Source of the DNA: Bacteroidales bacterium | GTDB lineage: Bacteria > Bacteroidota > Bacteroidia > Bacteroidales > P3 | Length of the DNA: 64,000 bases | Assembly (NCBI GenBank): GCA_009783885.1 | Contig: WRCN01000002.1 | Span: 62,001 to 126,000, forward strand | Reading direction: 5' to 3' | Shown: positions 1-64,000 of the stretch, one piece after another | How the letters are laid out: every line of letters begins with the position of its first letter | Numbering within the stretch: position 1 is the first letter of the stretch | Position numbers and translations under genes: made by a program | The notes under the pieces: generated by a model | Database searches by the model: none | What the model was told of the DNA's origin: nothing | Seen by the model: only the letters and a program-made list of their open reading frames with translations

Positions 1-480
1 AAACCCTTAACGGACGATGATGTAAGCATATTCAAAAAATGGTTGAATAAAGACTATATTTACAAATGGTTTTGCCCTGATGGAAATGTGCAAAAAGAGG
101 CCTGGCTCAATGAGATAAACCATAGACACGATGAATACAGTTTTATGAACCATTTTATGGTATATCATCAAAACAAAAAAATAGGTTTTTGCTTGTATTT
201 TGATTGCTATTATTTGCAGGAATACACACAGAAAAACTATGGTATCACGCCCGACATAAATTCTGTGTACGAAATAGGGTATTTGATTGGGGAAGAAGAA
301 TATTTGAATAAAGGAATTGGGAAAATAATTATCAAAAAATTAGAGGAAAAAATAATCGAAACAGGCGGTAAAGAAATATTTGCTGATCCGGGCGAAGGAA
401 ATGTAATATCAATCAAAACATTGTTAAGCAATGGATTTGAGAAAATAAACGATGGGGATTATAGGAAAAAATTGAAATAA
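1..480 (+). CDS. GNAT-family N-acetyltransferase, 5' end missing
   Basis: The frame is open from the first base and already reads as the start of a GNAT domain (PLTDDDVSIFKKWL), so the true start lies before the window; the first in-frame start-like codon inside it is a TTG at 43. The acetyl-CoA binding region is visible as EIGYLIGEEEYLNKGIGKII, followed by the usual C-terminal NVISIKTLLSNGFEK. GNAT enzymes transfer an acetyl group from acetyl-CoA to an amine; the layout resembles aminoglycoside 6'-type and ribosomal-protein-type enzymes, but the substrate cannot be told. It is followed after one base by another GNAT gene, so the two are probably co-transcribed. Confidence 0.8.
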   Translation, partial: KPLTDDDVSIFKKWLNKDYIYKWFCPDGNVQKEAWLNEINHRHDEYSFMNHFMVYHQNKKIGFCLYFDCYYLQEYTQKNYGITPDINSVYEIGYLIGEEEYLNKGIGKIIIKKLEEKIIETGGKEIFADPGEGNVISIKTLLSNGFEKINDGDYRKKLK

Positions 481-481
481 A

Positions 482-1333
482 ATGGAAATCAAATCACTTG
501 GAAAAACAGATCTTGAAACAATCGCAAAAGCATTTATTCAGGCTTTTGCCGATTATGACATTCGGTTAGATGCCGAAGAACTCCGAACCATGTGGAAAAG
601 GCGTGGTTTTAACTCCGATTTGTCATTTGCTGCATTTGAAGGTGAAAATATTGTAGCTTTTACACTGAATGGAATTGGAAATTTCAACGGAACAAAAATG
701 GCTTACGATACAGGAACCGGAACGTTGAAAGAACACAGAGGACAAGGCTTGGCAACAAAAATCTTTGAATATTCGATCCCATATTTGAAAGCGGAAAATA
801 TCCATCATTATTTGTTGGAAGTGTTGCAACATAATACAAAAGCGGTTTCGGTTTATCGAAATATTGGCTTTGAAGTCACACGCGAATTCAACTATTTTGT
901 ATGGAAAAATGAAGACATTAATAATGATATAAAAAACATTGAAATGCCTTTGTCCATTGAGAAAATTAAACTTTCGAACCATCATTCGATTTCAGATTTT
1001 TGGGATTTTTATCCTTCATGGCAGAATAGTTTTGAGTCCATCGAAAGAGCGAGCGAAGATTTTATCAGTTTAGGTGCATTTGCGGACAAAACCCTCGTAG
1101 GATATTGCGTTTTTGAGCCTAATTCGGGAGATATTACGCAAATAGCGGTTGACAAATCGTTTAGAAGAAAAGGAATTGCCTCCTTATTATTTCATGAAAT
1201 AAGCAAACTCAATAAAATTTCAAAAACGAAATTAATAAATACAGATGTTTCTTGTAATTCAATTGTAGAGTTTCTTAAAGCAAAAAATATTGCAATCTCA
1301 GGGAAACAATTTGAGATGATAAAAAAGATATAA
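482..1333 (+). CDS. tandem GNAT acetyltransferase (two GNAT domains)
   Basis: A 283-residue protein with two acetyltransferase domains. The first (about 1-140) has the acetyl-CoA loop TLKEHRGQGLATKIF; the second (about 160-283) has QIAVDKSFRRKGIASLLF. Two-domain GNATs are common in Bacteroidota and usually only one half is catalytic. The ATG follows the previous stop by one base, which fixes the start and implies translational coupling. Substrate unknown; a resistance or small-molecule detoxification role is possible but not shown by the sequence. Confidence 0.8.
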   Translation: MEIKSLGKTDLETIAKAFIQAFADYDIRLDAEELRTMWKRRGFNSDLSFAAFEGENIVAFTLNGIGNFNGTKMAYDTGTGTLKEHRGQGLATKIFEYSIPYLKAENIHHYLLEVLQHNTKAVSVYRNIGFEVTREFNYFVWKNEDINNDIKNIEMPLSIEKIKLSNHHSISDFWDFYPSWQNSFESIERASEDFISLGAFADKTLVGYCVFEPNSGDITQIAVDKSFRRKGIASLLFHEISKLNKISKTKLINTDVSCNSIVEFLKAKNIAISGKQFEMIKKI

Positions 1334-1396
1334 ATGGCGTATAGCAAGTCGTTTTGGTAGAACGTGCTCTGTCTTTTTTATTTCGTTTATTTTTCG

Positions 1397-1404
1397 TATC
1401 TTTG
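1397..1404 (+). promoter_or_regulatory. Bacteroidota -7 box for the DUF1015 gene
   Basis: TATCTTTG, the consensus -7 element of the primary sigma factor in Bacteroidota, about 30 bases before the chosen ATG. No good -33 TTG is seen at the expected 19-20 bp spacing. Confidence 0.65.
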
Positions 1405-1434
1405 CAAAAAATTATTCAACAAATCAATAAAATC

Positions 1435-2688
1435 ATGGCAATTCTAAAACCCTTCAAGGGCATTCGCCCTCCACAAAACATTGTGAAAGACCTCGCTTCT
1501 CGTCCTTATGATGTTCTCAATTCTGAAGAAGCACGCGAAGAAGCAAAAGGCAATCCGTACTCGTTACTTCATGTTACAAAAGCCGAAATCGACTGTCCTG
1601 TAGGTATTGATGAGCACAGTCAAGAAGTGTACGACAAAACTGTTGAGAATTTCAAGAAATTTCGTGACAGCGGTTGGTTGGTAAAAGACACGGAAGACAA
1701 ATTCTACATCTACGCGCAAACCATGGACGGGCGCACGCAATACGGCATTGTAGGCTGTTCTCACATTGACGATTATTTCAACAATGTGATCAAAAAACAC
1801 GAATTGACTCGTAAAGATAAAGAAGAAGATCGTATGATTCACGTGCGTATCACGAATGCGAATGTTGAGCCTGTTTTCTTTTCGTATCCTGCACATGCAG
1901 AAATTGATGCTATCGTTGAGAAAATCGTTAAAAATGAAAAACCGATTTATGATTTCGTAGCTGATTTAGATGGTTTCGGACATCATTTTTGGATCGTTGA
2001 AGACAAGGCAACTAATGCACGCATTGAAGAAATTTTTGCAAAGGAAATTCCTGCATTATATGTTGCCGATGGTCATCATCGTACGGCTGCAGCGGCTTTG
2101 GTTGGAAAAGAAAAGAAAGCCAACAATCCGAACCACACCGGACAAGAGGAATACAACTATTTTATGACGGTAAATTTTCCGGATAATCAACTCAGAATTA
2201 TCGACTATAATCGTGTTGTAAAAGATTTGAACGGCTTGACAGAAGCACAGTTGCTTGAAAAATTACAAAAGTCTTTCGATGTCAAAGATCAAGGTGCGGA
2301 AATTTACAAACCAAACAAATTGCACGAATTCAGCATGTATTTGGGTGGTAAGTGGTATTCGATGGTTGCGAAACCGGGCACTTATAACGATAATGACCCA
2401 ATCGGCGTATTGGATGTAACGATTTTATCGAATTTAGTGTTGGACGAAATCCTTGGCATCAAAGATTTGCGTACCGACAAACGCATTGATTTCGTTGGCG
2501 GAATTCGCGGTTTGGGCGAACTCAAACGCCGTGTAGATAACGGCGAAATGAAAGTTGCTTTTGCGTTGTATCCTGTATCGATGAAACAACTTATTGATAT
2601 TGCTGATACCAACAATATTATGCCTCCGAAAACCACATGGTTTGAGCCTAAATTGCGTTCGGGGCTGGTGATTCATGAATTGGTGTAA
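1435..2688 (+). CDS. DUF1015 family protein
   Basis: A 417-residue protein matching the DUF1015 family (an uncharacterised protein often near serine or phosphoglycerate metabolism genes). Typical landmarks are the N-terminal KPFKGIRP, SRPYDV, and the central YVADGHHRTAAA, which looks like a metal- or phosphate-binding motif. The reading frame is open further upstream, but the ATG before MAILKPF is chosen because a -7 box (TATCTTTG, 1397-1404) lies just upstream and upstream codons read through this promoter. No neighbour reveals its substrate. Length and motifs look complete. Confidence 0.85.
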   Translation: MAILKPFKGIRPPQNIVKDLASRPYDVLNSEEAREEAKGNPYSLLHVTKAEIDCPVGIDEHSQEVYDKTVENFKKFRDSGWLVKDTEDKFYIYAQTMDGRTQYGIVGCSHIDDYFNNVIKKHELTRKDKEEDRMIHVRITNANVEPVFFSYPAHAEIDAIVEKIVKNEKPIYDFVADLDGFGHHFWIVEDKATNARIEEIFAKEIPALYVADGHHRTAAAALVGKEKKANNPNHTGQEEYNYFMTVNFPDNQLRIIDYNRVVKDLNGLTEAQLLEKLQKSFDVKDQGAEIYKPNKLHEFSMYLGGKWYSMVAKPGTYNDNDPIGVLDVTILSNLVLDEILGIKDLRTDKRIDFVGGIRGLGELKRRVDNGEMKVAFALYPVSMKQLIDIADTNNIMPPKTTWFEPKLRSGLVIHELV

Positions 2689-2698
2689 ATCGGTTTTA

Positions 2699-2918
2699 TA
2701 GCAAGGAGATTCCTCGACTTCGCACACTGCGTGTGCGAAGTCGAGGAATGACGGGCGTGACGTAAGAAGGTGGAGAAAAATGGGAGCGACAAAGCCGCTC
2801 CCATTTTTCTCACTACTCTATATAAAAACCAGTGTCATGTCGAGCGGAGCAAACCCAGCATAGCGAGTTCATCGAAGGCGAAGCCGAGTAAAGCTCAGTC
2901 GAGACATCCCCCCTGCTA
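2699..2918. mobile_element. composite palindromic element, copy A
   Basis: Intergenic element bounded by inverted ends TAGCA(A)GG...CC(C/T)TGCTA. Left arm 2699-2752 contains a long hairpin (CGACTTCGCACAC / GTGTGCGAAGTCG). Centre 2773-2811 is a 16-bp perfect stem (GAGAAAAATGGGAGCG) with a 7-nt loop. Right arm 2834-2918 starts GTCATGTCGAGCGGAGC and ends in CCCCCTGCTA. Copies B (52523-52702) and C (58087-58285) share the same three-part plan. No protein is encoded; the element could be a non-autonomous MITE- or REP-like unit. Confidence 0.75.
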
Positions 2919-2934
2919 TTTCAATTATTTTTTG

Positions 2935-2942
2935 TATCTTTG
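2935..2942 (+). promoter_or_regulatory. -7 box with -33 formed by the end of composite element A
   Basis: TATCTTTG, 13 bases before the ATG of the phosphotransferase/RapZ gene. Exactly 19 bp upstream is CTG (2913-2915), part of the terminal CCCTGCTA of element A, in the position of the -33 TTG. The same geometry is found at copy B. Confidence 0.6.
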
Positions 2943-2955
2943 CAAAAACTTTTCT

Positions 2956-4416
2956 ATGAATTTTGAAGACCTATTTTTCGCTTACGCAAACGAATCGATT
3001 GAACATATCGAACCGTTATCCGCATCAGGAGGTTCGTATCGAAAATATTATCGTATCAACGGAAAAACTAAGCATTGTTTAGGTGTTGAAAATGTTGATA
3101 AAAAAGAAAACTTGGCATTCGTGGATTATACACGACAATTCAAGGCTTTAGGTTTGAATGTTCCGAAAATATTAGCGGAAAATTTAGACGAAAATAAATA
3201 TTTAATTGAGGATTTGGGCGATGAAACACTGTATTCATATCTTACTAAATACAGAATTGACAATGGTTTTGATGAACATTTGATTCAACTTTACAAATCC
3301 GCCATCAAACATTTGTTAGAATTTCAAATCAAAGCAGGCAAACATTTCGATTACACACACGCTTACCCACAAGCAAGATTCGGCAAACAATCCATACTTT
3401 GGGATTTGAATTATTTTAAGTATTATTTTCTCAAATTAGCCAAAATTTCGTTCGACGAAGAAGCACTGGAAAATGATTTTGAAATATTCTCAAACTTCCT
3501 GTTGACAGCGCCTTCAGAGTATTTCATGTATCGAGATTTTCAATCGCGAAATATTATGTTGCACGATAAAAAATTATATTTCATCGACTATCAAGGCGGT
3601 CGGAAAGGTGCATTGCAGTACGATTTGGCATCGTTGATTTATCAAGCAAAAGCAGACATTCCGCATACAGTTCGCGAACAACTCTTAGATTTTTATATCG
3701 TTGAACTTCGCAATTACCAAGATGTTGACGAAGTTTTATTCAAAAAACAATTCTACGCATTTGTTTTTATTCGCATTATGCAAACGCTTGGAGCGTATGG
3801 ATTTCGCGGATTCTACGAAAGAAAAGATTATTTTTTGAATAGCATTCCGTTTGCGACTGACAATATTGAATTTCTGTTGAAAAATTTCGATTTTCCAACG
3901 GAAACACCTGTTTTGAAAGATACTTTAACACAAATTATCAACAGCAAAAATCTGCGTCATCAAACCTTACAATCTTCAACCGAGCCCTTTGACTGCGCTC
4001 AGGATAAACTTGCGAGCTCAACGAAGTTAAATTTGATTGTAAGCATCAATAGTTTTTCTTTCAAAAAAGGTTATCCCGACGATATTTCAGGCAACGGCGG
4101 CGGATTTGTTTTTGATTGCAGAGGATTGCCAAATCCCGGACGTTACGAGGAATACAAAACCTTAAATGGGAAAGATAATGCGGTAAAAAAATACTTGGAA
4201 CAATACGAGGAAGTTGCTGATTTTATTGACATTTCCTATCGTTTGGTTGCACCTACAATTCGAAATTATATCTCGCGAAATTTTGAACATTTGCAAATTA
4301 ATTTTGGTTGCACAGGCGGACAACATCGCTCTGTTTATTGCTCCGAAAAACTTGCTGAAAAAATTTCACAAAACTTTAATATCCAAATTATTATAAATCA
4401 CAGGGAACAAGACTAA
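2956..4416 (+). CDS. APH-like phosphotransferase fused to a RapZ C-terminal domain
   Basis: A 486-residue protein. The N-terminal half (about 1-330) is an aminoglycoside-phosphotransferase/AmgK-like kinase: catalytic loop YRDFQSRNIMLHDKKLYFID (Brenner-type H replaced by Q/R region, D retained) and the magnesium-binding IDYQGG. The C-terminal part (about 355-486) is the RapZ (YvcJ) C-terminal domain, with DCRGLPNPGR and FGCTGGQHRSVY. AmgK-type kinases phosphorylate cell-wall amino sugars at C1 and RapZ senses glucosamine-6-phosphate, so an amino-sugar salvage/sensing role is a reasonable inference. Between the domains lies a repeat-derived peptide, EPFDCAQDKLASS. ATG chosen from the adjacent promoter; upstream in-frame codons are inside element A. 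Confidence 0.8.
   Translation: MNFEDLFFAYANESIEHIEPLSASGGSYRKYYRINGKTKHCLGVENVDKKENLAFVDYTRQFKALGLNVPKILAENLDENKYLIEDLGDETLYSYLTKYRIDNGFDEHLIQLYKSAIKHLLEFQIKAGKHFDYTHAYPQARFGKQSILWDLNYFKYYFLKLAKISFDEEALENDFEIFSNFLLTAPSEYFMYRDFQSRNIMLHDKKLYFIDYQGGRKGALQYDLASLIYQAKADIPHTVREQLLDFYIVELRNYQDVDEVLFKKQFYAFVFIRIMQTLGAYGFRGFYERKDYFLNSIPFATDNIEFLLKNFDFPTETPVLKDTLTQIINSKNLRHQTLQSSTEPFDCAQDKLASSTKLNLIVSINSFSFKKGYPDDISGNGGGFVFDCRGLPNPGRYEEYKTLNGKDNAVKKYLEQYEEVADFIDISYRLVAPTIRNYISRNFEHLQINFGCTGGQHRSVYCSEKLAEKISQNFNIQIIINHREQD
3980..4027 (+). repeat. palindromic-element fragment read in frame
   Basis: This stretch of the phosphotransferase/RapZ gene (GAGCCCTTTGACTGCGCTCA and following) matches, in reverse complement, the left arm of composite element C near 58098-58150. 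It is translated as EPFDCAQDKLASS in the linker between two domains, where an insertion would be tolerated. Confidence 0.65.
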
Positions 4417-4459
4417 AAAATTATTCGCAAAAAATAGCGTCTATTTGAAAAATTATTTG

Positions 4460-4467
4460 TATCTTTG
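4460..4467 (+). promoter_or_regulatory. -7 box for the pseudopilin-like/DUF3822/rsmD operon
   Basis: TATCTTTG about 40 bases before the ATG of the first gene, in the short AT-rich gap after the RapZ fusion gene. Confidence 0.6.
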
Positions 4468-4507
4468 TAACCACATTTTTGTAAAACAAATAAACCGTAT
4501 TACCACA

Positions 4508-5140
4508 ATGAACGTAAAAAACATCACTCGAATTATTTTAGGCATTGCAGCCCTCCTTTTAGCTTATTTCCTTTTTGAAAGCATCATGAAACCTCAACGT
4601 TTTGAGACATTGAGAGCCAGAAAAGAAGTTGAAGTCGTTAACCGTCTCAGAGATATTCGCACGGCACAATTAGCATATAGAAATCTTAACGGCAGATTTA
4701 CCAGCACGTTAGACAGCTTGGTTATGTTTTTAGAAAACGGCAAATTACCGACTGTAAGAAAAACCGGAGAAATTCCTGATTCTCTGACAGAAGCGGAAGC
4801 TTTAAAACGTGGAATTATTCAGCGTGATACGGTTTTCACGAATGCTTATTCGGTATTGTTTCCAAATCATCCTGATAGACAGAACCATTTGGCAAATTTA
4901 AAATTCATCCCATTTACCGGTCGTACCAAAGAGTTTACGCTTGAAACGGACTTTATCACACGCAGTAATGTGCAAGTTCCCGTTATTGAAGTTAGTGCTC
5001 TTTTGATAGACTATATGCCTGAACCCGAATACAGACAACTCGTTATTAATGCTACCAAACGAGCAATGGACATCAATCGTTTTCCGGGGAGGAAATTCGG
5101 CTCTTTGATCGATCCTCATACCGAGGGAAATTGGGAGTAA
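4508..5140 (+). CDS. single-span membrane protein, pseudopilin-like
   Basis: A 210-residue protein with one N-terminal membrane segment (about 8-24, IILGIAALLLAYFLFESI) followed by a charged helix with VVNRLRDIRTAQLAYRNLNG, which resembles the N-terminal helix and the RTAQ-Y-NGRF segment of type II secretion/type IV pseudopilins. There is no clear prepilin peptidase site. I do not recognise a named family with confidence. The ATG is chosen because codons before it overlap the promoter (TATCTTTG, 4460-4467). It is five bases from the DUF3822 gene, so both and rsmD probably form one transcript. Confidence 0.6.
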   Translation: MNVKNITRIILGIAALLLAYFLFESIMKPQRFETLRARKEVEVVNRLRDIRTAQLAYRNLNGRFTSTLDSLVMFLENGKLPTVRKTGEIPDSLTEAEALKRGIIQRDTVFTNAYSVLFPNHPDRQNHLANLKFIPFTGRTKEFTLETDFITRSNVQVPVIEVSALLIDYMPEPEYRQLVINATKRAMDINRFPGRKFGSLIDPHTEGNWE

Positions 5141-5144
5141 CGCA

Positions 5145-5756
5145 ATGTTGCAGCAGTTTAATATCGAACCTGCACAAACAACACTTATTCCAAGTAAATT
5201 TTTTCGTTTGGAATGGAGTGAGATGATTGCAGATTTGAATTTTCAGTTTGATCGAAATTCTCAGTTTGTTCTTATCGAGACTTACAATAATATTGTTTTT
5301 TTGTCTGTAGTTGACAAAAAAATGTATAATTTTGCAGTATCGATGTTTCCAAATGGCGAATATTGCAGCAGATATCGCCTCCTCTTTCGACCCTTCGAAA
5401 AATTAGCTCATTCCGAGAAACGAAACCGGCATCAGATTTTCATCAATATCACACCAAATTCGTTTGATTTGTTTATTTTTGAAAAACAGCAGCCGATTTT
5501 TGTAAACACGTTTGCCTATAAATCTTCAACTGATTTTTTGTATTATCTGTTGCATGCTGTTAATCGGTTGAAAATCGACACGGGAGGTTTGACGCTAAGA
5601 GTGATTGATTCTACGGTTAATTCAAGCCATTTGACGACTATTTTGGAATCGCATTTTTTGTCGGTGGTTAAACTTTCGGGTATAGAAAATCCGTTGAATT
5701 TGCGAGTACCTGTTAAAGCGGGGCTTTCTTTGATAAATACTGCCTTATGCGAATAG
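5145..5756 (+). CDS. DUF3822 family protein
   Basis: A 203-residue protein resembling DUF3822, a Bacteroidota family with an actin/ASKHA-like fold that is found just before rsmD. Visible features are an N-terminal LIPSKFF segment and a C-terminal region ending GLSLINTALCE. Its end overlaps the start of rsmD by 10 bases, indicating translational coupling. The function is not known; its fixed place next to an rRNA methyltransferase suggests a link to ribosome biogenesis but this is inference. Confidence 0.75.
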   Translation: MLQQFNIEPAQTTLIPSKFFRLEWSEMIADLNFQFDRNSQFVLIETYNNIVFLSVVDKKMYNFAVSMFPNGEYCSRYRLLFRPFEKLAHSEKRNRHQIFINITPNSFDLFIFEKQQPIFVNTFAYKSSTDFLYYLLHAVNRLKIDTGGLTLRVIDSTVNSSHLTTILESHFLSVVKLSGIENPLNLRVPVKAGLSLINTALCE

Positions 5757-6283
5757 TCAGTGGGTTTTTGAAAGGGCGACGAATTCAAGCGCCGGCCAAT
5801 TTACCAACAAGACCGACCACAGATTTTGCCAAAGAAAGTCTGTTTAATATTCTCAACAATCGCGTGGATTTTGACGATCTTGATGTTTTGGATTTATTTG
5901 CCGGAATTGGTAGTATTTCTTATGAATTCGCGTCACGCGGTGCTAAATCAGTATTAGCGGTCGAGAATAATCCTAAATGTGCCGATTTTATTAAACAAAC
6001 AGCGGAACACTTACACATCGAAAATCTTTACGTGATGCGGACTGATGCATTTGCCTATATCGCTAAAACTCGCCAAACGTTTGATGTTATCTTTGCAGAT
6101 CCGCCTTACGATTTGCAGACCATAAATTTATTACCATCGTTAATTTTCGAATACAACTTGCTAAATCCAAACGGTTATTTTATTTTAGAACATTCGGAAC
6201 AATACGATTTTTCTGCCATTTCGCAATTTTTTGAACTGCGAAAATACGGAAAAGTACACTTTTCTTTTTTTAATGAAAAGTAA
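5747..6283 (+). CDS. rsmD: 16S rRNA (guanine-N2-966) methyltransferase RsmD
   Basis: RsmD methylates G966 of 16S rRNA in the assembled 30S particle using SAM. The 178-residue protein has the family start MRIVSGFLKGRRI, the RPTTDFAKESLFN motif, the SAM-binding LDLFAGIGSISYE (about 47-59) and the catalytic DPPYD (about 122-126, class of N6/N2 base methyltransferases). Length is normal. The ATG lies inside the last codons of the DUF3822 gene. Confidence 0.93.
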   Translation: MRIVSGFLKGRRIQAPANLPTRPTTDFAKESLFNILNNRVDFDDLDVLDLFAGIGSISYEFASRGAKSVLAVENNPKCADFIKQTAEHLHIENLYVMRTDAFAYIAKTRQTFDVIFADPPYDLQTINLLPSLIFEYNLLNPNGYFILEHSEQYDFSAISQFFELRKYGKVHFSFFNEK

Positions 6284-6300
6284 AAAAAATCTAAAGTAAA

Positions 6301-7182
6301 CTATTTTTTCCACTCGATCTGCGAAATCAGCAAACCTAAAATCACGATAGCCATACCGATAATTTTTTGTGAAGTAAATAGCTCGTCTAACAGGAAATAA
6401 GCACCAACAGCAGTAATAATGGGGATGAGATTAGTAAACAATTGCGTTCTCACAGCACCGATTTGTCTGATGGATTCAACAAAACAAATAAACGCTACGC
6501 CCGAGCCAAAAATCGCCAACATAACGAGATTTCTATAAATCGAAAAATCAAAGGAAACGGAGCGAAACTCCTGCCAGCCGGTGGCTACAAAAAGTGGCAA
6601 AAACATCAAAGCACTCAAAAAAGTTTGATAATAAACAATCGTAAAAGGATTATATTTTGTCGATAATTTCTGAATGCACAACACATAAACCACCGCCGAA
6701 CCTATCGCCAGCGATAAGAACAAAACTCCGCGCACATCCACCATTAACTCAAAATTTTCGCCCAAAACCATATATAAAATTCCACCAAACGACACCATCA
6801 AACCCAAAATAATCGTCCAACTCGAACGTATACCAAACACAAACCATATCGCTATCGGAACAACAAGTGGAATAAGTGCAACCATAATCGCCGCAAAACT
6901 TCCACTCGAATGCAAAATACCGTAAGATTCGCCGATTTGATACAAAAATGGTTCAACAAATGCAGCAAGTATCATCAATCGAAAATCTTTACCTTCAAAT
7001 TTCTGTAGTTTTTTGGTAGCTTTTACGAAAATAAACAAAAATAAACTGGCTAAAGACAGCCGAATAAAAGCCATCGTTATCGGTGAATACACGTACAAAA
7101 TTTGTTCCGACCAAATAAAGGTCATGCCCCAAATTATGGCAAAAGTTAACGGAAAAATATAAGCGTAGCGAGATGTTTTCAT
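6301..7182 (-). CDS. EamA/DMT-superfamily transporter
   Basis: A 293-residue integral membrane protein with about ten hydrophobic segments arranged as two EamA repeats. The first begins PLTFAIIWGMTFIWSEQ, and the second repeat includes VGAYFLLDELFTSQKIIG, a typical EamA motif before the last helix. Family members export amino acids, nucleobases or other metabolites; the substrate cannot be read from the sequence. The start codon overlaps the stop of the upstream phosphoesterase gene by four bases, so they are co-transcribed. Confidence 0.85.
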   Translation of the reverse strand: MKTSRYAYIFPLTFAIIWGMTFIWSEQILYVYSPITMAFIRLSLASLFLFIFVKATKKLQKFEGKDFRLMILAAFVEPFLYQIGESYGILHSSGSFAAIMVALIPLVVPIAIWFVFGIRSSWTIILGLMVSFGGILYMVLGENFELMVDVRGVLFLSLAIGSAVVYVLCIQKLSTKYNPFTIVYYQTFLSALMFLPLFVATGWQEFRSVSFDFSIYRNLVMLAIFGSGVAFICFVESIRQIGAVRTQLFTNLIPIITAVGAYFLLDELFTSQKIIGMAIVILGLLISQIEWKK

Positions 7183-7685
7183 AGTTGGAGATTTGAACGT
7201 TCTATGTCTAAAATTTCCATGTTTGAAATATCATCTTTATCAATGGAAAACCGCAAACACGTGATGCTCTTGTGAAATCCGAATTGCCCGGCAGAACCCG
7301 GATTTAAGAAAAGAAGTTGATATTTTTTATCGTAAATCACTTTCAAAATATGCGAATGTCCGGTTATAAAAATGTCCGGTTTTTTTTCTCGCAAAATTTG
7401 TTGAATATGTTCGGGATAACGCCCTGGATAACCGCCAATATGCGTCATGAAAACCGATTTATTTTCGCATTTAAAAAATTCGTGTTTTTTGGTATGTCGC
7501 ATCACTTCCGCATCATCGCAATTCCCAAAAACTGCGACGGTAGGCTTGAATTGAGCGATTTTTTGCAATGTTGTCAAATTTCCAATATCGCCTGCATGCC
7601 AAATTTGATCACAATCTTTCAAAAACTCAAACACGCGCTCATGTGTTGAGGCGTGTGTGTCGGAAATCACACCAATGCGCGTCAT
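7179..7685 (-). CDS. YfcE/MJ0936-family metallophosphoesterase
   Basis: A 168-residue calcineurin-like phosphoesterase. All metal-binding blocks are present: GVISDTHA (about 4-11), HAGDIG (about 31-36), VFGNCDD (about 53-59), the HIGGYPG histidine and TGHSH (about 108-112). Small proteins of this type hydrolyse phosphodiesters in vitro; the physiological substrate is unknown. It lies between DUF4293 (start of group, stop adjacent) and the EamA gene, forming a three-gene minus-strand operon. Confidence 0.88.
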   Translation of the reverse strand: MTRIGVISDTHASTHERVFEFLKDCDQIWHAGDIGNLTTLQKIAQFKPTVAVFGNCDDAEVMRHTKKHEFFKCENKSVFMTHIGGYPGRYPEHIQQILREKKPDIFITGHSHILKVIYDKKYQLLFLNPGSAGQFGFHKSITCLRFSIDKDDISNMEILDIERSNLQL

Positions 7686-8159
7686 TTAACGAAGGCGGTT
7701 CAACGATTTAACCATAGCTTCATCTTTGCGAATAGCACGTATTGCAAACCTAATCGGCAACAGCGTGACCATCGGAACATACGTCATCCACAAATAACTT
7801 ATTGCAGGAGTAGTTTCTAAAGATATGGCTTTTGTAACCATACTTACTGTAAAAAACATCGTGCCAATCAGTAAAGCATTAACGAGAAGTGCAAACGCAC
7901 AAAGCCGAACCTGAAACTGACGTCTTTTATACATGAAAATCGCAATTCCTGTTAAGCTCATAAAGAATGTGGTTAGGACTTGCATGATAATAAACATATA
8001 GTTATATTCGGTGAAGCCGTCCAGATTTGTCAGTCCTAAAATACCGATATAACACGTGCCTACTGTTCCCAACTCAAAACTTGCAAATGGAAATCTAAAC
8101 AGAAGAACGAATGAAAGGAGGGCTAAAATCAAGAAAATAGTTTGTTTGCGTTGTATCAT
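7686..8159 (-). CDS. DUF4293 membrane protein
   Basis: A 157-residue protein with four hydrophobic segments, starting MIQRKQTIFLILA as is typical of DUF4293, a Bacteroidota-specific family of unknown function that usually sits opposite rho. The ATG at MIQRKQ is chosen because nine further in-frame codons upstream would run into the promoter (TATTTTTG on the minus strand, about 8175-8182). It heads the operon with the phosphoesterase and EamA genes. Confidence 0.8.
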   Translation of the reverse strand: MIQRKQTIFLILALLSFVLLFRFPFASFELGTVGTCYIGILGLTNLDGFTEYNYMFIIMQVLTTFFMSLTGIAIFMYKRRQFQVRLCAFALLVNALLIGTMFFTVSMVTKAISLETTPAISYLWMTYVPMVTLLPIRFAIRAIRKDEAMVKSLNRLR

Positions 8160-8216
8160 GGCTATATTTTTTTTGCAAAAATACAAAAAAAATTTGTATT
8201 TTTAGAAAAAAAATTG

Positions 8217-8224
8217 TACCTTTG
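8217..8224 (+). promoter_or_regulatory. -7 box for rho
   Basis: TACCTTTG, with TTTG 20 bp upstream (8193-8196) as -33. About 78 bases of leader precede the rho ATG, longer than for most genes here, which may hold autoregulatory sequence; rho leaders are commonly sites of feedback control. Confidence 0.65.
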
Positions 8225-8302
8225 CAATCTAATTTGAAATTTCATACAAATTTATTATTTATCCTTTTGGGATGTTTTTTTTAGTAAACCCTTTAATTTT
8301 CT

Positions 8303-10018
8303 ATGTTTAACAAAACTGAATTAGACGAAAAATCGTTTGAGGCACTTGTGGAAATTGCACAATCTCTCGGACTCGAAAAAGTAAAACGCTTGGAAAAAAC
8401 CGAATTGATCTACAAAATTTTGGATCAACAAGCTCTGAAAATTGCACAACGCGAACTACCGGCTCCAGCGCCCGTGGCGGAAAAACGTCGTAGAGGACGT
8501 CCCGCGAAAGTAAAACCTGCAGAAGATGCAAAAGAAAGTGTAAAACCGGAGGCATCTCCAAAACCTGCGCCAACTCCTAAGTTGCAAAAACCGCAGCCAG
8601 AATTGCCGATCGCTGGAGAGCCTGTTCAATCGTCTGAAATGCCTAAGCCTGTGGATGTTTCTGCAGGAATGCGTCCACGAAAAATTTTAGCTCCGATTGG
8701 AAAACCGCAAAAAAAAGTTCAACAACCCAACAGCGAACATACTCCGCAAACCGCTCCAAATAAAACTGTTTCGGACGTGAAAGAACCACAAAAAAAGGAA
8801 CAAAAAGTAGAGCAATCAAACGAAGAAAAGCACGAACATCAACACCAACACAAGCAAAAATCACAACACCCGCCTAAAAAAGAAGAAACGATCTACTCAT
8901 TCGATGATTTTGTGCCGTACGAAGGTGTTTTGGACGTTATGTCCGAAGGTTTTGGAATTTTGCGTTCGGCAGAGTATAATTATTTGAATTCGCCCGATGA
9001 TGTATATGTGTCTTCCCAACAGATCAAGTCGTACGGCTTACGTATGGGCGACACTGTTCAAGGTTTTATTCGTCCGCCGAAAGAACACGACAAATATTTC
9101 ATTTTGACCAAAGTTGAATTCGTGAACGGGCAAACCATTGAGGCTGCACGCGACCGCATTCCGTTTGATTATTTGACGCCATTGTTTCCCGAAGAAAAAT
9201 TCAACATCACATCGCATCCGCAAAACTTCCTATCCACAAGGGTTATGGACATGTTTTCACCCATCGGAAAAGGTCAACGTGGTTTGATTGTTGCACAACC
9301 AAAAACGGGGAAAACGATGATTTTGAAAGACCTTGCGAATGCGATTGCACACGCACATCCGGAAGTATATATGCTCGTGTTGTTGATTGATGAACGTCCG
9401 GAAGAGGTTACAGACATGCAGCGTAGTGTGAATGCAGAAGTGATTTCATCAACATTCGACGAGCCTGCCGAACGTCATGTGCGTATCGCAAATATCGTGT
9501 TGGAAAAAGCCAAACGCTTGGTGGAATGCGGGCACGATGTTGTGATTTTATTAGATTCTATTACACGTTTAGCTCGTGCTTACAACACCGTAAGCCCTGC
9601 GTCCGGAAAAGTTTTGTCGGGAGGAGTTGAAGCCAACGCATTGCAAAAACCAAAGAAATTTTTTGGAGCAGCACGAAATATAGAGGGTGGTGGTTCACTT
9701 ACGATTATCGCAACTGCCTTGATTGATACTGGTTCTAAAATGGATGAGGTTATCTTTGAGGAATTCAAAGGTACAGGAAATATGGAAATCCAATTAGATC
9801 GGAGATTATCTAACAAGCGTGTATTTCCTGCGATTGACATTGTTTCGTCGAGCACACGTCGCGATGATTTATTGTTGAAGCCCGACACACAAAGTCGAGT
9901 TCAAATTCTCCGCAACCACTTGGCGGATATGACGCCTGTTGAAGCGATGGAATTTTTACGCGATCGAATGAAATTCACGAAAACGAATGAGGAGTTTTTG
10001 GTTTCGATGAATGGGTAA
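8303..10018 (+). CDS. rho: transcription termination factor Rho with extended N-terminal insert
   Basis: Hexameric RNA/DNA helicase that ends transcription. The 571-residue protein has the Rho N-terminal helix bundle (about 1-50), a basic and then Q/P/K/E-rich low-complexity region (about 55-200; [11 protein letters not shown] then [15 protein letters not shown]), the cold-shock-like RNA-binding domain ([16 protein letters not shown], about 209-224), and the ATPase core with Walker A AQPKTGKT (about 330), [12 protein letters not shown] and the Q- and R-loop regions. The long insert explains the size compared with about 420 residues in E. coli; such inserts are typical of Bacteroidota Rho and have been linked to condensate formation in that phylum. 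Confidence 0.96.
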
Positions 10019-10021
10019 TTT

Positions 10022-12448
10022 TTATCCCCGCGTATACCGCCAACGCCGATACCCCGTAAATCCTAAGGCACACAAGATTACCAACCCTGTTGGTAAACCG
10101 AGCGTGAGCAGCAACCATTTGGTTTTTTCTTTATCGATACGCTGTTTGTCGAGTAAACGCAGTTTAATTGTTTTGGCTCGTAAATCCAACAATAGTGATC
10201 CATCTAACAAATAATTCACGCAATTTACAAAGAATGTTTTGTTGGCATAAATCTGTTTGGTATAGGGGTCGAAGCCCATCGGAAAGGGAAAACCTTGTTC
10301 GAAATTGAAACGATTCATAACAATACTCGCATCCGAAATCACAATCATTTGCGTGGGATTGCTTTGATGTTTCATTGGAATCGTAATTCGCTCCAAGCCA
10401 TGCGCCATACGACGAGTAAAATGCGATTCGAATGAGCCTTCCAACAACAGCGCAACAGGAAGTTCGCCTCTTCGAAAATCGTTGGGATTGGGATTTTGTT
10501 TTAGAAGATCAAAATTGATAATCGCCGGAAGGCTCACTGTTCGCGTATAAGGCGAAGTTGTCAAAAGAATGCTTTTGTGAATGTCGTTTTCCAATGTATC
10601 AATTGACGAAATAAATTCGGAACGTATAGGATTTAAATTTTTTACAATCGGATGTTGATTTTGCGATACTAAAATCGGCAAAAATGGATACCTGAAAAAA
10701 TCGGTTTGCGGTTGATCTCCGATATAACCTGTGATTAAAGGTATTGAAGAGGAATTCAAATCCATAATCAAATTCGAATTTACCCTCACACCATAGCGAA
10801 ACAACATATCGTTAAGATTATGCGGAAATTCCATGGCGAACTGCTCGTCACTACCCCTCAAAGAATCCAACGAAGCATTGCTTGCATCTAATGCCCAAAG
10901 CACTTTTCCGCCGTGCATAATGTATTGGTCGATCGCCCATTTATCAACGTCCGAAACGCGCTGTTTGGGTTGAACGATAATAATTGCATCATAAGCAGGT
11001 AAAATTTCATTGGTTTCTTCCGAAAATGTCAGTAATATCGCAGGATTTTGGTTCATTCGCACACGCTCAATTTCATAAAAGCCACCCAATGCAAACATTG
11101 CTTCTATGGTTTCATGAATACCTGCTTCGCCATGCCCTTCGATGAATGCAACGCTTTTTCTATCTTTTGTCGTGAGTTTATAAATTGTGGACATCAGTTG
11201 GTATTCCAGCGTTTGAATGGAATTGTTGAGTGCTTCTTCTGAGGAAAGCCCAACTTGAGATTGTAGCAATTCCATGACTTCACTTTCCCCTTGATAACTC
11301 ACTTCCGCTGCAGGAAAAATCAGTTTTCGAGATATGCCGCCTTTCTCTCTCATTTCCACATTTACAGGTTGAATGCCTTTTTGTGCCAACTCAAATGATG
11401 TTCTAGCACGCTCTCTCTCATCTTTAATATCGTACAAATTGATAAATTCGAATTGCACCTTATCATTATAGGCACGAAACTCTTCCAACATCTCTTTTGT
11501 AGCAGTTCTCAAACGTTTAAAACCAGGTGGCAAATCGCCATCGAGATAAATTTTGAAATAGACAACTTTGTCCAAATTTTTGATCAAATGTTTGGTGTTG
11601 CGATGCAAGGTATAGCGCTTTTCTGACGTTAAGTCCATCCTCAGGAAAACGAAAGATGCCACAAAGTTCAACACAATCACCCAAAACAAAACTTGTCCGA
11701 AAAAAAACGAACGTTTAACAAATGATTTTTTTTGTGCTTGCAAACGGTTTAACGTCAATGTTACGAAAAGTGCGATAATTCCCATGAAATACGCCACGTC
11801 CCGAATATCAATCACGCCTCTGCTCATTGATGTGTAATGCACGCTCATGCCCAAATCCTGAACAAATGTTTCGTAGCGACCAAAAAATCCACCAATCAAG
11901 TCGAAACCAAATAACATAAATCCACAAACGATCACACCCGAAATAAACGCCACAATTTGATTTTTCGAAACTACAGAAAGAAAAATCCCAATAGCCGTGA
12001 ATGCCCCGCCAATAAAGAGTAATCCGAAATATGAGCCCCAAATTCCGCCCATATCGACATTGCCCTTAATTTGACTGAGTTGTTGAATGGCATAAACGTA
12101 GGTTGCCGTTGGAATTAAAGCCAGAACCAACAATGTAACACACGCCCAGTATTTTGCAGCAACGATTTGGAAATCGCTCAGCGGTTTGGTCATCAAAATT
12201 TCAATCGTTCCTGTTCGACGTTCTTCCGAAAAACTTCGCATAGTGATGGCGGGAATCAAAAACAAAAACACCATCGGCGCCATACTGAAAAACGCGTCTA
12301 ACGTGGCATAGCCGTAATCAAAAATATTATAGCCAGATGGAAAAACAAATAAGAATAACCCCGTTAGTAACAGGAATACCGTAATCACCAAATATCCCAT
12401 CACAGATGAGAAAAACATTGAAATTTCTTTAAAGTATAGGTGTTTCAT
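10022..12448 (-). CDS. gldFG: GldF-GldG fusion: ABC-2 permease plus GldG domain
   Basis: An 808-residue protein joining two gliding-motility ABC subunits. The N-terminal part (about 1-240) is the GldF permease with six membrane segments (start MKHLYFKEISMFFSS, MRSFSEERRTGTIEILMTKP). The rest is GldG: one membrane segment near 260, a large extracytoplasmic domain with ESEVMELLQSQVG and VAFIEGHGE, and a final C-terminal membrane helix with RRWRYTRG. It presumably pairs with a GldA ATPase; a GldA-like gene is at 47717-48409. Fused GldFG occurs in Bacteroidales. The mRNA looks leaderless (see promoter at 12453). Confidence 0.85.
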   Translation of the reverse strand: MKHLYFKEISMFFSSVMGYLVITVFLLLTGLFLFVFPSGYNIFDYGYATLDAFFSMAPMVFLFLIPAITMRSFSEERRTGTIEILMTKPLSDFQIVAAKYWACVTLLVLALIPTATYVYAIQQLSQIKGNVDMGGIWGSYFGLLFIGGAFTAIGIFLSVVSKNQIVAFISGVIVCGFMLFGFDLIGGFFGRYETFVQDLGMSVHYTSMSRGVIDIRDVAYFMGIIALFVTLTLNRLQAQKKSFVKRSFFFGQVLFWVIVLNFVASFVFLRMDLTSEKRYTLHRNTKHLIKNLDKVVYFKIYLDGDLPPGFKRLRTATKEMLEEFRAYNDKVQFEFINLYDIKDERERARTSFELAQKGIQPVNVEMREKGGISRKLIFPAAEVSYQGESEVMELLQSQVGLSSEEALNNSIQTLEYQLMSTIYKLTTKDRKSVAFIEGHGEAGIHETIEAMFALGGFYEIERVRMNQNPAILLTFSEETNEILPAYDAIIIVQPKQRVSDVDKWAIDQYIMHGGKVLWALDASNASLDSLRGSDEQFAMEFPHNLNDMLFRYGVRVNSNLIMDLNSSSIPLITGYIGDQPQTDFFRYPFLPILVSQNQHPIVKNLNPIRSEFISSIDTLENDIHKSILLTTSPYTRTVSLPAIINFDLLKQNPNPNDFRRGELPVALLLEGSFESHFTRRMAHGLERITIPMKHQSNPTQMIVISDASIVMNRFNFEQGFPFPMGFDPYTKQIYANKTFFVNCVNYLLDGSLLLDLRAKTIKLRLLDKQRIDKEKTKWLLLTLGLPTGLVILCALGFTGYRRWRYTRG

Positions 12449-12452
12449 GTTA

Positions 12453-12460
12453 CAAAGATA
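12453..12460 (-). promoter_or_regulatory. -7 box of gldFG, leaderless arrangement
   Basis: TATCTTTG on the minus strand followed by only TAAC before the ATG of gldFG. With the usual start of transcription 5-7 bases after the box, the mRNA would begin at or next to the start codon. Confidence 0.65.
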
Positions 12461-12470
12461 CAAAAAAATA

Positions 12471-13283
12471 TTAATTTTTAAACCGAACAATAATTTTCGT
12501 ATGCTTTTTTATTCCCAACAAACTCGCAGCATTCGATCGGTTCATGGCAATTTGCATATACCCGTCGCTTGCAAACAAAGCCAAAATATCCGATATTCCG
12601 ACATCCGAATAAGCCGACGAAATTTTACGAACGGTATTTCTTTCAAAAAAAATTTCAAAATGTTTAAATTGCGATTTCAATTCCGAAAACGCCGATTGAT
12701 GGATGTTTGTATTTACATTTTCATAACGGTCGATATAGGTTACATCCCCCACAATCTCGATGTATAAAATCTGACCATTAGACGTTTCCTGGCGAATAAT
12801 GGGAAAAGACGGTGTTATTTGATTTCTGAGTTGTGTTGGTATTCCAAGTTTGTTCGGTGGCGTTCCTGATGCCAAAAAAGCAGCAATTTTGGCAAATAAA
12901 TCTCGATCCGGAAATGTGAAACACTCGTGATCTTGCATTTCTGTGATTTCATAGACTTCGGTAGGACTTTCGTTTTTTGGAAAAAGTAATGAAAAAATTC
13001 CATTGTCCGTACCCACAAAAAATTGGTTGCGATAACACACGATTAGATGTGCGCAATCCTTATCGGCAATGGTATTTACGCCTACAATATGCACAGTTCC
13101 ATCGGGCGAATGAGGATACACATTTCGGATGAAATAAGCCGCTTTGCCGATATCGAACACAGGCACGAGATGGGTAACATCAATAATATCGGCATTCGGC
13201 AAATACCTGTAAATCTTAGCTTTTACAGCTGCCAAATAATGGTCGTTTTCTCCCCAATCGCTTGTTATCGTGATTAATCCCAT
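12471..13283 (-). CDS. SAM hydroxide adenosyltransferase / SAM hydrolase (DUF62) family
   Basis: A 270-residue protein of the chlorinase/fluorinase-related DUF62 family, which converts S-adenosylmethionine and water to adenosine and methionine. Landmarks are the N-terminal ITSDWG (D near residue 9), the VTHLVPVFDI segment, VHIVGVN (about 83-89) and FVGTDNGIFS. The halogenase-specific loop is not evident, so hydrolase activity is expected. The ATG (MGLITI) is chosen over an in-frame TTG four codons earlier. It ends 22 bases before gldFG, which has its own promoter. Confidence 0.85.
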   Translation of the reverse strand: MGLITITSDWGENDHYLAAVKAKIYRYLPNADIIDVTHLVPVFDIGKAAYFIRNVYPHSPDGTVHIVGVNTIADKDCAHLIVCYRNQFFVGTDNGIFSLLFPKNESPTEVYEITEMQDHECFTFPDRDLFAKIAAFLASGTPPNKLGIPTQLRNQITPSFPIIRQETSNGQILYIEIVGDVTYIDRYENVNTNIHQSAFSELKSQFKHFEIFFERNTVRKISSAYSDVGISDILALFASDGYMQIAMNRSNAASLLGIKKHTKIIVRFKN

Positions 13284-13386
13284 GAATTTTTGCAAATAAA
13301 CCTACAAAAATACAAATAATTTAGTGAATAATTGCAATTTTTAGAAAAATATTTTTTATATTGAGGTTATTTTTCCAATTTATTCG

Positions 13387-13394
13387 TATCTTTG
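13387..13394 (+). promoter_or_regulatory. -7 box for the two-component system
   Basis: TATCTTTG, 24 bases before the response-regulator ATG. It lies in a 135-base divergent gap shared with the SAM hydrolase gene. Confidence 0.65.
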
Positions 13395-13418
13395 TACTAA
13401 TTTTTGAAGCACTATTTT

Positions 13419-14102
13419 ATGGAACTACTTTTAATAGAAGACAATCGCCGTCTCAGCGAATTTTTGGTCAAAGGCCTTGAAGAAAGCGGTTTTAGTGTTG
13501 TGTTGGCGGAAATAGGTACGGATGCACGTCGGTTGATTGCAGAAAAGACGTGGGATGTGATTTTATTAGATATCATGTTGCCCGATATCGATGGCTTCGA
13601 ACTTCTGCAATACACGCGTTTCAAAGAAAATCACACGCCTATTTTGGTGCTTAGTGCTCTGAACGAAACCGATGACAAAGTGAAAGCCCTTAAATATGGC
13701 GCAGATGATTATCTTTCAAAACCCTTTCATTTTAAGGAATTGGTTGCACGAATTCATGCGCTAACACGACGATTTAAGCAAAAATACAACGAACAATCAA
13801 ATGTTTTGTTGTGCGATGATTTAAGACTCTATGTTGATGAACACCGCGTGGTTAGAGGTGAAAAAGAGATCAAACTGACACCTCAAGAATTTAAGCTGCT
13901 AAAATATTTGATGGAAAATAAAAATCGAATTATGTCAAGAACGCAGATTTTAGACGCAGTTTGGGGGTATAATTATGATACAAACACGAATGTTATCGAC
14001 GTTTATATTTCTTATCTTCGAACAAAAATTGACACAGAAGATTTGCCGAAATTGATTGAAACTATTAAAGGCATAGGCTATCGCATTCGAACAACTGATT
14101 AA
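13419..14102 (+). CDS. OmpR/PhoB-family response regulator
   Basis: A 227-residue DNA-binding response regulator. The receiver domain (1-120) has the acidic pair EDN (about 8-10), the phosphoacceptor in ILLDIMLPDIDGFE (Asp near 51) and the conserved Lys in YLSKPF (near 101). The winged-helix domain (about 130-227) has KLTPQEFKLLKYLMEN and VIDVYISYLRTKID, typical of OmpR type. The ATG (MELLLIED) is preferred to an upstream TTG. The kinase gene begins four bases after the stop, so the pair is a cognate system. Confidence 0.93.
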   Translation: MELLLIEDNRRLSEFLVKGLEESGFSVVLAEIGTDARRLIAEKTWDVILLDIMLPDIDGFELLQYTRFKENHTPILVLSALNETDDKVKALKYGADDYLSKPFHFKELVARIHALTRRFKQKYNEQSNVLLCDDLRLYVDEHRVVRGEKEIKLTPQEFKLLKYLMENKNRIMSRTQILDAVWGYNYDTNTNVIDVYISYLRTKIDTEDLPKLIETIKGIGYRIRTTD

Positions 14103-14106
14103 AATT

Positions 14107-15456
14107 ATGAAAATTCAAACTCGCTTAAGTCTGTTTACCTCTGTTATTTTTGGCATCATTTTTTTGGTGGCTTCGGCATTTATTTATGGATTATTTCGCA
14201 GCAATGCAGAACTAGCAATTTACAGAGGGCTTGAAAAAACTGCATACATCACAGCTTTTTTTTATCTCGAAGAGGATGAATTGAGTAGTGAAGAGTTTGC
14301 AAAAGTGCACAGACAGTTCCGCGAGTTAGTCAACATGAATTATCAGGTTTACGACATGGAAAATCAAATTTGGCGAGGCGTAGAAACATCCAGAGTCAGT
14401 GATTTGATATTGCAGGAAATCCGCGAAAGACAAGCGCTTTCGTTTAAGTCTGACAATTTTTTCTGTCATGGAATTTTTTATCACGATAATCAAGGTGATT
14501 TTATCGTTGTAACAAAAGAAAATCAAGAGGTTTTATCAGAACAACTCAATGCACTGCTTTGGATTTTAGTTTTGGCATTTATTTTGGGAATTTTGACGGT
14601 GATTTTTTCGAGCAGATGGATTGCGAAAATGGCGTATCGGCCATTTAGCAAGGTTATCAACCAAGTGAAAAATATGTCTACACAAAATTTGAATGTACAA
14701 ATCAAATCATCGCAAACGGAAGACGAATTGCAGGCTTTGATTGATACATTTAATGAATTGTTGTCAAAAATTTCAGAAACTGTAATTGTTCAAAAAAACT
14801 TTGTGAAGTATGTTTCTCATGAATTTAAAACGCCGTTAGCCGCGATATTCGGGCATCTGGAAGTTTTCTTGATGAGAGACCGAAATTCTGAGGAATACAA
14901 AAAATTAGCAGAAAAATTAGTACAAGATGTTCATCAATTAGAAAAAATTTTAGACATACTCCTGATAATTTCAGATTTGCGAAATAGTGCAGAAGTCACT
15001 TCCTCCGTGCGTTTGGACGAATTAATTTGGGAAATTATCGACCAGTTGAAAAACAATTATCCAAATTCCAAAGTCTTAATCAATATAAATATTGAACCCG
15101 CCGAATCCCATGTATTAACCATTCACAAAGATAAAACTCAACTGCTGATGGCCTTATTCAACTTGATTGAAAATGCCGTAAAATACTCTCGCGATTATTC
15201 GGTTGAAATTGAAATATTCAAAAAAGGCCACACGCTTTGTTTGGCGATTCGCGATAATGGTATCGGTATTCCTCCCGACCAAATTCAACACGTCAGTAAG
15301 CCATTTTATCGCGCCGATAATACGAATAAAATTCAAGGCTCAGGCATTGGATTATCTATTGCTCTGCGCATTTTGGAGAAAAACGACATTCACTACGAAA
15401 TTCTGTCAAAAGAGCATGAAGGGACTACGGTTTTACTTAAATTTGACTTGTTATGA
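14107..15456 (+). CDS. sensor histidine kinase
   Basis: A 449-residue membrane kinase: membrane segment about 10-30, periplasmic sensor domain to about 143, second segment about 145-165 (LLWILVLAFILGILTVIF), HAMP (about 165-220), HisKA with phosphoacceptor in YVSHEFKTPLAAI (His near 238), and HATPase_c with N-box LFNLIENAVKYS, G1 DNGIGIPP and G2 GSGIGLSIA. It should phosphorylate the preceding response regulator. The end overlaps the next gene by four bases (ATGA), so the GH3/beta-lactamase enzyme is part of the same operon and may be a target or effector; the signal is unknown. Confidence 0.93.
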   Translation: MKIQTRLSLFTSVIFGIIFLVASAFIYGLFRSNAELAIYRGLEKTAYITAFFYLEEDELSSEEFAKVHRQFRELVNMNYQVYDMENQIWRGVETSRVSDLILQEIRERQALSFKSDNFFCHGIFYHDNQGDFIVVTKENQEVLSEQLNALLWILVLAFILGILTVIFSSRWIAKMAYRPFSKVINQVKNMSTQNLNVQIKSSQTEDELQALIDTFNELLSKISETVIVQKNFVKYVSHEFKTPLAAIFGHLEVFLMRDRNSEEYKKLAEKLVQDVHQLEKILDILLIISDLRNSAEVTSSVRLDELIWEIIDQLKNNYPNSKVLININIEPAESHVLTIHKDKTQLLMALFNLIENAVKYSRDYSVEIEIFKKGHTLCLAIRDNGIGIPPDQIQHVSKPFYRADNTNKIQGSGIGLSIALRILEKNDIHYEILSKEHEGTTVLLKFDLL

Positions 15457-18317
15457 TGAGACGAAAAATTTGTATATTAGTTTGGTGTTGTGCGATTGTA
15501 CCGTTGTTTGCACAAGTTCAAAAGAGTGATTCTGTTGAAGAAGTTCTGAAAAATCTGACGTTGGAAGAGAAAATTGCACAATTGATAGTGATTCGTTCCG
15601 ATGCGCAGGGCAATGCGGCTTATTTTGCAAGAATTGCGGAAAGTATCAAAAAATATGGTGTTGGCGGAGTTTGTTTTTTTAAAGGAACGCCACACGGACT
15701 GGTTTATGCTAATAATTTATATCAATCTGTATCCAAAACTCCGTTGATGGTGAGTATCGATGGAGAATGGGGTGTAGCTATGCGATTGGACAGTGTTTTG
15801 GCGTTTCCTCGTCAGCAAACACTGGGTGCATTACAAGACGATTATTTGGTTTTTGAAATGGGTGAATTAGTTGCCGAACAATGTAAGCGACTGGGGATTC
15901 ACGTTAATTTTGTGCCATGTGTCGATGTCAATTCCAATCCGAAAAATCCTGTTATCAATACACGCTCATTTGGTGAAAACCGTGTGAATGTAGCAAACAA
16001 AGGGATTGCTTACATGCAAGGTTTACAATCAAAAAATGTGATGGCATCTGCCAAGCATTTTCCCGGACATGGTGATACCGATGTGGATTCGCACTACGAT
16101 TTACCGGTTATTAAACATGCGTTTGATCGTATAGACTCCATTGATTTGTTTCCGTTCAAAATGTTGATTAGAAATGGCGTTAAGAGTGTGATGATTGCAC
16201 ATTTGAATATTCCTGTGATGGACAAATCGCAATACCCGTCGTCGGTTTCCAAATTTATTGTAGATACGCTTTTAAAACAAAATATGGGGTTTCGTGGTTT
16301 GGTTTTTACCGATGGCTTGGAGATGGAAGGCTTTGCAAAGTTCGGAACAAACGGCGAAATGGAGTTGCTCGCTTTAGAAGCAGGTGTTGATATTTTGCTG
16401 TTGCCCGTCAACACCGAAAGAACAATTAGAACCATTGCAGATGCTGTTCGTTCGGGACGAATTTCCGAAGACTTGATTAATGAGAAATGTCGAAAAGTTT
16501 TACAAGCCAAATACGATTTAGGTATTTTGCATCAAGCGCCAATTATAAGTTCTGAGAATCTATTGCAGGACTTGAATACAGACAGAATTACACAACTGAA
16601 TCAGAAAATTTACGCAAATGCTATCACAGTTTTAGAAAATAAAAACGCGATATTGCCTATAAACCCTGAAAAATACACACGTATAGCTAATATTAATATC
16701 GGCGATACAAAGCCGAATTTGTTTCAAAGAACAGTATCGAAATATAGTTCTTCGACAATATTTAATTTTCATCGCGATTTTCCGGAAAAGCATATAGATT
16801 CTATGGTCCGGATGTTTGAAAAACATGATTTATTGATTATTTCCATCACGAACACGAACATCAATGCAAGACGAAATTACGGTGTAACACCACAAACCAT
16901 TCAATTGATTAAAAGACTTGCAACCCTTGATAAGCCTATAGTTTTAACAATCTTTGCAAGTCCGTATGTGTTAAGTTCGTTTCCAAAAAAATTCTCGACA
17001 GACGGTTTGGTGATTGCTTATCAGGAACAACAAACTGCGTTGGAAGTTGCGGCTCACGGGCTTTTTGGAGCGAGTGCGTTGAATGGCCGATTGCCGATTA
17101 CGGCTTCCGAACAATATCCGATATTTTCAGGACTTCCATTGAGACAAACGCGTTTAGCAGCTGTTACAACAGGTCGTCGCGATACGTTGTTTGCTGCAAT
17201 TGACGCGCGGTTGCAGAAAGCGATTGCGGATAGTGTGTTTCCAGGCTGTCAAGTGTTGGTTGCAAAAGACGGGAAAATTGTCTACAATAAAACGTTCGGA
17301 TCTCACACGTATGATGATACTCTTCAAACCGTAAACTTAACCGATCTCTACGATGTGGCGTCTGTAACAAAAGTTGCTGCGACTACATTAGCGTTGATGA
17401 AACTCTACGATGAAGGGAAATTCAAACTGAGCGATAAGTTGTCCGCTCATTTGCATTATCTTAAAAACACGAACAAAGCGGACATGACCATTCGTCAGGT
17501 ATTGGGTCATCAAGCAGGTTTGTCACCGTCTATACCAACTCATAAAAATGATTCTTTGTTTAGTACCATAGCGGATTCCAATTTTTCGATAGAAGTTGCA
17601 CCCGGGCTTTATACATCGAAAGCGGCATTGGATACTCTTCGTAAAGATATTGTGGAAAGTCCGCTAATCCCAAGAAGACCGTACAGATATAGCGATTTAG
17701 GGTTTTATTTCATTGCCGAATTAATTCACAAATTGAGTGGCCAAACCTTGGATCAATATGTAACTGAAAATTTCTACAAACCTCTAAAATTAAGTCATAC
17801 CACGTTTCATCCGACTCAACAATTTCCACTTTCACAAATTATTCCGACTGAAAACGACACAGTTTTTCGCAAGCAATTAGTACACGGATTTGTTCATGAT
17901 CCAACAGTGGCCATGCTTGGCGGAGCGGGCGGTTCGGCAGGTTTGTTTTCTAATGCCGAAGATTTGGCAGTGATTATGCAAATGCTTCTCAATCGTGGTG
18001 AGTACGATGGGCAACGTTATATTTCCCCACAAACCATAGATTTATTTACTCAACGCATCCTCCCAAACAACCGTCGCGGCGCAGGTTTTGACAAACCTGC
18101 CGATGATCCGACAAAAAGTCCGGCAGCTAAATCCGCATCCAAAAAAAGCTTTGGACATTCTGGTTTTACAGGCACTTTGGTATGGGCAGATCCCGAAAAT
18201 CAACTGATATTTATTTTCCTTTCGAATCGCGTAAATCCTACGGCTGCCAATAATAAACTTCTACAACAAAATTTCCGTCCGGAATTGCAGCAGATGTTTT
18301 ATGATATATTACGGTAA
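15453..18317 (+). CDS. GH3 beta-N-acetylhexosaminidase (NagZ-like) fused to serine beta-lactamase-like domain
   Basis: A 954-residue exported protein (signal peptide 1-21, ending PLFAQ). The GH3 domain (about 25-360) carries the NagZ signature AKHFPGHGDTDVDSH (about 199-213) and the nucleophile region VFTDGLEMEG. After a GH3 C-domain (about 380-580) comes a class C beta-lactamase/esterase domain (about 590-950) with SVTK (Ser near 636), the YSD tyrosine motif and HSG in place of KTG. The architecture is known in Bacteroidota; both halves point to peptidoglycan or muropeptide processing in the periplasm. Co-operonic with the two-component system upstream, suggesting cell-wall regulation. Confidence 0.9.
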   Translation: MMRRKICILVWCCAIVPLFAQVQKSDSVEEVLKNLTLEEKIAQLIVIRSDAQGNAAYFARIAESIKKYGVGGVCFFKGTPHGLVYANNLYQSVSKTPLMVSIDGEWGVAMRLDSVLAFPRQQTLGALQDDYLVFEMGELVAEQCKRLGIHVNFVPCVDVNSNPKNPVINTRSFGENRVNVANKGIAYMQGLQSKNVMASAKHFPGHGDTDVDSHYDLPVIKHAFDRIDSIDLFPFKMLIRNGVKSVMIAHLNIPVMDKSQYPSSVSKFIVDTLLKQNMGFRGLVFTDGLEMEGFAKFGTNGEMELLALEAGVDILLLPVNTERTIRTIADAVRSGRISEDLINEKCRKVLQAKYDLGILHQAPIISSENLLQDLNTDRITQLNQKIYANAITVLENKNAILPINPEKYTRIANINIGDTKPNLFQRTVSKYSSSTIFNFHRDFPEKHIDSMVRMFEKHDLLIISITNTNINARRNYGVTPQTIQLIKRLATLDKPIVLTIFASPYVLSSFPKKFSTDGLVIAYQEQQTALEVAAHGLFGASALNGRLPITASEQYPIFSGLPLRQTRLAAVTTGRRDTLFAAIDARLQKAIADSVFPGCQVLVAKDGKIVYNKTFGSHTYDDTLQTVNLTDLYDVASVTKVAATTLALMKLYDEGKFKLSDKLSAHLHYLKNTNKADMTIRQVLGHQAGLSPSIPTHKNDSLFSTIADSNFSIEVAPGLYTSKAALDTLRKDIVESPLIPRRPYRYSDLGFYFIAELIHKLSGQTLDQYVTENFYKPLKLSHTTFHPTQQFPLSQIIPTENDTVFRKQLVHGFVHDPTVAMLGGAGGSAGLFSNAEDLAVIMQMLLNRGEYDGQRYISPQTIDLFTQRILPNNRRGAGFDKPADDPTKSPAAKSASKKSFGHSGFTGTLVWADPENQLIFIFLSNRVNPTAANNKLLQQNFRPELQQMFYDILR

Positions 18318-18321
18318 AAAA

Positions 18322-18349
18322 GTAGGGGTCGAAAATTTTCGACTCCTAC
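18322..18349. repeat. 28-nt palindrome (GTAGGGG class), likely bidirectional terminator
   Basis: Near-perfect palindrome with ends GTAGGGG/CTCCTAC and interior TCGAAAATTTTCGA, between two convergent genes (stops at 18317 and 18357). It belongs to the 28-nt class also at 28803 and 60478. As an RNA hairpin it could help end transcription from both sides, although there is no long T run. Confidence 0.6.
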
Positions 18350-18356
18350 GGCAAGA

Positions 18357-19322
18357 TTATATCAACCCCTTTTTATGTTTTTCACCAATCACACGAAGCA
18401 TATCCTCCGTCATCGCATCTAAATCGTATTCCGGTTTCCAGCCCCACTCTTCGCGAGCAGCACTGTCATCGATCGAGTTTGGCCAACTATCAGCAATGGC
18501 TTGACGAAAATCGGGTTTGTAAGTGATTTCAAAATTCGGTATAAATTTGCGAATAGATGCTGCCAATTCTTTTGGTGTTACACTAAAAGCGCCAACGTTG
18601 AAACCCGCATGGTGTTTGAGTTTTCCGAAATCCGCCAAAAATAAATCCGTTGTGGCTTTCAAACAATCAGGCATATACATCATCGGTAACCTCGTATCTT
18701 CTTTCAGAAAACACTCGTATTTGCCGTGTTTCACCGCATCGTAAAAAATTGCAACAGCATAATCCGTTGTTCCGCCACCAGGCAGCGTATCGTTGCTGAT
18801 AATGCCCGGATAACGCAAACCGCGAATATCCATACCGTATTTTTGAACGTAATAGTCGCCAAGCAATTCGCCAGCAACTTTGGTTACACCATACATGGTT
18901 GAGGGTTGCAAAATCGTGTCTTGTGGAGTGTGGTCAAACGGTGTTGTTGGACCAAAAGCAGCGATTGAACTCGGAATAAAAATGCGTTTTATACCTTTTT
19001 CGCGTGCCACTTCGAGCACATTCATCGTACCATTCATGTTAAGATTCCACGCGAATTGCGGATTTTTTTCGCCTACAGCCGAAAGAATTGCAGCCAAGTG
19101 GATAATACCATCAATTTGGTGTTTATCAATCAACATTTCCAATTTTGCGCGATCTAAAACGTCCAATTGGTCGGTAGGACCATTATCTGTGATTTCCGCT
19201 TTAAATGCGGGATTGAGGTCTGTGGCAATCACATTATCATTGCCATAAATTTTACGAAAAGCCAACGTCAATTCTGAACCAATTTGACCGTTTGCGCCGA
19301 TGATGAGAAGTTTTTTTATCAT
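18357..19322 (-). CDS. L-threonine 3-dehydrogenase, SDR (epimerase-like) type
   Basis: A 321-residue extended short-chain dehydrogenase. NAD-binding motif GANGQIG (9-15), catalytic Y144GVTK148 and the Ser in IPSSIAAFGP. The sequence pattern (MIKKLLIIGANGQIGSELT, ILSAVGEKNP, YPGIISNDTLPGGGTTDYAV) is that of the Bacteroidota short-chain threonine dehydrogenase, which oxidises L-threonine to 2-amino-3-ketobutyrate. The partner ligase converting this to glycine may be the alpha-oxoamine synthase at 54896-56146, but that link is uncertain. Monocistronic by position. Confidence 0.82.
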   Translation of the reverse strand: MIKKLLIIGANGQIGSELTLAFRKIYGNDNVIATDLNPAFKAEITDNGPTDQLDVLDRAKLEMLIDKHQIDGIIHLAAILSAVGEKNPQFAWNLNMNGTMNVLEVAREKGIKRIFIPSSIAAFGPTTPFDHTPQDTILQPSTMYGVTKVAGELLGDYYVQKYGMDIRGLRYPGIISNDTLPGGGTTDYAVAIFYDAVKHGKYECFLKEDTRLPMMYMPDCLKATTDLFLADFGKLKHHAGFNVGAFSVTPKELAASIRKFIPNFEITYKPDFRQAIADSWPNSIDDSAAREEWGWKPEYDLDAMTEDMLRVIGEKHKKGLI

Positions 19323-19382
19323 AATATTTTTTTGCTTTACTACTATGTTATTAATTTAATGAACTTACAACGCATATATCAT

Positions 19383-20426
19383 TTACTTGAAAAAATCCAT
19401 TAGATTTGCACTAACCGTAATATAGTTTGGTGCACCTGCCAAATTGTAGGTTGAGCGCGCATAATCAATTTGGAATTTGTAAATCTTCGCCCCTACTCCC
19501 CACGAAAAACCCACAAATCCGGGACGTACAGAGTTTTTTAACTCCTGACGTCGATGATAGTTGTAACTCAACCGCAAAGCAAAATTTCCGAACAGAAAAA
19601 CTTCAGCACCCGGAATAATGTGCCGCATAGCATTATCGGCAAATGTTGAAAATTTGTTAGGCTTCGTAACTTCTCCTGTTACCGGATCAACTTCTTCAGC
19701 ATTAACATCCACGCCAGAAAGATTCCATCTTTGCAAATTCGAAAGCACTACCGAATAGGCAAATGGAGCGTGTTGTATACGTTGGTACACCGCCATCGTG
19801 ATTTCAAACGGCAGTTTTTCATAATCGGTAACAAGGTCTCGTTTCAGCACCGTACCGATATTCCGAAAGCCTAACGATACCCCCAAGCGTTTTTCGACAT
19901 TTGTGTAAGTACCGCTAACATCTACGGCTACTCCGTGTTGGAAAAAATTTTCTCCACGGAAAAATAGGTATTTGAAATTTGCGCCAATGCTAAACACGGA
20001 GTCCACCAAAGCCTTACCCCATCCCAAATTCAGCGCAAACTCATACATTGGATTGGATGGACCTAAATAATATCCGCTTGCATCGTAGGCTTCAATAGAC
20101 CCATAATTCACATATTGCATGGAGGCCAAAAACACGCCAACTTTTTGTAAATCGCGAACATACGCAGCATGCAAATTGGAATATGCCCAAAAATAATCGG
20201 CATAATGCAACATCGCAAAATGATCCAACGACGGCAGAATTAACGACGGATTAGATATCGCGAAATTAATGTCCGGCTCCGGAAATGTTGCAAAATTTCC
20301 ACCTAACGATGCCAAACGCGCTGAGGAACTTAAATTCAAAGACGGAAATGCCGTATTCGGAAGTCCTTGTGAATAAAGGCATCCCGAAAGCATCAATGCA
20401 CATCCGTAAAGTAAAAATCGTTTCAT
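19383..20426 (-). CDS. porQ: type IX secretion system protein PorQ
   Basis: A 347-residue outer-membrane beta-barrel protein with signal peptide (1-21, a lipobox-like LSGC also present). The layout fits PorQ: N-terminal SLNLSSSARLASLGGN, then alternating strand-like segments and a C-terminal barrel end (NYITVSANLMDFF). PorQ belongs to the T9SS attachment complex with PorU, PorV and PorZ, which links CTD proteins to anionic LPS. It is last in an operon whose first genes make or transfer sugars for LPS (GT2, gmhA, gmhB), consistent with that role. Start overlaps the stop of the preceding gene by one base. Confidence 0.8.
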   Translation of the reverse strand: MKRFLLYGCALMLSGCLYSQGLPNTAFPSLNLSSSARLASLGGNFATFPEPDINFAISNPSLILPSLDHFAMLHYADYFWAYSNLHAAYVRDLQKVGVFLASMQYVNYGSIEAYDASGYYLGPSNPMYEFALNLGWGKALVDSVFSIGANFKYLFFRGENFFQHGVAVDVSGTYTNVEKRLGVSLGFRNIGTVLKRDLVTDYEKLPFEITMAVYQRIQHAPFAYSVVLSNLQRWNLSGVDVNAEEVDPVTGEVTKPNKFSTFADNAMRHIIPGAEVFLFGNFALRLSYNYHRRQELKNSVRPGFVGFSWGVGAKIYKFQIDYARSTYNLAGAPNYITVSANLMDFFK

Positions 20427-21505
20427 TATTCTTCTATTGCTGGTTTAGAGCTTGTAAAACTTTGAAGCATGGTGATCACTTCTTCATCTATAAAAACATT
20501 GTAAGGAGTTGGTATTTTCAGCTTCAATAAAGCTTTTTGCTTGTTTCTGTGCTCCTCATCTTCATTGAGAAAATCTTCGTTTGGCTGAATAATCATTGAA
20601 TCATACATTTTGAACGCGACAAAGAATTGCGGATTGGCTAAGAAAAAAGCATCGGTATCAAACGACTTTACCAATCTGTCAAAACTTTGAATTGGGCGCA
20701 ATGTTGTACCGTCAAGCATGACGATGTCAACAACTCGTCCGTTGGTGTGCATATAGGCAACCGAATCCGAATCTAACAACATATCATTTCCTCCTACATT
20801 GACGGCAACATGCTTTCTCTGTTGTCGGCCGTTTTTAAATTGTATGACCCGATCCAAAAGTCCGTCTTCATGATAAAAATACCAGGTCCCTTCATGCAAA
20901 CCGTCTTCGTACAAACCTCTGATAAAAAGATTTCCGTTGGCAAAATGCGCTTCATAAATACCGTGCGACAAATTGAGTTTGTAGGTGGTCGTCTGCGTTC
21001 CTCGTTCCGTTCTTTGCCACCATAAGCCATTTCGCAAATCGCGGTACCATTCTTGGGTTTCAACACAATTTCCTTCTTTATCGAATACTTCTGACAGACC
21101 GTGTAACATACCGTTGAAATAGTTTTCTCGCTTGATGATCCGCCCTATCGTATCAAAGATTTCCCAAGTGCTGTCGCGAAGTTGCTCTAAATAAAATCCG
21201 GTTGCTCTGATTGTTCCATTCGGATGAAAATGTGTAACTTTTGCTGCATATCCGTCTCTGAAATAATCCAAAATGGAAATGGTTCTGTCAAATCTGTCGA
21301 AATATCTGAATTGTCCGTAAGGTCTGTTGTCTTTGAATTGTCCTGTATAACTCATCCCTTCGGACCTGATGACTTTCCAAGGCCCTTGTCTGAGACCCTT
21401 TGCATCTATAAAATTAGTGTCCGTAGGCCGTGCCACTTGCGCGAATACAACCTGTGAAAACACTGCAAACATGCAGACTATAGCGACTTTGAATTTATTT
21501 AACAT
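20426..21505 (-). CDS. exported MORN/YwqK-type repeat protein
   Basis: A 359-residue protein with a signal peptide (1-22, ending VFAQ). The middle (about 35-240) has repeated short beta-hairpin units of the MORN/YwqK type, for example GLRQGPWKVI, YFNGMLHGLSEVFDKEG and YEDGLHEGTWYFYHEDG. Such repeats form extended sheets and are frequent in Bacteroidota exported proteins; the specific role is unknown. It overlaps gmhB by seven bases at its start and porQ by one base at its end, so a cell-envelope function is likely. Confidence 0.75.
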   Translation of the reverse strand: MLNKFKVAIVCMFAVFSQVVFAQVARPTDTNFIDAKGLRQGPWKVIRSEGMSYTGQFKDNRPYGQFRYFDRFDRTISILDYFRDGYAAKVTHFHPNGTIRATGFYLEQLRDSTWEIFDTIGRIIKRENYFNGMLHGLSEVFDKEGNCVETQEWYRDLRNGLWWQRTERGTQTTTYKLNLSHGIYEAHFANGNLFIRGLYEDGLHEGTWYFYHEDGLLDRVIQFKNGRQQRKHVAVNVGGNDMLLDSDSVAYMHTNGRVVDIVMLDGTTLRPIQSFDRLVKSFDTDAFFLANPQFFVAFKMYDSMIIQPNEDFLNEDEEHRNKQKALLKLKIPTPYNVFIDEEVITMLQSFTSSKPAIEE

Positions 21506-22020
21506 GTTTTTGCGTATTCGGATAAAGAGTTAAAATTTTGATCAATCAGTTTGGAATAGCTTGCGACAAGCAATTTATCGTTAGAAATAAATATCGTTTT
21601 CATGCCTAATTTTTTACCGAATTTCATGTCGGAAATGGAGTCTCCAACCATAACCGATTGTTTGAACCGAATGTTTGAAAACTGCCGTTTGGCCAGCAAT
21701 CCCATGCCGACATTCGGTTTTCGGAATATACTTTTCGAGTGTTTCAAATCCGGACAAAAATAAATTGCATCAATCCGTCCGCCTGCTTTTTCCACTTGAT
21801 TTTTCATGTATTCGTGTATCTCATGCAATGTTTGTTCTGTCATTAATTTTTTACCAATACCCTGTTGATTTGTCACAACCACAATCCGTTCAAAACACTT
21901 CGACAATTTGGCAATAGCCTCCAACGCTCCGTCTTCGAACACAAATTCGTCGGGAGTTTTGACGTAATCGTCGATTAGTCTGCGGTTGATAACGCCGTCT
22001 CTATCTAAAAATAGGGTCAT
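21499..22020 (-). CDS. gmhB: HAD phosphatase, GmhB / histidinol-phosphatase type
   Basis: A 173-residue HAD-IIIA phosphatase with DRDGVIN (6-12), the VVVTNQQGIG motif (about 48-57), a FRKPNVGMGL Lys region and VGDSISDMKFG. D,D-heptose 1,7-bisphosphate phosphatase (GmhB) is the best fit because a gmhA-like sedoheptulose-7-phosphate isomerase gene lies immediately upstream. The zinc-binding Cys loop typical of E. coli GmhB is reduced (only YFCPD is seen), as in some family members. Confidence is high for the fold and moderate for the substrate. Confidence 0.78.
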   Translation of the reverse strand: MTLFLDRDGVINRRLIDDYVKTPDEFVFEDGALEAIAKLSKCFERIVVVTNQQGIGKKLMTEQTLHEIHEYMKNQVEKAGGRIDAIYFCPDLKHSKSIFRKPNVGMGLLAKRQFSNIRFKQSVMVGDSISDMKFGKKLGMKTIFISNDKLLVASYSKLIDQNFNSLSEYAKTC

Positions 22021-22053
22021 TTGCTTATTGGTTGATTTAGTTGCTTAAATTGT

Positions 22054-22090
22054 TACACGGTGTCCGGTGCACGGTACCGGTCACCGTGTA
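22054..22090. repeat. intergenic palindrome (TACACGGTG...CACCGTGTA)
   Basis: Inverted repeat with 9-bp perfect outer arms and inner CCGGTGCACGGTACCGG, in the 78-base gap between gmhA and gmhB within an operon. GC content is clearly higher than the flanks. It resembles the other G-rich gap palindromes in the rnf operon rather than a terminator. Confidence 0.6.
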
Positions 22091-22098
22091 GTAAAAAT

Positions 22099-22671
22099 TT
22101 ATTTTGGAAACAATGTACTCTCCACAAGTTGGCAAATAATGTGCCCAATCAGCGCATGGCATTCCTGAATTCGTGGTGTATCTTTGGAAGGCACGTTTAA
22201 TAAAACATCACAATGATTTTTCATTTCTCCGCCGGTTTCGCCGGTCATTGCAACAGTAAACATGCCTCGTTCTTTGGCGGTTTTCAAGGCATTGATCACA
22301 TTCGCCGAATTTCCAGATGTGGATAATCCTATCAGTACGTCATTTTTATTACCTTTCGCACGGATCAAGCGTGCATACACTTCGTAATACGAATAATCAT
22401 TTGCAACAGCGGTGAGGTACGATGTGTCGCAATGCAACGCATCCGCGTGAAGCGGTGGTCTGTCATAGTAAAACCTGCCCGATAATTCGGCAGCCAAATG
22501 TTGTGCATCAGCAGCACTACCGCCATTTCCGCAGAATAACACTTTACCATGAGGCGATTGATAGGTTTTTACAATTGCATCAACAACCTTTTGGATATTT
22601 TGCAACAATTTCTCGTCGGATAAAAGTTTTGTTTTTACATTAATAGAATCTTGAATGGCTTTGTTTATCAT
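22099..22671 (-). CDS. gmhA: sedoheptulose-7-phosphate isomerase (GmhA-like SIS protein)
   Basis: A 190-residue SIS-domain protein that starts the ADP-heptose pathway for LPS inner core. Visible: FCGNGGSAADAQHLAAELSG (about 46-65), the SGRFYYDRPPLHADAL loop, LIGLSTSGNSANVINAL (phosphate-binding serines) and a C-terminal IQECHALIGHIIC histidine motif, all as in GmhA. Length is typical (about 190). The start lies three bases after the stop of the glycosyltransferase gene, so both are co-transcribed. Confidence 0.9.
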   Translation of the reverse strand: MINKAIQDSINVKTKLLSDEKLLQNIQKVVDAIVKTYQSPHGKVLFCGNGGSAADAQHLAAELSGRFYYDRPPLHADALHCDTSYLTAVANDYSYYEVYARLIRAKGNKNDVLIGLSTSGNSANVINALKTAKERGMFTVAMTGETGGEMKNHCDVLLNVPSKDTPRIQECHALIGHIICQLVESTLFPK

Positions 22672-22674
22672 GGT

Positions 22675-23622
22675 TTATAACGTTTTTTCGATTAAATAAT
22701 GGTTTCGAGTTGGCGAATTTCTTGACACCAATTCGGCAACATAACCTGCTAAAAACAACTGCGTTCCAATGATCATACACATGATAGCAATGTAGAAAAA
22801 TGGACTGTTTGTAATCAAAGGCGCACCTATTCCACGGGTCAGAAAGACCCATTTCTGAATACCAAGCCAAACTACAGCAAAAAATCCCAGAACAAAAATT
22901 AACGTACCTAATCCGCCAAAAAAGTGCATTGGACGTTTGCCGAATTTTCCGATAAACGAAATAGACATCAGATCCAAAAAACCGTTGATAAATCTATTCA
23001 ATCCGAATTTTGTAACGCCATATTTTCGAGCGCGATGTTCCACTTCTTTTTCAGTAATTTTCGCAAAACCTGCAGATTTTGCAATAACCGGAATGTAGCG
23101 ATGCATCTCGCCATAAACCTCAATACTCTTGACCACTTGCGATTTGTAGGCTTTCAGCCCGCAGTTGAAATCATGCAGATAAATACCTGACATTTTTCGT
23201 GCAGCCCAGTTAAAAAGCTTGGTTGGCAAGGTTTTCATAAGCGGATCATAGCGTTTTTTCTTCCAACCGGAAACGATGTCGTAACCATCTTTGGTAACCA
23301 TTCGATAAAGTTCAGGGATTTCATCCGGACTATCTTGCAAATCGGCATCCATCGTGATAATCACATCGCCTTTTGCCATTTCAAATCCCACGTTCAAAGC
23401 GGCAGATTTTCCATAATTCCGACGGAATTTAACGCCGTGAATGTTCGGATTTTGAGATGCCAACTGTTCGATGACCGACCACGACCCATCCGTACTACCG
23501 TCATCAATCAAGCATATTTCGTAAGAAAAATGATAGTCTTTCATCACCTTTTCAATCCATGCGCAAAGTTCGGGCAACGATTCGGCTTCGTTAAGTAAAG
23601 GCACTACAACGGAAATATTCAT
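22675..23622 (-). CDS. family 2 glycosyltransferase, polyprenyl-phosphate type
   Basis: A 315-residue membrane glycosyltransferase. The GT-A domain (1-210) has VVVPLLNEAESLPEL, CLIDDGSTDGSW and the metal-binding MDADLQD (about 95-101); two hydrophobic segments near 235-255 and 270-295 anchor it in the membrane, the GtrB/DPM1-like arrangement. Such enzymes load a sugar onto undecaprenyl phosphate for surface glycan modification. First gene of the operon with gmhA, gmhB, the MORN-type gene and porQ; promoter TATCTTTG on the minus strand at 23643-23650. Confidence 0.88.
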   Translation of the reverse strand: MNISVVVPLLNEAESLPELCAWIEKVMKDYHFSYEICLIDDGSTDGSWSVIEQLASQNPNIHGVKFRRNYGKSAALNVGFEMAKGDVIITMDADLQDSPDEIPELYRMVTKDGYDIVSGWKKKRYDPLMKTLPTKLFNWAARKMSGIYLHDFNCGLKAYKSQVVKSIEVYGEMHRYIPVIAKSAGFAKITEKEVEHRARKYGVTKFGLNRFINGFLDLMSISFIGKFGKRPMHFFGGLGTLIFVLGFFAVVWLGIQKWVFLTRGIGAPLITNSPFFYIAIMCMIIGTQLFLAGYVAELVSRNSPTRNHYLIEKTL

Positions 23623-23642
23623 CTTCGATAGGTTTTAATCCA

Positions 23643-23650
23643 CAAAGATA
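23643..23650 (-). promoter_or_regulatory. -7 box of the GT2-gmhA-gmhB-porQ operon
   Basis: Minus-strand TATCTTTG 20 bases before the GT2 start, followed by an AT-rich leader without a clear Shine-Dalgarno. Confidence 0.65.
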
Positions 23651-23705
23651 CAAAAAAAAAATGAACGGCGCAAGCCCTCAACGAAGTAAAATATGCAAAA
23701 AATGT

Positions 23706-24149
23706 TTAGAACGACAAGATTCCTTTTATAAAAAACTTAACTCGCACTTTTTCATTGGGAAGCAATGTCAGATTCTTTAGTAGCACGGAAGCATCTCTTT
23801 CACCTGGATAAATACAATCAACGGTATAAGTTCCAGGCAATAACTTTATTGAAAAATAACCAGTGCTATCACACCTCGTGCTGATGTCTGTTCCTTTAAT
23901 TGAAATTATCCAATCTATAAAAGAGCATTTCATAGTATCATTTATTTCTACACATCCCGCAAAAGGGCGCTCTCCATCTAAAGATAACACTTCGCCATGT
24001 ATCATCGCAGAGTCTTGCAATGCAGTGTCAAAATGACGGCTAACTATAAAGGCCTTACTTTCTTCTGGTTTAGTTTTATTTAAACAAGATGAAAAACCTC
24101 CAGCCAAAGCCAGCAAAAGTACGATGAGTTTAATGATGTTTGTTTTCAT
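23706..24149 (-). CDS. lipoprotein with carboxypeptidase-regulatory-like domain
   Basis: A 147-residue probable lipoprotein: signal segment 1-21 with lipobox FSSC (Cys near 22). The remainder contains GEVLSLDGERPFAGCVEIND and STGYFSIKLLPGTYTVDCIYPG, a CarboxypepD_reg-like beta-sandwich pattern common in Bacteroidota surface lipoproteins. No substrate can be inferred. It lies just downstream of panB on the same strand (23 bases apart), probably by chance co-transcription. Confidence 0.65.
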   Translation of the reverse strand: MKTNIIKLIVLLLALAGGFSSCLNKTKPEESKAFIVSRHFDTALQDSAMIHGEVLSLDGERPFAGCVEINDTMKCSFIDWIISIKGTDISTRCDSTGYFSIKLLPGTYTVDCIYPGERDASVLLKNLTLLPNEKVRVKFFIKGILSF

Positions 24150-24172
24150 AAAAGTATTTTTAGTTTTTGTAT

Positions 24173-24991
24173 TTAATATTGTTCTTTATTATTCGGAAAA
24201 TCCTGTGTTTTCACATCATCGATGTATCGTCTCACAACATTGCCGATTACGTCATTCAGATTAGTATAGCGACGCAAAAAGCGAGGCGAAAAATCTTGTG
24301 TAATACCCATCATATCGTGGAAAACGAGTACTTGACCATCGGCTGCTGCACCCGCGCCTATGCCAATAACCGGAATATCCAACGATTTGACCACTTTTGC
24401 AGTGAGTTTTGCAGGTATTTTTTCCAAAACAAGGCCAAAACAGCCGATTTTTTGTAACAATAGCGCGTCTTTGAGCAATTTGTCGGCTTCTGTTTTTTCG
24501 GTAGCACGCACGACATAAGTTCCGAATTTGTTTATTGATTGAGGGGTAAGCCCTAAATGTCCCATCACGGGAATACCTGCGGAAAGTATACGTTGAACGG
24601 ATTCGACAATTTCTTCACCACCCTCCAATTTCACAGCATCGGCACCTGTTTCCTTCATCACACGAATAGCCGAACAAAGTGCCTCTTTCGAATTGCCTTG
24701 ATATGAACCAAACGGCAAATCCACTACAACCAATGCACGTTTTACGGCTCTAACAACGGATTGACCGTGATAAATCATTTGATCCAACGTAATCGGCAAC
24801 GTAGTTGGATGTCCGGCAATCACATTAGCAGCCGAATCACCCACCAAAATCACGTCGATATTGGCTTGGTCAACAATTTTTGCCGTAGAATAATCATAGG
24901 CTGTGAGCATGGCGATTTTTTCGCCGTGGACTTTCATTTCACGCAAAACCTGTGTGGTTACTTTTGTAATATTCGTTTTTGAACTTTTCAT
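24173..24991 (-). CDS. panB: 3-methyl-2-oxobutanoate hydroxymethyltransferase
   Basis: PanB converts alpha-ketoisovalerate to ketopantoate with methylene-tetrahydrofolate, the first step of pantothenate synthesis. The 272-residue protein shows the expected [49 protein letters not shown] and [19 protein letters not shown] blocks. The ATG (MKSSKTN) is chosen because upstream in-frame codons run into the shared divergent promoter at 25005-25034. gap lies on the opposite strand. Confidence 0.95.
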
Positions 24992-25004
24992 CCTTGATTT
25001 TTTT

Positions 25005-25034
25005 GCAAAGATACGATTTTTTTTGTATCTTTGC
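25005..25034. promoter_or_regulatory. perfectly symmetric bidirectional promoter (panB / gap)
   Basis: Two -7 boxes face away from each other: GCAAAGATAC, ten bases GATTTTTTTT, GTATCTTTGC. The T-run plus G adjoining each box is correctly placed (20 bp) to be the -33 TTTG of the opposite promoter. The same 30 bases occur in reverse complement at 56170-56199. Confidence 0.75.
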
Positions 25035-25068
25035 AAAAAATTATACAACTCATTTATTAACTCATTAA

Positions 25069-26079
<1,011 letters not shown>

Positions 26080-26103
26080 GCTTTGTCCTTACAACACAAA
26101 AAA

Positions 26104-26131
26104 GCGGAATATTACATTCCGCTTTTTTTTT
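26104..26131. terminator. intrinsic terminator after gap
   Basis: Seven-base stem GCGGAAT / ATTCCGC with loop ATTAC, preceded by an A run and followed by a T run, so it can act for gap on the plus strand and for rpsU on the minus strand. Confidence 0.8.
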
Positions 26132-26147
26132 CGATTTAGCATAAAGC

Positions 26148-26351
26148 CTACATCATACTTTCTTCGGCTGCATCGCGCAACTTTTGAACGTAAACGGCTT
26201 TCTTACGTTGTGCCCGATTGATAACCGAAGGTTTTTCAAACTGCTTGCGTCGTCTCAACTCTTTAACAACACCTGTTTTTTCAAATTTGCGTTTGAGTTT
26301 TTTCAAACCGCGATCAATGTTTTCACCTTCTTTTAGCGGGACAATAATCAT
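26148..26351 (-). CDS. rpsU: 30S ribosomal protein S21
   Basis: A 67-residue basic protein with the S21 start MIIVPLKEGENIDRGLKKLK and a Lys/Arg-rich body (KELRRRKQFEKPS). bS21 contacts the platform near the anti-Shine-Dalgarno; in Bacteroidota it is part of the structure that hides the 16S tail, in line with the general lack of Shine-Dalgarno sequences in this window. Promoter on the minus strand TACCTTTG (26405-26412). Confidence 0.93.
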   Translation of the reverse strand: MIIVPLKEGENIDRGLKKLKRKFEKTGVVKELRRRKQFEKPSVINRAQRKKAVYVQKLRDAAEESMM

Positions 26352-26404
26352 ACTAAATACCTTTTCCTTTCGTTTTAAATGAATAAATTATGAAATTTGG
26401 AGTG

Positions 26405-26412
26405 CAAAGGTA
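26405..26412 (-). promoter_or_regulatory. -7 box of rpsU
   Basis: Minus-strand TACCTTTG, about 54 bases upstream of the rpsU start codon. Confidence 0.55.
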
Positions 26413-26491
26413 CAAAAAAAAAATGAAACAACCAAATTATTCAAAAAACGTATTGAGCATAATCGAAATATCACAGTTCAATTTTTTTTCG

Positions 26492-26499
26492 TATCTTTG
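26492..26499 (+). promoter_or_regulatory. -7 box of the GH3-type/LysE operon
   Basis: TATCTTTG 29 bases before the ATG of the GH3 auxin-promoter family gene. Confidence 0.6.
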
Positions 26500-26528
26500 C
26501 ATGTTTTTTATATCAAATTAACAAAAAT

Positions 26529-28088
26529 ATGGCAAAAAAACAAAAAAAGATTCCCGTGTTAGGTTCTATCATCAAAACAGCGATAGATTTGCGCAGTAAA
26601 ATTTCGTTGATTGATTTCGGACGCGTGAAAAACCCACGAAAAGCACAAGAAAAAGTTTTGCGAAATATCTTGATAAAAGCAAGTTCTACGCATTTCGGTG
26701 ACGCTTATAATTTTCCCGAACTTTTGAAAGAACAAGATTTAATTTCGGCTTACAAAAAAGCTGTGCCTACGTTTGATTACGATAGTTTGTACAATGCGTG
26801 GTGGCATCGCACACTCACTGGCGAACCGTATGTATGTTGGCCAGGTCCCATCAAACACTTTGCCCTAAGTTCTGGAACTTCCGGATCATCAAGCAAATAC
26901 ATTCCCATAACATCGGATATGAACAAACAAATTCAAAAAACGAGTATTCGCCAAATTTTTACATTGGCCAAATACGATTTTCCGAGTGAAATGTTTGAAA
27001 AAGGGATGTTGATGTTGGGCGGAAGCACGCATTTGCAATACAACGGAACCTATTATGAGGGAGATCTGTCGGGCATTACAGCAGGTAATATCCCCTTTTG
27101 GTTTCAACATTATTACAAACCCGGAAAACGTATTTCCAAAGAACGAGATTGGCAAGTGAAATTGGACGAGATCGTGAAAAATGCACCGAATTGGGATCTC
27201 ATGGCCATTGTTGGAGTTCCTGCGTGGTTCGTGATTTTGATGGAAAGAATTATCGAAACATACAATCTGAAAACCATTCACGATATTTGGCCTAATTTGC
27301 GAATTTTTTGTCATGGCGGCGTGTCGATTGAGCCATATCGCAAAAGTTTAAATAAATTATTCGGCCAACCCGTTACATTCATCGAAACGTATTTGGCTTC
27401 AGAAGGATTTTTGGCATTTCAAAGTCGTCCGAATGCACCCGGCATGGAATTGGTGTTAGATAATGGTATTTTCTTCGAATTTGTGCCGTTTAACTACGAA
27501 AATTTCGACGAGAATTTCAATCTCAAACCCAATCCGAAAACGTTTACGATTGACGAAATCGAAGAAGGCAAAGAATACGCGCTACTGATCACAACGTGTG
27601 CAGGTGCATATCGCTATTTGATTGGCGACACGGTGAAATTAGTAGACCGAAAATACAACGAGATTATAATTACGGGACGCACAAAATTTTTCCTTAGCAT
27701 TTGCGGTGAGCACTTGTCGGTGGATAATATGACGGTTGCTGTTAAGAAATTGAGTGATACAGAAAACGTTGAAATTCCTGAATTTTGTGTGATTGGAGAA
27801 GAATATGGAAATATGTTTGCTCATCGCTGGTTTTTGGCTTGCGACAAGCCTTTGGATCCAAACATTGCAGCACAAAAAATTGATCAGTGTTTGAGTGAAA
27901 TCAACGATGATTATCGTGTTGAACGATTGGAAGCCATTCGTAAGGTTACAGTAGACGTTCTGCCAACAGCAGCCTTTTACGACTACATGCGCAAAATCGG
28001 CAAAGAAGGTGCACAAAACAAATTTCCGCGTGTGTTGCGTGGCGAAAAAATGGAGCATTGGTTGAACTATCTAAAAGATAAACGATGA
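26529..28088 (+). CDS. GH3 auxin-responsive-promoter family protein (acyl-adenylate-forming ligase type)
   Basis: A 519-residue member of the GH3 family, relatives of plant acyl-acid amido synthetases. Adenylation motifs are visible: FALSSGTSGSSSKYIPIT (ATP-binding P-loop-like, about 116-133), FIETYLASEGF and LLITTCAGAYRYLIGDTVKL, then GRTKFFLSICGEHLS. Bacterial homologues are common in Bacteroidota but their acyl substrate and amine acceptor are unknown. The stop overlaps the start of the LysE gene by four bases, hinting that the exporter handles a product or related amino acid. Confidence 0.85.
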   Translation: MAKKQKKIPVLGSIIKTAIDLRSKISLIDFGRVKNPRKAQEKVLRNILIKASSTHFGDAYNFPELLKEQDLISAYKKAVPTFDYDSLYNAWWHRTLTGEPYVCWPGPIKHFALSSGTSGSSSKYIPITSDMNKQIQKTSIRQIFTLAKYDFPSEMFEKGMLMLGGSTHLQYNGTYYEGDLSGITAGNIPFWFQHYYKPGKRISKERDWQVKLDEIVKNAPNWDLMAIVGVPAWFVILMERIIETYNLKTIHDIWPNLRIFCHGGVSIEPYRKSLNKLFGQPVTFIETYLASEGFLAFQSRPNAPGMELVLDNGIFFEFVPFNYENFDENFNLKPNPKTFTIDEIEEGKEYALLITTCAGAYRYLIGDTVKLVDRKYNEIIITGRTKFFLSICGEHLSVDNMTVAVKKLSDTENVEIPEFCVIGEEYGNMFAHRWFLACDKPLDPNIAAQKIDQCLSEINDDYRVERLEAIRKVTVDVLPTAAFYDYMRKIGKEGAQNKFPRVLRGEKMEHWLNYLKDKR

Positions 28089-28801
28089 TACAAGCCATAA
28101 TCTCCGGTATTGGATTAGGATTGGGAATCGCAATTATGCTTGGCCCTGCGTTTTTCTCGTTGTTGCAAACAAGTATTGACAGAGGGTTTCGAAATGCCAT
28201 ACAATTTGCAATTGGAATTGCTTTGAGCGATGCCTTTTTAATTGCTGTCACGTTTTTGGGAATAGCATCCCTCTTAGGAAAACCAATGGCCAGAGAAATT
28301 GTTGGATTAGTCGGTGGAGGTATATTAATTGGAATTGGTATTCATACATTTTTGAACCGATGCAAACGTCCGGAAATGTGTGTCGAAGTTGAAATAAAAG
28401 AAGCTGTCAAATTTGAAAAAAAAATCATACTTCCTAAAGTGCCCAGGTCTATTGTCTTTTTTGTAAAAGGATTTTTGTTGAATTTAGCAAATCCCGCAAT
28501 TTGGTTTTTTTGGATATTCTGGGTAGGTGTAATCAGTACACAATATACCAAGAATGACGGAGGTTTGGATATAATTTCTCTGACGGTTTTCTTTACATGT
28601 ACGCTGGCTACCATATTGTGTACAGACATTCTAAAAGCTTACGCTGCCAACCAGTTGAGAGGTCGAATTAACGATAAACTGATGGCCAAAGTCAATATGC
28701 TTTTTGGGTTGATATTAATCGGTTTCGGTGTCTTTTTAACTATAAGATCCGCTTATCCGATTCTTGAACTCATGCTTAAATTTAAATATCTTAATAATTG
28801 A
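28085..28801 (+). CDS. LysE-family exporter
   Basis: A 238-residue membrane protein with about six segments. The LysE/RhtB signature appears at the N terminus (LGLGIAIMLGPAFFSLLQTSI, followed by GFRNAIQFAIGIALSDAFLI). The middle loop is charged. LysE-type proteins export amino acids or related small molecules. Coupled by ATGA overlap with the GH3-family ligase gene; the exported compound is unknown. Confidence 0.85.
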   Translation: MIQAIISGIGLGLGIAIMLGPAFFSLLQTSIDRGFRNAIQFAIGIALSDAFLIAVTFLGIASLLGKPMAREIVGLVGGGILIGIGIHTFLNRCKRPEMCVEVEIKEAVKFEKKIILPKVPRSIVFFVKGFLLNLANPAIWFFWIFWVGVISTQYTKNDGGLDIISLTVFFTCTLATILCTDILKAYAANQLRGRINDKLMAKVNMLFGLILIGFGVFLTIRSAYPILELMLKFKYLNN

Positions 28802-28802
28802 T

Positions 28803-28830
28803 GTAGGAGCGAGGCATGCCTCACCCCTAC
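28803..28830. repeat. 28-nt palindrome (GTAGGGG class) before trxB
   Basis: GTAGGAGC...CACCCCTAC with the centre GAGGCATGCCTC, exactly 28 nt, filling the gap between the LysE gene and trxB. Same ends as the palindromes at 18322 and 60478 but a different self-complementary interior. Confidence 0.65.
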
Positions 28831-28845
28831 CGTAAAACCAATTTC

Positions 28846-29775
28846 ATGGAAACCACCAAATGTTTAATTATCGGATCCGGTCCAGCAGGCTACACTGCAG
28901 CTATTTATACCTCTCGTGCAGATCTCAACCCTATTCTGTATCAAGGCATTCAGCCAGGCGGACAACTAACAATAACGACGGATGTTGAAAATTTTCCGGG
29001 TTATCCTAATGGCGTTACGGGTCCTGAATTAATGGAAGATTTACGCAAACAAGCCGAACGTTTTGGCACAGACGTTCGTTCGGGTATTGTAACAGCTGTT
29101 GATTTGTCGAAACGCCCGTTTTTAGTAACCGTTGATGATAACAAACAACTTTTGGCCGAAACTCTGATTATTTCGACCGGCGCTTCCGCGAATTGGCTGG
29201 GGCTCGAAAGCGAGAAAAAATTCCAAGGCATGGGTGTTTCCGCATGTGCAACGTGCGACGGCTTTTTCTATCGCAATCACGATGTTTGTGTGATTGGTGG
29301 AGGCGATACAGCAACCGAAGAAGCGTCGTATTTAGCCAATCTGTGCAACAAAGTGTATTTGATTGTTCGCAGAGACGAATTACGCGCTTCGAAAGCCATG
29401 CAACGGCGCGTGTTGAACCATCCGAAAATCGAAATCATTTGGAAGCACAAACCTAAAGAGATTTTGGGCGATAACAGCGGTGTTACGGGAATTCTACTCC
29501 ATCATTCCGACACAAATGTCGAACGCAAACTTGATGTTACAGGCGTTTTTGTAGCAATCGGACACACGCCAAACACAACGTTGTTTCACGAACAATTGGA
29601 ACTTCATCCCGAAGGATACATCAAAACTATTCCCGGTTCAACACGCACAAGTGTTGACGGTGTTTTTGCAGCAGGCGATGTGCAAGATTTGCACTATCGA
29701 CAAGGGATTACTGCCGCAGGAACTGGTTGCATGGCTGCCATAGAAGCAGAACGTTTTTTGCAAGAACAAGACTAA
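28846..29775 (+). CDS. trxB: thioredoxin reductase
   Basis: NADPH-dependent flavoenzyme that reduces thioredoxin. The 309-residue protein has the FAD motif GSGPAGYTAAIY, the redox-active CATC (within VSACATCDGFF, about 135), the NADPH motif GGGDTATEEASY and the C-terminal FAAGDVQD. The ATG at METTKC is chosen because the ten in-frame codons upstream are encoded by the palindrome at 28803-28830. Confidence 0.95.
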   Translation: METTKCLIIGSGPAGYTAAIYTSRADLNPILYQGIQPGGQLTITTDVENFPGYPNGVTGPELMEDLRKQAERFGTDVRSGIVTAVDLSKRPFLVTVDDNKQLLAETLIISTGASANWLGLESEKKFQGMGVSACATCDGFFYRNHDVCVIGGGDTATEEASYLANLCNKVYLIVRRDELRASKAMQRRVLNHPKIEIIWKHKPKEILGDNSGVTGILLHHSDTNVERKLDVTGVFVAIGHTPNTTLFHEQLELHPEGYIKTIPGSTRTSVDGVFAAGDVQDLHYRQGITAAGTGCMAAIEAERFLQEQD

Positions 29776-29849
29776 GAGAATTGCAAACATAATTTTACTG
29801 TATTCCAGGAATTTGTGTTAAATACCTCCGTTTTTTCATTTTTTTTTTG

Positions 29850-29857
29850 TATCTTTG
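29850..29857 (+). promoter_or_regulatory. -7 box of the rnf operon
   Basis: TATCTTTG, 32 bases before the rnfB ATG, in the 114-base gap after trxB. Confidence 0.65.
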
Positions 29858-29889
29858 TTGTTTGTATTATCTTGAAAAATTATGTCTTT

Positions 29890-30744
29890 ATGAACATTAT
29901 TATTATGTCTTTTGTAATACTCGCTGCATTGGCAGCAATCGCAGCAATCACTGTATATATTGTAGCAAAGAAATTTTATGTTGAGGAAGATCCTCGCATT
30001 GATATGGTCAATGAGTTGTTGCCTGGGGTGAATTGTGGAGGTTGCGGATTTCCGGGATGTCGAGCATTTGCTGAGGCTATCATCAAACAAGGGAGTTTGG
30101 ATGGGTTGAATTGTCCTGTCGGAGGAGCAGATTGTATGAAAAGTATTGCGCCTGTTCTGGGTGTCGAGGTAATTGTTGAAGATCCGAAAATTGCGGTGGT
30201 TCGTTGTTCGGGAAGTAAAGTCAACTCGCCGCGAACAGTGGATTACGAAGGGTTTCAGAGTTGTCGTTTTTCATTTAATCTTTACACGGGAGTAACGGGA
30301 TGTCCGCGCGGCTGTGTAGGTTTGGGCAGTTGTGTGCAATCTTGTCAGTTTGATGCAATGTATATTGATGAGGAAACAGGCTTGCCTGTAATTATTGATG
30401 ACAAATGTGTTGCTTGCGGTGCATGCGTTACGACTTGTCCGCGCGGTGTGATACAATTGCGATTGAAAGGCAAAAAAGATCGTCGAATTTTTGTTTCTTG
30501 TATCAATAAGGAAAAAGGTGCTTTGGGTAAAAAACATTGTTCGGTAGTGTGTATCGCTTGTGCAAAATGTCAGAAAGCATGCCCTTTCGGAGCGATTACC
30601 ATACACAATAATTTGGCATATATTGATCACACCAAATGCAAATTGTGTCGCAAATGTGCACCTGAATGTCCGACAAATGCTATCCATGAAGTGAATTTCC
30701 CGGAGAGGAAAGTTGCAGAAAAAAGCGAAGTAGAAAACGAATAA
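29890..30744 (+). CDS. rnfB: Rnf complex electron transport protein RnfB
   Basis: Iron-sulfur entry subunit of the Rnf ferredoxin:NAD oxidoreductase, anchored by an N-terminal helix (about 5-28). The 284-residue protein has the Fe-S domain CGGCGFPGCR (about 43-52), then several 4Fe-4S ferredoxin motifs (CVACGACVTTCP, CAKCQKACP, CKLCRKCAPECP). A second in-frame ATG five codons on is also possible; the first is preferred as it adds to the hydrophobic N terminus. Head of the order B-C-D-G-E-A. Confidence 0.95.
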   Translation: MNIIIMSFVILAALAAIAAITVYIVAKKFYVEEDPRIDMVNELLPGVNCGGCGFPGCRAFAEAIIKQGSLDGLNCPVGGADCMKSIAPVLGVEVIVEDPKIAVVRCSGSKVNSPRTVDYEGFQSCRFSFNLYTGVTGCPRGCVGLGSCVQSCQFDAMYIDEETGLPVIIDDKCVACGACVTTCPRGVIQLRLKGKKDRRIFVSCINKEKGALGKKHCSVVCIACAKCQKACPFGAITIHNNLAYIDHTKCKLCRKCAPECPTNAIHEVNFPERKVAEKSEVENE

Positions 30745-30757
30745 AAAAGAACATTCT

Positions 30758-32083
30758 ATGAAAACCTTCAAAATTGGCGGAGTACATCCCAATGAACATA
30801 AGATTAAAGCAGAAGACCAATCTATCACTTTGGACTTACCAAAACAAGGCATTGTGTTTGTTTCCCAGCATTTGGGCGCACCTTCGGAATGTGTTGTGGT
30901 GAAAGGTGATAAGGTCAAAGTAGGACAACTTTTGACAAAAAACGAGAATTTTATCGGAGCCAATGTACATAGTCCGTTTTCCGGAACGGTGAATAAAATT
31001 GATACGATTTACGATGCAAGCGGTTATCGCAAAGAAGCGATTGTGATTGATGTTGAGGGTGACGAATGGCTTGAAAACATTGACCGTTCGGAAACGATTA
31101 AACGTGAAATTTCGTTGGAGAAAGACGAAATCATTGCCAAAATAAAAGAAATGGGTATTGTCGGATTAGGCGGTGCATGTTTTCCAACGCACGTAAAATT
31201 GATGATTCCCGAAGGAAAAACTGCGGAATACCTTATCATCAACGGCGTGGAGTGCGAACCGTATTTGACCGACGATTATCGACTTATGGTGGAGCGTGGC
31301 GAACAATGTTTGGTCGGTGTTTCCATTTTGCAAAAAGCACTTGGCGTGAAAACGGCGTACATTGGTATCGAAAATAACAAACCGAAAGCTATTGAACATT
31401 TGAAAAAATTGACAAAATCGTTCGAAGGTATCGAGGTTGTTGCACTTCATGTAAAATATCCACAAGGTGCAGAAAAACAATTGATCAATGCAATCACCGG
31501 TCGTGAAGTGCAATCAGGTAAACTTCCGATTGACGCAGGTTGCGTAGTGTGTAACATTTGTACGGCTCATGCGGTGTACGAAGCTGTTCAAAAAAACAAG
31601 CCGCTCATTGACCGAATCGTTACGGTTACCGGACTTCACGTGGAAAAAGTGGCGAATTTGTTTGTTCGTATCGGCACGCCGATTTCGATGCTATTGGATG
31701 CTGTCGGCGGAGTTCCTGCGAATACAAGCAAAATTATCAGCGGAGGTCCGATGATGGGGAAAGCCTTGTTTTCAACGGATACAGCTGTTACGAAAGGCAC
31801 ATCTGCATTGTTATTGATGGATGAAAGCGACGCACATCGTGGCGAACCGACGAATTGCATTCGTTGTGCAAAATGTGTGAGTGCTTGTCCGATGGGCTTG
31901 GAGCCTTATCTCTTGGGGGCTTTGGTAGAAAATGAAGATTTTGAACGAGCTGAAAATGAAAGCGTAATGGATTGTATCGAGTGTGGCAGTTGTTTGTACA
32001 CATGTCCATCGTATCGTCCGCTGTTAGACTGCATTCGGGTTGGAAAGTATACTGTGAGGGTTTTGCAGAGTAAACGAAAATAA
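30758..32083 (+). CDS. rnfC: Rnf complex subunit RnfC
   Basis: Peripheral NADH-binding subunit, 441 residues. The FMN/NADH-binding domain shows GLGGACFPTHVK (about 132-143) and INGVECEPYLTDD; two 4Fe-4S motifs follow (CIRCAKCVSACP, CIECGSCLYTCP, about 368-415). The family start GGVHPNEHK is intact. In other species rnfD follows closely; here the next 700 bases hold a DUF3795 gene and repeats. Confidence 0.95.
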   Translation: MKTFKIGGVHPNEHKIKAEDQSITLDLPKQGIVFVSQHLGAPSECVVVKGDKVKVGQLLTKNENFIGANVHSPFSGTVNKIDTIYDASGYRKEAIVIDVEGDEWLENIDRSETIKREISLEKDEIIAKIKEMGIVGLGGACFPTHVKLMIPEGKTAEYLIINGVECEPYLTDDYRLMVERGEQCLVGVSILQKALGVKTAYIGIENNKPKAIEHLKKLTKSFEGIEVVALHVKYPQGAEKQLINAITGREVQSGKLPIDAGCVVCNICTAHAVYEAVQKNKPLIDRIVTVTGLHVEKVANLFVRIGTPISMLLDAVGGVPANTSKIISGGPMMGKALFSTDTAVTKGTSALLLMDESDAHRGEPTNCIRCAKCVSACPMGLEPYLLGALVENEDFERAENESVMDCIECGSCLYTCPSYRPLLDCIRVGKYTVRVLQSKRK

Positions 32084-32125
32084 AATAGAAAAGGTGCGAG
32101 GTGGCAAGATGCTGGATACGTGGTG

Positions 32126-32164
32126 TACGAAAAAACTGTCATTCCGAGCATAGTCGAAAAACCG
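32126..32164. repeat. left 39-bp inverted repeat flanking the DUF3795 gene
   Basis: Matches the reverse complement of 32683-32721 at 31 of 39 positions, including TGTCATTC, GAGCATAGTCGAA. The core is the same GTCATTCCGAGC motif that begins the right arm of the composite elements, and the sequence continues as such an arm to CTCTTGCTA at 32205. Confidence 0.7.
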
Positions 32165-32227
32165 AAGCACGAAGTGCAAGCTCGACGAAGCCAATCCTCT
32201 TGCTAAATGAAATAAACTACTGAAAGT

Positions 32228-32680
32228 ATGGATTACGAATTTATAAAAACAAGATTAGCCCCTTGTGGAGGGTATTGTGGAAATTGTTTTGCCTTTTCAG
32301 AAGGAAAAATTTGTGAATTAAGTAAAGATTTGCAAAATAACTTGGGAAATTTTGATGAATATGCAGAACGATTTGTAAACTTATTAAATGAGCCTTTGTT
32401 TCTGAACTATTCTGAATTCAAAGAAATGTTGAACTACTTTTCATTTGGAAAATGTAAAGGATGTCGAAAAGAAAAATGTGCAGTGTTCAAAGGCTGTAAC
32501 GTTAGAGAGTGTAGTGAAAATAAAGGAGTTGATTTTTGTTTCCAATGTTCAGAATTTCCGTGTAATAATACCGGTTTTGACGAACATTTGCAGAAACGTT
32601 GGATAGCAAGATGCATAAAAATGAAAGAGTGTGGAGTTGAAGCATATTATAATGAAATTAAAAATGAACCAAGATATTGA
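32228..32680 (+). CDS. DUF3795 cysteine-rich protein inserted in the rnf operon
   Basis: A 150-residue protein with the DUF3795 pattern: LAPCGGYCGNC at the N terminus, CKGCRKEKCAVFKGCNVREC in the middle and CFQCSEFPC toward the end, giving at least eleven cysteines likely to bind zinc or an Fe-S cluster. Function unknown. It separates rnfC from rnfD and is flanked by a 39-bp imperfect inverted repeat, so it looks like an acquired cassette. Its AT-rich codons differ from the flanking rnf genes. The ATG is preceded by GAAAG. Confidence 0.8.
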   Translation: MDYEFIKTRLAPCGGYCGNCFAFSEGKICELSKDLQNNLGNFDEYAERFVNLLNEPLFLNYSEFKEMLNYFSFGKCKGCRKEKCAVFKGCNVRECSENKGVDFCFQCSEFPCNNTGFDEHLQKRWIARCIKMKECGVEAYYNEIKNEPRY

Positions 32681-32682
32681 AT

Positions 32683-32721
32683 CTGTTCTTCGACTATGCT
32701 CAGAATGACACCCCCTTCGTA
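32683..32721. repeat. right 39-bp inverted repeat flanking the DUF3795 gene
   Basis: Reverse-complement partner of 32126-32164, starting three bases after the stop codon. It is followed by CCTCGCAATCCCACACCAG, which resembles the right half of the rnfG-rnfE gap palindrome. Confidence 0.7.
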
Positions 32722-32732
32722 CCTCGCAATCC

Positions 32733-32781
32733 CACACCAGATAATTAAATAACCAAATCAACAAAATTACAAACCAAATAT
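32733..32781 (+). repeat. rnfD leader, duplicated before rnfE
   Basis: CACACCAGATAATTAAATAA and the following bases up to the rnfD ATG closely match 34530-34581 before rnfE (differences are single bases and short indels). Both contain AATTAAATAACCAAA(A)TCAAC. The leader may act in translation initiation or mark a duplicated insertion. Confidence 0.65.
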
Positions 32782-33774
32782 ATGAACAAACTAATAATCT
32801 CCGGAGCACCCCACGTGCACAGTCCCCAAAATGTGAACAAAATCATGTGGGGCGTGGTCATTGCACTCATTCCGACTTTGCTGGCCTCCGTTTATTTCTT
32901 CAGATTCGAGGCTTTGCTTACCGTTGCAGTTGCCGTTGCATCGTGTTTGTTTTTCGAATGGGCGATTCAAAAATATCTGCTCAAACAAACACCTACAACA
33001 AGCGACGGATCTGCTGTAATCACAGGGCTTTTGCTCGCCTTCAACTTACCGAGCAATTTGCCTGTTTGGATGACCATTCTCGGTTCGTTGGTGGCTATCG
33101 GTATCGCCAAAATGGCATTCGGCGGATTGGGAAAAAATCCATTCAATCCGGCATTGGTGGCTCGTGCATTTTTGTTGATTTCGTTTCCTGTAGCGATGAC
33201 ATCTTGGCCTACTATTCGTCCATTATTCGGCGATGCAGTTGTAGATGCGATGACTGGCCCTACCCCATTCGGATTTCTGAAAGAAGGCATTGCACAAGGC
33301 ATTCCGCTGAGCCAATTGATGCAATCGCCCGAAATTCCGTCGTATGCAAATTTGCTTTTTGGTGCAAATGGCGGTTCGCTCGGCGAAGTTTCAGCATTGG
33401 CGATTTTGTTGGGAGGAATTTATATGTTATGGAAACGCATCATCACGTGGCATATTCCGGTAACCTTTATCGGAAGTGCGTTTGTGTTTGCGACTATTCT
33501 AAACGCAATTAATCCCGAACTATTCATCAATCCTTGGGTACACTTGCTTTCCGGTGGTTTGATGCTTGGTGCGGTGTTTATGGCAACGGATTTGGTCACT
33601 TCGCCCATGTCTCCAAAAGGGCAGTTGGTATTTGGTTTAGGGTGCGGTGTGCTGACGATTGTAATCCGCGTTTGGGGCTCATATCCCGAAGGTGTATCAT
33701 TTGCAATTTTGATTATGAATGCGTTTGTTCCACTTATAGATCGCGCGTTTAAACCGAGAGTTTTTGGGAAATAA
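32782..33774 (+). CDS. rnfD: Rnf complex subunit RnfD
   Basis: Integral membrane flavoprotein of 330 residues with about nine membrane segments. The start ISGAPHVHSPQNVNKIMW is typical of RnfD/NqrB. The covalent FMN threonine lies in DAMTGPTPF (about 154-162). FGGLGKNPFNPALVARAFL is the conserved quinone/FMN-site segment. Second membrane part of the electron path from RnfC to RnfG. Confidence 0.95.
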   Translation: MNKLIISGAPHVHSPQNVNKIMWGVVIALIPTLLASVYFFRFEALLTVAVAVASCLFFEWAIQKYLLKQTPTTSDGSAVITGLLLAFNLPSNLPVWMTILGSLVAIGIAKMAFGGLGKNPFNPALVARAFLLISFPVAMTSWPTIRPLFGDAVVDAMTGPTPFGFLKEGIAQGIPLSQLMQSPEIPSYANLLFGANGGSLGEVSALAILLGGIYMLWKRIITWHIPVTFIGSAFVFATILNAINPELFINPWVHLLSGGLMLGAVFMATDLVTSPMSPKGQLVFGLGCGVLTIVIRVWGSYPEGVSFAILIMNAFVPLIDRAFKPRVFGK

Positions 33775-33789
33775 ATAAATTAGTGAATA

Positions 33790-33888
33790 AGAGAATGAGA
33801 ATTGAAAAACGGTAAAAGGTAAATGGTGAAAGGTGAAAGGTGAAAAACCTTTAAACCTTGACCTTTAAACCTTTGACCAAAAAACAAA
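33790..33888. repeat. rnfD-rnfG gap palindrome (AAAGGTGAAAGG / CCTTTAAACC)
   Basis: Two arms of about 35 bases, GGT-rich then ACC-rich (ACGGTAAAAGGTAAATGGTG ... ACCTTTAAACCTTTGACC), form a long imperfect inverted repeat between rnfD and rnfG. It encodes nothing. Confidence 0.6.
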
Positions 33889-33891
33889 GAT

Positions 33892-34458
33892 ATGAAAAAA
33901 AAGCCTTCCACATTAAAAAACATGGTCGTCTCACTAACACTAATAGCAGGCGCAGCCGCTTTAAGCGTCGGCATTGCAGATGTTGTTACTGCAGAGCCCA
34001 TCGCATTGGCGAAACAAGCTAGATTAGAGGCTGCCATCCGAGTTGTGCTGCCCGAATTTGACCGTCTTGAAGAACCTGATACTATAACCGTTGACGGCGG
34101 AGAACTCATTTTTTACATGGCTTATAACAATGATGAATTTGTAGGAACTGCCATTGCAACATTCTCCAACAGAGGATTTAGCGGACAAATCAGATTGATG
34201 GCGGGTTTCCTTCCGGATGGAACCATCTACAACATTGATGTTCTCAGACATTCCGAAACACCCGGACTCGGTGATAAAATCGAACACCGAAAATCCACTT
34301 GGCCTCAACAATTTCGAGGACAAAATCCTGCAACCTTCAACCTCCGCGTTAGAAAAGACGGTGGCGATGTGGATGCGATTACGGCGGCAACGATCACGGC
34401 AAGAGCATACACCGATGCCGTACAACGAGCGTTTGACGCTCTCGCAGGTACAAGGTAA
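33892..34458 (+). CDS. rnfG: Rnf complex subunit RnfG
   Basis: FMN-binding subunit of 188 residues: N-terminal membrane helix (about 10-30) and an extracytoplasmic FMN domain with covalent FMN Thr in DAITAATITARA (about 162-173) and the upstream ETPGLGDKI loop. Both are diagnostic of RnfG/NqrC. Length is normal. Confidence 0.94.
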   Translation: MKKKPSTLKNMVVSLTLIAGAAALSVGIADVVTAEPIALAKQARLEAAIRVVLPEFDRLEEPDTITVDGGELIFYMAYNNDEFVGTAIATFSNRGFSGQIRLMAGFLPDGTIYNIDVLRHSETPGLGDKIEHRKSTWPQQFRGQNPATFNLRVRKDGGDVDAITAATITARAYTDAVQRAFDALAGTR

Positions 34459-34548
34459 CTGGGTACTGGGTGCGGGTAGGTCACCAAGCAACCTACAAGA
34501 CACACCTCGTACCCAGCACCCAGCCGCCCAACACCAGCTAATTAAATA
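34446..34548. repeat. rnfG-rnfE gap palindrome (CTGGGTACTGGGTGC / ACCCAGCACCCAGC)
   Basis: Inverted repeat with GGTACTGGGTGCGGG and CCCAGCACCCAGC arms around AGGTCACCAAGCAACCT, directly after the rnfG stop and reaching the repeated leader of rnfE. Confidence 0.65.
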
Positions 34549-34581
34549 ACCAAAATCAACACTATTAACAAACAAAACTAT

Positions 34582-35196
34582 ATGAATAATCTCGCAGTTT
34601 TCACAAAAGGCATCTTCAAAGAAAACCCCCTATTCGTGCTGCTTTTGGGCATGTGCCCGACTTTGGGCGTTACGTCATCCGCCATGAATGGCATGGGAAT
34701 GGGGCTTGCCACCATGTTCGTTCTCACGTTGTCGAACGTGTTTATTTCTGCACTCAAAACTCAAATTCCCGACAATGTGCGAATTCCTGCGTTTATCGTG
34801 ATTATTGCCTCATTCACAACCGTCGTACAATTGATGATGGAAGCTTTTACGCCTGATTTGTTTGCACAACTCGGCGTGTTTATTCCGTTGATTGTGGTAA
34901 ACTGTATTGTGCTCGGACGTGCCGAAGCGTTTGCTATGAAAAACAATGTTTGGAAAAGTTTACTTGATGGAGCAGGCATGGGATTGGGCTTTACGATTGC
35001 ACTAACCATGCTTGGAAGTATTCGTGAACTCTTGGGTAGCGGTAGTATTTTCGACTTCAAATTCATTGCAGGCGATGGAATTCTGATTTTTATTTTGGCG
35101 CCCGGAGCTTTTATTGCGTTGGGTTTTCTCATCGCGTTGATCAATCATCTTAAAAGGGCGGGTATAAAACCCGCCCCTACAAAGGATAATAAATAA
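34582..35196 (+). CDS. rnfE: Rnf complex subunit RnfE
   Basis: Membrane subunit of 204 residues with six membrane segments. GMCPTLGVT and VNCIVLGRAEAFA carry the two cysteines that, with those of RnfA, bind the intramembrane 2Fe-2S cluster. The last residues, RAGIKPAPTKDNK, are encoded by a GC-rich palindrome (35153-35180) rather than by normal rnfE sequence, so the C-terminal tail has been replaced or extended by a repeat. Confidence 0.94.
   Translation: MNNLAVFTKGIFKENPLFVLLLGMCPTLGVTSSAMNGMGMGLATMFVLTLSNVFISALKTQIPDNVRIPAFIVIIASFTTVVQLMMEAFTPDLFAQLGVFIPLIVVNCIVLGRAEAFAMKNNVWKSLLDGAGMGLGFTIALTMLGSIRELLGSGSIFDFKFIAGDGILIFILAPGAFIALGFLIALINHLKRAGIKPAPTKDNK
35153..35180. repeat. 28-nt palindrome (GTAGGGG class) in the 3' end of rnfE
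   Basis: GGGCGGGTATAAAACCCGCCC followed by CTAC; on the minus strand it starts GTAGGGGCGGG. It is read in frame as RAGIKPAPT, then the gene stops 16 bases later. Confidence 0.7.
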
Positions 35197-35220
35197 CCAT
35201 TAACCATTAATCATTATCTC

Positions 35221-35793
35221 ATGGACTATATTTTAATCATCATCTCCGCTGTTTTCATTAACAACATTGTGTTTGCACAGTTTTTGGGTGTATGTCCGTT
35301 TTTGGGCGTATCGAACAAAATGTCAACCGCCATCGGCATGGGTTTCGCCGTACTATTTGTGATTACGCTGGCAACCATCATCACATTTTTGGTTTACACC
35401 TACCTTCTTGAGCCGTTTGGATTGGGCTATTTGCAAACGATTGCGTTCATTTTATTGATTGCAACATTAGTACAATCGATTGAAGTTATTTTGAAAAAGG
35501 CAAGTCCGAGTTTATATCAAGCGTTAGGCGTATTTTTACCGTTGATGAGTACGAATTGTGCAATTTTAGGAATTGCGATTTTGGTTATTCAAAACGATTT
35601 GAATTTGCTGAAAGCCACTGTTCTCGCCATTGGCACGGGGTTAAGTTTTTTGTTTGCCATCATTCTTTTCACCGGAATTCGCGAGCAAATGGAACTTGTA
35701 GGTGTCCCAAAAGGCATGAAAGGTGTGCCGATTGCTTTGGTTACAGCAGGAATTTTGGCTTTGGCGTTTATGGGGTTTTCGGGGTTGGTGTAG
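35221..35793 (+). CDS. rnfA: Rnf complex subunit RnfA
   Basis: Membrane subunit of 190 residues, homologous to RnfE but inserted in opposite topology, with six segments. AQFLGVCPFLGVSN and MSTNCAILGIAIL hold the 2Fe-2S cysteines. Last gene of the operon; GFSGLV is the usual C-terminal end. Completes a full set of six Rnf subunits, so the organism should be able to couple ferredoxin oxidation to ion pumping. Confidence 0.95.
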   Translation: MDYILIIISAVFINNIVFAQFLGVCPFLGVSNKMSTAIGMGFAVLFVITLATIITFLVYTYLLEPFGLGYLQTIAFILLIATLVQSIEVILKKASPSLYQALGVFLPLMSTNCAILGIAILVIQNDLNLLKATVLAIGTGLSFLFAIILFTGIREQMELVGVPKGMKGVPIALVTAGILALAFMGFSGLV

Positions 35794-35870
35794 AGTTTGT
35801 ACCTTTGCGGATATTCTATAAATTAGTGACAATAAAACAGAAATGATAAACTCAATAAAAACAAATTAAT

Positions 35871-36794
35871 ATGACAAACAATTGGACTTCGATATTTGGT
35901 GAATTTACACTAAAAAAAGATGAACTGACTTTTAAGGGAAATGTTCAAGAATACGACAAAGGGCAAAAAGGGGCTGCAATTGCCAACTTAATTTGTGACC
36001 AATATTTTGGTGGTGGTAAAATAACAGCAGAAATCACATTCACAAATGTGAACTCTCCTACCGCTTGTGAGATTATCATATATTTTGACCCACAGACTAA
36101 GAATTTTGTCTCTGTTGGACTCGGCGGAGCAGGAAGTATGTATTCGATAAGGAGTTTTGCAGGAAATTGGGCTAATCATTCATTAGTAGGAGAATACAAA
36201 AATCTTAAAGCGAAAAAGTCATACAAACTTGAGGTTGAACTCAAGGGTTCGACAGTAACATTGAAAGTTGACGGAATAATCGTATCTGTTTCAAACTTAC
36301 CTTTCAATTTACCTATCAGTCAAACAGGGCTTTGGTGTCAAAGTGAAGATGACATTGTTGTTAAAAATTTCAACGTAAAGAAAGAAACGCCTAAAGCATT
36401 CGTTGTTATGCAATTTAGTTCTCCTTACAATGAACTTTATGATGATGTTATCAAAAGAGTATGCAAAGAATTTGATTTAAATGTTGTGAGAGCAGATGAA
36501 ACTTATGGTCCCGGACTAATACTTGCTGACATTATTAAACAAATCAACGAAAGTAGATTGATAATTGCTGAAATTTCGCAATCAAATCCAAATGTTTTCT
36601 ATGAGGTTGGCTATGCTCACGCTTTAAATAAACCAACAATATTAATCGCCGAAAAGACGACAAAACTTCCATTTGATGTTTCTCCATTTCGAACACTGTT
36701 TTATGAAAACACAATAGCAGGCAAACAAAAAATTGAAGATGGGTTAAAAAAACATATTGCGGCGGCATTATCTGACATAGACTGGAATGTATAG
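35871..36794 (+). CDS. lectin-like (concanavalin-type) domain fused to nucleoside deoxyribosyltransferase/TIR-like domain
   Basis: A 307-residue two-domain protein. The first part (about 1-172) is a beta-rich concanavalin-like domain (KITAEITFTN, KLEVELKGSTVTLKVDG, VVKNFNVKK). The second (about 175-307) has FVVMQFSSPYNELYDDVIKR, EISQSNPNVFYEVGYAHALN and LPFDVSPFRTLFY, the pattern of nucleoside 2-deoxyribosyltransferase-like/TIR-like domains; the acidic residue in NPNVFYEVGYA would be catalytic. Relatives act on nucleotides and some serve as NAD-cleaving effectors in phage defence. Its job here is inferred only; it sits in an accessory, AT-rich block before a toxin-antitoxin pair. Confidence 0.65.
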   Translation: MTNNWTSIFGEFTLKKDELTFKGNVQEYDKGQKGAAIANLICDQYFGGGKITAEITFTNVNSPTACEIIIYFDPQTKNFVSVGLGGAGSMYSIRSFAGNWANHSLVGEYKNLKAKKSYKLEVELKGSTVTLKVDGIIVSVSNLPFNLPISQTGLWCQSEDDIVVKNFNVKKETPKAFVVMQFSSPYNELYDDVIKRVCKEFDLNVVRADETYGPGLILADIIKQINESRLIIAEISQSNPNVFYEVGYAHALNKPTILIAEKTTKLPFDVSPFRTLFYENTIAGKQKIEDGLKKHIAAALSDIDWNV

Positions 36795-36828
36795 CTAACT
36801 AGCGGTTTGGCGCAAGCGTGGCGTTATG
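36792..36828. repeat. short dyad after the lectin/NDT-like gene, attC-like in look
   Basis: CTAACTAGCGGTTTGGCGCA followed by AGCGTGGCGTTATG lies between the stop codon and the convergent toxin gene. It has a GC-rich imperfect dyad (GCGGTTTGGCGC) between TAAC and GTTA ends, like the boxes of integron cassette sites, but it is too short and the right box (GTTATGT) departs from GTTRRRY. Confidence 0.3.
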
Positions 36829-36831
36829 TTT

Positions 36832-37164
36832 TTATAGATATTGTGCAACGGTATGATTGTTGGCGATGTGTCGCACTAAATAAAATGTATTTCCGTTTTC
36901 GTTGTATTTTGTAAAAAACGCATACCACGTGGTTTGTTTATTTTTTCTGAACGTGGCGTAGAGCATATCTTTTCCGTATTGGTCGAAATATTTGGTGGCA
37001 GGTTTATGTGGGCGTGTTGGGAGATTAGTTTCGATGTCTTTAATAAGTTCTCTCACGTATTTTTGACTGCTTTCCGAATAACTAAAATACCCCAAATTGT
37101 AAAGAGTTGGAACAAGGTCTTTGAAATATTGCCGAACTTTTGACGTAAATTGTACTTGTTTCAT
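36832..37164 (-). CDS. RelE/ParE-like toxin of a type II toxin-antitoxin pair
   Basis: A 110-residue basic protein with the small RelE/ParE-type pattern: N-terminal helices (KVRQYFKDLVPTLYNLGYF), central strands with YGKDMLYATFRKNKQTTWYAFFTKY and C-terminal YLVRHIANNHTVAQYL. It overlaps the upstream 88-residue gene by four bases, the classic antitoxin-toxin order. The likely activity is mRNA cleavage or gyrase inhibition, but the subfamily is not clear. Confidence 0.65.
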   Translation of the reverse strand: MKQVQFTSKVRQYFKDLVPTLYNLGYFSYSESSQKYVRELIKDIETNLPTRPHKPATKYFDQYGKDMLYATFRKNKQTTWYAFFTKYNENGNTFYLVRHIANNHTVAQYL

Positions 37165-37427
37165 TTCTTACTTGCAAAAAAAGTGTCCAAATCCTCGCAA
37201 ATACCTGCAATAAGTTCGTCGCCTGTAATTGCACTACGGAAGTCATCGTCGGGTTCTAAAAAAATCTGCTCTCGTCGTCTGAGTTCCTGCATTTCCCAAT
37301 CGGACATAGCCGACTCATCTTCCTCAATATAAATATTGATAGGTTTTTCTTGATAGGCTTGTCGGATTATATCTAAAATAGCAGGAGTAAGCTCTTGCGC
37401 GGATGTGAAGTGAAATGTAGTATTCAT
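37161..37427 (-). CDS. antitoxin of the RelE/ParE-like pair
   Basis: An 88-residue acidic protein (rich in E and D: EEDESAMSDWEMQELRRREQ, FLEPDDDFRSA). The N-terminal strand-helix MNTTFHFTSAQELTPAILDI suggests a small DNA-binding or dimer region and the acidic C-terminal part a toxin-wrapping tail. The ATG is set by the promoter (TATCTTTG minus strand, 37450-37457); in-frame codons further upstream run through it. First gene of the pair. Confidence 0.65.
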   Translation of the reverse strand: MNTTFHFTSAQELTPAILDIIRQAYQEKPINIYIEEDESAMSDWEMQELRRREQIFLEPDDDFRSAITGDELIAGICEDLDTFFASKK

Positions 37428-37449
37428 AATCTTTACTGTTTTGGTCTTG

Positions 37450-37457
37450 CAAAGATA
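37450..37457 (-). promoter_or_regulatory. -7 box of the toxin-antitoxin operon
   Basis: Minus-strand TATCTTTG 22 bases before the antitoxin ATG; a plus-strand TATCTTTG at 37489-37496 faces the other way toward mmcQ. Confidence 0.6.
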
Positions 37458-37589
37458 CGAAAAAATTCCAATATTTGTGTTTTTTTTGTATCTTTGTACC
37501 AAAATAATGAAGTAACTTTGGCGTAGTACAATCCTTATCTGCTTTTTGACGAGAATGGTATGTTGAAATTTTAGCCTTTTGAAAACTAT

Positions 37590-37955
37590 ATGAACATAGA
37601 AGAATTACGAAATTATTGCCTTGCAATAAAACATGCAGAAGAATGTATGCCTTTTGGAGAAGACGTGGTGGTGTATAAAATTATGAATAAAATGTTTGCA
37701 TTTTTTCAGTTAAATCCGAAAGATAACGAACATTTTGTGGTTATGAAATGCTCCCCCGAAAAAACGCTGGAATTAAGGGAAAAATACGACGGTATTACGA
37801 AAGGGTATTATGCAGGAAACAATCTGAAGTGGAATTCCGTATATATTCAAAGCGATGTTCCCGATAAGTTAATTATAGAATTGATAGAACATTCTGTTGA
37901 AGAGGTTATAAACAGTCTTTCTAAAAAGAAACAGGAAGAATACAGAGAATTATAA
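37590..37955 (+). CDS. MmcQ/YjbR family protein
   Basis: A 121-residue protein of the MmcQ/YjbR (CyaY-like fold, DNA-binding-like) family: start MNIEELRNYCLA, PFGEDVVVYKIMNKMFAFFQL, MKCSPEKTLELREKYDGI and WNSVYIQSDVPDKLIIELIEHS all match. Function is poorly known. The gene is followed after 11 bases by DUF1287. Complete length. Confidence 0.85.
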   Translation: MNIEELRNYCLAIKHAEECMPFGEDVVVYKIMNKMFAFFQLNPKDNEHFVVMKCSPEKTLELREKYDGITKGYYAGNNLKWNSVYIQSDVPDKLIIELIEHSVEEVINSLSKKKQEEYREL

Positions 37956-37966
37956 AAATAACACAA

Positions 37967-38548
37967 ATGAAAAGAATACTTTTTTTAATCGTTGGTTTAT
38001 TAGCGATAAATTCAACTTTTGGACAAACTGATTTTTTTGTACGATTGGCAGATTCAGCCTTTACGCTAACCAAGCAACAAGTTACATACGACCCGGCATA
38101 CGTTCAAATTGCTTATCCAAACGGAGATGTGCCCGCAAATACGGGAGTTTGTACAGATGTGGTGATACGCGCATACCGAAAATTAGGAATTGATTTACAA
38201 AAAGAGGTTCATGAAGACATGAAAGCGAACTTTAATAAATACCCTAAAAACTGGGGACTTTCTCGACCCGACAGAAATATAGACCACAGACGAGTTCCTA
38301 ATTTAATGGTGTTTTTTTCGAGACATGGAACCGTAAAAAACATTTCGCAAAACGCAAGCGACTATAAACCCGGAAACATCGTGTGCTGGGATTTGGGAGG
38401 AGGACTAACACACATTGGGATAGTGTCGAGAAAAAAATCAAAAGACGGGAAAAGACATCGGATTATTCACAATATTGGCGCAGGACAAGTTTTGGAAGAT
38501 TGCTTATTTAATTGGAAAATAATTGGACATTACACTTATAAGAAATAG
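37967..38548 (+). CDS. DUF1287 exported protein (NlpC/P60-like fold)
   Basis: A 193-residue protein with signal peptide (1-20, ending TFGQ). The DUF1287 pattern includes NTGVCTDVVIRAYRKLGIDL (candidate catalytic Cys) , DRNIDHRRVPNLMVFF and LTHIGIVSRKK (His), consistent with a papain-like/NlpC hydrolase in the periplasm. Substrate unknown; cell wall is likely from the fold. Co-directional with mmcQ. Confidence 0.8.
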   Translation: MKRILFLIVGLLAINSTFGQTDFFVRLADSAFTLTKQQVTYDPAYVQIAYPNGDVPANTGVCTDVVIRAYRKLGIDLQKEVHEDMKANFNKYPKNWGLSRPDRNIDHRRVPNLMVFFSRHGTVKNISQNASDYKPGNIVCWDLGGGLTHIGIVSRKKSKDGKRHRIIHNIGAGQVLEDCLFNWKIIGHYTYKK

Positions 38549-38583
38549 CAAAAAAAATATTTGTAAATTTCACTAATTTGTCG

Positions 38584-38591
38584 TATCTTTG
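38584..38591 (+). promoter_or_regulatory. -7 box of the zapB-like/zapA operon
   Basis: TATCTTTG 18 bases before the ATG of the coiled-coil gene. Confidence 0.6.
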
Positions 38592-38609
38592 CAAAACATT
38601 TCGTATCTT

Positions 38610-38897
38610 ATGGGGAATATCATTGATTTAGCAGTTGGAATTGAGCAGAACGTGCACCGTTTGCTCAAAAAACACGCTGATTTATCTCTAAAAAACAGCA
38701 CATTGGAGACAAAATGTACTGACATGGAACAAATTATTCATCACCAAAAACAAAAAATAACCGAATTAGAAAACAAAATCAACGTACTAAAAATAAGCGG
38801 AGGGTTTTCCTCCGGTAAAGATTCGACGAAAGCCAAATTGGCAATCAACGAATTGGTGCGAGAAATAGATAAGTGTATCGGACTTTTAAATCAGTAG
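38610..38897 (+). CDS. small coiled-coil protein before zapA (ZapB-like)
   Basis: A 95-residue protein. Residues about 10-60 form an uninterrupted coiled coil (LLKKHADLSLKNSTLETK, KQKITELENKINVLK) followed by a short GGFSSG linker and a second helix. It precedes zapA by nine bases and would be co-translated, so a role in Z-ring organisation is likely; I call it ZapB-like only by shape and position. The ATG is preferred to an upstream TTG that overlaps the promoter. Confidence 0.6.
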   Translation: MGNIIDLAVGIEQNVHRLLKKHADLSLKNSTLETKCTDMEQIIHHQKQKITELENKINVLKISGGFSSGKDSTKAKLAINELVREIDKCIGLLNQ

Positions 38898-38906
38898 TCA
38901 ATCATT

Positions 38907-39191
38907 ATGGAAGAGCAATCCATTACTGTAACGATAGCAGACCGCCCCTACAAACTCACCGTCAAACGTGAGGATGAGGAAATCTTTAGAGAAGCGACCA
39001 AGTTCATCAATGAGCGCTTGAAGAGTTATGCGGCGAACTTTGCGTTTAAGGATAGACAGGATTTGCTCACCATGGTTGCTCTGCAATACACCACTAATTC
39101 TTTGAGAAATGAGCGTGTTTTAGCGTTTCGCGACAAAGAATTGGAGGGGAAATTGGTAAATCTAAACCGTATGTTAGACGCCATTGTATAG
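38907..39191 (+). CDS. zapA: cell division protein ZapA
   Basis: A 94-residue protein with the ZapA N-terminal beta hairpin (SITVTIADRPYKLTVKRED) and helices (FREATKFINERLKSYAANFA, DLLTMVALQYTTNSLR) used for tetramer formation and FtsZ bundling. In many bacteria zapA is followed by the 6S RNA gene, which also seems to be the case here. Confidence 0.88.
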   Translation: MEEQSITVTIADRPYKLTVKREDEEIFREATKFINERLKSYAANFAFKDRQDLLTMVALQYTTNSLRNERVLAFRDKELEGKLVNLNRMLDAIV

Positions 39192-39235
39192 ATTTTTAAG
39201 CCCAACCTGCGTTCATTGACATACGCACTTACATC

Positions 39236-39424
39236 TCCGCACCTGAAACAATTCAGTTTGTAAACTCAACAGATTTACATTTAGGGTCAAGCTCAGATCC
39301 GGAAAAGGCGGCTACAAACCTTTGGTTTTGAACCTTGTTCAACAGTAGAACCTTGCCCGCGATGGCAGCCCTAAGAATTACTTACACGAGTTTACCAAAA
39401 CTCAAGTTCAGGTGCGGTTTTTTA
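39236..39424 (+). ncRNA. ssrS: probable 6S RNA
   Basis: Noncoding 276-base gap between zapA and rny. A perfect 11-bp closing stem pairs CCGCACCTGAA (39237-39247) with TTCAGGTGCGG (39407-39417), followed by six T residues. Inside, AGTTTGTAAACTC pairs with GAGTTTACCAAAACT, TTAGGG (39281) with CCCTAA (39369), and there are apical hairpins AAACC-TTT-GGTTT and TTGAAC-CTT-GTTCAA. Length near 185 nt, one long rod and the position after zapA fit 6S RNA, the sigma-factor-mimicking regulator of RNA polymerase. The exact 5' end is not known; an additional small hairpin lies at 39208-39227. Confidence 0.6.
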
Positions 39425-39467
39425 TTTACAGTACACAGTAAAAACCCAATTATAATATACCAAACCC

Positions 39468-40997
39468 ATGGAACCACTAACCATTATCCTACCAGCAGTA
39501 GTAACCTTAGCCCTCGGATTGGGCGTAGGACTCATCATCAACAGATCAAAATCTAAAAACGTCTTGGCGGAAGCCGAAAAAGAAGCGGAAATCCTCAAAC
39601 AACAAAAAATGTTGCAAGCCAAAGAAAAATTCTTGCAACTCAAATCCGAACACGAAAAAGAAATCAACGAGCGCAATCAGAAAGTTGTAGTTAAAGAAAA
39701 TACGATCAAACAAAAAGAGCAATCCATCAATCAAAAACTCGAAGAACTTCAACGCAAACAAAACGAAACCACTTCTCTCAAAGATAATCTGACCAAACAA
39801 ATGGAAGTTTTGGCTAAACGCCAAACGGATTTGGATGGACTTCACGGCAAACAAGTTCAAAAATTGGAAGCCATTGCTGGACTTTCCGCAGCAGAAGCCA
39901 AAAAAGAACTCGTTGAAACGCTTAAAGACGACGCAAAAACTGAAGCATTAAACCAAATTCGCGACATTGTTGAGGAAGCCAAACTTACCGCTAATAAAGA
40001 AGCCAAGAAAATTGTTATCGAAACGTTGCAACGCACGGCAACCGAGCACGCCGTGGAAAATACCGTTTCCACGTTCAACCTCGAAAACGAGGAAGTGAAA
40101 GGTCGAATTATCGGTCGCGAAGGTCGGAATATTCGTGCTTTGGAAGCATTGACGGGCGTTGAAGTCATTATTGACGATTCGCCGGATGCCATTATTTTAT
40201 CGGGATTTGATCCCGTTCGCAGAGAAGTAGCACGTTTGTCGTTGCACAAATTGGTTACGGACGGACGTATTCATCCTGCGCGTATTGAGGAAGTTGTTAC
40301 AAAAACATTCAAACAAATCGAAGCCGAAATCATGGAAACGGGCAAACGCACGTGTATTGATTTGGGAATTTTGAATTTACCAACTGAATTGGTTCGCATG
40401 GTTGGACGTATGAAATATCGCTCGTCTTATGGGCAAAATTTGTTGCAACACTCGCGCGAAACGGCGAATTTGTGTGCAACAATGGCTGCCGAATTAGGCT
40501 TAAATCCTAAACTTGCACGCCGTGCAGGACTTTTGCACGACATTGGAAAAGTTGCAGAAACCGAACCCGAATTGCCTCACGCTTTGCACGGCATGAAATT
40601 GGCTGAACGTTACAAAGAACATCCTGATATTTGCAATGCTATCGGCGCTCACCACGACGAATGTGAGATGAACAATCTGATTTCGCCTATCGTTCAAGCG
40701 TGCGACGCGATTTCAGGCGCACGTCCCGGTGCACGTCGTGAAGTTGTAGAAGCCTATATTAATCGTTTGAATAAATTGGAAGAGTTGGCACTCTCCTACC
40801 CCGGTGTTTTGAAAACATTTGCCATTCAAGCAGGTCGCGAATTACGCGTGATCGTAGGCGCAGACAAAGTTAGCGACAATGAAGCCGCACAGATTTCGTT
40901 TGATTTATCTAAAAAAATTCAGGATGAAATGACGTATCCGGGGCAGATTAAAATTACGGTTATTCGGGAAACGAGGGCAGTGAATTATGCAAAGTAA
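39468..40997 (+). CDS. rny: ribonuclease Y
   Basis: Membrane-anchored endoribonuclease of 509 residues. It has an N-terminal membrane helix (about 5-25), a long charged coiled coil (about 27-190), a KH domain ([20 protein letters not shown], about 211-230), then the HD domain with the metal ligands in [12 protein letters not shown] (about 350-361). It starts most mRNA decay in bacteria that lack RNase E. Length and motifs are standard. Confidence 0.95.
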
Positions 40998-41018
40998 TTT
41001 AAAACTAGAGTAATAAAT

Positions 41019-41330
41019 ATGTTAAAAAATTTCACAAAATCTATCGTAATTTTTGGATTAATATTTTTTATCAGTTCTTGTGAAGGACATCGTTGGGCTG
41101 AGGGAACAATTTATGATTCTAAAACAGAAGAGCCTATTGATAGTGTGTTATGTGTAGTAAAAAATGGCAGCGATGTACAATATTCTGATAGTCTTGGAAA
41201 GTATTTGGTACATGGCCCTTTTGGCGGTTGCGTGTTTGGTTGTAAGGATGCTGTTGTTGAATTTTTCAAAACAGGTTATAAAGCGCAGACTGCCACAAAT
41301 CCCAAAAACATTTTTTTAGAAAAAGAATAA
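41019..41330 (+). CDS. small lipoprotein
   Basis: A 103-residue protein with a signal segment and lipobox FISSC (Cys near 21). The rest has GTIYDSKTEEPIDSVLCVV and SLGKYLVHGPFGG, a carboxypeptidase-regulatory-like beta pattern as in the lipoprotein at 23706. Function unknown. It ends shortly before a hairpin with T run. Confidence 0.6.
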   Translation: MLKNFTKSIVIFGLIFFISSCEGHRWAEGTIYDSKTEEPIDSVLCVVKNGSDVQYSDSLGKYLVHGPFGGCVFGCKDAVVEFFKTGYKAQTATNPKNIFLEKE

Positions 41331-41376
41331 ACAGATAATATATTTGTTAGCATTTTACAGTGACGTTGCAGTATTT

Positions 41377-41406
41377 AGGCAGGGGATTTTTTTCCTGCCT
41401 TTTTTG
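41377..41406. terminator. hairpin terminator
   Basis: AGGCAGG / CCTGCCT with a T-rich loop and a following T run. A similar GCAGGG-T7-CTGCC block is found at 49800-49820 upstream of the DUF349 gene. Confidence 0.65.
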
Positions 41407-41440
41407 TTAAAAAAATTTAACCCTTTTTAAGAATTTTTAA
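41407..41440 (+). promoter_or_regulatory. TTAA array with 10-bp period before the GIY-YIG promoter
   Basis: TTAA occurs at 41407, 41417, 41427 and 41437, exactly one helical turn apart, ending 24 bp before the -7 box TAACTTTG. The same plan is present, on the minus strand, at 44879-44932. It looks like an array of binding sites or phased A-tracts. Confidence 0.55.
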
Positions 41441-41464
41441 GTTTTTTCTTTGGTTTTTTTGTTG

Positions 41465-41472
41465 TAACTTTG
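41465..41472 (+). promoter_or_regulatory. -7 box of the GIY-YIG gene
   Basis: TAACTTTG, nine bases before the first hairpin of the GIY-YIG element, so transcription would begin at the hairpin and give a leader of about 150 nt with three stem-loops. Confidence 0.6.
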
Positions 41473-41481
41473 TACTCGCAT

Positions 41482-42012
41482 GTTCCCTTCGGCTCCGCTC
41501 AGGGAACGTGGCGGTTTGATCAGGGAACGGACAGCGCGGTGGCTGAGCGGAGTCGAAGCCATCGCTACACATCACGTTCGTTTCGACTCCGCTCAACGAA
41601 CGAAATCGAAGCGAACGAATAACAAAACCATTATGAAAGGATACATGTATATTTTAGAATGTGCTACCGGACACTATTACACAGGTAGCACAAACAATTT
41701 AGAACGCAGATTGGCAGAACATCAAAACTGCGAAGGTGCTAATTTTACAAAAAAATACTTGCCTGTAAAGTTGGTATATTTTGAAGAGTTTCAAAGAATA
41801 GATCATGCTTTTTATAGAGAAAAGCAAGTACAAGGTTGGAGTAGAAAGAAAAAAGAAGCGTTGATAAATGGAACACTTGAAAAGTTGTACGAATTATCGG
41901 AGTGTATGAATGAGAGTCATTGCAAAAACGTTCCTTGTTCCCTGACCACTACCCCACGTTCCCTGAGCGGAGTCGAAGGGAACAACGGTGGCTTCGACTC
42001 CGCTCAGCCACC
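41482..42012. mobile_element. GIY-YIG nuclease gene enclosed by hairpin repeats
   Basis: Left: hairpins GTTCCCT...AGGGAAC (41482-41507), GGTGGC...GCCA (41539-41562) and CGTTCG...CGAACG (41575-41602). Right: GTTCCCT...AGGGAAC (41958-41983) and GGTGGC...GCCACC (41987-42012). The 30 bases 41482-41511 match 41954-41983 in reverse complement at 29 positions; 41539-41562 matches the complement of 41989-42012 exactly. All hairpins contain TTCGACTCCGCTCA (or TTCGGCTCCGCTC) or its complement within different arms. Confidence 0.65.
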
Positions 42013-42088
42013 AGCAAAAATTACGCAAAATAAGGTCTCAACTTCTCCGCAAACCATTCCGGACAACGACAAGGCTTCATCGTCGTAG
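41633..42088 (+). CDS. GIY-YIG nuclease with repeat-encoded C-terminal tail
   Basis: A 151-residue protein. Residues 1-95 form a small GIY-YIG nuclease of the UPF0213 type: YMYILE (the GIY strand), YYTGSTNNLERRLAEH (the YIG strand and the conserved Arg), and YREKQVQGWSRKKKEALI (the catalytic Glu helix). From about residue 100 the frame runs into the right-hand hairpins and encodes CSLTTTPRSLSGVEGNNGGF and then FDSAQPP before a stop 67 bases inside the convergent thioesterase gene. The ATG is chosen because earlier in-frame codons are inside the left hairpins. It may cut DNA hairpins or repeat ends, but this is inferred from position only. Confidence 0.8.
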   Translation: MKGYMYILECATGHYYTGSTNNLERRLAEHQNCEGANFTKKYLPVKLVYFEEFQRIDHAFYREKQVQGWSRKKKEALINGTLEKLYELSECMNESHCKNVPCSLTTTPRSLSGVEGNNGGFDSAQPPAKITQNKVSTSPQTIPDNDKASSS

Positions 42089-42428
42089 AATCTACAAACA
42101 CAAGCACTGTCATTCCTTTATTCAAAAGTTCACCTTGCTCATTGTAAATTTCGTAACGGTGTAATAATTTTGTTGTAGGCATTTCTACCAACCACATTTT
42201 TATGGTCAGCAATTCATCGTAACGTGCAGGTCTTTTATATTCGATATGCATTTCTCGACAAGGTAGCATTACACCGCGCTGTTCCATTTCGGGATACGAC
42301 GTTCCGAGACCGCGCATACTTTCATTTCGCACCACTTCGTAATACGCAGGGTAGTTACCATAATAAACATAACCCATTTGATCGGTTTCGCCGTATCGAG
42401 GTCTAAGTTGAGTTTCAAAACTATACAT
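42021..42428 (-). CDS. acyl-CoA thioesterase, YbgC/FadM-type hotdog protein
   Basis: A 135-residue 4-hydroxybenzoyl-CoA-thioesterase-like protein: RPRYGETDQMGYVYYGNY (catalytic Asp in ETDQMGYVYY), then the EVVRNESMRGLG helix typical of the hotdog fold. Probably hydrolyses acyl-CoA thioesters in the cytoplasm. Its 3' end is overlapped by the extended GIY-YIG frame. Confidence 0.88.
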   Translation of the reverse strand: MYSFETQLRPRYGETDQMGYVYYGNYPAYYEVVRNESMRGLGTSYPEMEQRGVMLPCREMHIEYKRPARYDELLTIKMWLVEMPTTKLLHRYEIYNEQGELLNKGMTVLVFVDSTTMKPCRCPEWFAEKLRPYFA

Positions 42429-42512
42429 AATGTAGAAAATTTTGGCGCTAATTTACGAAAAACTTTTTGAAAAAACAAGTGGAAAACATTTTTTTTTTCA
42501 GAAATTTTTTCA

Positions 42513-42520
42513 CATCTTTG
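42513..42520 (+). promoter_or_regulatory. putative -7 box of dnaA
   Basis: CATCTTTG, one change from TATCTTTG, about 100 bases before the dnaA ATG. No cluster of DnaA boxes (TTATCCACA) is seen in this gap. Confidence 0.45.
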
Positions 42521-42621
42521 CAGTACCAAATTAACAACAACCACTTGCCCTATTTTTCAGTAATAATCAGGTGTTTAGAGAATGGAAAGAAAAAACAATT
42601 AACAAAGAATTGTGTAAAAGC

Positions 42622-44049
42622 ATGGAAAACAATCACTCAGCAGTATGGAAAAAATGTCTCGACATTATCCGAGACAACATTGGAGATCCGAAAAGTTTTA
42701 AAACATGGTTTGAACCTATCAAACCCTTGCATTTGGATAAAGGCGTACTGACGATTCAAGTTCCTTCTCAATTTTTTTACGAATGGTTGGAGGAACATTA
42801 TATTGATCTCTTGAAAAAAGTGATCAAGCGCGAATTGGGTACAGGCGGACGTTTGCAATACAGTATTGTAATGGATACAACGGATTCGTTTCAAGTGAAA
42901 GCACAGTCGGGTAATCGCAAAGCATTGGATAATCCGTTTATTAAAATCCCGATTACCGATGAATCCGTGCGAATGGATCCTTGGGTTCGTGCGGGAATGC
43001 AGATGAAAGCAAAAGTGAATTCGAATTTGAATTTCAAATATACGTTCGATAATTTTATTGAAGGCGAATGTAACCGTTTAGCACGATCTGCGGGTTATGC
43101 GATTGCAGAAGACCCCGGCAAAACGTCGTTCAATCCGTTGTTTTTGCACAGTCCGACGGGTTTGGGAAAAACACACTTAATGCATGCCATCGGCATTCAA
43201 ACCAAAGAAAATTTTCCCGATAAAACGGTGCTTTATGTTTCAGGAGAACAATTCACACAGCAGTTTGTTGAAGCCTCGAAAAACCACGAAAAAAACGACT
43301 TCGCACATTTCTACCAATCTATTGATGTACTCTTGATTGATGATGTGCACAAACTTGCAGGACGCTCGGGAACACAAGATCAATTGTTCCATATTTTTAA
43401 TTATTTGCACCAAAACGGCAAACAAATTATTTTGGCGTCCGACAAATCTCCCGTAGATTTGGGAGATATTGAGGCACGTTTGTTATCTCGCTTCAAATGG
43501 GGATTAGCGACGGATTTGGAGGCTCCGAATGTACCCACTCGTATCGAAATTCTGAAAAATAAAATCAAAAACAACGGTGAAATAGACATTCCGAATGATG
43601 TGATTGAGTACATTGCTTACAGTATTTCTGCCAATGTTCGCGAATTGGAAGGTGTTTTAAATTCTATTTTGGCACAGTCTATTTTGAACAAACGCACGAT
43701 TACGTTGGATTTGGCGCGGGATATGATTGATAAATTTGTGCGCAGTTCCGCTAAGGAGGTTTCAATTGACTATATCAAAAATATCGTTTGTGATTATTTT
43801 CAAATCACGGTAGACGAAATTAATTCTCGCACACGTAAGCGCGAAATTGTGCAAGCGCGACAATTAGCCATGTATTTCTCGAAAAAACATACCAAATATT
43901 CGTTAGCCAATATCGGTATGCAATGCGGAAACAAAGACCACGCTACGGTTTTACACGCTTACCGCACCGTATCGGATTTATTGGATACCGATAAACAATT
44001 CAAGGTGTATGTTGAGGATATCGAAAAGAAAATAAAAGTTAATAATTAG
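42622..44049 (+). CDS. dnaA: chromosomal replication initiator protein DnaA
   Basis: A 475-residue initiator. Domain I starts MENNHSAVWKKCLDIIRDNI, as in other Bacteroidota. The AAA core has Walker A HSPTGLGKTH (about 185), Walker B VLLIDDVH (about 237) and sensor segments ILASDKSPVDL; the C-terminal DNA-binding signature is CGNKDHATVLHAYRTV. The ATG at MENNHS is chosen because 17 in-frame codons upstream lack family similarity. A hairpin with T run follows the stop. Confidence 0.95.
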   Translation: MENNHSAVWKKCLDIIRDNIGDPKSFKTWFEPIKPLHLDKGVLTIQVPSQFFYEWLEEHYIDLLKKVIKRELGTGGRLQYSIVMDTTDSFQVKAQSGNRKALDNPFIKIPITDESVRMDPWVRAGMQMKAKVNSNLNFKYTFDNFIEGECNRLARSAGYAIAEDPGKTSFNPLFLHSPTGLGKTHLMHAIGIQTKENFPDKTVLYVSGEQFTQQFVEASKNHEKNDFAHFYQSIDVLLIDDVHKLAGRSGTQDQLFHIFNYLHQNGKQIILASDKSPVDLGDIEARLLSRFKWGLATDLEAPNVPTRIEILKNKIKNNGEIDIPNDVIEYIAYSISANVRELEGVLNSILAQSILNKRTITLDLARDMIDKFVRSSAKEVSIDYIKNIVCDYFQITVDEINSRTRKREIVQARQLAMYFSKKHTKYSLANIGMQCGNKDHATVLHAYRTVSDLLDTDKQFKVYVEDIEKKIKVNN

Positions 44050-44062
44050 GTTAATAACGGGA

Positions 44063-44094
44063 AACCACTGCTTGAAAAAGTGGTGGTTTTTTTT
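44063..44094. terminator. terminator after dnaA
   Basis: ACCACTGCTTG / AAGTGGTGGT hairpin followed by eight T residues, four bases before the start of the RsmI-like gene. Confidence 0.65.
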
Positions 44095-44097
44095 CAG

Positions 44098-44796
44098 ATG
44101 AACAAACTTTTTCTCATACCTGCAACCATTGGAAATTCGGATGTTTCGGATGTTTTGCCTGCAAATTTTTCGCAACACATCAACACGCTGAAAACCTTTA
44201 TTGTTGAGGAATTGCGAACCGCACGACGTTTTTTGCGAAGTGCAGGTTACACACAAAATTTCGATGATGTAACGTTTTTTGTATTGAATGAACACATCGA
44301 TACTCGCGAAATTGAAAGTTATTTAGATATCATTTCAGAAGGTTCAATCGGCTTGTTATCCGAAGCAGGCGTACCTTGTGTGGCAGATCCGGGTTCGGCG
44401 ATTGTGGCGTTGGCACATCGGAAAAACATTCCTGTTGTGCCGTTAGTGGGGCCATCGTCCATACTTTTAGCATTGATGGCTTCGGGATTGAACGGACAAA
44501 ATTTTTGTTTCAATGGTTATTTACCTGTTGACAAAAAAGAGCGCGAACGCAAACTGAAAGAGTTGGAACAACAAGCCATTCAGAAAAATCAAACGCAAAT
44601 TTTTATTGAAACACCTTATCGGAATAATCATCTTTTCGAATCTATTTTGAGTGTCTGCAATCCTTCTACAAAAGTTGGAATTGCTGCAAATATCACGCAA
44701 TCGAACGCTGTTCATCAAACCAAAACCGTTGCGGAATGGAAGAAGCAGACGATGGATTTGCATAAGCAGAATTGTGTGTTTTTAATTGGGATTTAA
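44098..44796 (+). CDS. SAM-dependent tetrapyrrole-methylase-fold protein, RsmI-like
   Basis: A 232-residue protein of the RsmI/YraL-like family (16S rRNA ribose methyltransferase group) with LFLIPATIGNSDVSDVLP, LLSEAGVPCVADPGSAIV and PVVPLVGPSSILLALMASGL, the motifs of the SAM-binding tetrapyrrole-methylase fold. In Bacteroidota a divergent RsmI-like protein of this size is common; its rRNA target is not certain. The ATG follows the dnaA terminator. Confidence 0.8.
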   Translation: MNKLFLIPATIGNSDVSDVLPANFSQHINTLKTFIVEELRTARRFLRSAGYTQNFDDVTFFVLNEHIDTREIESYLDIISEGSIGLLSEAGVPCVADPGSAIVALAHRKNIPVVPLVGPSSILLALMASGLNGQNFCFNGYLPVDKKERERKLKELEQQAIQKNQTQIFIETPYRNNHLFESILSVCNPSTKVGIAANITQSNAVHQTKTVAEWKKQTMDLHKQNCVFLIGI

Positions 44797-44805
44797 AAGA
44801 TAACC

Positions 44806-44840
44806 GTCATCCCGAGCGTAGTCGAGGGATCCCCTTGCTA
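44806..44840. repeat. solitary right arm of the composite element
   Basis: Begins GTCATCCCGAGCGTAGTCGA and ends in CCCCTTGCTA, as the right arms of elements A-C. It lies between convergent genes and abuts the phased-TTAA promoter on the minus strand. Confidence 0.65.
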
Positions 44841-44847
44841 TTTTCTG

Positions 44848-44932
44848 CAAAGTTACACCTAAAAATCCACAAAAAAACTTGAAAATTGTTAAAAACTCTT
44901 AAAAATGTCGTTTCTTTCTTAAAAAGTGTTAA
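44848..44932 (-). promoter_or_regulatory. phased-TTAA promoter without a gene
   Basis: Minus-strand TAACTTTG (44848-44855) preceded by TTAA at 44929, 44919, 44899 and 44889 and a TTGA at 44879, all in one 10-bp register with one position degenerate (44909). The layout matches 41407-41472. Transcription would run through the repeat arm and then antisense to the RsmI-like gene; no protein is encoded. Confidence 0.5.
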
Positions 44933-44934
44933 AA

Positions 44935-45822
44935 TCAACTCCGCGGATGATACAATGCAATCGTCTCTTTCAAAAACCGACGATCTAAATGTGTGTAAAT
45001 CTCAGTAGTGGTAATAGATTCATGCCCCAACATATCTTGAACAGCACGTAAATCGGCACCACCTTCAATCAAATGCGTGGCAAACGAATGACGAAAAGTG
45101 TGCGGACTAATCGTTTTGCGAAGTCCTGACAATTCTACCAACTGTTTGATCATCAAAAAAATCATGACGCGCGAAAGTTTGCTGCCTCGATTATTTATAA
45201 ACACAATATTTTCCGAATTTTTTGTAATGTTCTGATGATTTCTATAATGTTCGAGGTACATTGTAATTTGCTTTTGTGCAACGTTTCCAATCGGCACTAA
45301 CCGCTCTTTATTTCCTTTTCCAATCACACGAATAAAACCTTCTTTAAAAAATAAATTCGACAATTTTAATTCTACTAATTCTGTCACACGTAATCCGCAG
45401 CCGTAAAGGGTTTCGATGATTGCTCGATTACGCTGTCCTTCAGGTTTTGATAAATCAATATGGCTAATCAATTTTTCGATTTCCGCCAACGACAGCGTAT
45501 CGGGAAGTTTTCGACCTAATTTCGGGGCATCAATCAAATCCATTGGCGATTGTTGGATGATATTCTCCACTATCAAAAATTTATAATATGCTTTAAGTCC
45601 TGAAATGATGCGGGCTTGAGAATGTGCGCTTAGTCCCATTTCGGTTAAATGCACTAAAAATTGATGAATCTCTTTGGCTTGAAACATCTCCATATTTCGA
45701 GAGTTTTGTCGCATTTCGGAATACGTTTGCAACAAAGAAACATCGTGCAAATAGGCGTCAATCGTGTGTTTCGACAACGATTTTTCCAATTGCAAATAGG
45801 TTTTATAGTGCTTGAAATTCAT
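44935..45822 (-). CDS. xerD: tyrosine recombinase XerD/XerC
   Basis: A 295-residue site-specific recombinase that resolves chromosome dimers at dif. N-terminal SAM-like core-binding domain (KHYKTYLQLEKSLSKHTIDA), then the catalytic domain with Arg in GLRVTELVEL, Lys in GKGNKERLVP, HTFRHSFATH, GHESITTTEIYTH and the nucleophilic Tyr. Size and sequence suit the housekeeping Xer of Bacteroidota rather than an integrase. Overlaps the DUF4421 gene by 20 bases. Confidence 0.88.
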   Translation of the reverse strand: MNFKHYKTYLQLEKSLSKHTIDAYLHDVSLLQTYSEMRQNSRNMEMFQAKEIHQFLVHLTEMGLSAHSQARIISGLKAYYKFLIVENIIQQSPMDLIDAPKLGRKLPDTLSLAEIEKLISHIDLSKPEGQRNRAIIETLYGCGLRVTELVELKLSNLFFKEGFIRVIGKGNKERLVPIGNVAQKQITMYLEHYRNHQNITKNSENIVFINNRGSKLSRVMIFLMIKQLVELSGLRKTISPHTFRHSFATHLIEGGADLRAVQDMLGHESITTTEIYTHLDRRFLKETIALYHPRS

Positions 45823-46840
45823 TGCGGAGATTGCGTTGGTTTGCCGATCGAATTAAATCGTGCATTTGAAATCCGATTGAAAAACTGAAATTCGGATTCA
45901 TCTGAAAATAATACGTCTGATTGGGCAAATAGACAAAAATCGCGTCAAATGGAAGATTAAACGATAAATACAAACCATTTGTTTTGTAACCAAAACTCAG
46001 TTTAGCATCGCCTGCAGGCGAAATAAACGGACGGCTTCGCATGCGACCATTCTTATTATAACGTTGAATTTGAATACCGGGACCAAATCCAACTAATCCA
46101 CGAAGAAACCAATTCCCATTCGTCCAAAGTCCTGTAAACCCAAAGGTCATGCTGGTTTCAAAGACAAACAGACGTTTAAGGTCATTCATCGGATTTCCAA
46201 TCAATTCCATCGAACTCGGATAAAACGCACTATCCGCGCGAAGCCAATGGTATTTATGTTTCAAACTCGAATAAAATGTAAATCCCGATTGGTTTTGCTG
46301 ATAGGCGTATTTCATCGCATGTGAATACCGATATTTTTCGCTTAAAAAATAAAATGCAGTCAAACCCGCCTCATACTTTCGCATATCGTTGCGATAGCGA
46401 GAATCCTCTCGATGTTGCCCCATCGAATTTTTGTAGATATTAGAGTCGGTTACATCAAACCAACCTCGAACATGGCTGATATAGGCATCTATTTCCCAAT
46501 TTTCAGCACCATAACCGGTCGAAAATCGGTAATAATTGGACAACGGACTGTTTTTATCCAACGTGTTGAACGGCAAGCGGAACGTGTATTGTAGTGTGTA
46601 CGAAGCATAATCCAAACCTATCGTTTGCGACAATCGGTTGTTCGATAAGAAATCAATCGGATTTACGGCTCCTGCGTTATAAAGCATCACAGAATAATTA
46701 TAGTTTAGTGAAGTCCATACCGAAAAATCCGTTGATGGCTCAAGTTTTGGTAAAAAACTACGCCATTCGGTTTGCGCAAACAGACCAACATTTAACATAA
46801 TGCCTAAAAACAAAATGGTATAGCGTAATTTTGTGAACAT
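45803..46840 (-). CDS. DUF4421 outer-membrane beta-barrel-like protein
   Basis: A 345-residue exported protein (signal segment about 1-22, ending GLFAQ). Alternating hydrophobic strands such as YASYTLQYTFRLPF, GLYLSFNLPFDAIFVYLP and FQMNPNFSFSIGFQ suggest a beta barrel, consistent with the DUF4421 family of Bacteroidota. Role unknown. The ATG at MFTKL is chosen since it is nine bases after the -7 box (minus strand 46850-46857), giving a very short leader. Confidence 0.7.
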   Translation of the reverse strand: MFTKLRYTILFLGIMLNVGLFAQTEWRSFLPKLEPSTDFSVWTSLNYNYSVMLYNAGAVNPIDFLSNNRLSQTIGLDYASYTLQYTFRLPFNTLDKNSPLSNYYRFSTGYGAENWEIDAYISHVRGWFDVTDSNIYKNSMGQHREDSRYRNDMRKYEAGLTAFYFLSEKYRYSHAMKYAYQQNQSGFTFYSSLKHKYHWLRADSAFYPSSMELIGNPMNDLKRLFVFETSMTFGFTGLWTNGNWFLRGLVGFGPGIQIQRYNKNGRMRSRPFISPAGDAKLSFGYKTNGLYLSFNLPFDAIFVYLPNQTYYFQMNPNFSFSIGFQMHDLIRSANQRNLRNEFQAL

Positions 46841-46877
46841 AAGAAAAAACAAAGATACGAAAAATTTACTAATCCCT

Positions 46878-47540
46878 TTAGATGAAAGTGCTGCTTATAC
46901 CTTTTACAAGAATTTGTATCCCAACACAGAACGTAATGAAAGCTACCAATTTGTTGATAACCATATTACCCGAAACACCAAGTCTTTTTGTTAGTTTATC
47001 TCCCTGTGAAACAAGAATATATAAAATAACAAGAAGCAGAAAAATAGCAACGATGATACCCGTATAATTGAATACAGATAGCAGTAAATTATCTTTAACA
47101 GAAGCGGTAGCCATTAATGTAAAAATAACGGATATAGTACCTGCACCAACAGTTATGGGAAATGCAATAGGATAAAATAATTTTCCTTCAATGTTTTTGA
47201 TGGATACTTTAATATTTTTGTTGGATTCGCCGGAATCATCAGTCGATTTGGAGTCCGAAAGCAAATCCCATGCGGTTTTACAAATTACAATTCCACCACC
47301 AATTTGTATAATGTGTACTGAAATACCGAAAATTAATATAATAAAATGCCCTACCGCCAATGTTCCTAACGAAATCATCAAGCAGTTGATGATAATTTTT
47401 TTTACCGCCAATTTTCGTTCTATCGCATTTAAATCTTTTAAAAAACTATTGATAATGAGACCGCTTCCTATCGGATTTATAACAGGAAACAACGCAGCAA
47501 GCGCCGTTAAAAACGATAATATGAGTTGATTTACAGACAT
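46878..47540 (-). CDS. MarC family membrane protein
   Basis: A 220-residue membrane protein with six segments and the MarC/NAAT patterns ALAALFPVINPIGSG and FYPIAFPITVGAGTISV. MarC proteins were once linked to drug resistance but their transport role is unproved. Shortly downstream of repeats at 47604. Confidence 0.85.
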   Translation of the reverse strand: MSVNQLILSFLTALAALFPVINPIGSGLIINSFLKDLNAIERKLAVKKIIINCLMISLGTLAVGHFIILIFGISVHIIQIGGGIVICKTAWDLLSDSKSTDDSGESNKNIKVSIKNIEGKLFYPIAFPITVGAGTISVIFTLMATASVKDNLLLSVFNYTGIIVAIFLLLVILYILVSQGDKLTKRLGVSGNMVINKLVAFITFCVGIQILVKGISSTFI

Positions 47541-47603
47541 AATGTAATTTGTTGATTTTAGTTTACAGATTTTCTTGTTAGGTCAAAGATTAGAGTAACT
47601 GAC

Positions 47604-47697
47604 AGATTCCTCGCTTCGCTCGGAATGACGAGCGGAGCATACGAAGTATGCGAAGTTGAGGAACCCCGAAGGGCTCGGCGAAGCCAATCTGCTTGCT
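47604..47697. repeat. degenerate composite-type repeat
   Basis: ATTCCTCGCTTCGCTCGGAAT hairpin-like start, GCATACGAAGTATGC palindrome and an end GCTTGCT match the arms of elements A-C but the central hairpin is missing. It occupies the gap between marC and the gldA-like gene. Confidence 0.6.
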
Positions 47698-47716
47698 CTT
47701 TTTTACATGTTGTTTT

Positions 47717-48409
47717 TTATTTCGTAACATCACGGAACAAATGTTCAATATTTTCCACATCTTTTTTCAAGGTGTCCACAACCAAATTTCCTTTGTGGAT
47801 AATCAAAACGCGATCGCAAAGCGCCTCAACTTCTTGCATGATGTGTGTAGATAATAGTACCGTTTTTTCTTGGCCTAATTCGAGAATGAGTTGGCGAATT
47901 TCCAACAACTGATTGGGGTCTAAGCCTGTTGTCGGCTCATCCAAAATCAGCACTTGCGGTTGATGAATGAGAGCCGCCGCCAAGCCCACACGCTGACGAT
48001 AACCTTTACTTAATTGTCCGATCGTTTTGTGTGCTTCGGACGTTAGTAGCGTTTTTTCGATAATCTCTTCAACGGCTGATTTGATAAGGTTTCCGGAAAG
48101 ATAAAGCGAAGCCGAAAAGGCTAAGTATTCGCGAACGTACATGTCCAAATACAACGGATTATTTTCAGGTAAATAACCAACGTGTTGGCGAACATTTAGC
48201 GGTGCTTTTTCCACCGAAAATTCGTTGACTAACGCAATTCCTTCGTCGGCAGGTAAGTAGGTGGTGAGAATTTTCATTAACGTTGATTTTCCGGCGCCGT
48301 TGGGCCCGAGCAAACCTACGATTTGCCCTTTTGGAATTTCAAAAGACACGTCGTTAAGCGCTTTTTGTGCGCCATAAAATTTAGTTAAATGACTTGCAAC
48401 AATAGACAT
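47717..48409 (-). CDS. ABC transporter ATPase, GldA-like, short
   Basis: A 230-residue ATPase: Walker A LLGPNGAGKST (about 32-42), Q-loop YLPENNPLY, signature LSKGYRQRVGLA and Walker B VLILDEPTTGLDP. The sequence (YLPENNPLYLDMYVREYL) is that of GldA, the ATPase of GldFG. It is about 70 residues shorter than typical GldA; the C-terminal accessory region is nearly absent, the protein ending LFRDVTK soon after the HKGNLVVDTL segment. gldFG is at 10022-12448. Confidence 0.8.
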   Translation of the reverse strand: MSIVASHLTKFYGAQKALNDVSFEIPKGQIVGLLGPNGAGKSTLMKILTTYLPADEGIALVNEFSVEKAPLNVRQHVGYLPENNPLYLDMYVREYLAFSASLYLSGNLIKSAVEEIIEKTLLTSEAHKTIGQLSKGYRQRVGLAAALIHQPQVLILDEPTTGLDPNQLLEIRQLILELGQEKTVLLSTHIMQEVEALCDRVLIIHKGNLVVDTLKKDVENIEHLFRDVTK

Positions 48410-48415
48410 GTTTCG

Positions 48416-49654
48416 TTAGATTTTTTTTCGTTTGATCGGCATCGTCATACATCGGCAACCGCCGCCACCTCTCGACAATTCTGCTCCCGGGATCGTCACA
48501 ACCGCTTTCTTTTCTTTCGACAAATCCACTTCTCCGCTGATAATGTCCGTTGACGTAATGACCTTATATCCCGCATTATTCAACACTTCGAGGGTATGGC
48601 GATTGCGTCCGTAAGCAATCACTTTTCCGGGCGCTAAACAGAAAAAATTTGCACCACTATGCCATTGTTCGCGTATCGGAGCAAATTCCTCTTTTGTTCC
48701 TCCACAATGTATCGGACGTAAGTCTAATCCCGCGTTTTTCAAGGCCGTCAGGAGATTGGGTTCGTCGTGATATCGAATCGTATGACCATCAACAACTGTG
48801 CGCAATGTACGATATTTAGGATCATTCAAAATCAACGGCGCATAAATCATACATTCGTCATAATTCAATAGGGTAAATGCCATATCCAAATGAATAAACG
48901 ACGCAGGTTCGATCGGTAGTTCAAGCGTAATTAGTTGAAATTTAGGCATTACTTGGCTTTGCGTTTCAATAAAAGCTTGCACGCCGGCCATGTTAGTTCG
49001 CGGATGAATACCTAATAAGAATAAATCTTCCCGAACAATGAGCAAGTCTCCTCCTTCAATCGTTGCCGCCTGATTTTGCTTTTTCAAAGAAAATGTTTCC
49101 ACATTTGAAAAAATCGGATGATGGTTGTAAATCGTGTCCATCACAAGGGTTTCTACCTGACGAACCGGATGACTCATATTGGCAACTAAAATGCGATTGT
49201 TCACGGTAACAGACGCATCTCGCGTAAAGAACAGATTGTAAAGCGGTCGGTGTGCAAAACGCTGTTCGGATTTGATTTGCAACTCGGAGTATTGAACGCC
49301 TTCAATCACATTTTTAACCAATTGTTCCGCTGTTCGCGATTCCAAATAGTCCTGCATATTGCGAATCGGATCAACTCCACAGATGTGACGAATTATGTCT
49401 TGGCGTGCTGCCGGAGTTTTCACAATATCAGACAACAAATCTTTTACGAATAACGTTTTTGCAACTTTTGAAAGAACACCGGATAATTGCGCATGCTCAT
49501 TTTGAGCGATGTCCATGTTTAGAATATCCGAATACAAGGCTTCGTGTGCATCGCCGGGTGTCATCAATTCAATTTCTTCGCCCGGTGTGTGAATGATAAC
49601 CGTTTCTAATTCTCCAATTTCCGAACTGACTCGAACGGGGTCTGTGTTTTCCAT
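48416..49654 (-). CDS. arcA: arginine deiminase
   Basis: Converts arginine to citrulline and ammonia. The 412-residue protein has the family start SEIGELETVIIHTPG, FTRDASVTVNNRI (substrate site), EGGDLL, HLDMAFTLL and the catalytic Cys in SRGGGGCRCMTMP near the C terminus. No ornithine carbamoyltransferase or carbamate kinase gene lies next to it in this window. The gldA-like gene begins six bases downstream of the stop. Confidence 0.92.
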   Translation of the reverse strand: MENTDPVRVSSEIGELETVIIHTPGEEIELMTPGDAHEALYSDILNMDIAQNEHAQLSGVLSKVAKTLFVKDLLSDIVKTPAARQDIIRHICGVDPIRNMQDYLESRTAEQLVKNVIEGVQYSELQIKSEQRFAHRPLYNLFFTRDASVTVNNRILVANMSHPVRQVETLVMDTIYNHHPIFSNVETFSLKKQNQAATIEGGDLLIVREDLFLLGIHPRTNMAGVQAFIETQSQVMPKFQLITLELPIEPASFIHLDMAFTLLNYDECMIYAPLILNDPKYRTLRTVVDGHTIRYHDEPNLLTALKNAGLDLRPIHCGGTKEEFAPIREQWHSGANFFCLAPGKVIAYGRNRHTLEVLNNAGYKVITSTDIISGEVDLSKEKKAVVTIPGAELSRGGGGCRCMTMPIKRKKI

Positions 49655-49669
49655 GGTCTTAATTTTTTA

Positions 49670-49677
49670 CAAAGATA
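49670..49677 (-). promoter_or_regulatory. -7 box of arcA
   Basis: Minus-strand TATCTTTG 15 bases before the start. The gap 49655-50011 has no gene; apart from this box it holds a T-rich GCAGGG...CTGCC hairpin-like block (49800-49820), the DUF349 promoter and a repeat near 49946. Confidence 0.6.
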
Positions 49678-49896
49678 CGAAAAAAAAACGAATACTACAA
49701 AAGACAGAAAATTCACAAAAATTGGAGGTTTCGAAATTTTTATGTTTTTTTGTCTTTTTTCCCTTCAACAGCGATTCTTATCACTATTGGATTATTCAAG
49801 CAGGGTTTTTTTCTGCCTTTTTTATTTCAAATTGTTAATAACTCGGGAAGTGAAAATAGCAAACAAAAGCATTTTGTGTATTTCAATTTTTTTTCG

Positions 49897-49904
49897 TATC
49901 TTTG
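49897..49904 (+). promoter_or_regulatory. -7 box of the DUF349-trmD operon
   Basis: TATCTTTG about 107 bases before the DUF349 ATG. The leader contains a GC-rich repeat fragment (TTTCGACGGAAGGGAACCGC and following, to about 50003). Confidence 0.55.
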
Positions 49905-49945
49905 TAAATTAAATAACAAAAAAATTGTAACACTAATCACAAATT

Positions 49946-50003
49946 CCGTTTCGACGGAAGGGAACCGCAACGCGAAGCGCAAGCTCAGCGAAGCTAAAAC
50001 TAT
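49946..50003. repeat. repeat fragment in the DUF349 leader
   Basis: TTCGACGGAAGGGAACCGCA then ACGCGAAGCGCAAGCTCAGCG resembles arms of the hairpin family (GCAAGCTC..CGAAGC is also at 32177-32190). It would form part of the mRNA leader. Confidence 0.45.
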
Positions 50004-50011
50004 CTAAAATT

Positions 50012-51838
50012 ATGAACGAAGAACTAAATCAACAATCTGAAAACACAGAGGTGTCCAACGTTTCACATGAAACTGTTTTACCAAACTTAGCCGAAGTTGA
50101 AGCGCAGGAAACTGCAGCTTCAAATAAGGAAATTATTCTTAACGAAACTACAAATCAAAAACATGAAGAATTAAGTGAAAAGCCTGAAAAAACAGATGCA
50201 TCCAACGTTTCACACGAAACTGTTATGTCGAATTTAGCCGAAGTTGAAGCACAAGAAGCCGCTTCTTCAAACGAGGAGATTATTCTTGACGAAAACACAA
50301 ATGAAGACCATGCGAGTGAAAAAACCGACGAAAAAGATGGCGAAAACGAAGACGATGCAAAAATAAATGCAGAAAAACGCCGTTTGAGGGAGGAAGAAGA
50401 GCGTATCAGACAAGAAAACTTAAAACTCAAACTTGCGGCATTAGAGGATTTACGAAAGTTAATTGATTCGGAAGAAAGTTTGAAAACTACCTACGACGAA
50501 TTCAAAAAACTTCAAGAAAAATGGCGAGAAATCGGTGCTGTTCCGAAAAATGAAGTTAATAATCTTTGGCAAAATTATCATTTTTTAGTTGAAAAATTCT
50601 TTGACAAAGTCAAAATCAACAAGGATTTGCGAGATTTGGATTTGAAGAAAAATTTGGAAGCTAAAATCGAACTTTGCGAAAAAGCGGAAGAATTACTTTT
50701 GGAGTCTTCTATCAATAAATCATTTAAATTATTGCAGGACTATCACGATAAGTGGAAAGAAATCGGACCTGTTTCGGCAGATAAAAAAGATGAAATTTGG
50801 GAACGTTTTAAAACCGCTTCCGATGCCATAAACCAAAAACGACGCGACCTTTACGAAACTCAACAAGCACAATCCGAGCAAAATTATTTGGCCAAACAAG
50901 CCCTTTTCGAACGCGTTCGCGAGTTGCTCGAACGCCCATTGGAAAGCATTAATCAATGGAATAAAGCTAACGATGAAATCAACGAAATTCTCAATCTTTG
51001 GAAAAAAATCGGACGTGCCGTTGCCGCAAAAAATGAAGAAATTTGGGGTGAGTTCAAAAAACTTTTGAATACGTTTTTTGAACGTAAACGCTTGTTCTTC
51101 TCGCAAGTTAAAGATGTCCAACTTGAAAATCTAAATCGCAAAATCAATCTTTGCATTCAAGCCGAAGCCCTTGCTGCGCAAGAGGATTTCAAAAATGCAA
51201 CCAAAGAAATCTTGGCGTTACAAAACGAATGGAAAACTATTGGACCTACTGCAAAAAAACACGCTGAAAAAGTTTGGAAACGCTTCCGTACAGCCTGTGA
51301 TACGTTTTTTGAAAAGAAAAATGCCTTCTTTAGCGAGTCGCGAACCCAAGAAAAGGATAATCTGAAACTCAAAGAAGACTTGATCAACGAAGTAAAATCG
51401 GCGAATTTCGAAAATACTGAAAAGGCTCACCAACTGCAAGCTATCAAAGATTTTCAAAAACGTTGGATGAACATCGGATACGTTCCTTTGAAAGAAAAGG
51501 ATCGGTTGTACAACGAGTTTCGTCAAGCGATTAACACGCTGATGAAGAACTTGAATATTATGCCGGGCGAACTTCGTGCGTCTGAATTCGCAAGGAAATT
51601 CGCCAACATCCAGAATCCCGAAGATGCCGATGGGCTATCCAATAAAGAAGTGTTTTCACTTCAAAATAAAATCGCAAAAATGCGCGACGATATTTTGCTT
51701 TGGGAAAATAATTTAGGATTTTTCAGTAAATCGAAAAACGCAGATGTACTGAAAAAAGAGGTCGAAGAGAAGATTTTACGTGCAAAACAAGAATTGGCTT
51801 TGTTGGAAGCCAAAATGAAAATTATTCGTCAACGATGA
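50012..51838 (+). CDS. DUF349 domain protein with duplicated N-terminal segment
   Basis: A 608-residue, highly charged helical protein. Five or more DUF349 repeats (about 150-520) are visible as recurring W-x-IG segments ([59 protein letters not shown]). The acidic N terminus (1-100) has a tandem duplication of 49 residues containing NVSHETV and [12 protein letters not shown]349 proteins are common in Bacteroidota and their function is little known. Its end overlaps trmD by four bases. Confidence 0.82.
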
Positions 51839-52509
51839 GAATTGACATCATCACGTTGTTTCCGGAAATGTTTGCAGGTCCGTTTGAACATTCTATCGTA
51901 AAACGTGCGCAAACAAAGGGATTGGTTGAAATCCGCCTACATCAATTACGAGATTTTGCGACCGATAAACACCATCGTGTAGACGATTATCCGTTTGGTG
52001 GAGAAGCGGGGATGGTGATGATGATTGAACCTATTGTTAACTGTATCGAGCATTTGACTGAGGAAAGAGCGTATGACGAAATTATATTCACAACACCCGA
52101 CGGACAACTTTTTGATCAAAAAGAAGCCAACACACTTTCATTGAAACAAAACATCATCATTCTTTGCGGACACTACAAAGGCGTTGATGAGCGCGTGAGA
52201 GAGCATTTTATCACGAAAGAATATTCGATTGGTGATTTTGTTTTGTCGGGCGGAGAGATGCCTACCGTATTGATTACTGACGCTATTGCACGCTTAATTC
52301 CCGGTGTGATTGGCGATGAAACTTCGGCATTGAACGATTCCTTTCAAAACGATCTGCTCTCCTACCCTGTTTACACGCGTCCTGCAGAGTTTCGGGGTTG
52401 GAAAGTGCCTGAAATTTTGCTTTCGGGTCATGATGCAAAAATTCGCGAATGGCAGCAAGAGCAAGCTATTCAGCGTACAACGGAACGACGGCCGGGGTTA
52501 ATAAGATAG
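51835..52509 (+). CDS. trmD: tRNA (guanine-N1-37) methyltransferase
   Basis: TrmD methylates G37 of tRNAs and prevents frameshifting. The 224-residue SPOUT enzyme has [13 protein letters not shown], the GGEAGMVM motif, [11 protein letters not shown] and the trefoil-knot [10 protein letters not shown] segment, then [10 protein letters not shown]. Translationally coupled to DUF349. Followed by composite element B. Confidence 0.96.
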
Positions 52510-52522
52510 GATGCTCTCTTGA

Positions 52523-52702
52523 AGCAAGTGGATTCCTCGACTTCGCACACTTCGTGTGCTCGCTCGGAATGACGGTGGTTTTTTTGAGGGGGGGGGAGAA
52601 AATCAGCGGCGGCTTTGCCGCCGCTGATTTTCTCTTTTTCCACACACGCGATAAGCCGTCATGTCGAGCGGAGCATCGCGTAGTCGAGACATCCCCTTGC
52701 TA
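52523..52702. mobile_element. composite palindromic element, copy B
   Basis: Ends AGCAAGTGGATTCC / CCCCTTGCTA. Left arm with CGACTTCGCACAC; centre 52596-52634 a perfect 18-bp stem GAGAAAATCAGCGGCGGC with a TTT loop; right arm 52658-52702 beginning GTCATGTCGAGCGGAGC. The central stem is unlike that of copies A and C except for the GAGAAAA foot, so arms have changed together while keeping complementarity. Confidence 0.75.
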
Positions 52703-52718
52703 TATCAAAAACTTTTTG

Positions 52719-52726
52719 TATCTTTG
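52719..52726 (+). promoter_or_regulatory. -7 box of rlmN with -33 formed by element B
   Basis: TATCTTTG 22 bases before the rlmN ATG. The TTG (52697-52699) of the element end CCCCTTGCTA lies exactly 19 bp upstream, in -33 position. Confidence 0.6.
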
Positions 52727-52748
52727 CATAACACTAAAATACACTTAA

Positions 52749-53771
52749 ATGTCAAATCATCAATCGCTTTTTGGAAATACGTTATCAGATTTGCAAACAT
52801 TTTGCAAGACCCATGGTTTGCCGAGCTTCAACGCAAGGCAAATTTGCGAATGGCTCTACAAAAAGCAAGTTTCGAGCGTGGATGAAATGACTAATCTTTC
52901 ACTGAAAACTCGTGAATTGCTGAAAGAGCATTACGATATGGGGATTTCCGAACCTGTCAACGTACAAATTTCATCTGACGGAACGAAAAAATATTTGTTT
53001 AAAACGCAGAAAAACGGCGCTATTGAAGCCGTTTACATGCCAAGTTCAGAACGACACACGCTTTGCATTTCGTGTCAAATGGGTTGCAAAATGGGCTGTG
53101 AATTTTGCGCAACGGGCAAACAGGGCTTTCAGCACAATCTTACAGCGGGTGAAATTTTAAACCAACTGCGTTCCATTCCCGAAAGTACGCTGATGACAAA
53201 CATTGTGTATATGGGTATGGGCGAGCCTTTCGACAATTTAGATGAAGTTTTGAAAAGCTTGGAAATTTTGACTTCGGATTGGGGATATGCTTGGAGTCCG
53301 CGCCGTATCAACGTTTCCACGATTGGCTTAATTCCCGAAATGGAACGATTTATCAACGAATCGGAATGTCATTTGGCGATAAGTTTGCACTCGCCGTTTG
53401 ATTACGAACGTCAGAAATTTATGCCGATTCAGAATAAATATCCGATTTCAAGTGTCATCAAAGCATTGAAAAAATATGATTGGTCGGGACAACGCCGTTT
53501 GTCGTTCGAATATATCATGTTCGATGGGATCAATGATAAACACGCACATTTGGACGAACTCACCAAACTTTTGAAAGGACTTTTTTGCAGAGTGAATTTA
53601 ATCAAATATCACAGCCATCCAAAATCCGATTTTCAACCTTCATCGGAAGAACGCATGATTGAATTTCGCGATTATCTGAACGAACACGGCATTATCTGTA
53701 CCATTCGCCAATCGCGTGGCGAGGATATTATGGCTGCATGTGGGTTACTTTCGACTATGGAGAAAAAATAA
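52749..53771 (+). CDS. rlmN: dual-specificity RNA methyltransferase RlmN
   Basis: Radical-SAM enzyme that makes 2-methyladenosine in 23S rRNA (A2503) and in some tRNAs. The 340-residue protein has CQMGCKMGCEFCATG (4Fe-4S Cys in CKMGCEFC), NIVYMGMGEPFDN, the LAISLHSP strand and the C-terminal catalytic Cys in IMAACGLL. The ATG (MSNHQSLFG) fits family length. Confidence 0.95.
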   Translation: MSNHQSLFGNTLSDLQTFCKTHGLPSFNARQICEWLYKKQVSSVDEMTNLSLKTRELLKEHYDMGISEPVNVQISSDGTKKYLFKTQKNGAIEAVYMPSSERHTLCISCQMGCKMGCEFCATGKQGFQHNLTAGEILNQLRSIPESTLMTNIVYMGMGEPFDNLDEVLKSLEILTSDWGYAWSPRRINVSTIGLIPEMERFINESECHLAISLHSPFDYERQKFMPIQNKYPISSVIKALKKYDWSGQRRLSFEYIMFDGINDKHAHLDELTKLLKGLFCRVNLIKYHSHPKSDFQPSSEERMIEFRDYLNEHGIICTIRQSRGEDIMAACGLLSTMEKK

Positions 53772-53780
53772 TCGCAAAAA

Positions 53781-53816
53781 GGTTAAACCACAAAGGACAC
53801 AAAGAAACACGAAGAA
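53781..53816 (+). repeat. ACCACAAAGGACACAAAG-type repeat
   Basis: AACCACAAAGGACACAAAGA followed by AACACGAAG sits between rlmN and the TonB-like gene; it has the look of a dispersed Bacteroidota intergenic repeat. It is followed by a short tandem TCAATTC run (53829-53850). Confidence 0.5.
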
Positions 53817-53879
53817 TTTTGTCGTCATTTTCAATTCTCAATTCTCAATTTTTTCGTATCTTTGCAAAAAAAATGAAAA

Positions 53880-54311
53880 ATGAAACCGATATTTTACATT
53901 TTAACGTTGATTTTTTGTGAGAATAGCTTTTGCTATTCTCAAATTGAAGATGAGCAATATACAATGTCTGTAGTTGAAACTTCTCCTCAATTTCCAGGAG
54001 GCGAAAAAGCACGACTAAAATATTTATCTGAAAACTTGAAGTATCCTCAAAGTGCGATTGACAGTGGTATTCAAGGCACTGTACATGTAACATTTGTTAT
54101 TGAAACAGATGGTGTTGTTTCAGATGTTAGAGTGATTCGCGGTATTCGTGGCTGTGAAGACTGTGATAAAGAAGCCATTCGTTTGGTAGAGGGAATGCCC
54201 AGCTGGATACCTGGTGAACAACGCGGAAAACCTGTTCGCGTACAGTTTAATATGCCAATTAGATTTTCGTTAGACAATGTACAAAATAAACAAGAAACAC
54301 AAAGAGAGTAG
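53880..54311 (+). CDS. energy transducer TonB-like C-terminal domain protein
   Basis: A 143-residue exported protein: signal segment 1-21 (FYILTLIFCENSFCYSQ), then a TonB C-terminal domain (about 35-133) with FPGGEKARLKYLSENLKYP, GIQGTVHVTFVIETDG and PVRVQFNMPIRF. There is no N-terminal membrane anchor of a full TonB, so it is an exported solitary TonB_C domain as often found in Bacteroidota. Promoter TATCTTTG at 53857-53864. Confidence 0.8.
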   Translation: MKPIFYILTLIFCENSFCYSQIEDEQYTMSVVETSPQFPGGEKARLKYLSENLKYPQSAIDSGIQGTVHVTFVIETDGVVSDVRVIRGIRGCEDCDKEAIRLVEGMPSWIPGEQRGKPVRVQFNMPIRFSLDNVQNKQETQRE

Positions 54312-54360
54312 CAAACATATCTTTATGAACTTTACAAACTTTCAAACTTTATAAACTAAC

Positions 54361-54918
54361 ATGATCGTAGGAATTACAGGCACCATCGGCGCAGGAAAAG
54401 GAACTATCGTAGATTATTTGGTTTCGCAAAAAGGGTTTTTGCATTTTTCGGTGCGGGATTTTTTGAGTGAGGAGATTGAACGGCGAGGATTGCCTGTCAA
54501 TCGCGATACAATGGTGGTTGTGGCAAATGATTTGCGTGCCACACATTCGCCGTCTTATATTACCGATCAATTGTTTGAACGTGCGATGAAATCGGGTAAA
54601 AATGTCGTTATTGAAAGCATTCGTGCAGTGGGCGAAATTGACAGTTTGCGAAAACATAAAGATTTTATTTTATTCGCTGTTGATGCGGATATTCGTAAGC
54701 GTTATGACCGTATTCTCCTACGCCAATCTGCTACAGACAACATTGATTTCGAAACTTTCGTAGAAAACGAAAAACGCGAAATGACCACCACCAATCCCAC
54801 TAAACAGAACCTCAGCGAGTGCATAAAAAAAGCCGATTATGTGTTTACCAATGATAAAACCATAATCGACTTGCAGCGCGATGTTGAGCGAGTGCTTAAC
54901 TCACTTTCATCTCTCTAA
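54361..54918 (+). CDS. P-loop nucleoside/deoxynucleotide kinase-like protein
   Basis: A 185-residue P-loop protein with Walker A GTIGAGKGT (about 7-15), the LID-like SVRDFLSEEIERRGLP and NVVIESIRAVGEIDSL. The fold resembles dephospho-CoA kinase and dNMP kinases; substrate uncertain. The stop region overlaps the convergent alpha-oxoamine synthase 3' end by 23 bases. Confidence 0.7.
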   Translation: MIVGITGTIGAGKGTIVDYLVSQKGFLHFSVRDFLSEEIERRGLPVNRDTMVVVANDLRATHSPSYITDQLFERAMKSGKNVVIESIRAVGEIDSLRKHKDFILFAVDADIRKRYDRILLRQSATDNIDFETFVENEKREMTTTNPTKQNLSECIKKADYVFTNDKTIIDLQRDVERVLNSLSSL

Positions 54919-56146
54919 AGCCCATTTTTGCGTATTCGCCGGATGTGAGTTTTTCTTTGATTGCGGCAAATGCATCCACCGTATATTTCACATCTTCTAA
55001 ACTATGCACAGCTGTAGGAATTATACGTAATAGGATAATTCCTTTCGGAACAACCGGATAGGTAACAATCGAACAGAAAATTCCGTAATTTTCACGCAAA
55101 TCGTAAGTTAATTGTGTGGCTTCGTCCACCGTTCCGTTAAGCATGACTGGCGTTACAGGTGTGTTGGTTACACCCAAATCAAAGCCTTTCGATTTTAATC
55201 CGAGTTGCAACGCATTCACATTTTCCCAAAGTTTTTCACGGTATTCCGGATGTTTTCTCATTAAATCCAAACGTTTCAAAAGCCCAATAACCAAAGGTAA
55301 TGGCAACGATTTTGCATAAATTTGCGAACGCAAGTTATAAGTCAAGTAACGAATAATATCTTTGTCGCCCGCAACAAATCCGCCAATCAGTGCAAACGAT
55401 TTTGCAAACGTACCAAAATACAAATCAATGTCGTCTTGAACACCTTGGAACTGTCCTGCGCCTGCGCCTGTATCGCCAATGGTTCCAACGCCGTGCGCAT
55501 CATCCACCAACAAACGGAATTTGTATTTTTTCTTTAATTCCGCAATACCTTTCAAATCGCCTTGATCGCCCACCATTCCAAAAACACCTTCGGTAATCAA
55601 CAAAATTCCACCACCGGTTTGTTCGACAACTTTTGTGGCGGCTTGCAATTTTTCTTCACAAGATTTCATATCGTTATGCTTAAATGCAAAGCGTTTTCCT
55701 ACGTGCAAGCGACAGCCGTCCATGATACAAGCGTGAGAATCAGAATCATAAACAATCACATCATGACGATCAACAAGTGCGTCAATCGTCGAAACCATGC
55801 CTTGATAGCCAAAATTGAACAAATATGCATCTTCTTTGAACACAAACGCTGCCAATTCGTTTTGCAATTGTTCGTGATACTTGGTATGTCCCGACATCAT
55901 TCGCGCACCCATTGGATAGCCCAAACCCCATTCTGCAGTGGCTTCCGTATCGGCTTTGCGAACTTCGGGATGGTTGGCCAATCCCAAATAATTGTTCAAA
56001 CTCCAGCACAAAACTTCTTTGCCTTGGAAAGTCATACGAGCCTGAATTTGTCCCTCAAGTTTCGGGAACATGTAGTAACCATGGGCAAAATCAGCGTATT
56101 TGCCTAACGGTCCGAAATTTTCTAAACGTTTTTTGAAAATGTCCAT
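54896..56146 (-). CDS. PLP-dependent alpha-oxoamine synthase family enzyme
   Basis: A 416-residue fold-type I PLP enzyme of the BioF/Kbl/Spt group: SLNNYLGLANHPEVRK, GARMMSGHTKYHEQLQ, FNFGYQGMVS, DSDSHACIMDG, LLVDDAHGVGTIG and PLP-binding Lys in GTFAKSFALIGG. It condenses an amino acid with an acyl-CoA. It does not have the start of canonical Kbl or of Bacteroidota serine palmitoyltransferase, so the exact reaction is open; a link to the threonine dehydrogenase (18357) or to sphingolipids would need testing. The ATG at MDIFKK is chosen because upstream codons overlap the symmetric promoter. Confidence 0.85.
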   Translation of the reverse strand: MDIFKKRLENFGPLGKYADFAHGYYMFPKLEGQIQARMTFQGKEVLCWSLNNYLGLANHPEVRKADTEATAEWGLGYPMGARMMSGHTKYHEQLQNELAAFVFKEDAYLFNFGYQGMVSTIDALVDRHDVIVYDSDSHACIMDGCRLHVGKRFAFKHNDMKSCEEKLQAATKVVEQTGGGILLITEGVFGMVGDQGDLKGIAELKKKYKFRLLVDDAHGVGTIGDTGAGAGQFQGVQDDIDLYFGTFAKSFALIGGFVAGDKDIIRYLTYNLRSQIYAKSLPLPLVIGLLKRLDLMRKHPEYREKLWENVNALQLGLKSKGFDLGVTNTPVTPVMLNGTVDEATQLTYDLRENYGIFCSIVTYPVVPKGIILLRIIPTAVHSLEDVKYTVDAFAAIKEKLTSGEYAKMGFREMKVS

Positions 56147-56169
56147 TTGTGATTTTTTTGATTTAATCT

Positions 56170-56199
56170 GCAAAGATACAAAAAAAATCGTATCTTTGC
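56170..56199. promoter_or_regulatory. perfectly symmetric bidirectional promoter (alpha-oxoamine synthase / mnmA)
   Basis: GCAAAGATAC, AAAAAAAATC, GTATCTTTGC. It is identical base for base to the reverse complement of the panB/gap promoter at 25005-25034. Each -7 box has its partner -33 just beyond the opposing box. Confidence 0.75.
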
Positions 56200-56211
56200 A
56201 ATAAAAAAAAG

Positions 56212-57276
56212 ATGAACATTGCAGCATTAGTTTCGGGAGGAGTAGATAGTTCTGTTATTGTGCATCGCTTGAAGGACGCCGGTTTCGAGCCAACGATTTT
56301 TTATATTCGGATTGGTATGGAAGACGAGCAGGGTTATATTGACTGCCCGTCGGAAGAAGATATTGAAATTACAACTTACATTGCGAAAAAATACGGCTGC
56401 AAATTTGAAGTGGTTTCGTTACATGAAGAATACTGGGAAAACGTTGTAAAATACACAATTGATGCAGTTCGAAGAGGACAAACGCCCAATCCCGATATGA
56501 TGTGCAACAAGATGATCAAATTCGGGAGTTTTGAAGAAAAATACGGACATCAATTCGATAAAATCGCTACCGGACATTACGCTACAACTACTGAAATTGC
56601 TGACGAAATCTATCTTTCCACAGCCAAAGATAAAGTCAAAGACCAAACCTATTTTTTAGGGCAAATCAACACCATGCAAGTTCGAAAATTGATGTTTCCG
56701 ATTGGCGATTTGCTCAAAAGCGAAGTTCGGGACATTGCACTTAGAGAGCATTTGCCGAGTGCAGAGCGAAAGGACAGTCAAGGTATTTGTTTCTTGGGAA
56801 AAATCAATTACAACGATTTTATTCGTCGCTATTTGGGCGAAAAAGAAGGCTTGATTATTGATAACGAAACCGGCGATATCCTCGGCAAACACAAGGGTTT
56901 TTGGTTTCATACGATCGGACAACGCAAAGGTTTGGGGTTAAGCGGCGGACCTTGGTTTTGCATCAAAAAAGACATCGAAAACAACGTGATTTATGCCTCT
57001 CGTGGCTACGATCCCGAAACACAATACGGAAAGATCGTGCATTTACAAGGTGTAGAGTTCATCACCAAAAATCCTTGGGGCGATTTTTCCGATGAAAAGG
57101 ATATTACCTTTAAAATTCGCCACACACCTGAGTTTACACAAGGTAGACTTCGCAAAAACGGCGATATTTATACGATTGAGTCCGCCGAAAAGATTCAAGG
57201 CATTGCATCCGGACAATTCGGCGTAATTTATGACGAAAATTCGCAGTTGTGTTTGGGTAGCGGCGTAATCCTGTAG
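56212..57276 (+). CDS. mnmA: tRNA-specific 2-thiouridylase MnmA
   Basis: Adds sulfur to U34 of Lys, Glu and Gln tRNAs. The 354-residue protein has the PP-loop SGGVDSSV (8-15), the first catalytic Cys in NPDMMCNKMIKFG (near 97), the ATGHYA motif, the second Cys in DSQGICFLG (near 193) and GLGLSGGPWFC. Length is normal. The start is 12 bases from the promoter dyad, so the leader is very short. Confidence 0.95.
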   Translation: MNIAALVSGGVDSSVIVHRLKDAGFEPTIFYIRIGMEDEQGYIDCPSEEDIEITTYIAKKYGCKFEVVSLHEEYWENVVKYTIDAVRRGQTPNPDMMCNKMIKFGSFEEKYGHQFDKIATGHYATTTEIADEIYLSTAKDKVKDQTYFLGQINTMQVRKLMFPIGDLLKSEVRDIALREHLPSAERKDSQGICFLGKINYNDFIRRYLGEKEGLIIDNETGDILGKHKGFWFHTIGQRKGLGLSGGPWFCIKKDIENNVIYASRGYDPETQYGKIVHLQGVEFITKNPWGDFSDEKDITFKIRHTPEFTQGRLRKNGDIYTIESAEKIQGIASGQFGVIYDENSQLCLGSGVIL

Positions 57277-57331
57277 GGGCGCGGTCTGCGCGCCCTTATT
57301 TTTATCAGGGCAGGCGAACTCCGCCCCTATA
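57276..57331. repeat. pair of GTAGGGG-class palindromes after mnmA
   Basis: GTAGGGGCGCGGTCTGCGCG...CCC and then a second, GGGCAGGCGAACTCCGCCCCTA, in tandem. They lie in the gap before the aquaporin gene, whose -7 box TACCTTTG is at 57351-57358. A related pair is at 61239-61293. Confidence 0.6.
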
Positions 57332-57386
57332 ATAATTCAATTTTTTTTCGTACCTTTGTACATTATTAACCTAAAAAATAATTATT

Positions 57387-58073
57387 ATGAAACGAAATTT
57401 AGCAGAATTTTTAGGCACATTCTGGCTTGTATTCGCAGGTTGTGGAAGTGCATTGTTAGCCGCAGGATTTCCGGGCTTCGGCATCGGATTTCTTGGCGTT
57501 GCTTTAGCTTTTGGTTTGGCGGTTTTGACTATGGCTTATGCCGTAGGACACATTTCCGGCGGACATTTTAACCCTGCTGTAACCATTGGTTTATGGGCAG
57601 GCGGGCGTTTTGGCGGCAAAGATATTTTGCCTTACATCTGTTCGCAAGTTTTGGGCGCGCTTGCCGCCGCAACAGTTCTTTTCATAATTGTGAAAGGCAA
57701 CGGCTCTGAGATTGGCAGTTTTGCTGCTAACGGCTATGGCGAGCATTCGCCGGGCGGTTACGGTGTAGTTGCTGCTGTTGTTACGGAGTTTGTGATGACG
57801 TTTATGTTTTTAATTGTCATCTTAGGCGTAACGGACAAAGCCGCATCAGTTGGTTTTGCTGGTTTAGCCATTGGTTTGACATTAACACTTATTCACTTGG
57901 TGAGTATTCCCGTAACCAATACATCGGTGAACCCTGCAAGAAGTATCAGTCAGGCGGTGTTTGTGGGCGATTGGGCGTTATGTCAATTGTGGCTGTTTAT
58001 TCTTGTTCCTATTGCCGGTGCGATTTGTGCGGGCTGTGTTTACAGGTATTTGAGGACGCCGGAACTAAAATAA
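57387..58073 (+). CDS. aqpZ: aquaporin (AqpZ-like MIP family)
   Basis: A 228-residue channel with six membrane segments and two NPA boxes, [11 protein letters not shown] (about 60-70) and [10 protein letters not shown] (about 179-188). The start [23 protein letters not shown] is typical of AqpZ; the residues near the NPA boxes favour water rather than glycerol. Followed by composite element C. Confidence 0.92.
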
Positions 58074-58086
58074 AAAAAGTGAAACA

Positions 58087-58285
58087 TAGCAAGGAGATGT
58101 CTCGACTTCGCTTCGCGGAGTTTATCCTGAGCACGGTCGAAGGGCTCGACATGACGGCAGTTTTTATAGAACAAGAAGGAAAAAGGGGCGACAAAGTCGC
58201 CCCTTTTTCCTTCTCTCCACCACACGTTCCTCGTCATTCCGAGCGGAGCGTACGAAGTACGCGAAGTCGAGGAATCCCCTTGCTA
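58087..58285. mobile_element. composite palindromic element, copy C
   Basis: Ends TAGCAAGGAGATGTC / CCCCTTGCTA. The left arm (58087-58156) contains CTTCGCTTCGCGGAG and TTTATCCTGAGC, related to the in-gene fragment at 3980. The centre 58174-58214 is a 19-bp perfect stem (AGAAGGAAAAAGGGGCGAC) with an AAA loop. The right arm starts CGTCATTCCGAGCGGAGC and includes GTACGAAGTACG. Shares GCGAC-AAA-GtCGC at the loop with copy A. Confidence 0.75.
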
Positions 58286-58317
58286 CAAAAATGCTCGCTA
58301 AGGAAGGGGTGATTATT

Positions 58318-59283
58318 TTACCGAAAAGGACACCCTGCGCACGAATTAACACACGCTCTTTCCGAAAGCGTTGCGTCAAAACTATAAACAGAAATCGTTT
58401 TTTTATTGGCGATGTAAATATTTTCGCCAAAGGTTTGCATTTTGTAAGCAGCAGTTCCACCGCCAAGCATTTCGGCATCGAACAGAATGGTGCGGAATTT
58501 TCCGTCTCTTCCATAACTTGAAATTCGGGGATTTCCTTTTTCGGAGGTGAGGATATTTCCGGTTGCCGTTTGGGCGAGATACACCGGATTGCAACAACCT
58601 GCAAATGCTCCGGCTTGTGCACCTGATTTGCCAAATGATGTGATAAATTCGCCTTCGAGTGTATAACTTTCTATTCGATGTCTGCCCGAATTGGCAGTGT
58701 AAATCGTGTCGTTTATGTTGATAATATCAAACGTATAACTCGGAATGATAAAACCATTCGGACTTCTGATAAACCGCACTAATCGACCTTCTTTATCGTA
58801 TTGAACGATGTTTTTGTTTTCCGCATCGGTTACAAAAACGAAGTTTTTTGTTGTTGTGAGTGCGCAATAATCGGAATTGTCGCTACACGCTTGCCATTCG
58901 TGTTTTTTTTGTCCATTGAAAGCATACAAAATTATCTCCGTAGGATACAACACATAAATCGCAGAATGGTCAACAGTAATGTCGCGAATGCCTGATTTTA
59001 CTACAAAATCACGTTGATGGTTGCCCAATAAATCAAAAATAGAAATTTTATCGACTGATGCTATATAAATTTTATGTTCAAAAATATAGAAACTCAAAAT
59101 GTCGGAATCGACGTCAAAACTATGCGTCATCTTGTAAGGCGAAACAAACGTGTTTTCTACATTTGGCAGACTATTTTTTTCGTTCGATCTCATCGAATGA
59201 ATGATGTAGTATCCGAAACCCGCGATTAGAGCGAAGATCAGAATGTTTAATGCCATTTTCAAAGGTTTATTCATATCCATCAA
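58318..59283 (-). CDS. membrane-anchored beta-propeller (NHL-like) protein
   Basis: A 321-residue protein with an N-terminal membrane segment (about 9-28) and six-bladed propeller repeats of about 45 residues with the pattern DKEGRLVRFI, GEFITSFGKSG and GRDGKFRTILF. It has paired cysteines (AFAGCCNP and the C-terminal ACVNSCAGCPF), which suggests a redox or metal site. Two start codons in a row overlap the preceding gene by up to 17 bases. Function unknown. Confidence 0.7.
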   Translation of the reverse strand: MMDMNKPLKMALNILIFALIAGFGYYIIHSMRSNEKNSLPNVENTFVSPYKMTHSFDVDSDILSFYIFEHKIYIASVDKISIFDLLGNHQRDFVVKSGIRDITVDHSAIYVLYPTEIILYAFNGQKKHEWQACSDNSDYCALTTTKNFVFVTDAENKNIVQYDKEGRLVRFIRSPNGFIIPSYTFDIININDTIYTANSGRHRIESYTLEGEFITSFGKSGAQAGAFAGCCNPVYLAQTATGNILTSEKGNPRISSYGRDGKFRTILFDAEMLGGGTAAYKMQTFGENIYIANKKTISVYSFDATLSERACVNSCAGCPFR

Positions 59284-60703
59284 TTTTTAAACAATAAATC
59301 CATTCCGAATCTTTCAGAAGCAAGTAACCATCGGCATAAGCCATCGGCCCCCAACCATCGCGACCATCTAAAATGCGTTGTCTTTTTACTAAGATCATTC
59401 CGCGTTGTTGAAGCTGATAAACGAACAATTCGCCATCGTCTTTGAAAGCAAATAAATGGTTACCAATTATGAAATACGGTCCTAATCCGAAACGCTCGTC
59501 TGCTGCCGATTCCCAAATGGGCGTGCGCAGATTGGCCGGCGAATAAGCCACTAATTTCCCACGTATTCCACCTCCGTCTTTTGGCGGAACGGTGATTACC
59601 ATTTGTTCGTACAAAATTGGTGTTTGCTGTTCGCTCGACAAACCTTCGTTAGGTCTGTAACGGTCGATCATTGTTGCAGACCACTTGCCGTTTGTATAGT
59701 TTACTTGTATCACTGCGCCACCTGAACCGTAACCCGCTGTCATCAATATTTTGTCTGGCGATAATTGCAAAGGCGAAGGTGCAACCACCGAAGGCGCCCA
59801 AGCCACATTCCACAGCAATTTGCCTTTATCGACAGTTTCGGCAGAAACTCCGCAAATGCCACCAATTCCGGCATAAACAAACGTTTTTTTGCCGTGAAGT
59901 GTCATCGGCATAATGGAGGAGTGCGACATTTTATAATTCAATATATTCGGTGTTTGCCAAGCAATTTCGCCGGTTTCGATGTTGACTCCAAGCATTAAAA
60001 CTTCTTTTCCGGCAGGTGCTAAAATCAGTTGGTTGTTTTCTACTCGTGGGCATTGTCCCGAATACCAATGTGGTACTTCGGTTTCGAATTGGTTTTGCAT
60101 GTCGAGCGTCCACTTCAATTCGCCGGTAATTCGGTCACAACACATCACATGCCCCATTGGGCCTACGGTTATCACATATTTGTCGGTTACAACCGGCGCC
60201 GTGCGCGAAAATCCGTGATTGCGTTTCATCGGCACACGATACCATCTGCGCCAAAGTTCAGTACCTGTTTCTAAGGAAAAACAGCGCAACATATCCGAGC
60301 TTAATCTCTCGTCATAATCCAAAACATAAACCAAACCGTTGTAAATAACAGGGGCTGCATAGCCTTCGCCGGTTTCCACTTTCCACTGTATGGGGAAATC
60401 GGATGAAAAATTAAATGTTGTGGTTGTTCGGGCGATGTTTTTGTAATCGTGCCCTCTGAAGCAAGGCCATTGGCCACGTAGAGACGCACGGCCGTGCGTC
60501 TCTACATCGGAAAAACGCATAAAAAATTCCCCAATAACCACCTCATCGGCTTTGCGCGCGCCTCCTTCCGGACGATTATCTGCCCCGGGGTTTTGAATGA
60601 CAATGTTGCTATCGGGTGTGTAGAAATGCCAAAATACGATTGCACCGGTGAAAATTAGCACAACGAACAGTGTAATGAGTTGGACGATTGTTTTTTTACT
60701 CAT
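59267..60703 (-). CDS. PQQ-like beta-propeller repeat protein
   Basis: A 478-residue exported protein: N-terminal membrane/signal segment (about 6-28), then PQQ/quinoprotein-type propeller repeats (LVYVLDYDERLSSDMLRCFS, GELKWTLDMQNQ, GEIAWQTPN, WGPMAYADGYLLL). Short blades with W-docking are visible. It is unclear whether it binds a quinone. Near the start of the propeller the peptide VETHGRASLRGQ is encoded by a perfect 28-nt palindrome (60478-60505). Forms an operon with the NHL-like gene. Confidence 0.75.
   Translation of the reverse strand: MSKKTIVQLITLFVVLIFTGAIVFWHFYTPDSNIVIQNPGADNRPEGGARKADEVVIGEFFMRFSDVETHGRASLRGQWPCFRGHDYKNIARTTTTFNFSSDFPIQWKVETGEGYAAPVIYNGLVYVLDYDERLSSDMLRCFSLETGTELWRRWYRVPMKRNHGFSRTAPVVTDKYVITVGPMGHVMCCDRITGELKWTLDMQNQFETEVPHWYSGQCPRVENNQLILAPAGKEVLMLGVNIETGEIAWQTPNILNYKMSHSSIMPMTLHGKKTFVYAGIGGICGVSAETVDKGKLLWNVAWAPSVVAPSPLQLSPDKILMTAGYGSGGAVIQVNYTNGKWSATMIDRYRPNEGLSSEQQTPILYEQMVITVPPKDGGGIRGKLVAYSPANLRTPIWESAADERFGLGPYFIIGNHLFAFKDDGELFVYQLQQRGMILVKRQRILDGRDGWGPMAYADGYLLLKDSEWIYCLKIDGYE
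60478..60505. repeat. 28-nt perfect palindrome (GTAGAG class) within a coding sequence
   Basis: GTAGAGACGCACGG / CCGTGCGTCTCTAC, a perfect palindrome inside the PQQ-like gene, read in frame without a stop codon. It has the same length and GTAG/CTAC ends as those at 18322 and 28803. Confidence 0.75.
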
Positions 60704-60719
60704 TTGATCTCATTTCGTA

Positions 60720-61211
60720 TTACTTTCGTTCATAAATGAAATAAGCGTAAGTTAATTGCGTTTTTTCATCAGTCATTCGTTCGCTTTCCTCGATGAGCTT
60801 CCATTCGTCGTAGTTGATTTCGGGGAAAAACGTGTCGGCTTCGAAGTCTTTGTAAACTACGGTCAAATATAATTTGTCTGCCAACGGTAAAAATTGTCGA
60901 TAAATCGAAGCGCCGCCGCATATGAAATTTTCTTGATCTTCATCACACAAATCAACGGCTTCTTGAATGGAATACGCCATTTCGCAACCTTCGATTTTTA
61001 CGCTCGGATCATCGACGATAACGATATTTCGACGATTTGCAAAGGGGCGAACAGGCAGCGAGTAAAACGTGTTCAAACCCATCAAAACCGTATGATTGAG
61101 CGTGATTTTTTTGAAGCGTTTTAAGTCTTCCGACAAATGCCAAAGGAGGTCGTTGTCCTTGCCGATGGCGTTGTTTTGGGCGATGGCGACGATGATGGAT
61201 ATTTGTTTCAT
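60720..61211 (-). CDS. folA: dihydrofolate reductase
   Basis: A 163-residue DHFR that regenerates tetrahydrofolate. It starts MKQISIIVAIAQNNAIGKDN (with folate-binding IGKDNDLLWH) and contains VLMGLNTFYSLP, RRNIVIVDD and GGASIYRQFLPLADKLYL. The substrate-binding acidic residue is in LSEDLKRFK. Residues upstream of this ATG in the same frame come from a GC-rich repeat at 61239-61293 and are not part of the protein. Confidence 0.93.
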   Translation of the reverse strand: MKQISIIVAIAQNNAIGKDNDLLWHLSEDLKRFKKITLNHTVLMGLNTFYSLPVRPFANRRNIVIVDDPSVKIEGCEMAYSIQEAVDLCDEDQENFICGGASIYRQFLPLADKLYLTVVYKDFEADTFFPEINYDEWKLIEESERMTDEKTQLTYAYFIYERK

Positions 61212-61238
61212 AAGTTGATAATTTCGATATTTGCAAAC

Positions 61239-61293
61239 GGGGGCGGGCGAACCCCGCCCGTACATGCCCGTAGGGGCGCGGTTTGCGCGCCCT
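61239..61293. repeat. GTAGGGG-class palindromes upstream of folA
   Basis: GGGGGCGGGCGAACCCCGCCC then GTAGGGGCGCGGTTTGCGCGC, two adjacent short palindromes in the 92-base gap between folA and the next minus-strand gene. They are in the folA leader. Confidence 0.6.
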
Positions 61294-61303
61294 TGATAAT
61301 TGA

Positions 61304-62575
61304 TTAAGTTTTGCGTTTTTCCTTTTTCGCAGCAGGGAAAAGAATATTGTTTAGAATTAAGCGATACCCGGGCGAATTGGGATATAAATTCAAATCCGTT
61401 GGAGGGTCGCCGACGAAATGCTGATAATCCTCAGGATCGTGTCCGCCGTAGAATGTCCATGTGCCTTTTCCGTATGTGCCGTGAATGTAGCGGGCTTCGT
61501 TCAACGCTTTATTTTCGCCCAAAATAATCACATGGGGTTTGAGGTAATTTTTGTTGAATGCCGTGGTTTGTCCCATAAATCCGTGAATGATTTGCACGTG
61601 ATTTTGCGTGAGCATCGTTGGAACCCAATCCCATTTCGCAGAAAATTCGAACAGTGTGAAAAAATCGTTGTTTCGAGTGAGATTTCGCGGACGCGTATCG
61701 GTTACATCAATACTCGAAATTTCGTATTGCGAAGGATTTTTCACAAGCGTAAAATTGCGAAATGCAAAGGTTTTCGAAAAATCCAATTTTTCTTGTGCAT
61801 TTGGATCCATAGGATCACCATCAAACGGTTCTGCACAAATATCCACACCTTCGGCAGCCAAAGCTACATCAAAACTATCCGGAGCGGAACACATTGCAAA
61901 CATAAAACCACCGCCTTGAACAAAATCACGAATTTTGTGAACAACCGCTAATTTCAGCTGTGAAACTTTGCTAAATCCGTGTCTTTTTGCGGTTTCATTT
62001 TGCAGACGAACATCTTCTTGATACCAAGGCGCATTGCGATAATTTGCCCAAAATTTGCCGAATTGTCCGGTGAAATCCTCGTGGTGCAAATGCAGCCAAT
62101 CGTACATCGGAAGCACGCCTGCCAAAACTTCATCATCGTAAACCACATCGTACGGAATTTCGGCATAACTCAATACTAAAGTTACAGCATCATTCCAAGG
62201 TAGTTTGTTTTTCGGTGAATATACTGCTATTTTCGGTGCTTTGTGAAGTTTCACAACATCCATATTGACATCCGGTTCGCTAATTTCTCGCAAGATTTGT
62301 GCTGCTTGAACATCGGCAATCACTTGAAACGAAACCCCTCGAAGCTGGCATTCCCGTTCAATTCTCGGCGAATGTTGCATCATGAAACTTCCACCTCGAT
62401 AATTCAACAACCAATCCACTTCTACATCTTGCGAAAGCACCCAATACGCAATTCCATATGCTTTCAGATGATTTCGCTGCGTTTCATCCATCGGAATTAA
62501 AATCATTGCAGCTTGCAAACGGCAAGCCATCAGCAGAAATGCAAATAAAATGTATGTGATTTTTTTAGCCATCAT
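61304..62575 (-). CDS. exported protein of unknown function (often mislabelled asparagine synthetase B)
   Basis: A 423-residue exported protein, signal segment 1-23 (ending RLQAA). The sequence MILIPMDETQRNHLKAYGIA and WLLNYRGGSFMMQHSP marks a Bacteroidota family of that name in annotations, although no synthetase motif is visible. FVQGGGFMFAMCSAPDSFD (Cys near 235) and YGKGTWTFYGGHDPEDYQ recall class I glutamine-amidotransferase/ThuA-like folds. Role unknown. Start follows the -7 box by 4-7 bases, so the mRNA is leaderless or nearly so. Confidence 0.65.
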   Translation of the reverse strand: MMAKKITYILFAFLLMACRLQAAMILIPMDETQRNHLKAYGIAYWVLSQDVEVDWLLNYRGGSFMMQHSPRIERECQLRGVSFQVIADVQAAQILREISEPDVNMDVVKLHKAPKIAVYSPKNKLPWNDAVTLVLSYAEIPYDVVYDDEVLAGVLPMYDWLHLHHEDFTGQFGKFWANYRNAPWYQEDVRLQNETAKRHGFSKVSQLKLAVVHKIRDFVQGGGFMFAMCSAPDSFDVALAAEGVDICAEPFDGDPMDPNAQEKLDFSKTFAFRNFTLVKNPSQYEISSIDVTDTRPRNLTRNNDFFTLFEFSAKWDWVPTMLTQNHVQIIHGFMGQTTAFNKNYLKPHVIILGENKALNEARYIHGTYGKGTWTFYGGHDPEDYQHFVGDPPTDLNLYPNSPGYRLILNNILFPAAKKEKRKT

Positions 62576-62579
62576 CTTA

Positions 62580-62587
62580 CAAAGATA
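62580..62587 (-). promoter_or_regulatory. -7 box, leaderless arrangement
   Basis: Minus-strand TATCTTTG followed by TAAG and then ATGATG. Like gldFG (TATCTTTG-TAAC-ATG). The rest of the gap up to 62750 is AT-rich and noncoding, with TTAATAACTCTGTTC and AAAACTTCCACAAA near 62646-62673. Confidence 0.6.
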
Positions 62588-62750
62588 CGAAAAAAAAATG
62601 AGAATTGAAAATTAAGAATGGATTTTTGCGATTTTTTTGTGCTTGTTAATAACTCTGTTCAAAACTTCCACAAAAAAAATATACGAAAACAGTTTTTGAG
62701 CGTTATAATAGGTGTAAGAAATTTTATTAATTATTAAACCCTAAAATGCT

Positions 62751-63182
62751 ATGAAAAACTTAATCAACAACTCTATGAATTTAGACACAAAAGAGGCGAA
62801 AAAACAACGTAAACAATTTATCAAGGATTTTTATCGCCTATGGGAAATTATAAATCCATCAAAAAAAGTATTCAATAAATCGTTGAATGATTTTATCAAT
62901 GTTAGACATATCTCTGTTCACGAAACGTCAGGACACGCATCAAGTCGATATATTTCGACATTGGCAATTATGTTTCTTTCTGAAATTTTAGAAAATGCTG
63001 TGCAAAAAGGTGTACCTAAAAAACCTAACCTTGTAAAGAAAAATCAAAAAGAATTTGAAAAAATCATTATAATGGAATACTGCAAAAAAGAATTTGGAAC
63101 AATAAAGCTTATTGTTGGTATAAAAAAAGGAAAAAAGGAAAAAATACAATACTGCGTAACCGCAATAAAAAACGACCAATAA
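62751..63182 (+). CDS. hypothetical protein
   Basis: A 143-residue, basic, mostly helical protein. I do not recognise it. It has a Lys-rich start (MNLDTKEAKKQRKQFIKDFY), a middle segment NVRHISVHETSGHASSRYIS with several His and Ser, and a Lys-rich C terminus. A second start, MNLDTK eight codons on, is possible. No neighbour is on the same strand, and it lies in an AT-rich region, so it may be acquired. Confidence 0.5.
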   Translation: MKNLINNSMNLDTKEAKKQRKQFIKDFYRLWEIINPSKKVFNKSLNDFINVRHISVHETSGHASSRYISTLAIMFLSEILENAVQKGVPKKPNLVKKNQKEFEKIIIMEYCKKEFGTIKLIVGIKKGKKEKIQYCVTAIKNDQ

Positions 63183-63292
63183 AATTCGAGCTATTTCAAT
63201 CCCTCTTAAAATTATTGGTCGTAAATCTGTACTGCAAAGTTACAACATTTTTTTGAAAAAACCAAATTATTTTTTTGTTTCTTTACAAAAAA

Positions 63293-64000
63293 TTAAAACC
63301 TGTCGTGCTGCCGCCCCACGCGAATAAGCGTTCCACACTTTCCGAATGTTTTGATACCGGATGCACCAATGTAAGTTCCTGCCGAGCGCAAACCACCCAA
63401 CAAATCATCAATCACATCCCGAACTGCACCTTTGTAGAGGATTTCCTCTTTTCGTCCTTCGCTGGTACGATAAGTTTTCATGCCCGACATAAACTTTTCT
63501 TGCGCATAGTCCGACGACATTCCGAAGAATAATTTGTATTGTTTTTCTTCGATGATTTGCTGATTATTTTCGTCCAATTCGTTGGTTAGAAAACGACGTG
63601 TGATGAGTTCGCCTTCCTGCTCGTCTGTTCCTGCGAACATGCCGCCAATCATGATCATATCCGCATTTGCGATGAATGCTTTGGCTGCATCTCCGGGCGA
63701 ACGAACGCCGCCATCCAAAATAATTCCACCATTCAATCCGTGCGCGGCATCGGCACATTCCAACGAAGCCGAAATCTGCGGATAACCTACGCCTGCTTTC
63801 AATCGCGTGGTACATTGACTTCCCGGACCAATTCCGATTTTTACATAATCTGCACCGGCGATAATCAATTCCTGCACCATTTCAGGCGTTGCAACGTTTC
63901 CGGCAATCATCACGATATTCGGATTTTCTTCGCGAATTTTGCGAATAAACGAGGCAAATCGCTGTGTATAGCCATTTGCAATATCTATACACAAAAACAA
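63293..64000 (-). CDS. guaC: GMP reductase, N-terminal part beyond the window
   Basis: GuaC converts GMP to IMP with NADPH. The visible 235 residues cover the TIM-barrel C-terminal half: catalytic loop GPGSQCTTRLKAGVGYPQIS (Cys within), LDGGVRSPGDAAKAF, MIGGMFAGTDEQEGE, FGMSSDYAQEKF and LGGLRSAGTYIGAS. These favour GMP reductase over IMP dehydrogenase, which has a different flap (RY/ARYFSEG). The frame runs past base 64000, so the start is missing. Confidence 0.85.
   Translation of the reverse strand: MFLCIDIANGYTQRFASFIRKIREENPNIVMIAGNVATPEMVQELIIAGADYVKIGIGPGSQCTTRLKAGVGYPQISASLECADAAHGLNGGIILDGGVRSPGDAAKAFIANADMIMIGGMFAGTDEQEGELITRRFLTNELDENNQQIIEEKQYKLFFGMSSDYAQEKFMSGMKTYRTSEGRKEEILYKGAVRDVIDDLLGGLRSAGTYIGASGIKTFGKCGTLIRVGRQHDRF

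Follow-up and report, generated by a model that had tools for sequence, protein, structure and literature searches.

REPs are among the commonest repeats of bacterial genomes. For the members of the CGTC superfamily, whose hosts include Bacteroidetes and to which the dRS3 repeat of Neisseria belongs, there is apparently no dedicated transposase (Di Nocera et al. 2013, PMC3733652), and with no enzyme gene known next to CGTC REPs, the way in which they spread was left open in 2013. GIY-YIG proteins are not mentioned in that paper. The UPF0213 GIY-YIG proteins of known structure (PDB 1zg2 and 1ywl) bear the name hypothetical and have no function assigned to them, and no association with hairpins is given for them. 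No prior report linking GIY-YIG proteins to REPs was found in the open-licence full-text literature, a scope that leaves out preprints and most subscription journals.

We analysed a stretch of 64,000 nucleotides, here called the window, from a 2.05-Mb, 98%-complete Bacteroidales genome (G000). At 41482-42012, a GIY-YIG gene is enclosed by five hairpins that share a constant 14-nt loop, TTCGACTCCGCTCA, and differ in their stems. Three hairpins precede the gene: hairpin 1 (41482-41507, plus strand; stem GTTCCC/GGGAAC, loop TTCGGCTCCGCTCA), hairpin 2 (41538-41563, minus strand; imperfect stem GGTGGC/GCCATC) and hairpin 3 (41575-41602, plus strand; stem CGTTCGT/ACGAACG). Two follow it: hairpin 4 (41958-41983, minus strand; stem GTTCCC/GGGAAC) and hairpin 5 (41987-42012, plus strand; stem GGTGGC/GCCACC). 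The core TTCGACTCCGCTCA accordingly occurs five times, at 41488, 41544 (minus), 41582, 41964 (minus) and 41993, once with one mismatch. The initial annotation had described a 30-bp sequence at 41482-41511 whose inverted copy at 41954-41983 differs by one mismatch, a GGTGGC...GCCA hairpin at 41539 with an inverted copy at 41989, and the same core with other arms between and beside them. All of this was confirmed, and the inverted pairs in full comprise 41481-41528 with 41937-41984 (48 nt, 88%) and 41538-41564 with 41986-42012 (27 nt, 96%). Terminal inverted repeats, a feature of insertion sequences, are present, but they are inverted unit by unit and not as one block. Searching the window for the core with up to two mismatches returned seven matches (0.29 expected), and the two outside the element, at 3988 and 32689, were weak. 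The annotation's hairpins scattered over the window are thus essentially confined to the element within the window, and their dispersal is genome-wide instead. The element gave nothing near threshold in a search for known RNA families.

The protein encoded between the hairpins is a GIY-YIG domain (PF01541, E=2.6e-16). Its gene likely starts at the ATG at 41633 and, on the plus strand, extends to 41938 when ended at the stop position of its paralogue, which gives a protein of ~101 aa. Across the active-site columns of 30 relatives, Y6, Y16, R26 and E63 were invariant and H30 was kept in 90% or more, so that the catalytic residues expected of a PF01541 member (two Tyr, Arg, His/Tyr and Glu) are conserved. 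An AlphaFold model (pLDDT 84) was closest to UPF0213 1zg2 and 1ywl, which are also the closest solved structures by sequence, with Slx1 next; the sequence profile was concordant in these fold neighbours. No defence or phage protein family matched the protein. The window copy lacks a stop codon at 41936, and the frame stays open to 42088, crossing hairpins 4 and 5 (41936-42088, plus strand) antisense to the 3' end of a thioesterase gene (42021-42428, minus strand), with which it overlaps tail to tail at 42021-42088. Since the near-identical paralogue, the second genomic copy, stops directly after ...CKNVP, the hairpin-encoded tail is a product of read-through, the window copy having lost its stop codon. 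The residues SLSGVEG and FDSAQPP, noted earlier as an element-encoded extension, do extend the protein of the window copy but are not a shared protein feature. With the paralogue intact, the 3' end of the window copy may be undergoing decay. Elsewhere, two window-type copies (L230 and L231) carry substitutions at the active site (H to R and Y to C) and are apparently decaying.

The hairpin family was then characterised across the genome, in which the core occurs 166 times when one mismatch is allowed (89 forward and 77 reverse; reversed-pattern control, 0). We retrieved 60 stretches around core copies and analysed 116 hairpins. The stem positions next to the loop were paired in 93-98% of these hairpins, compared with 51-75% when arms were dealt randomly, and the pairing came from several alternative base pairs. 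Pairing of the stems is maintained while their sequence drifts, and the loop is maintained in sequence, although its constancy arises partly by selection because copies were found through their loop. Since the stems vary with compensatory pairs, recognition of the stem was rejected for this class, and bases of the loop or foot are more likely to be recognised. The flank composition of the 116 hairpins contained no GTAG tag. Membership of the window's own hairpins in the CGTC superfamily was also rejected: the [C/T]GTC tag and AT-starting stem are not met, no GTC-AT hairpin lies inside the element (four lie elsewhere in the window), and, the tag being missing, we treat the window hairpins as a separate class. 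A CGTC-type REP, GTCATTCCTCGACTTCGCACACGCAGTGTGCGAAGTCGAGGAATC, is located at 2709-2752 of the window on the minus strand, and belongs to the same kind as the repeats that precede the genome's remaining three standalone GIY-YIG genes.

Most of these hairpins are arranged in doublets. Adjacent pairs were head-to-head in 47 of 49 cases, with 12-35 bp separating the cores. The loops of partners are complementary, and a doublet can therefore fold as one long hairpin, for which folding gave about -20 kcal/mol, versus about -6 for each of two short ones. Partners with like stems were found in only 1/47 doublets (12.9 expected), a typical pairing being GGTCGT with GGTGGC. Same-stem partners were thus avoided in the 47 head-to-head doublets (L059 and L082 are examples) despite the complementary loops; a long palindrome without mismatches may not be tolerated. 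Such heterodimers have been called unexplained (PMC3733652).

We investigated which enzyme could serve this family. The genome contains no Y1/HUH transposase gene (PF01797) and thus no RAYT, and no Y1 transposase was found in G000, G102, G129, G378, G204, G292 or G101. A RAYT as the hidden enzyme was ruled out for this genome on that ground, and for the hairpin class because none of 28 RAYT genes adjoined it. Standalone GIY-YIG genes number five, in addition to UvrC; the window-type hairpin flanks two of them, and the other three have a CGTC-type repeat upstream.

At E<=1e-15, 94 of 396 Bacteroidota genomes encode a relative of the window protein. The hairpins adjoining these relatives have loops that begin with [CT]TCG[AG] and end with CTC[AG] on variable stems, and the loop variants include TTCGACAGGCTCA in the same genus and TTCGAGAGCCTCA, TTCGGCAAGCTCA and TTCGATACGCGCTTCGCGCTACTCA elsewhere. 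An initial narrow loop pattern missed longer-loop relatives such as TTCGATACGCGCTTCGCGCTACTCA and was widened after the flanks had been read; the widened pattern was shaped by some of the loci on which it was tested, but its controls remain zero. When only hairpins with 5 bp or more of perfect stem within 300 bp of the gene were counted, YTCGR...CTCR hairpins adjoined 23 of 35 window-type loci, on both sides in 13. They adjoined 0/29 other GIY genes and 0/28 Y1 transposase (RAYT) genes in hairpin-rich genomes, 0/80 UPF0213-type GIY loci and 0/350 shuffled flanks. The enrichment of TTCGACTCCGCTCA hairpins beside GIY-YIG genes, which the initial annotation had proposed to look for among UPF0213-type genes, therefore holds for the window's own subfamily but not for the UPF0213 type, which goes with GTC-AT REPs. 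As a positive control, RAYT genes shared a flank repeat in 18/28 cases, compared with 22/34 window-type GIY genes, and the repeats differed. The repeat class also tracked the protein tree of 154 standalone GIY domains, requiring 36 changes versus 71.7 when shuffled; near-identical copies add to this clustering, and 18 of the 154 (12%) had no detectable flank repeat.

Window-type GIY genes were commoner in hairpin-rich Bacteroidota (22/43) than in the others (72/353; p=3e-5), which leaves 21/43 hairpin-rich genomes without one at E<=1e-15. One of these hosts, G102 (one contig, 3.9 Mb), lacks both a small GIY gene and a Y1 transposase and yet carries 192 exact-core copies; either it has lost the enzyme, or a different one acts on the family there. 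The closest relative of the window genome, G002, retains 64 hairpin copies without the gene. Enzyme loss after spread would explain hairpins without the nuclease, and so would a separate spreading agent. Tandem arrays of standalone GIY-YIG genes were seen at L109/L120, at L110/L121/L125 and at places in G232, G270 and G087. The copies at L109/L120 and L121/L125 adjoin tRNA-like repeats, which could be structured-DNA partners of a third type for GIY-YIG genes.

The association of UPF0213-type genes with REPs was examined across phyla by scanning GTDB contigs with a GIY-YIG alignment, which yielded 80 named loci from many phyla that were picked on protein similarity alone. The upstream and downstream 250-bp flanks shared a repeat in 61% of the GIY genes, compared with 3.5% of 767 same-locus ORFs and 5% of shuffled pairings (GIY versus control, Mann-Whitney p about 1e-27). 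Nearly all shared repeats had the form [C/T]GTC-AT-stem-loop-stem-AT-C. GTC-AT hairpins were present on both flanks of 33/72 GIY genes (46%) and of 5/708 control ORFs (0.7%; p=8e-33), and when intergenic gaps were matched for length the figures were 64% and 6.2% (p=2e-20). No enrichment beside these genes was found for six control tags, two alternative stem starts or GTAG. The features of CGTC REPs ([C/T]GTC tag, AT-starting stem and CCA-like tail) were met at 54/72 loci; the tag base was T or C in 127/147, and CCA was the commonest tail. The nearest hairpins on the two sides were mutually inverted at 26/33 loci, with the tag mostly outward. By these features, the REPs beside UPF0213-type GIY genes are assigned to the CGTC superfamily of PMC3733652. 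Cognate REPs were dispersed in the host genomes at a few to about 200 copies; a planctomycete has 198 of them and a Neisseria gonorrhoeae record 169, and the reversed control gave 0. In the latter, at L192, dRS3-type CGTC repeats flank a standalone GIY-YIG gene, and their high copy number there makes this single case less telling.

Evidence on mobility came from a second copy and from empty sites. The second copy of gene plus hairpins lies at about 41680-42130 of G000:C3; its gene is 90% identical to that of the window element and its right-hand hairpins 89%, and no similarity was found outside. Homology is thus limited to the span 41482-42012, and this comparison shows that gene and hairpins moved as one unit. 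Compared with a homing endonuclease gene, which would be inserted in its own recognition site at homologous loci, the gene stands between hairpins, but the hairpins occupy non-homologous sites. In G002, whose neighbouring thioesterase gene is 99% identical, about 35 bp separate rny from the thioesterase gene, and positions 41000-42016 of the window are missing. The right breakpoint of this indel falls 4 bp past hairpin 5, and its left side takes in a lipoprotein-like ORF (41019-41330), so that the indel exceeds the hairpin-bounded element on the left, a point against the explanation that we favour. At orthologous doublet sites, the doublet was missing from G002 in 8 of 9 cases (about 390 kb of G002 searched). 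Empty sites, which the annotation had named as a check together with the occurrence of the repeat with and without the gene, therefore exist. Doublets thus turn over between close relatives; the comparison gives neither the direction nor the responsible enzyme. The designation as an autonomous element is only partly supported, with unit movement and empty sites for it and the persistence of hairpins in genomes without the nuclease against it.

The explanation that we consider probable is that the GIY-YIG gene makes up a mobile unit together with the hairpins on either side of it, and that the dispersed hairpins are non-autonomous, REP/REPIN-like derivatives for which the GIY-YIG protein is the dedicated nuclease; binding, cutting and the route of transposition are inferred. 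Enrichment, the match of nuclease subfamily to hairpin class, unit movement, presence or absence of doublets and the conserved active site are all observations. That REPs merely gather in intergenic gaps or near dispensable genes, with the GIY-YIG genes as bystanders, could be entertained since REPs are abundant in some of the genomes concerned. It is already contradicted by the controls, namely the length-matched gaps (6.2% versus 64%), the same-locus ORFs (0.7% on both sides) and the 0/57 count for RAYTs and GIY genes of other subfamilies from the hairpin-rich genomes, and we give it almost no credence.

Two other readings grant the nuclease a real connection to the hairpins. It might be a homing-type parasite, a selfish GIY-YIG gene that cuts pre-existing REPs and is copied in by break repair while the REPs spread otherwise. 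GIY-YIG is a classic homing-endonuclease fold, the gene is located between hairpins, its copies are few and the hairpins many, hairpins persist without it, and other GIY genes are located in tRNA-like repeats. We still regard this as unlikely: hairpins that were only landing sites would leave their own spread unexplained in genomes without another REP transposase, and genomes with a low copy number hold much of the family at the gene flanks, one of the two copies in G514 being beside the gene. It is more doubtful still that the protein is a host-domesticated, structure-specific nuclease that trims or resolves REP cruciforms, with adjacency reflecting autoregulation and not mobility. Slx1, the closest fold outside UPF0213, does cleave branched DNA, but a domesticated enzyme fits poorly with patchy presence, the occurrence of two copies in a single genome at sites unrelated to each other, the decaying copies L230 and L231 and a hairpin class specific to the subfamily. 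The suggestion in the initial annotation that a GIY-YIG nuclease plays the part of a RAYT for these hairpins is supported by strong enrichment, absence of Y1 transposases from this genome, unit movement and empty sites, with binding and cutting remaining inferences.

Recognition and cutting of its own hairpin class are proposed for the nuclease because its active site is conserved and its fold is nearest to UPF0213 and then Slx1; they are inferred from fold, from the specificity of the association and from the constant loop. The Slx1-like nuclease would recognise hairpins of its own family, either extruded as a cruciform or formed in the single-stranded DNA of the lagging strand, through conserved bases at the loop (YTCGR...CTCR, in the window class) or at the foot (the GTC-AT tag, in the other clade). 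It would cut at the recognised hairpin, and the cut would release or expose a hairpin doublet, which might then be copied or joined elsewhere through host repair and ligation. Mobility would need such host functions, as GIY-YIG enzymes hydrolyse DNA without rejoining ends. More broadly, standalone GIY-YIG proteins may be the long-missing dedicated enzymes of palindromic-repeat superfamilies, both CGTC REPs and YTCGR...CTCR-loop hairpins, forming cross-phylum mobile elements that spread by structure-specific hydrolytic cutting and host repair without a transposase; we see the case for and against this wider proposal as evenly balanced.

The cross-phylum pairing of GIY-YIG genes with hairpins hints at a type of bacterial mobile element that has been overlooked, and it gives both sides a testable role, an enzyme for the REPs and a candidate substrate for UPF0213-type GIY-YIG proteins. 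It also supplies small proteins that can be studied, along with their matched targets, as candidate hairpin-specific nucleases. Compared with known systems, the locus shares the GIY-YIG fold with Slx1, at lower similarity, and the branched-DNA cleavage of Slx1 suggests how a hairpin could be cut. Slx1 is a eukaryotic protein that has Slx4 as its partner and carries further domains, and it is not a mobile element. With GIY-YIG homing endonucleases the locus shares the nuclease fold, and a selfish-gene logic is possible; unlike them, it shows no intron or intein, and its DNA motif is scattered through the same genome, with copy numbers that reach into the hundreds. The locus resembles REP/REPIN-RAYT systems: palindromic hairpins are dispersed, mostly as head-to-head doublets, one or a few enzyme genes are flanked by the same hairpins, the enzyme subfamily matches the hairpin class, and repeats are shared across the gene's flanks about as often as for RAYTs. 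RAYTs, however, are HUH/Y1 transposases flanked by REPs, whereas the enzyme here is a GIY-YIG protein of unrelated fold and hydrolytic chemistry, and the hairpin foot has no GTAG tag. With these two defining features, Y1 transposase and GTAG tag, unmet, we do not class the locus as REP/RAYT. On the best reading by analogy, Slx1-like GIY-YIG nucleases would be hairpin-specific REP partners with a role like that of RAYTs for GTAG REPs, their binding, cutting and catalysis of mobility being inferred. What is new is a REP-plus-enzyme pairing with an unrelated nuclease; its anatomy works like that of REP/RAYT, which suggests that an unrelated nuclease fold may have reached the same partnership with hairpin DNA.
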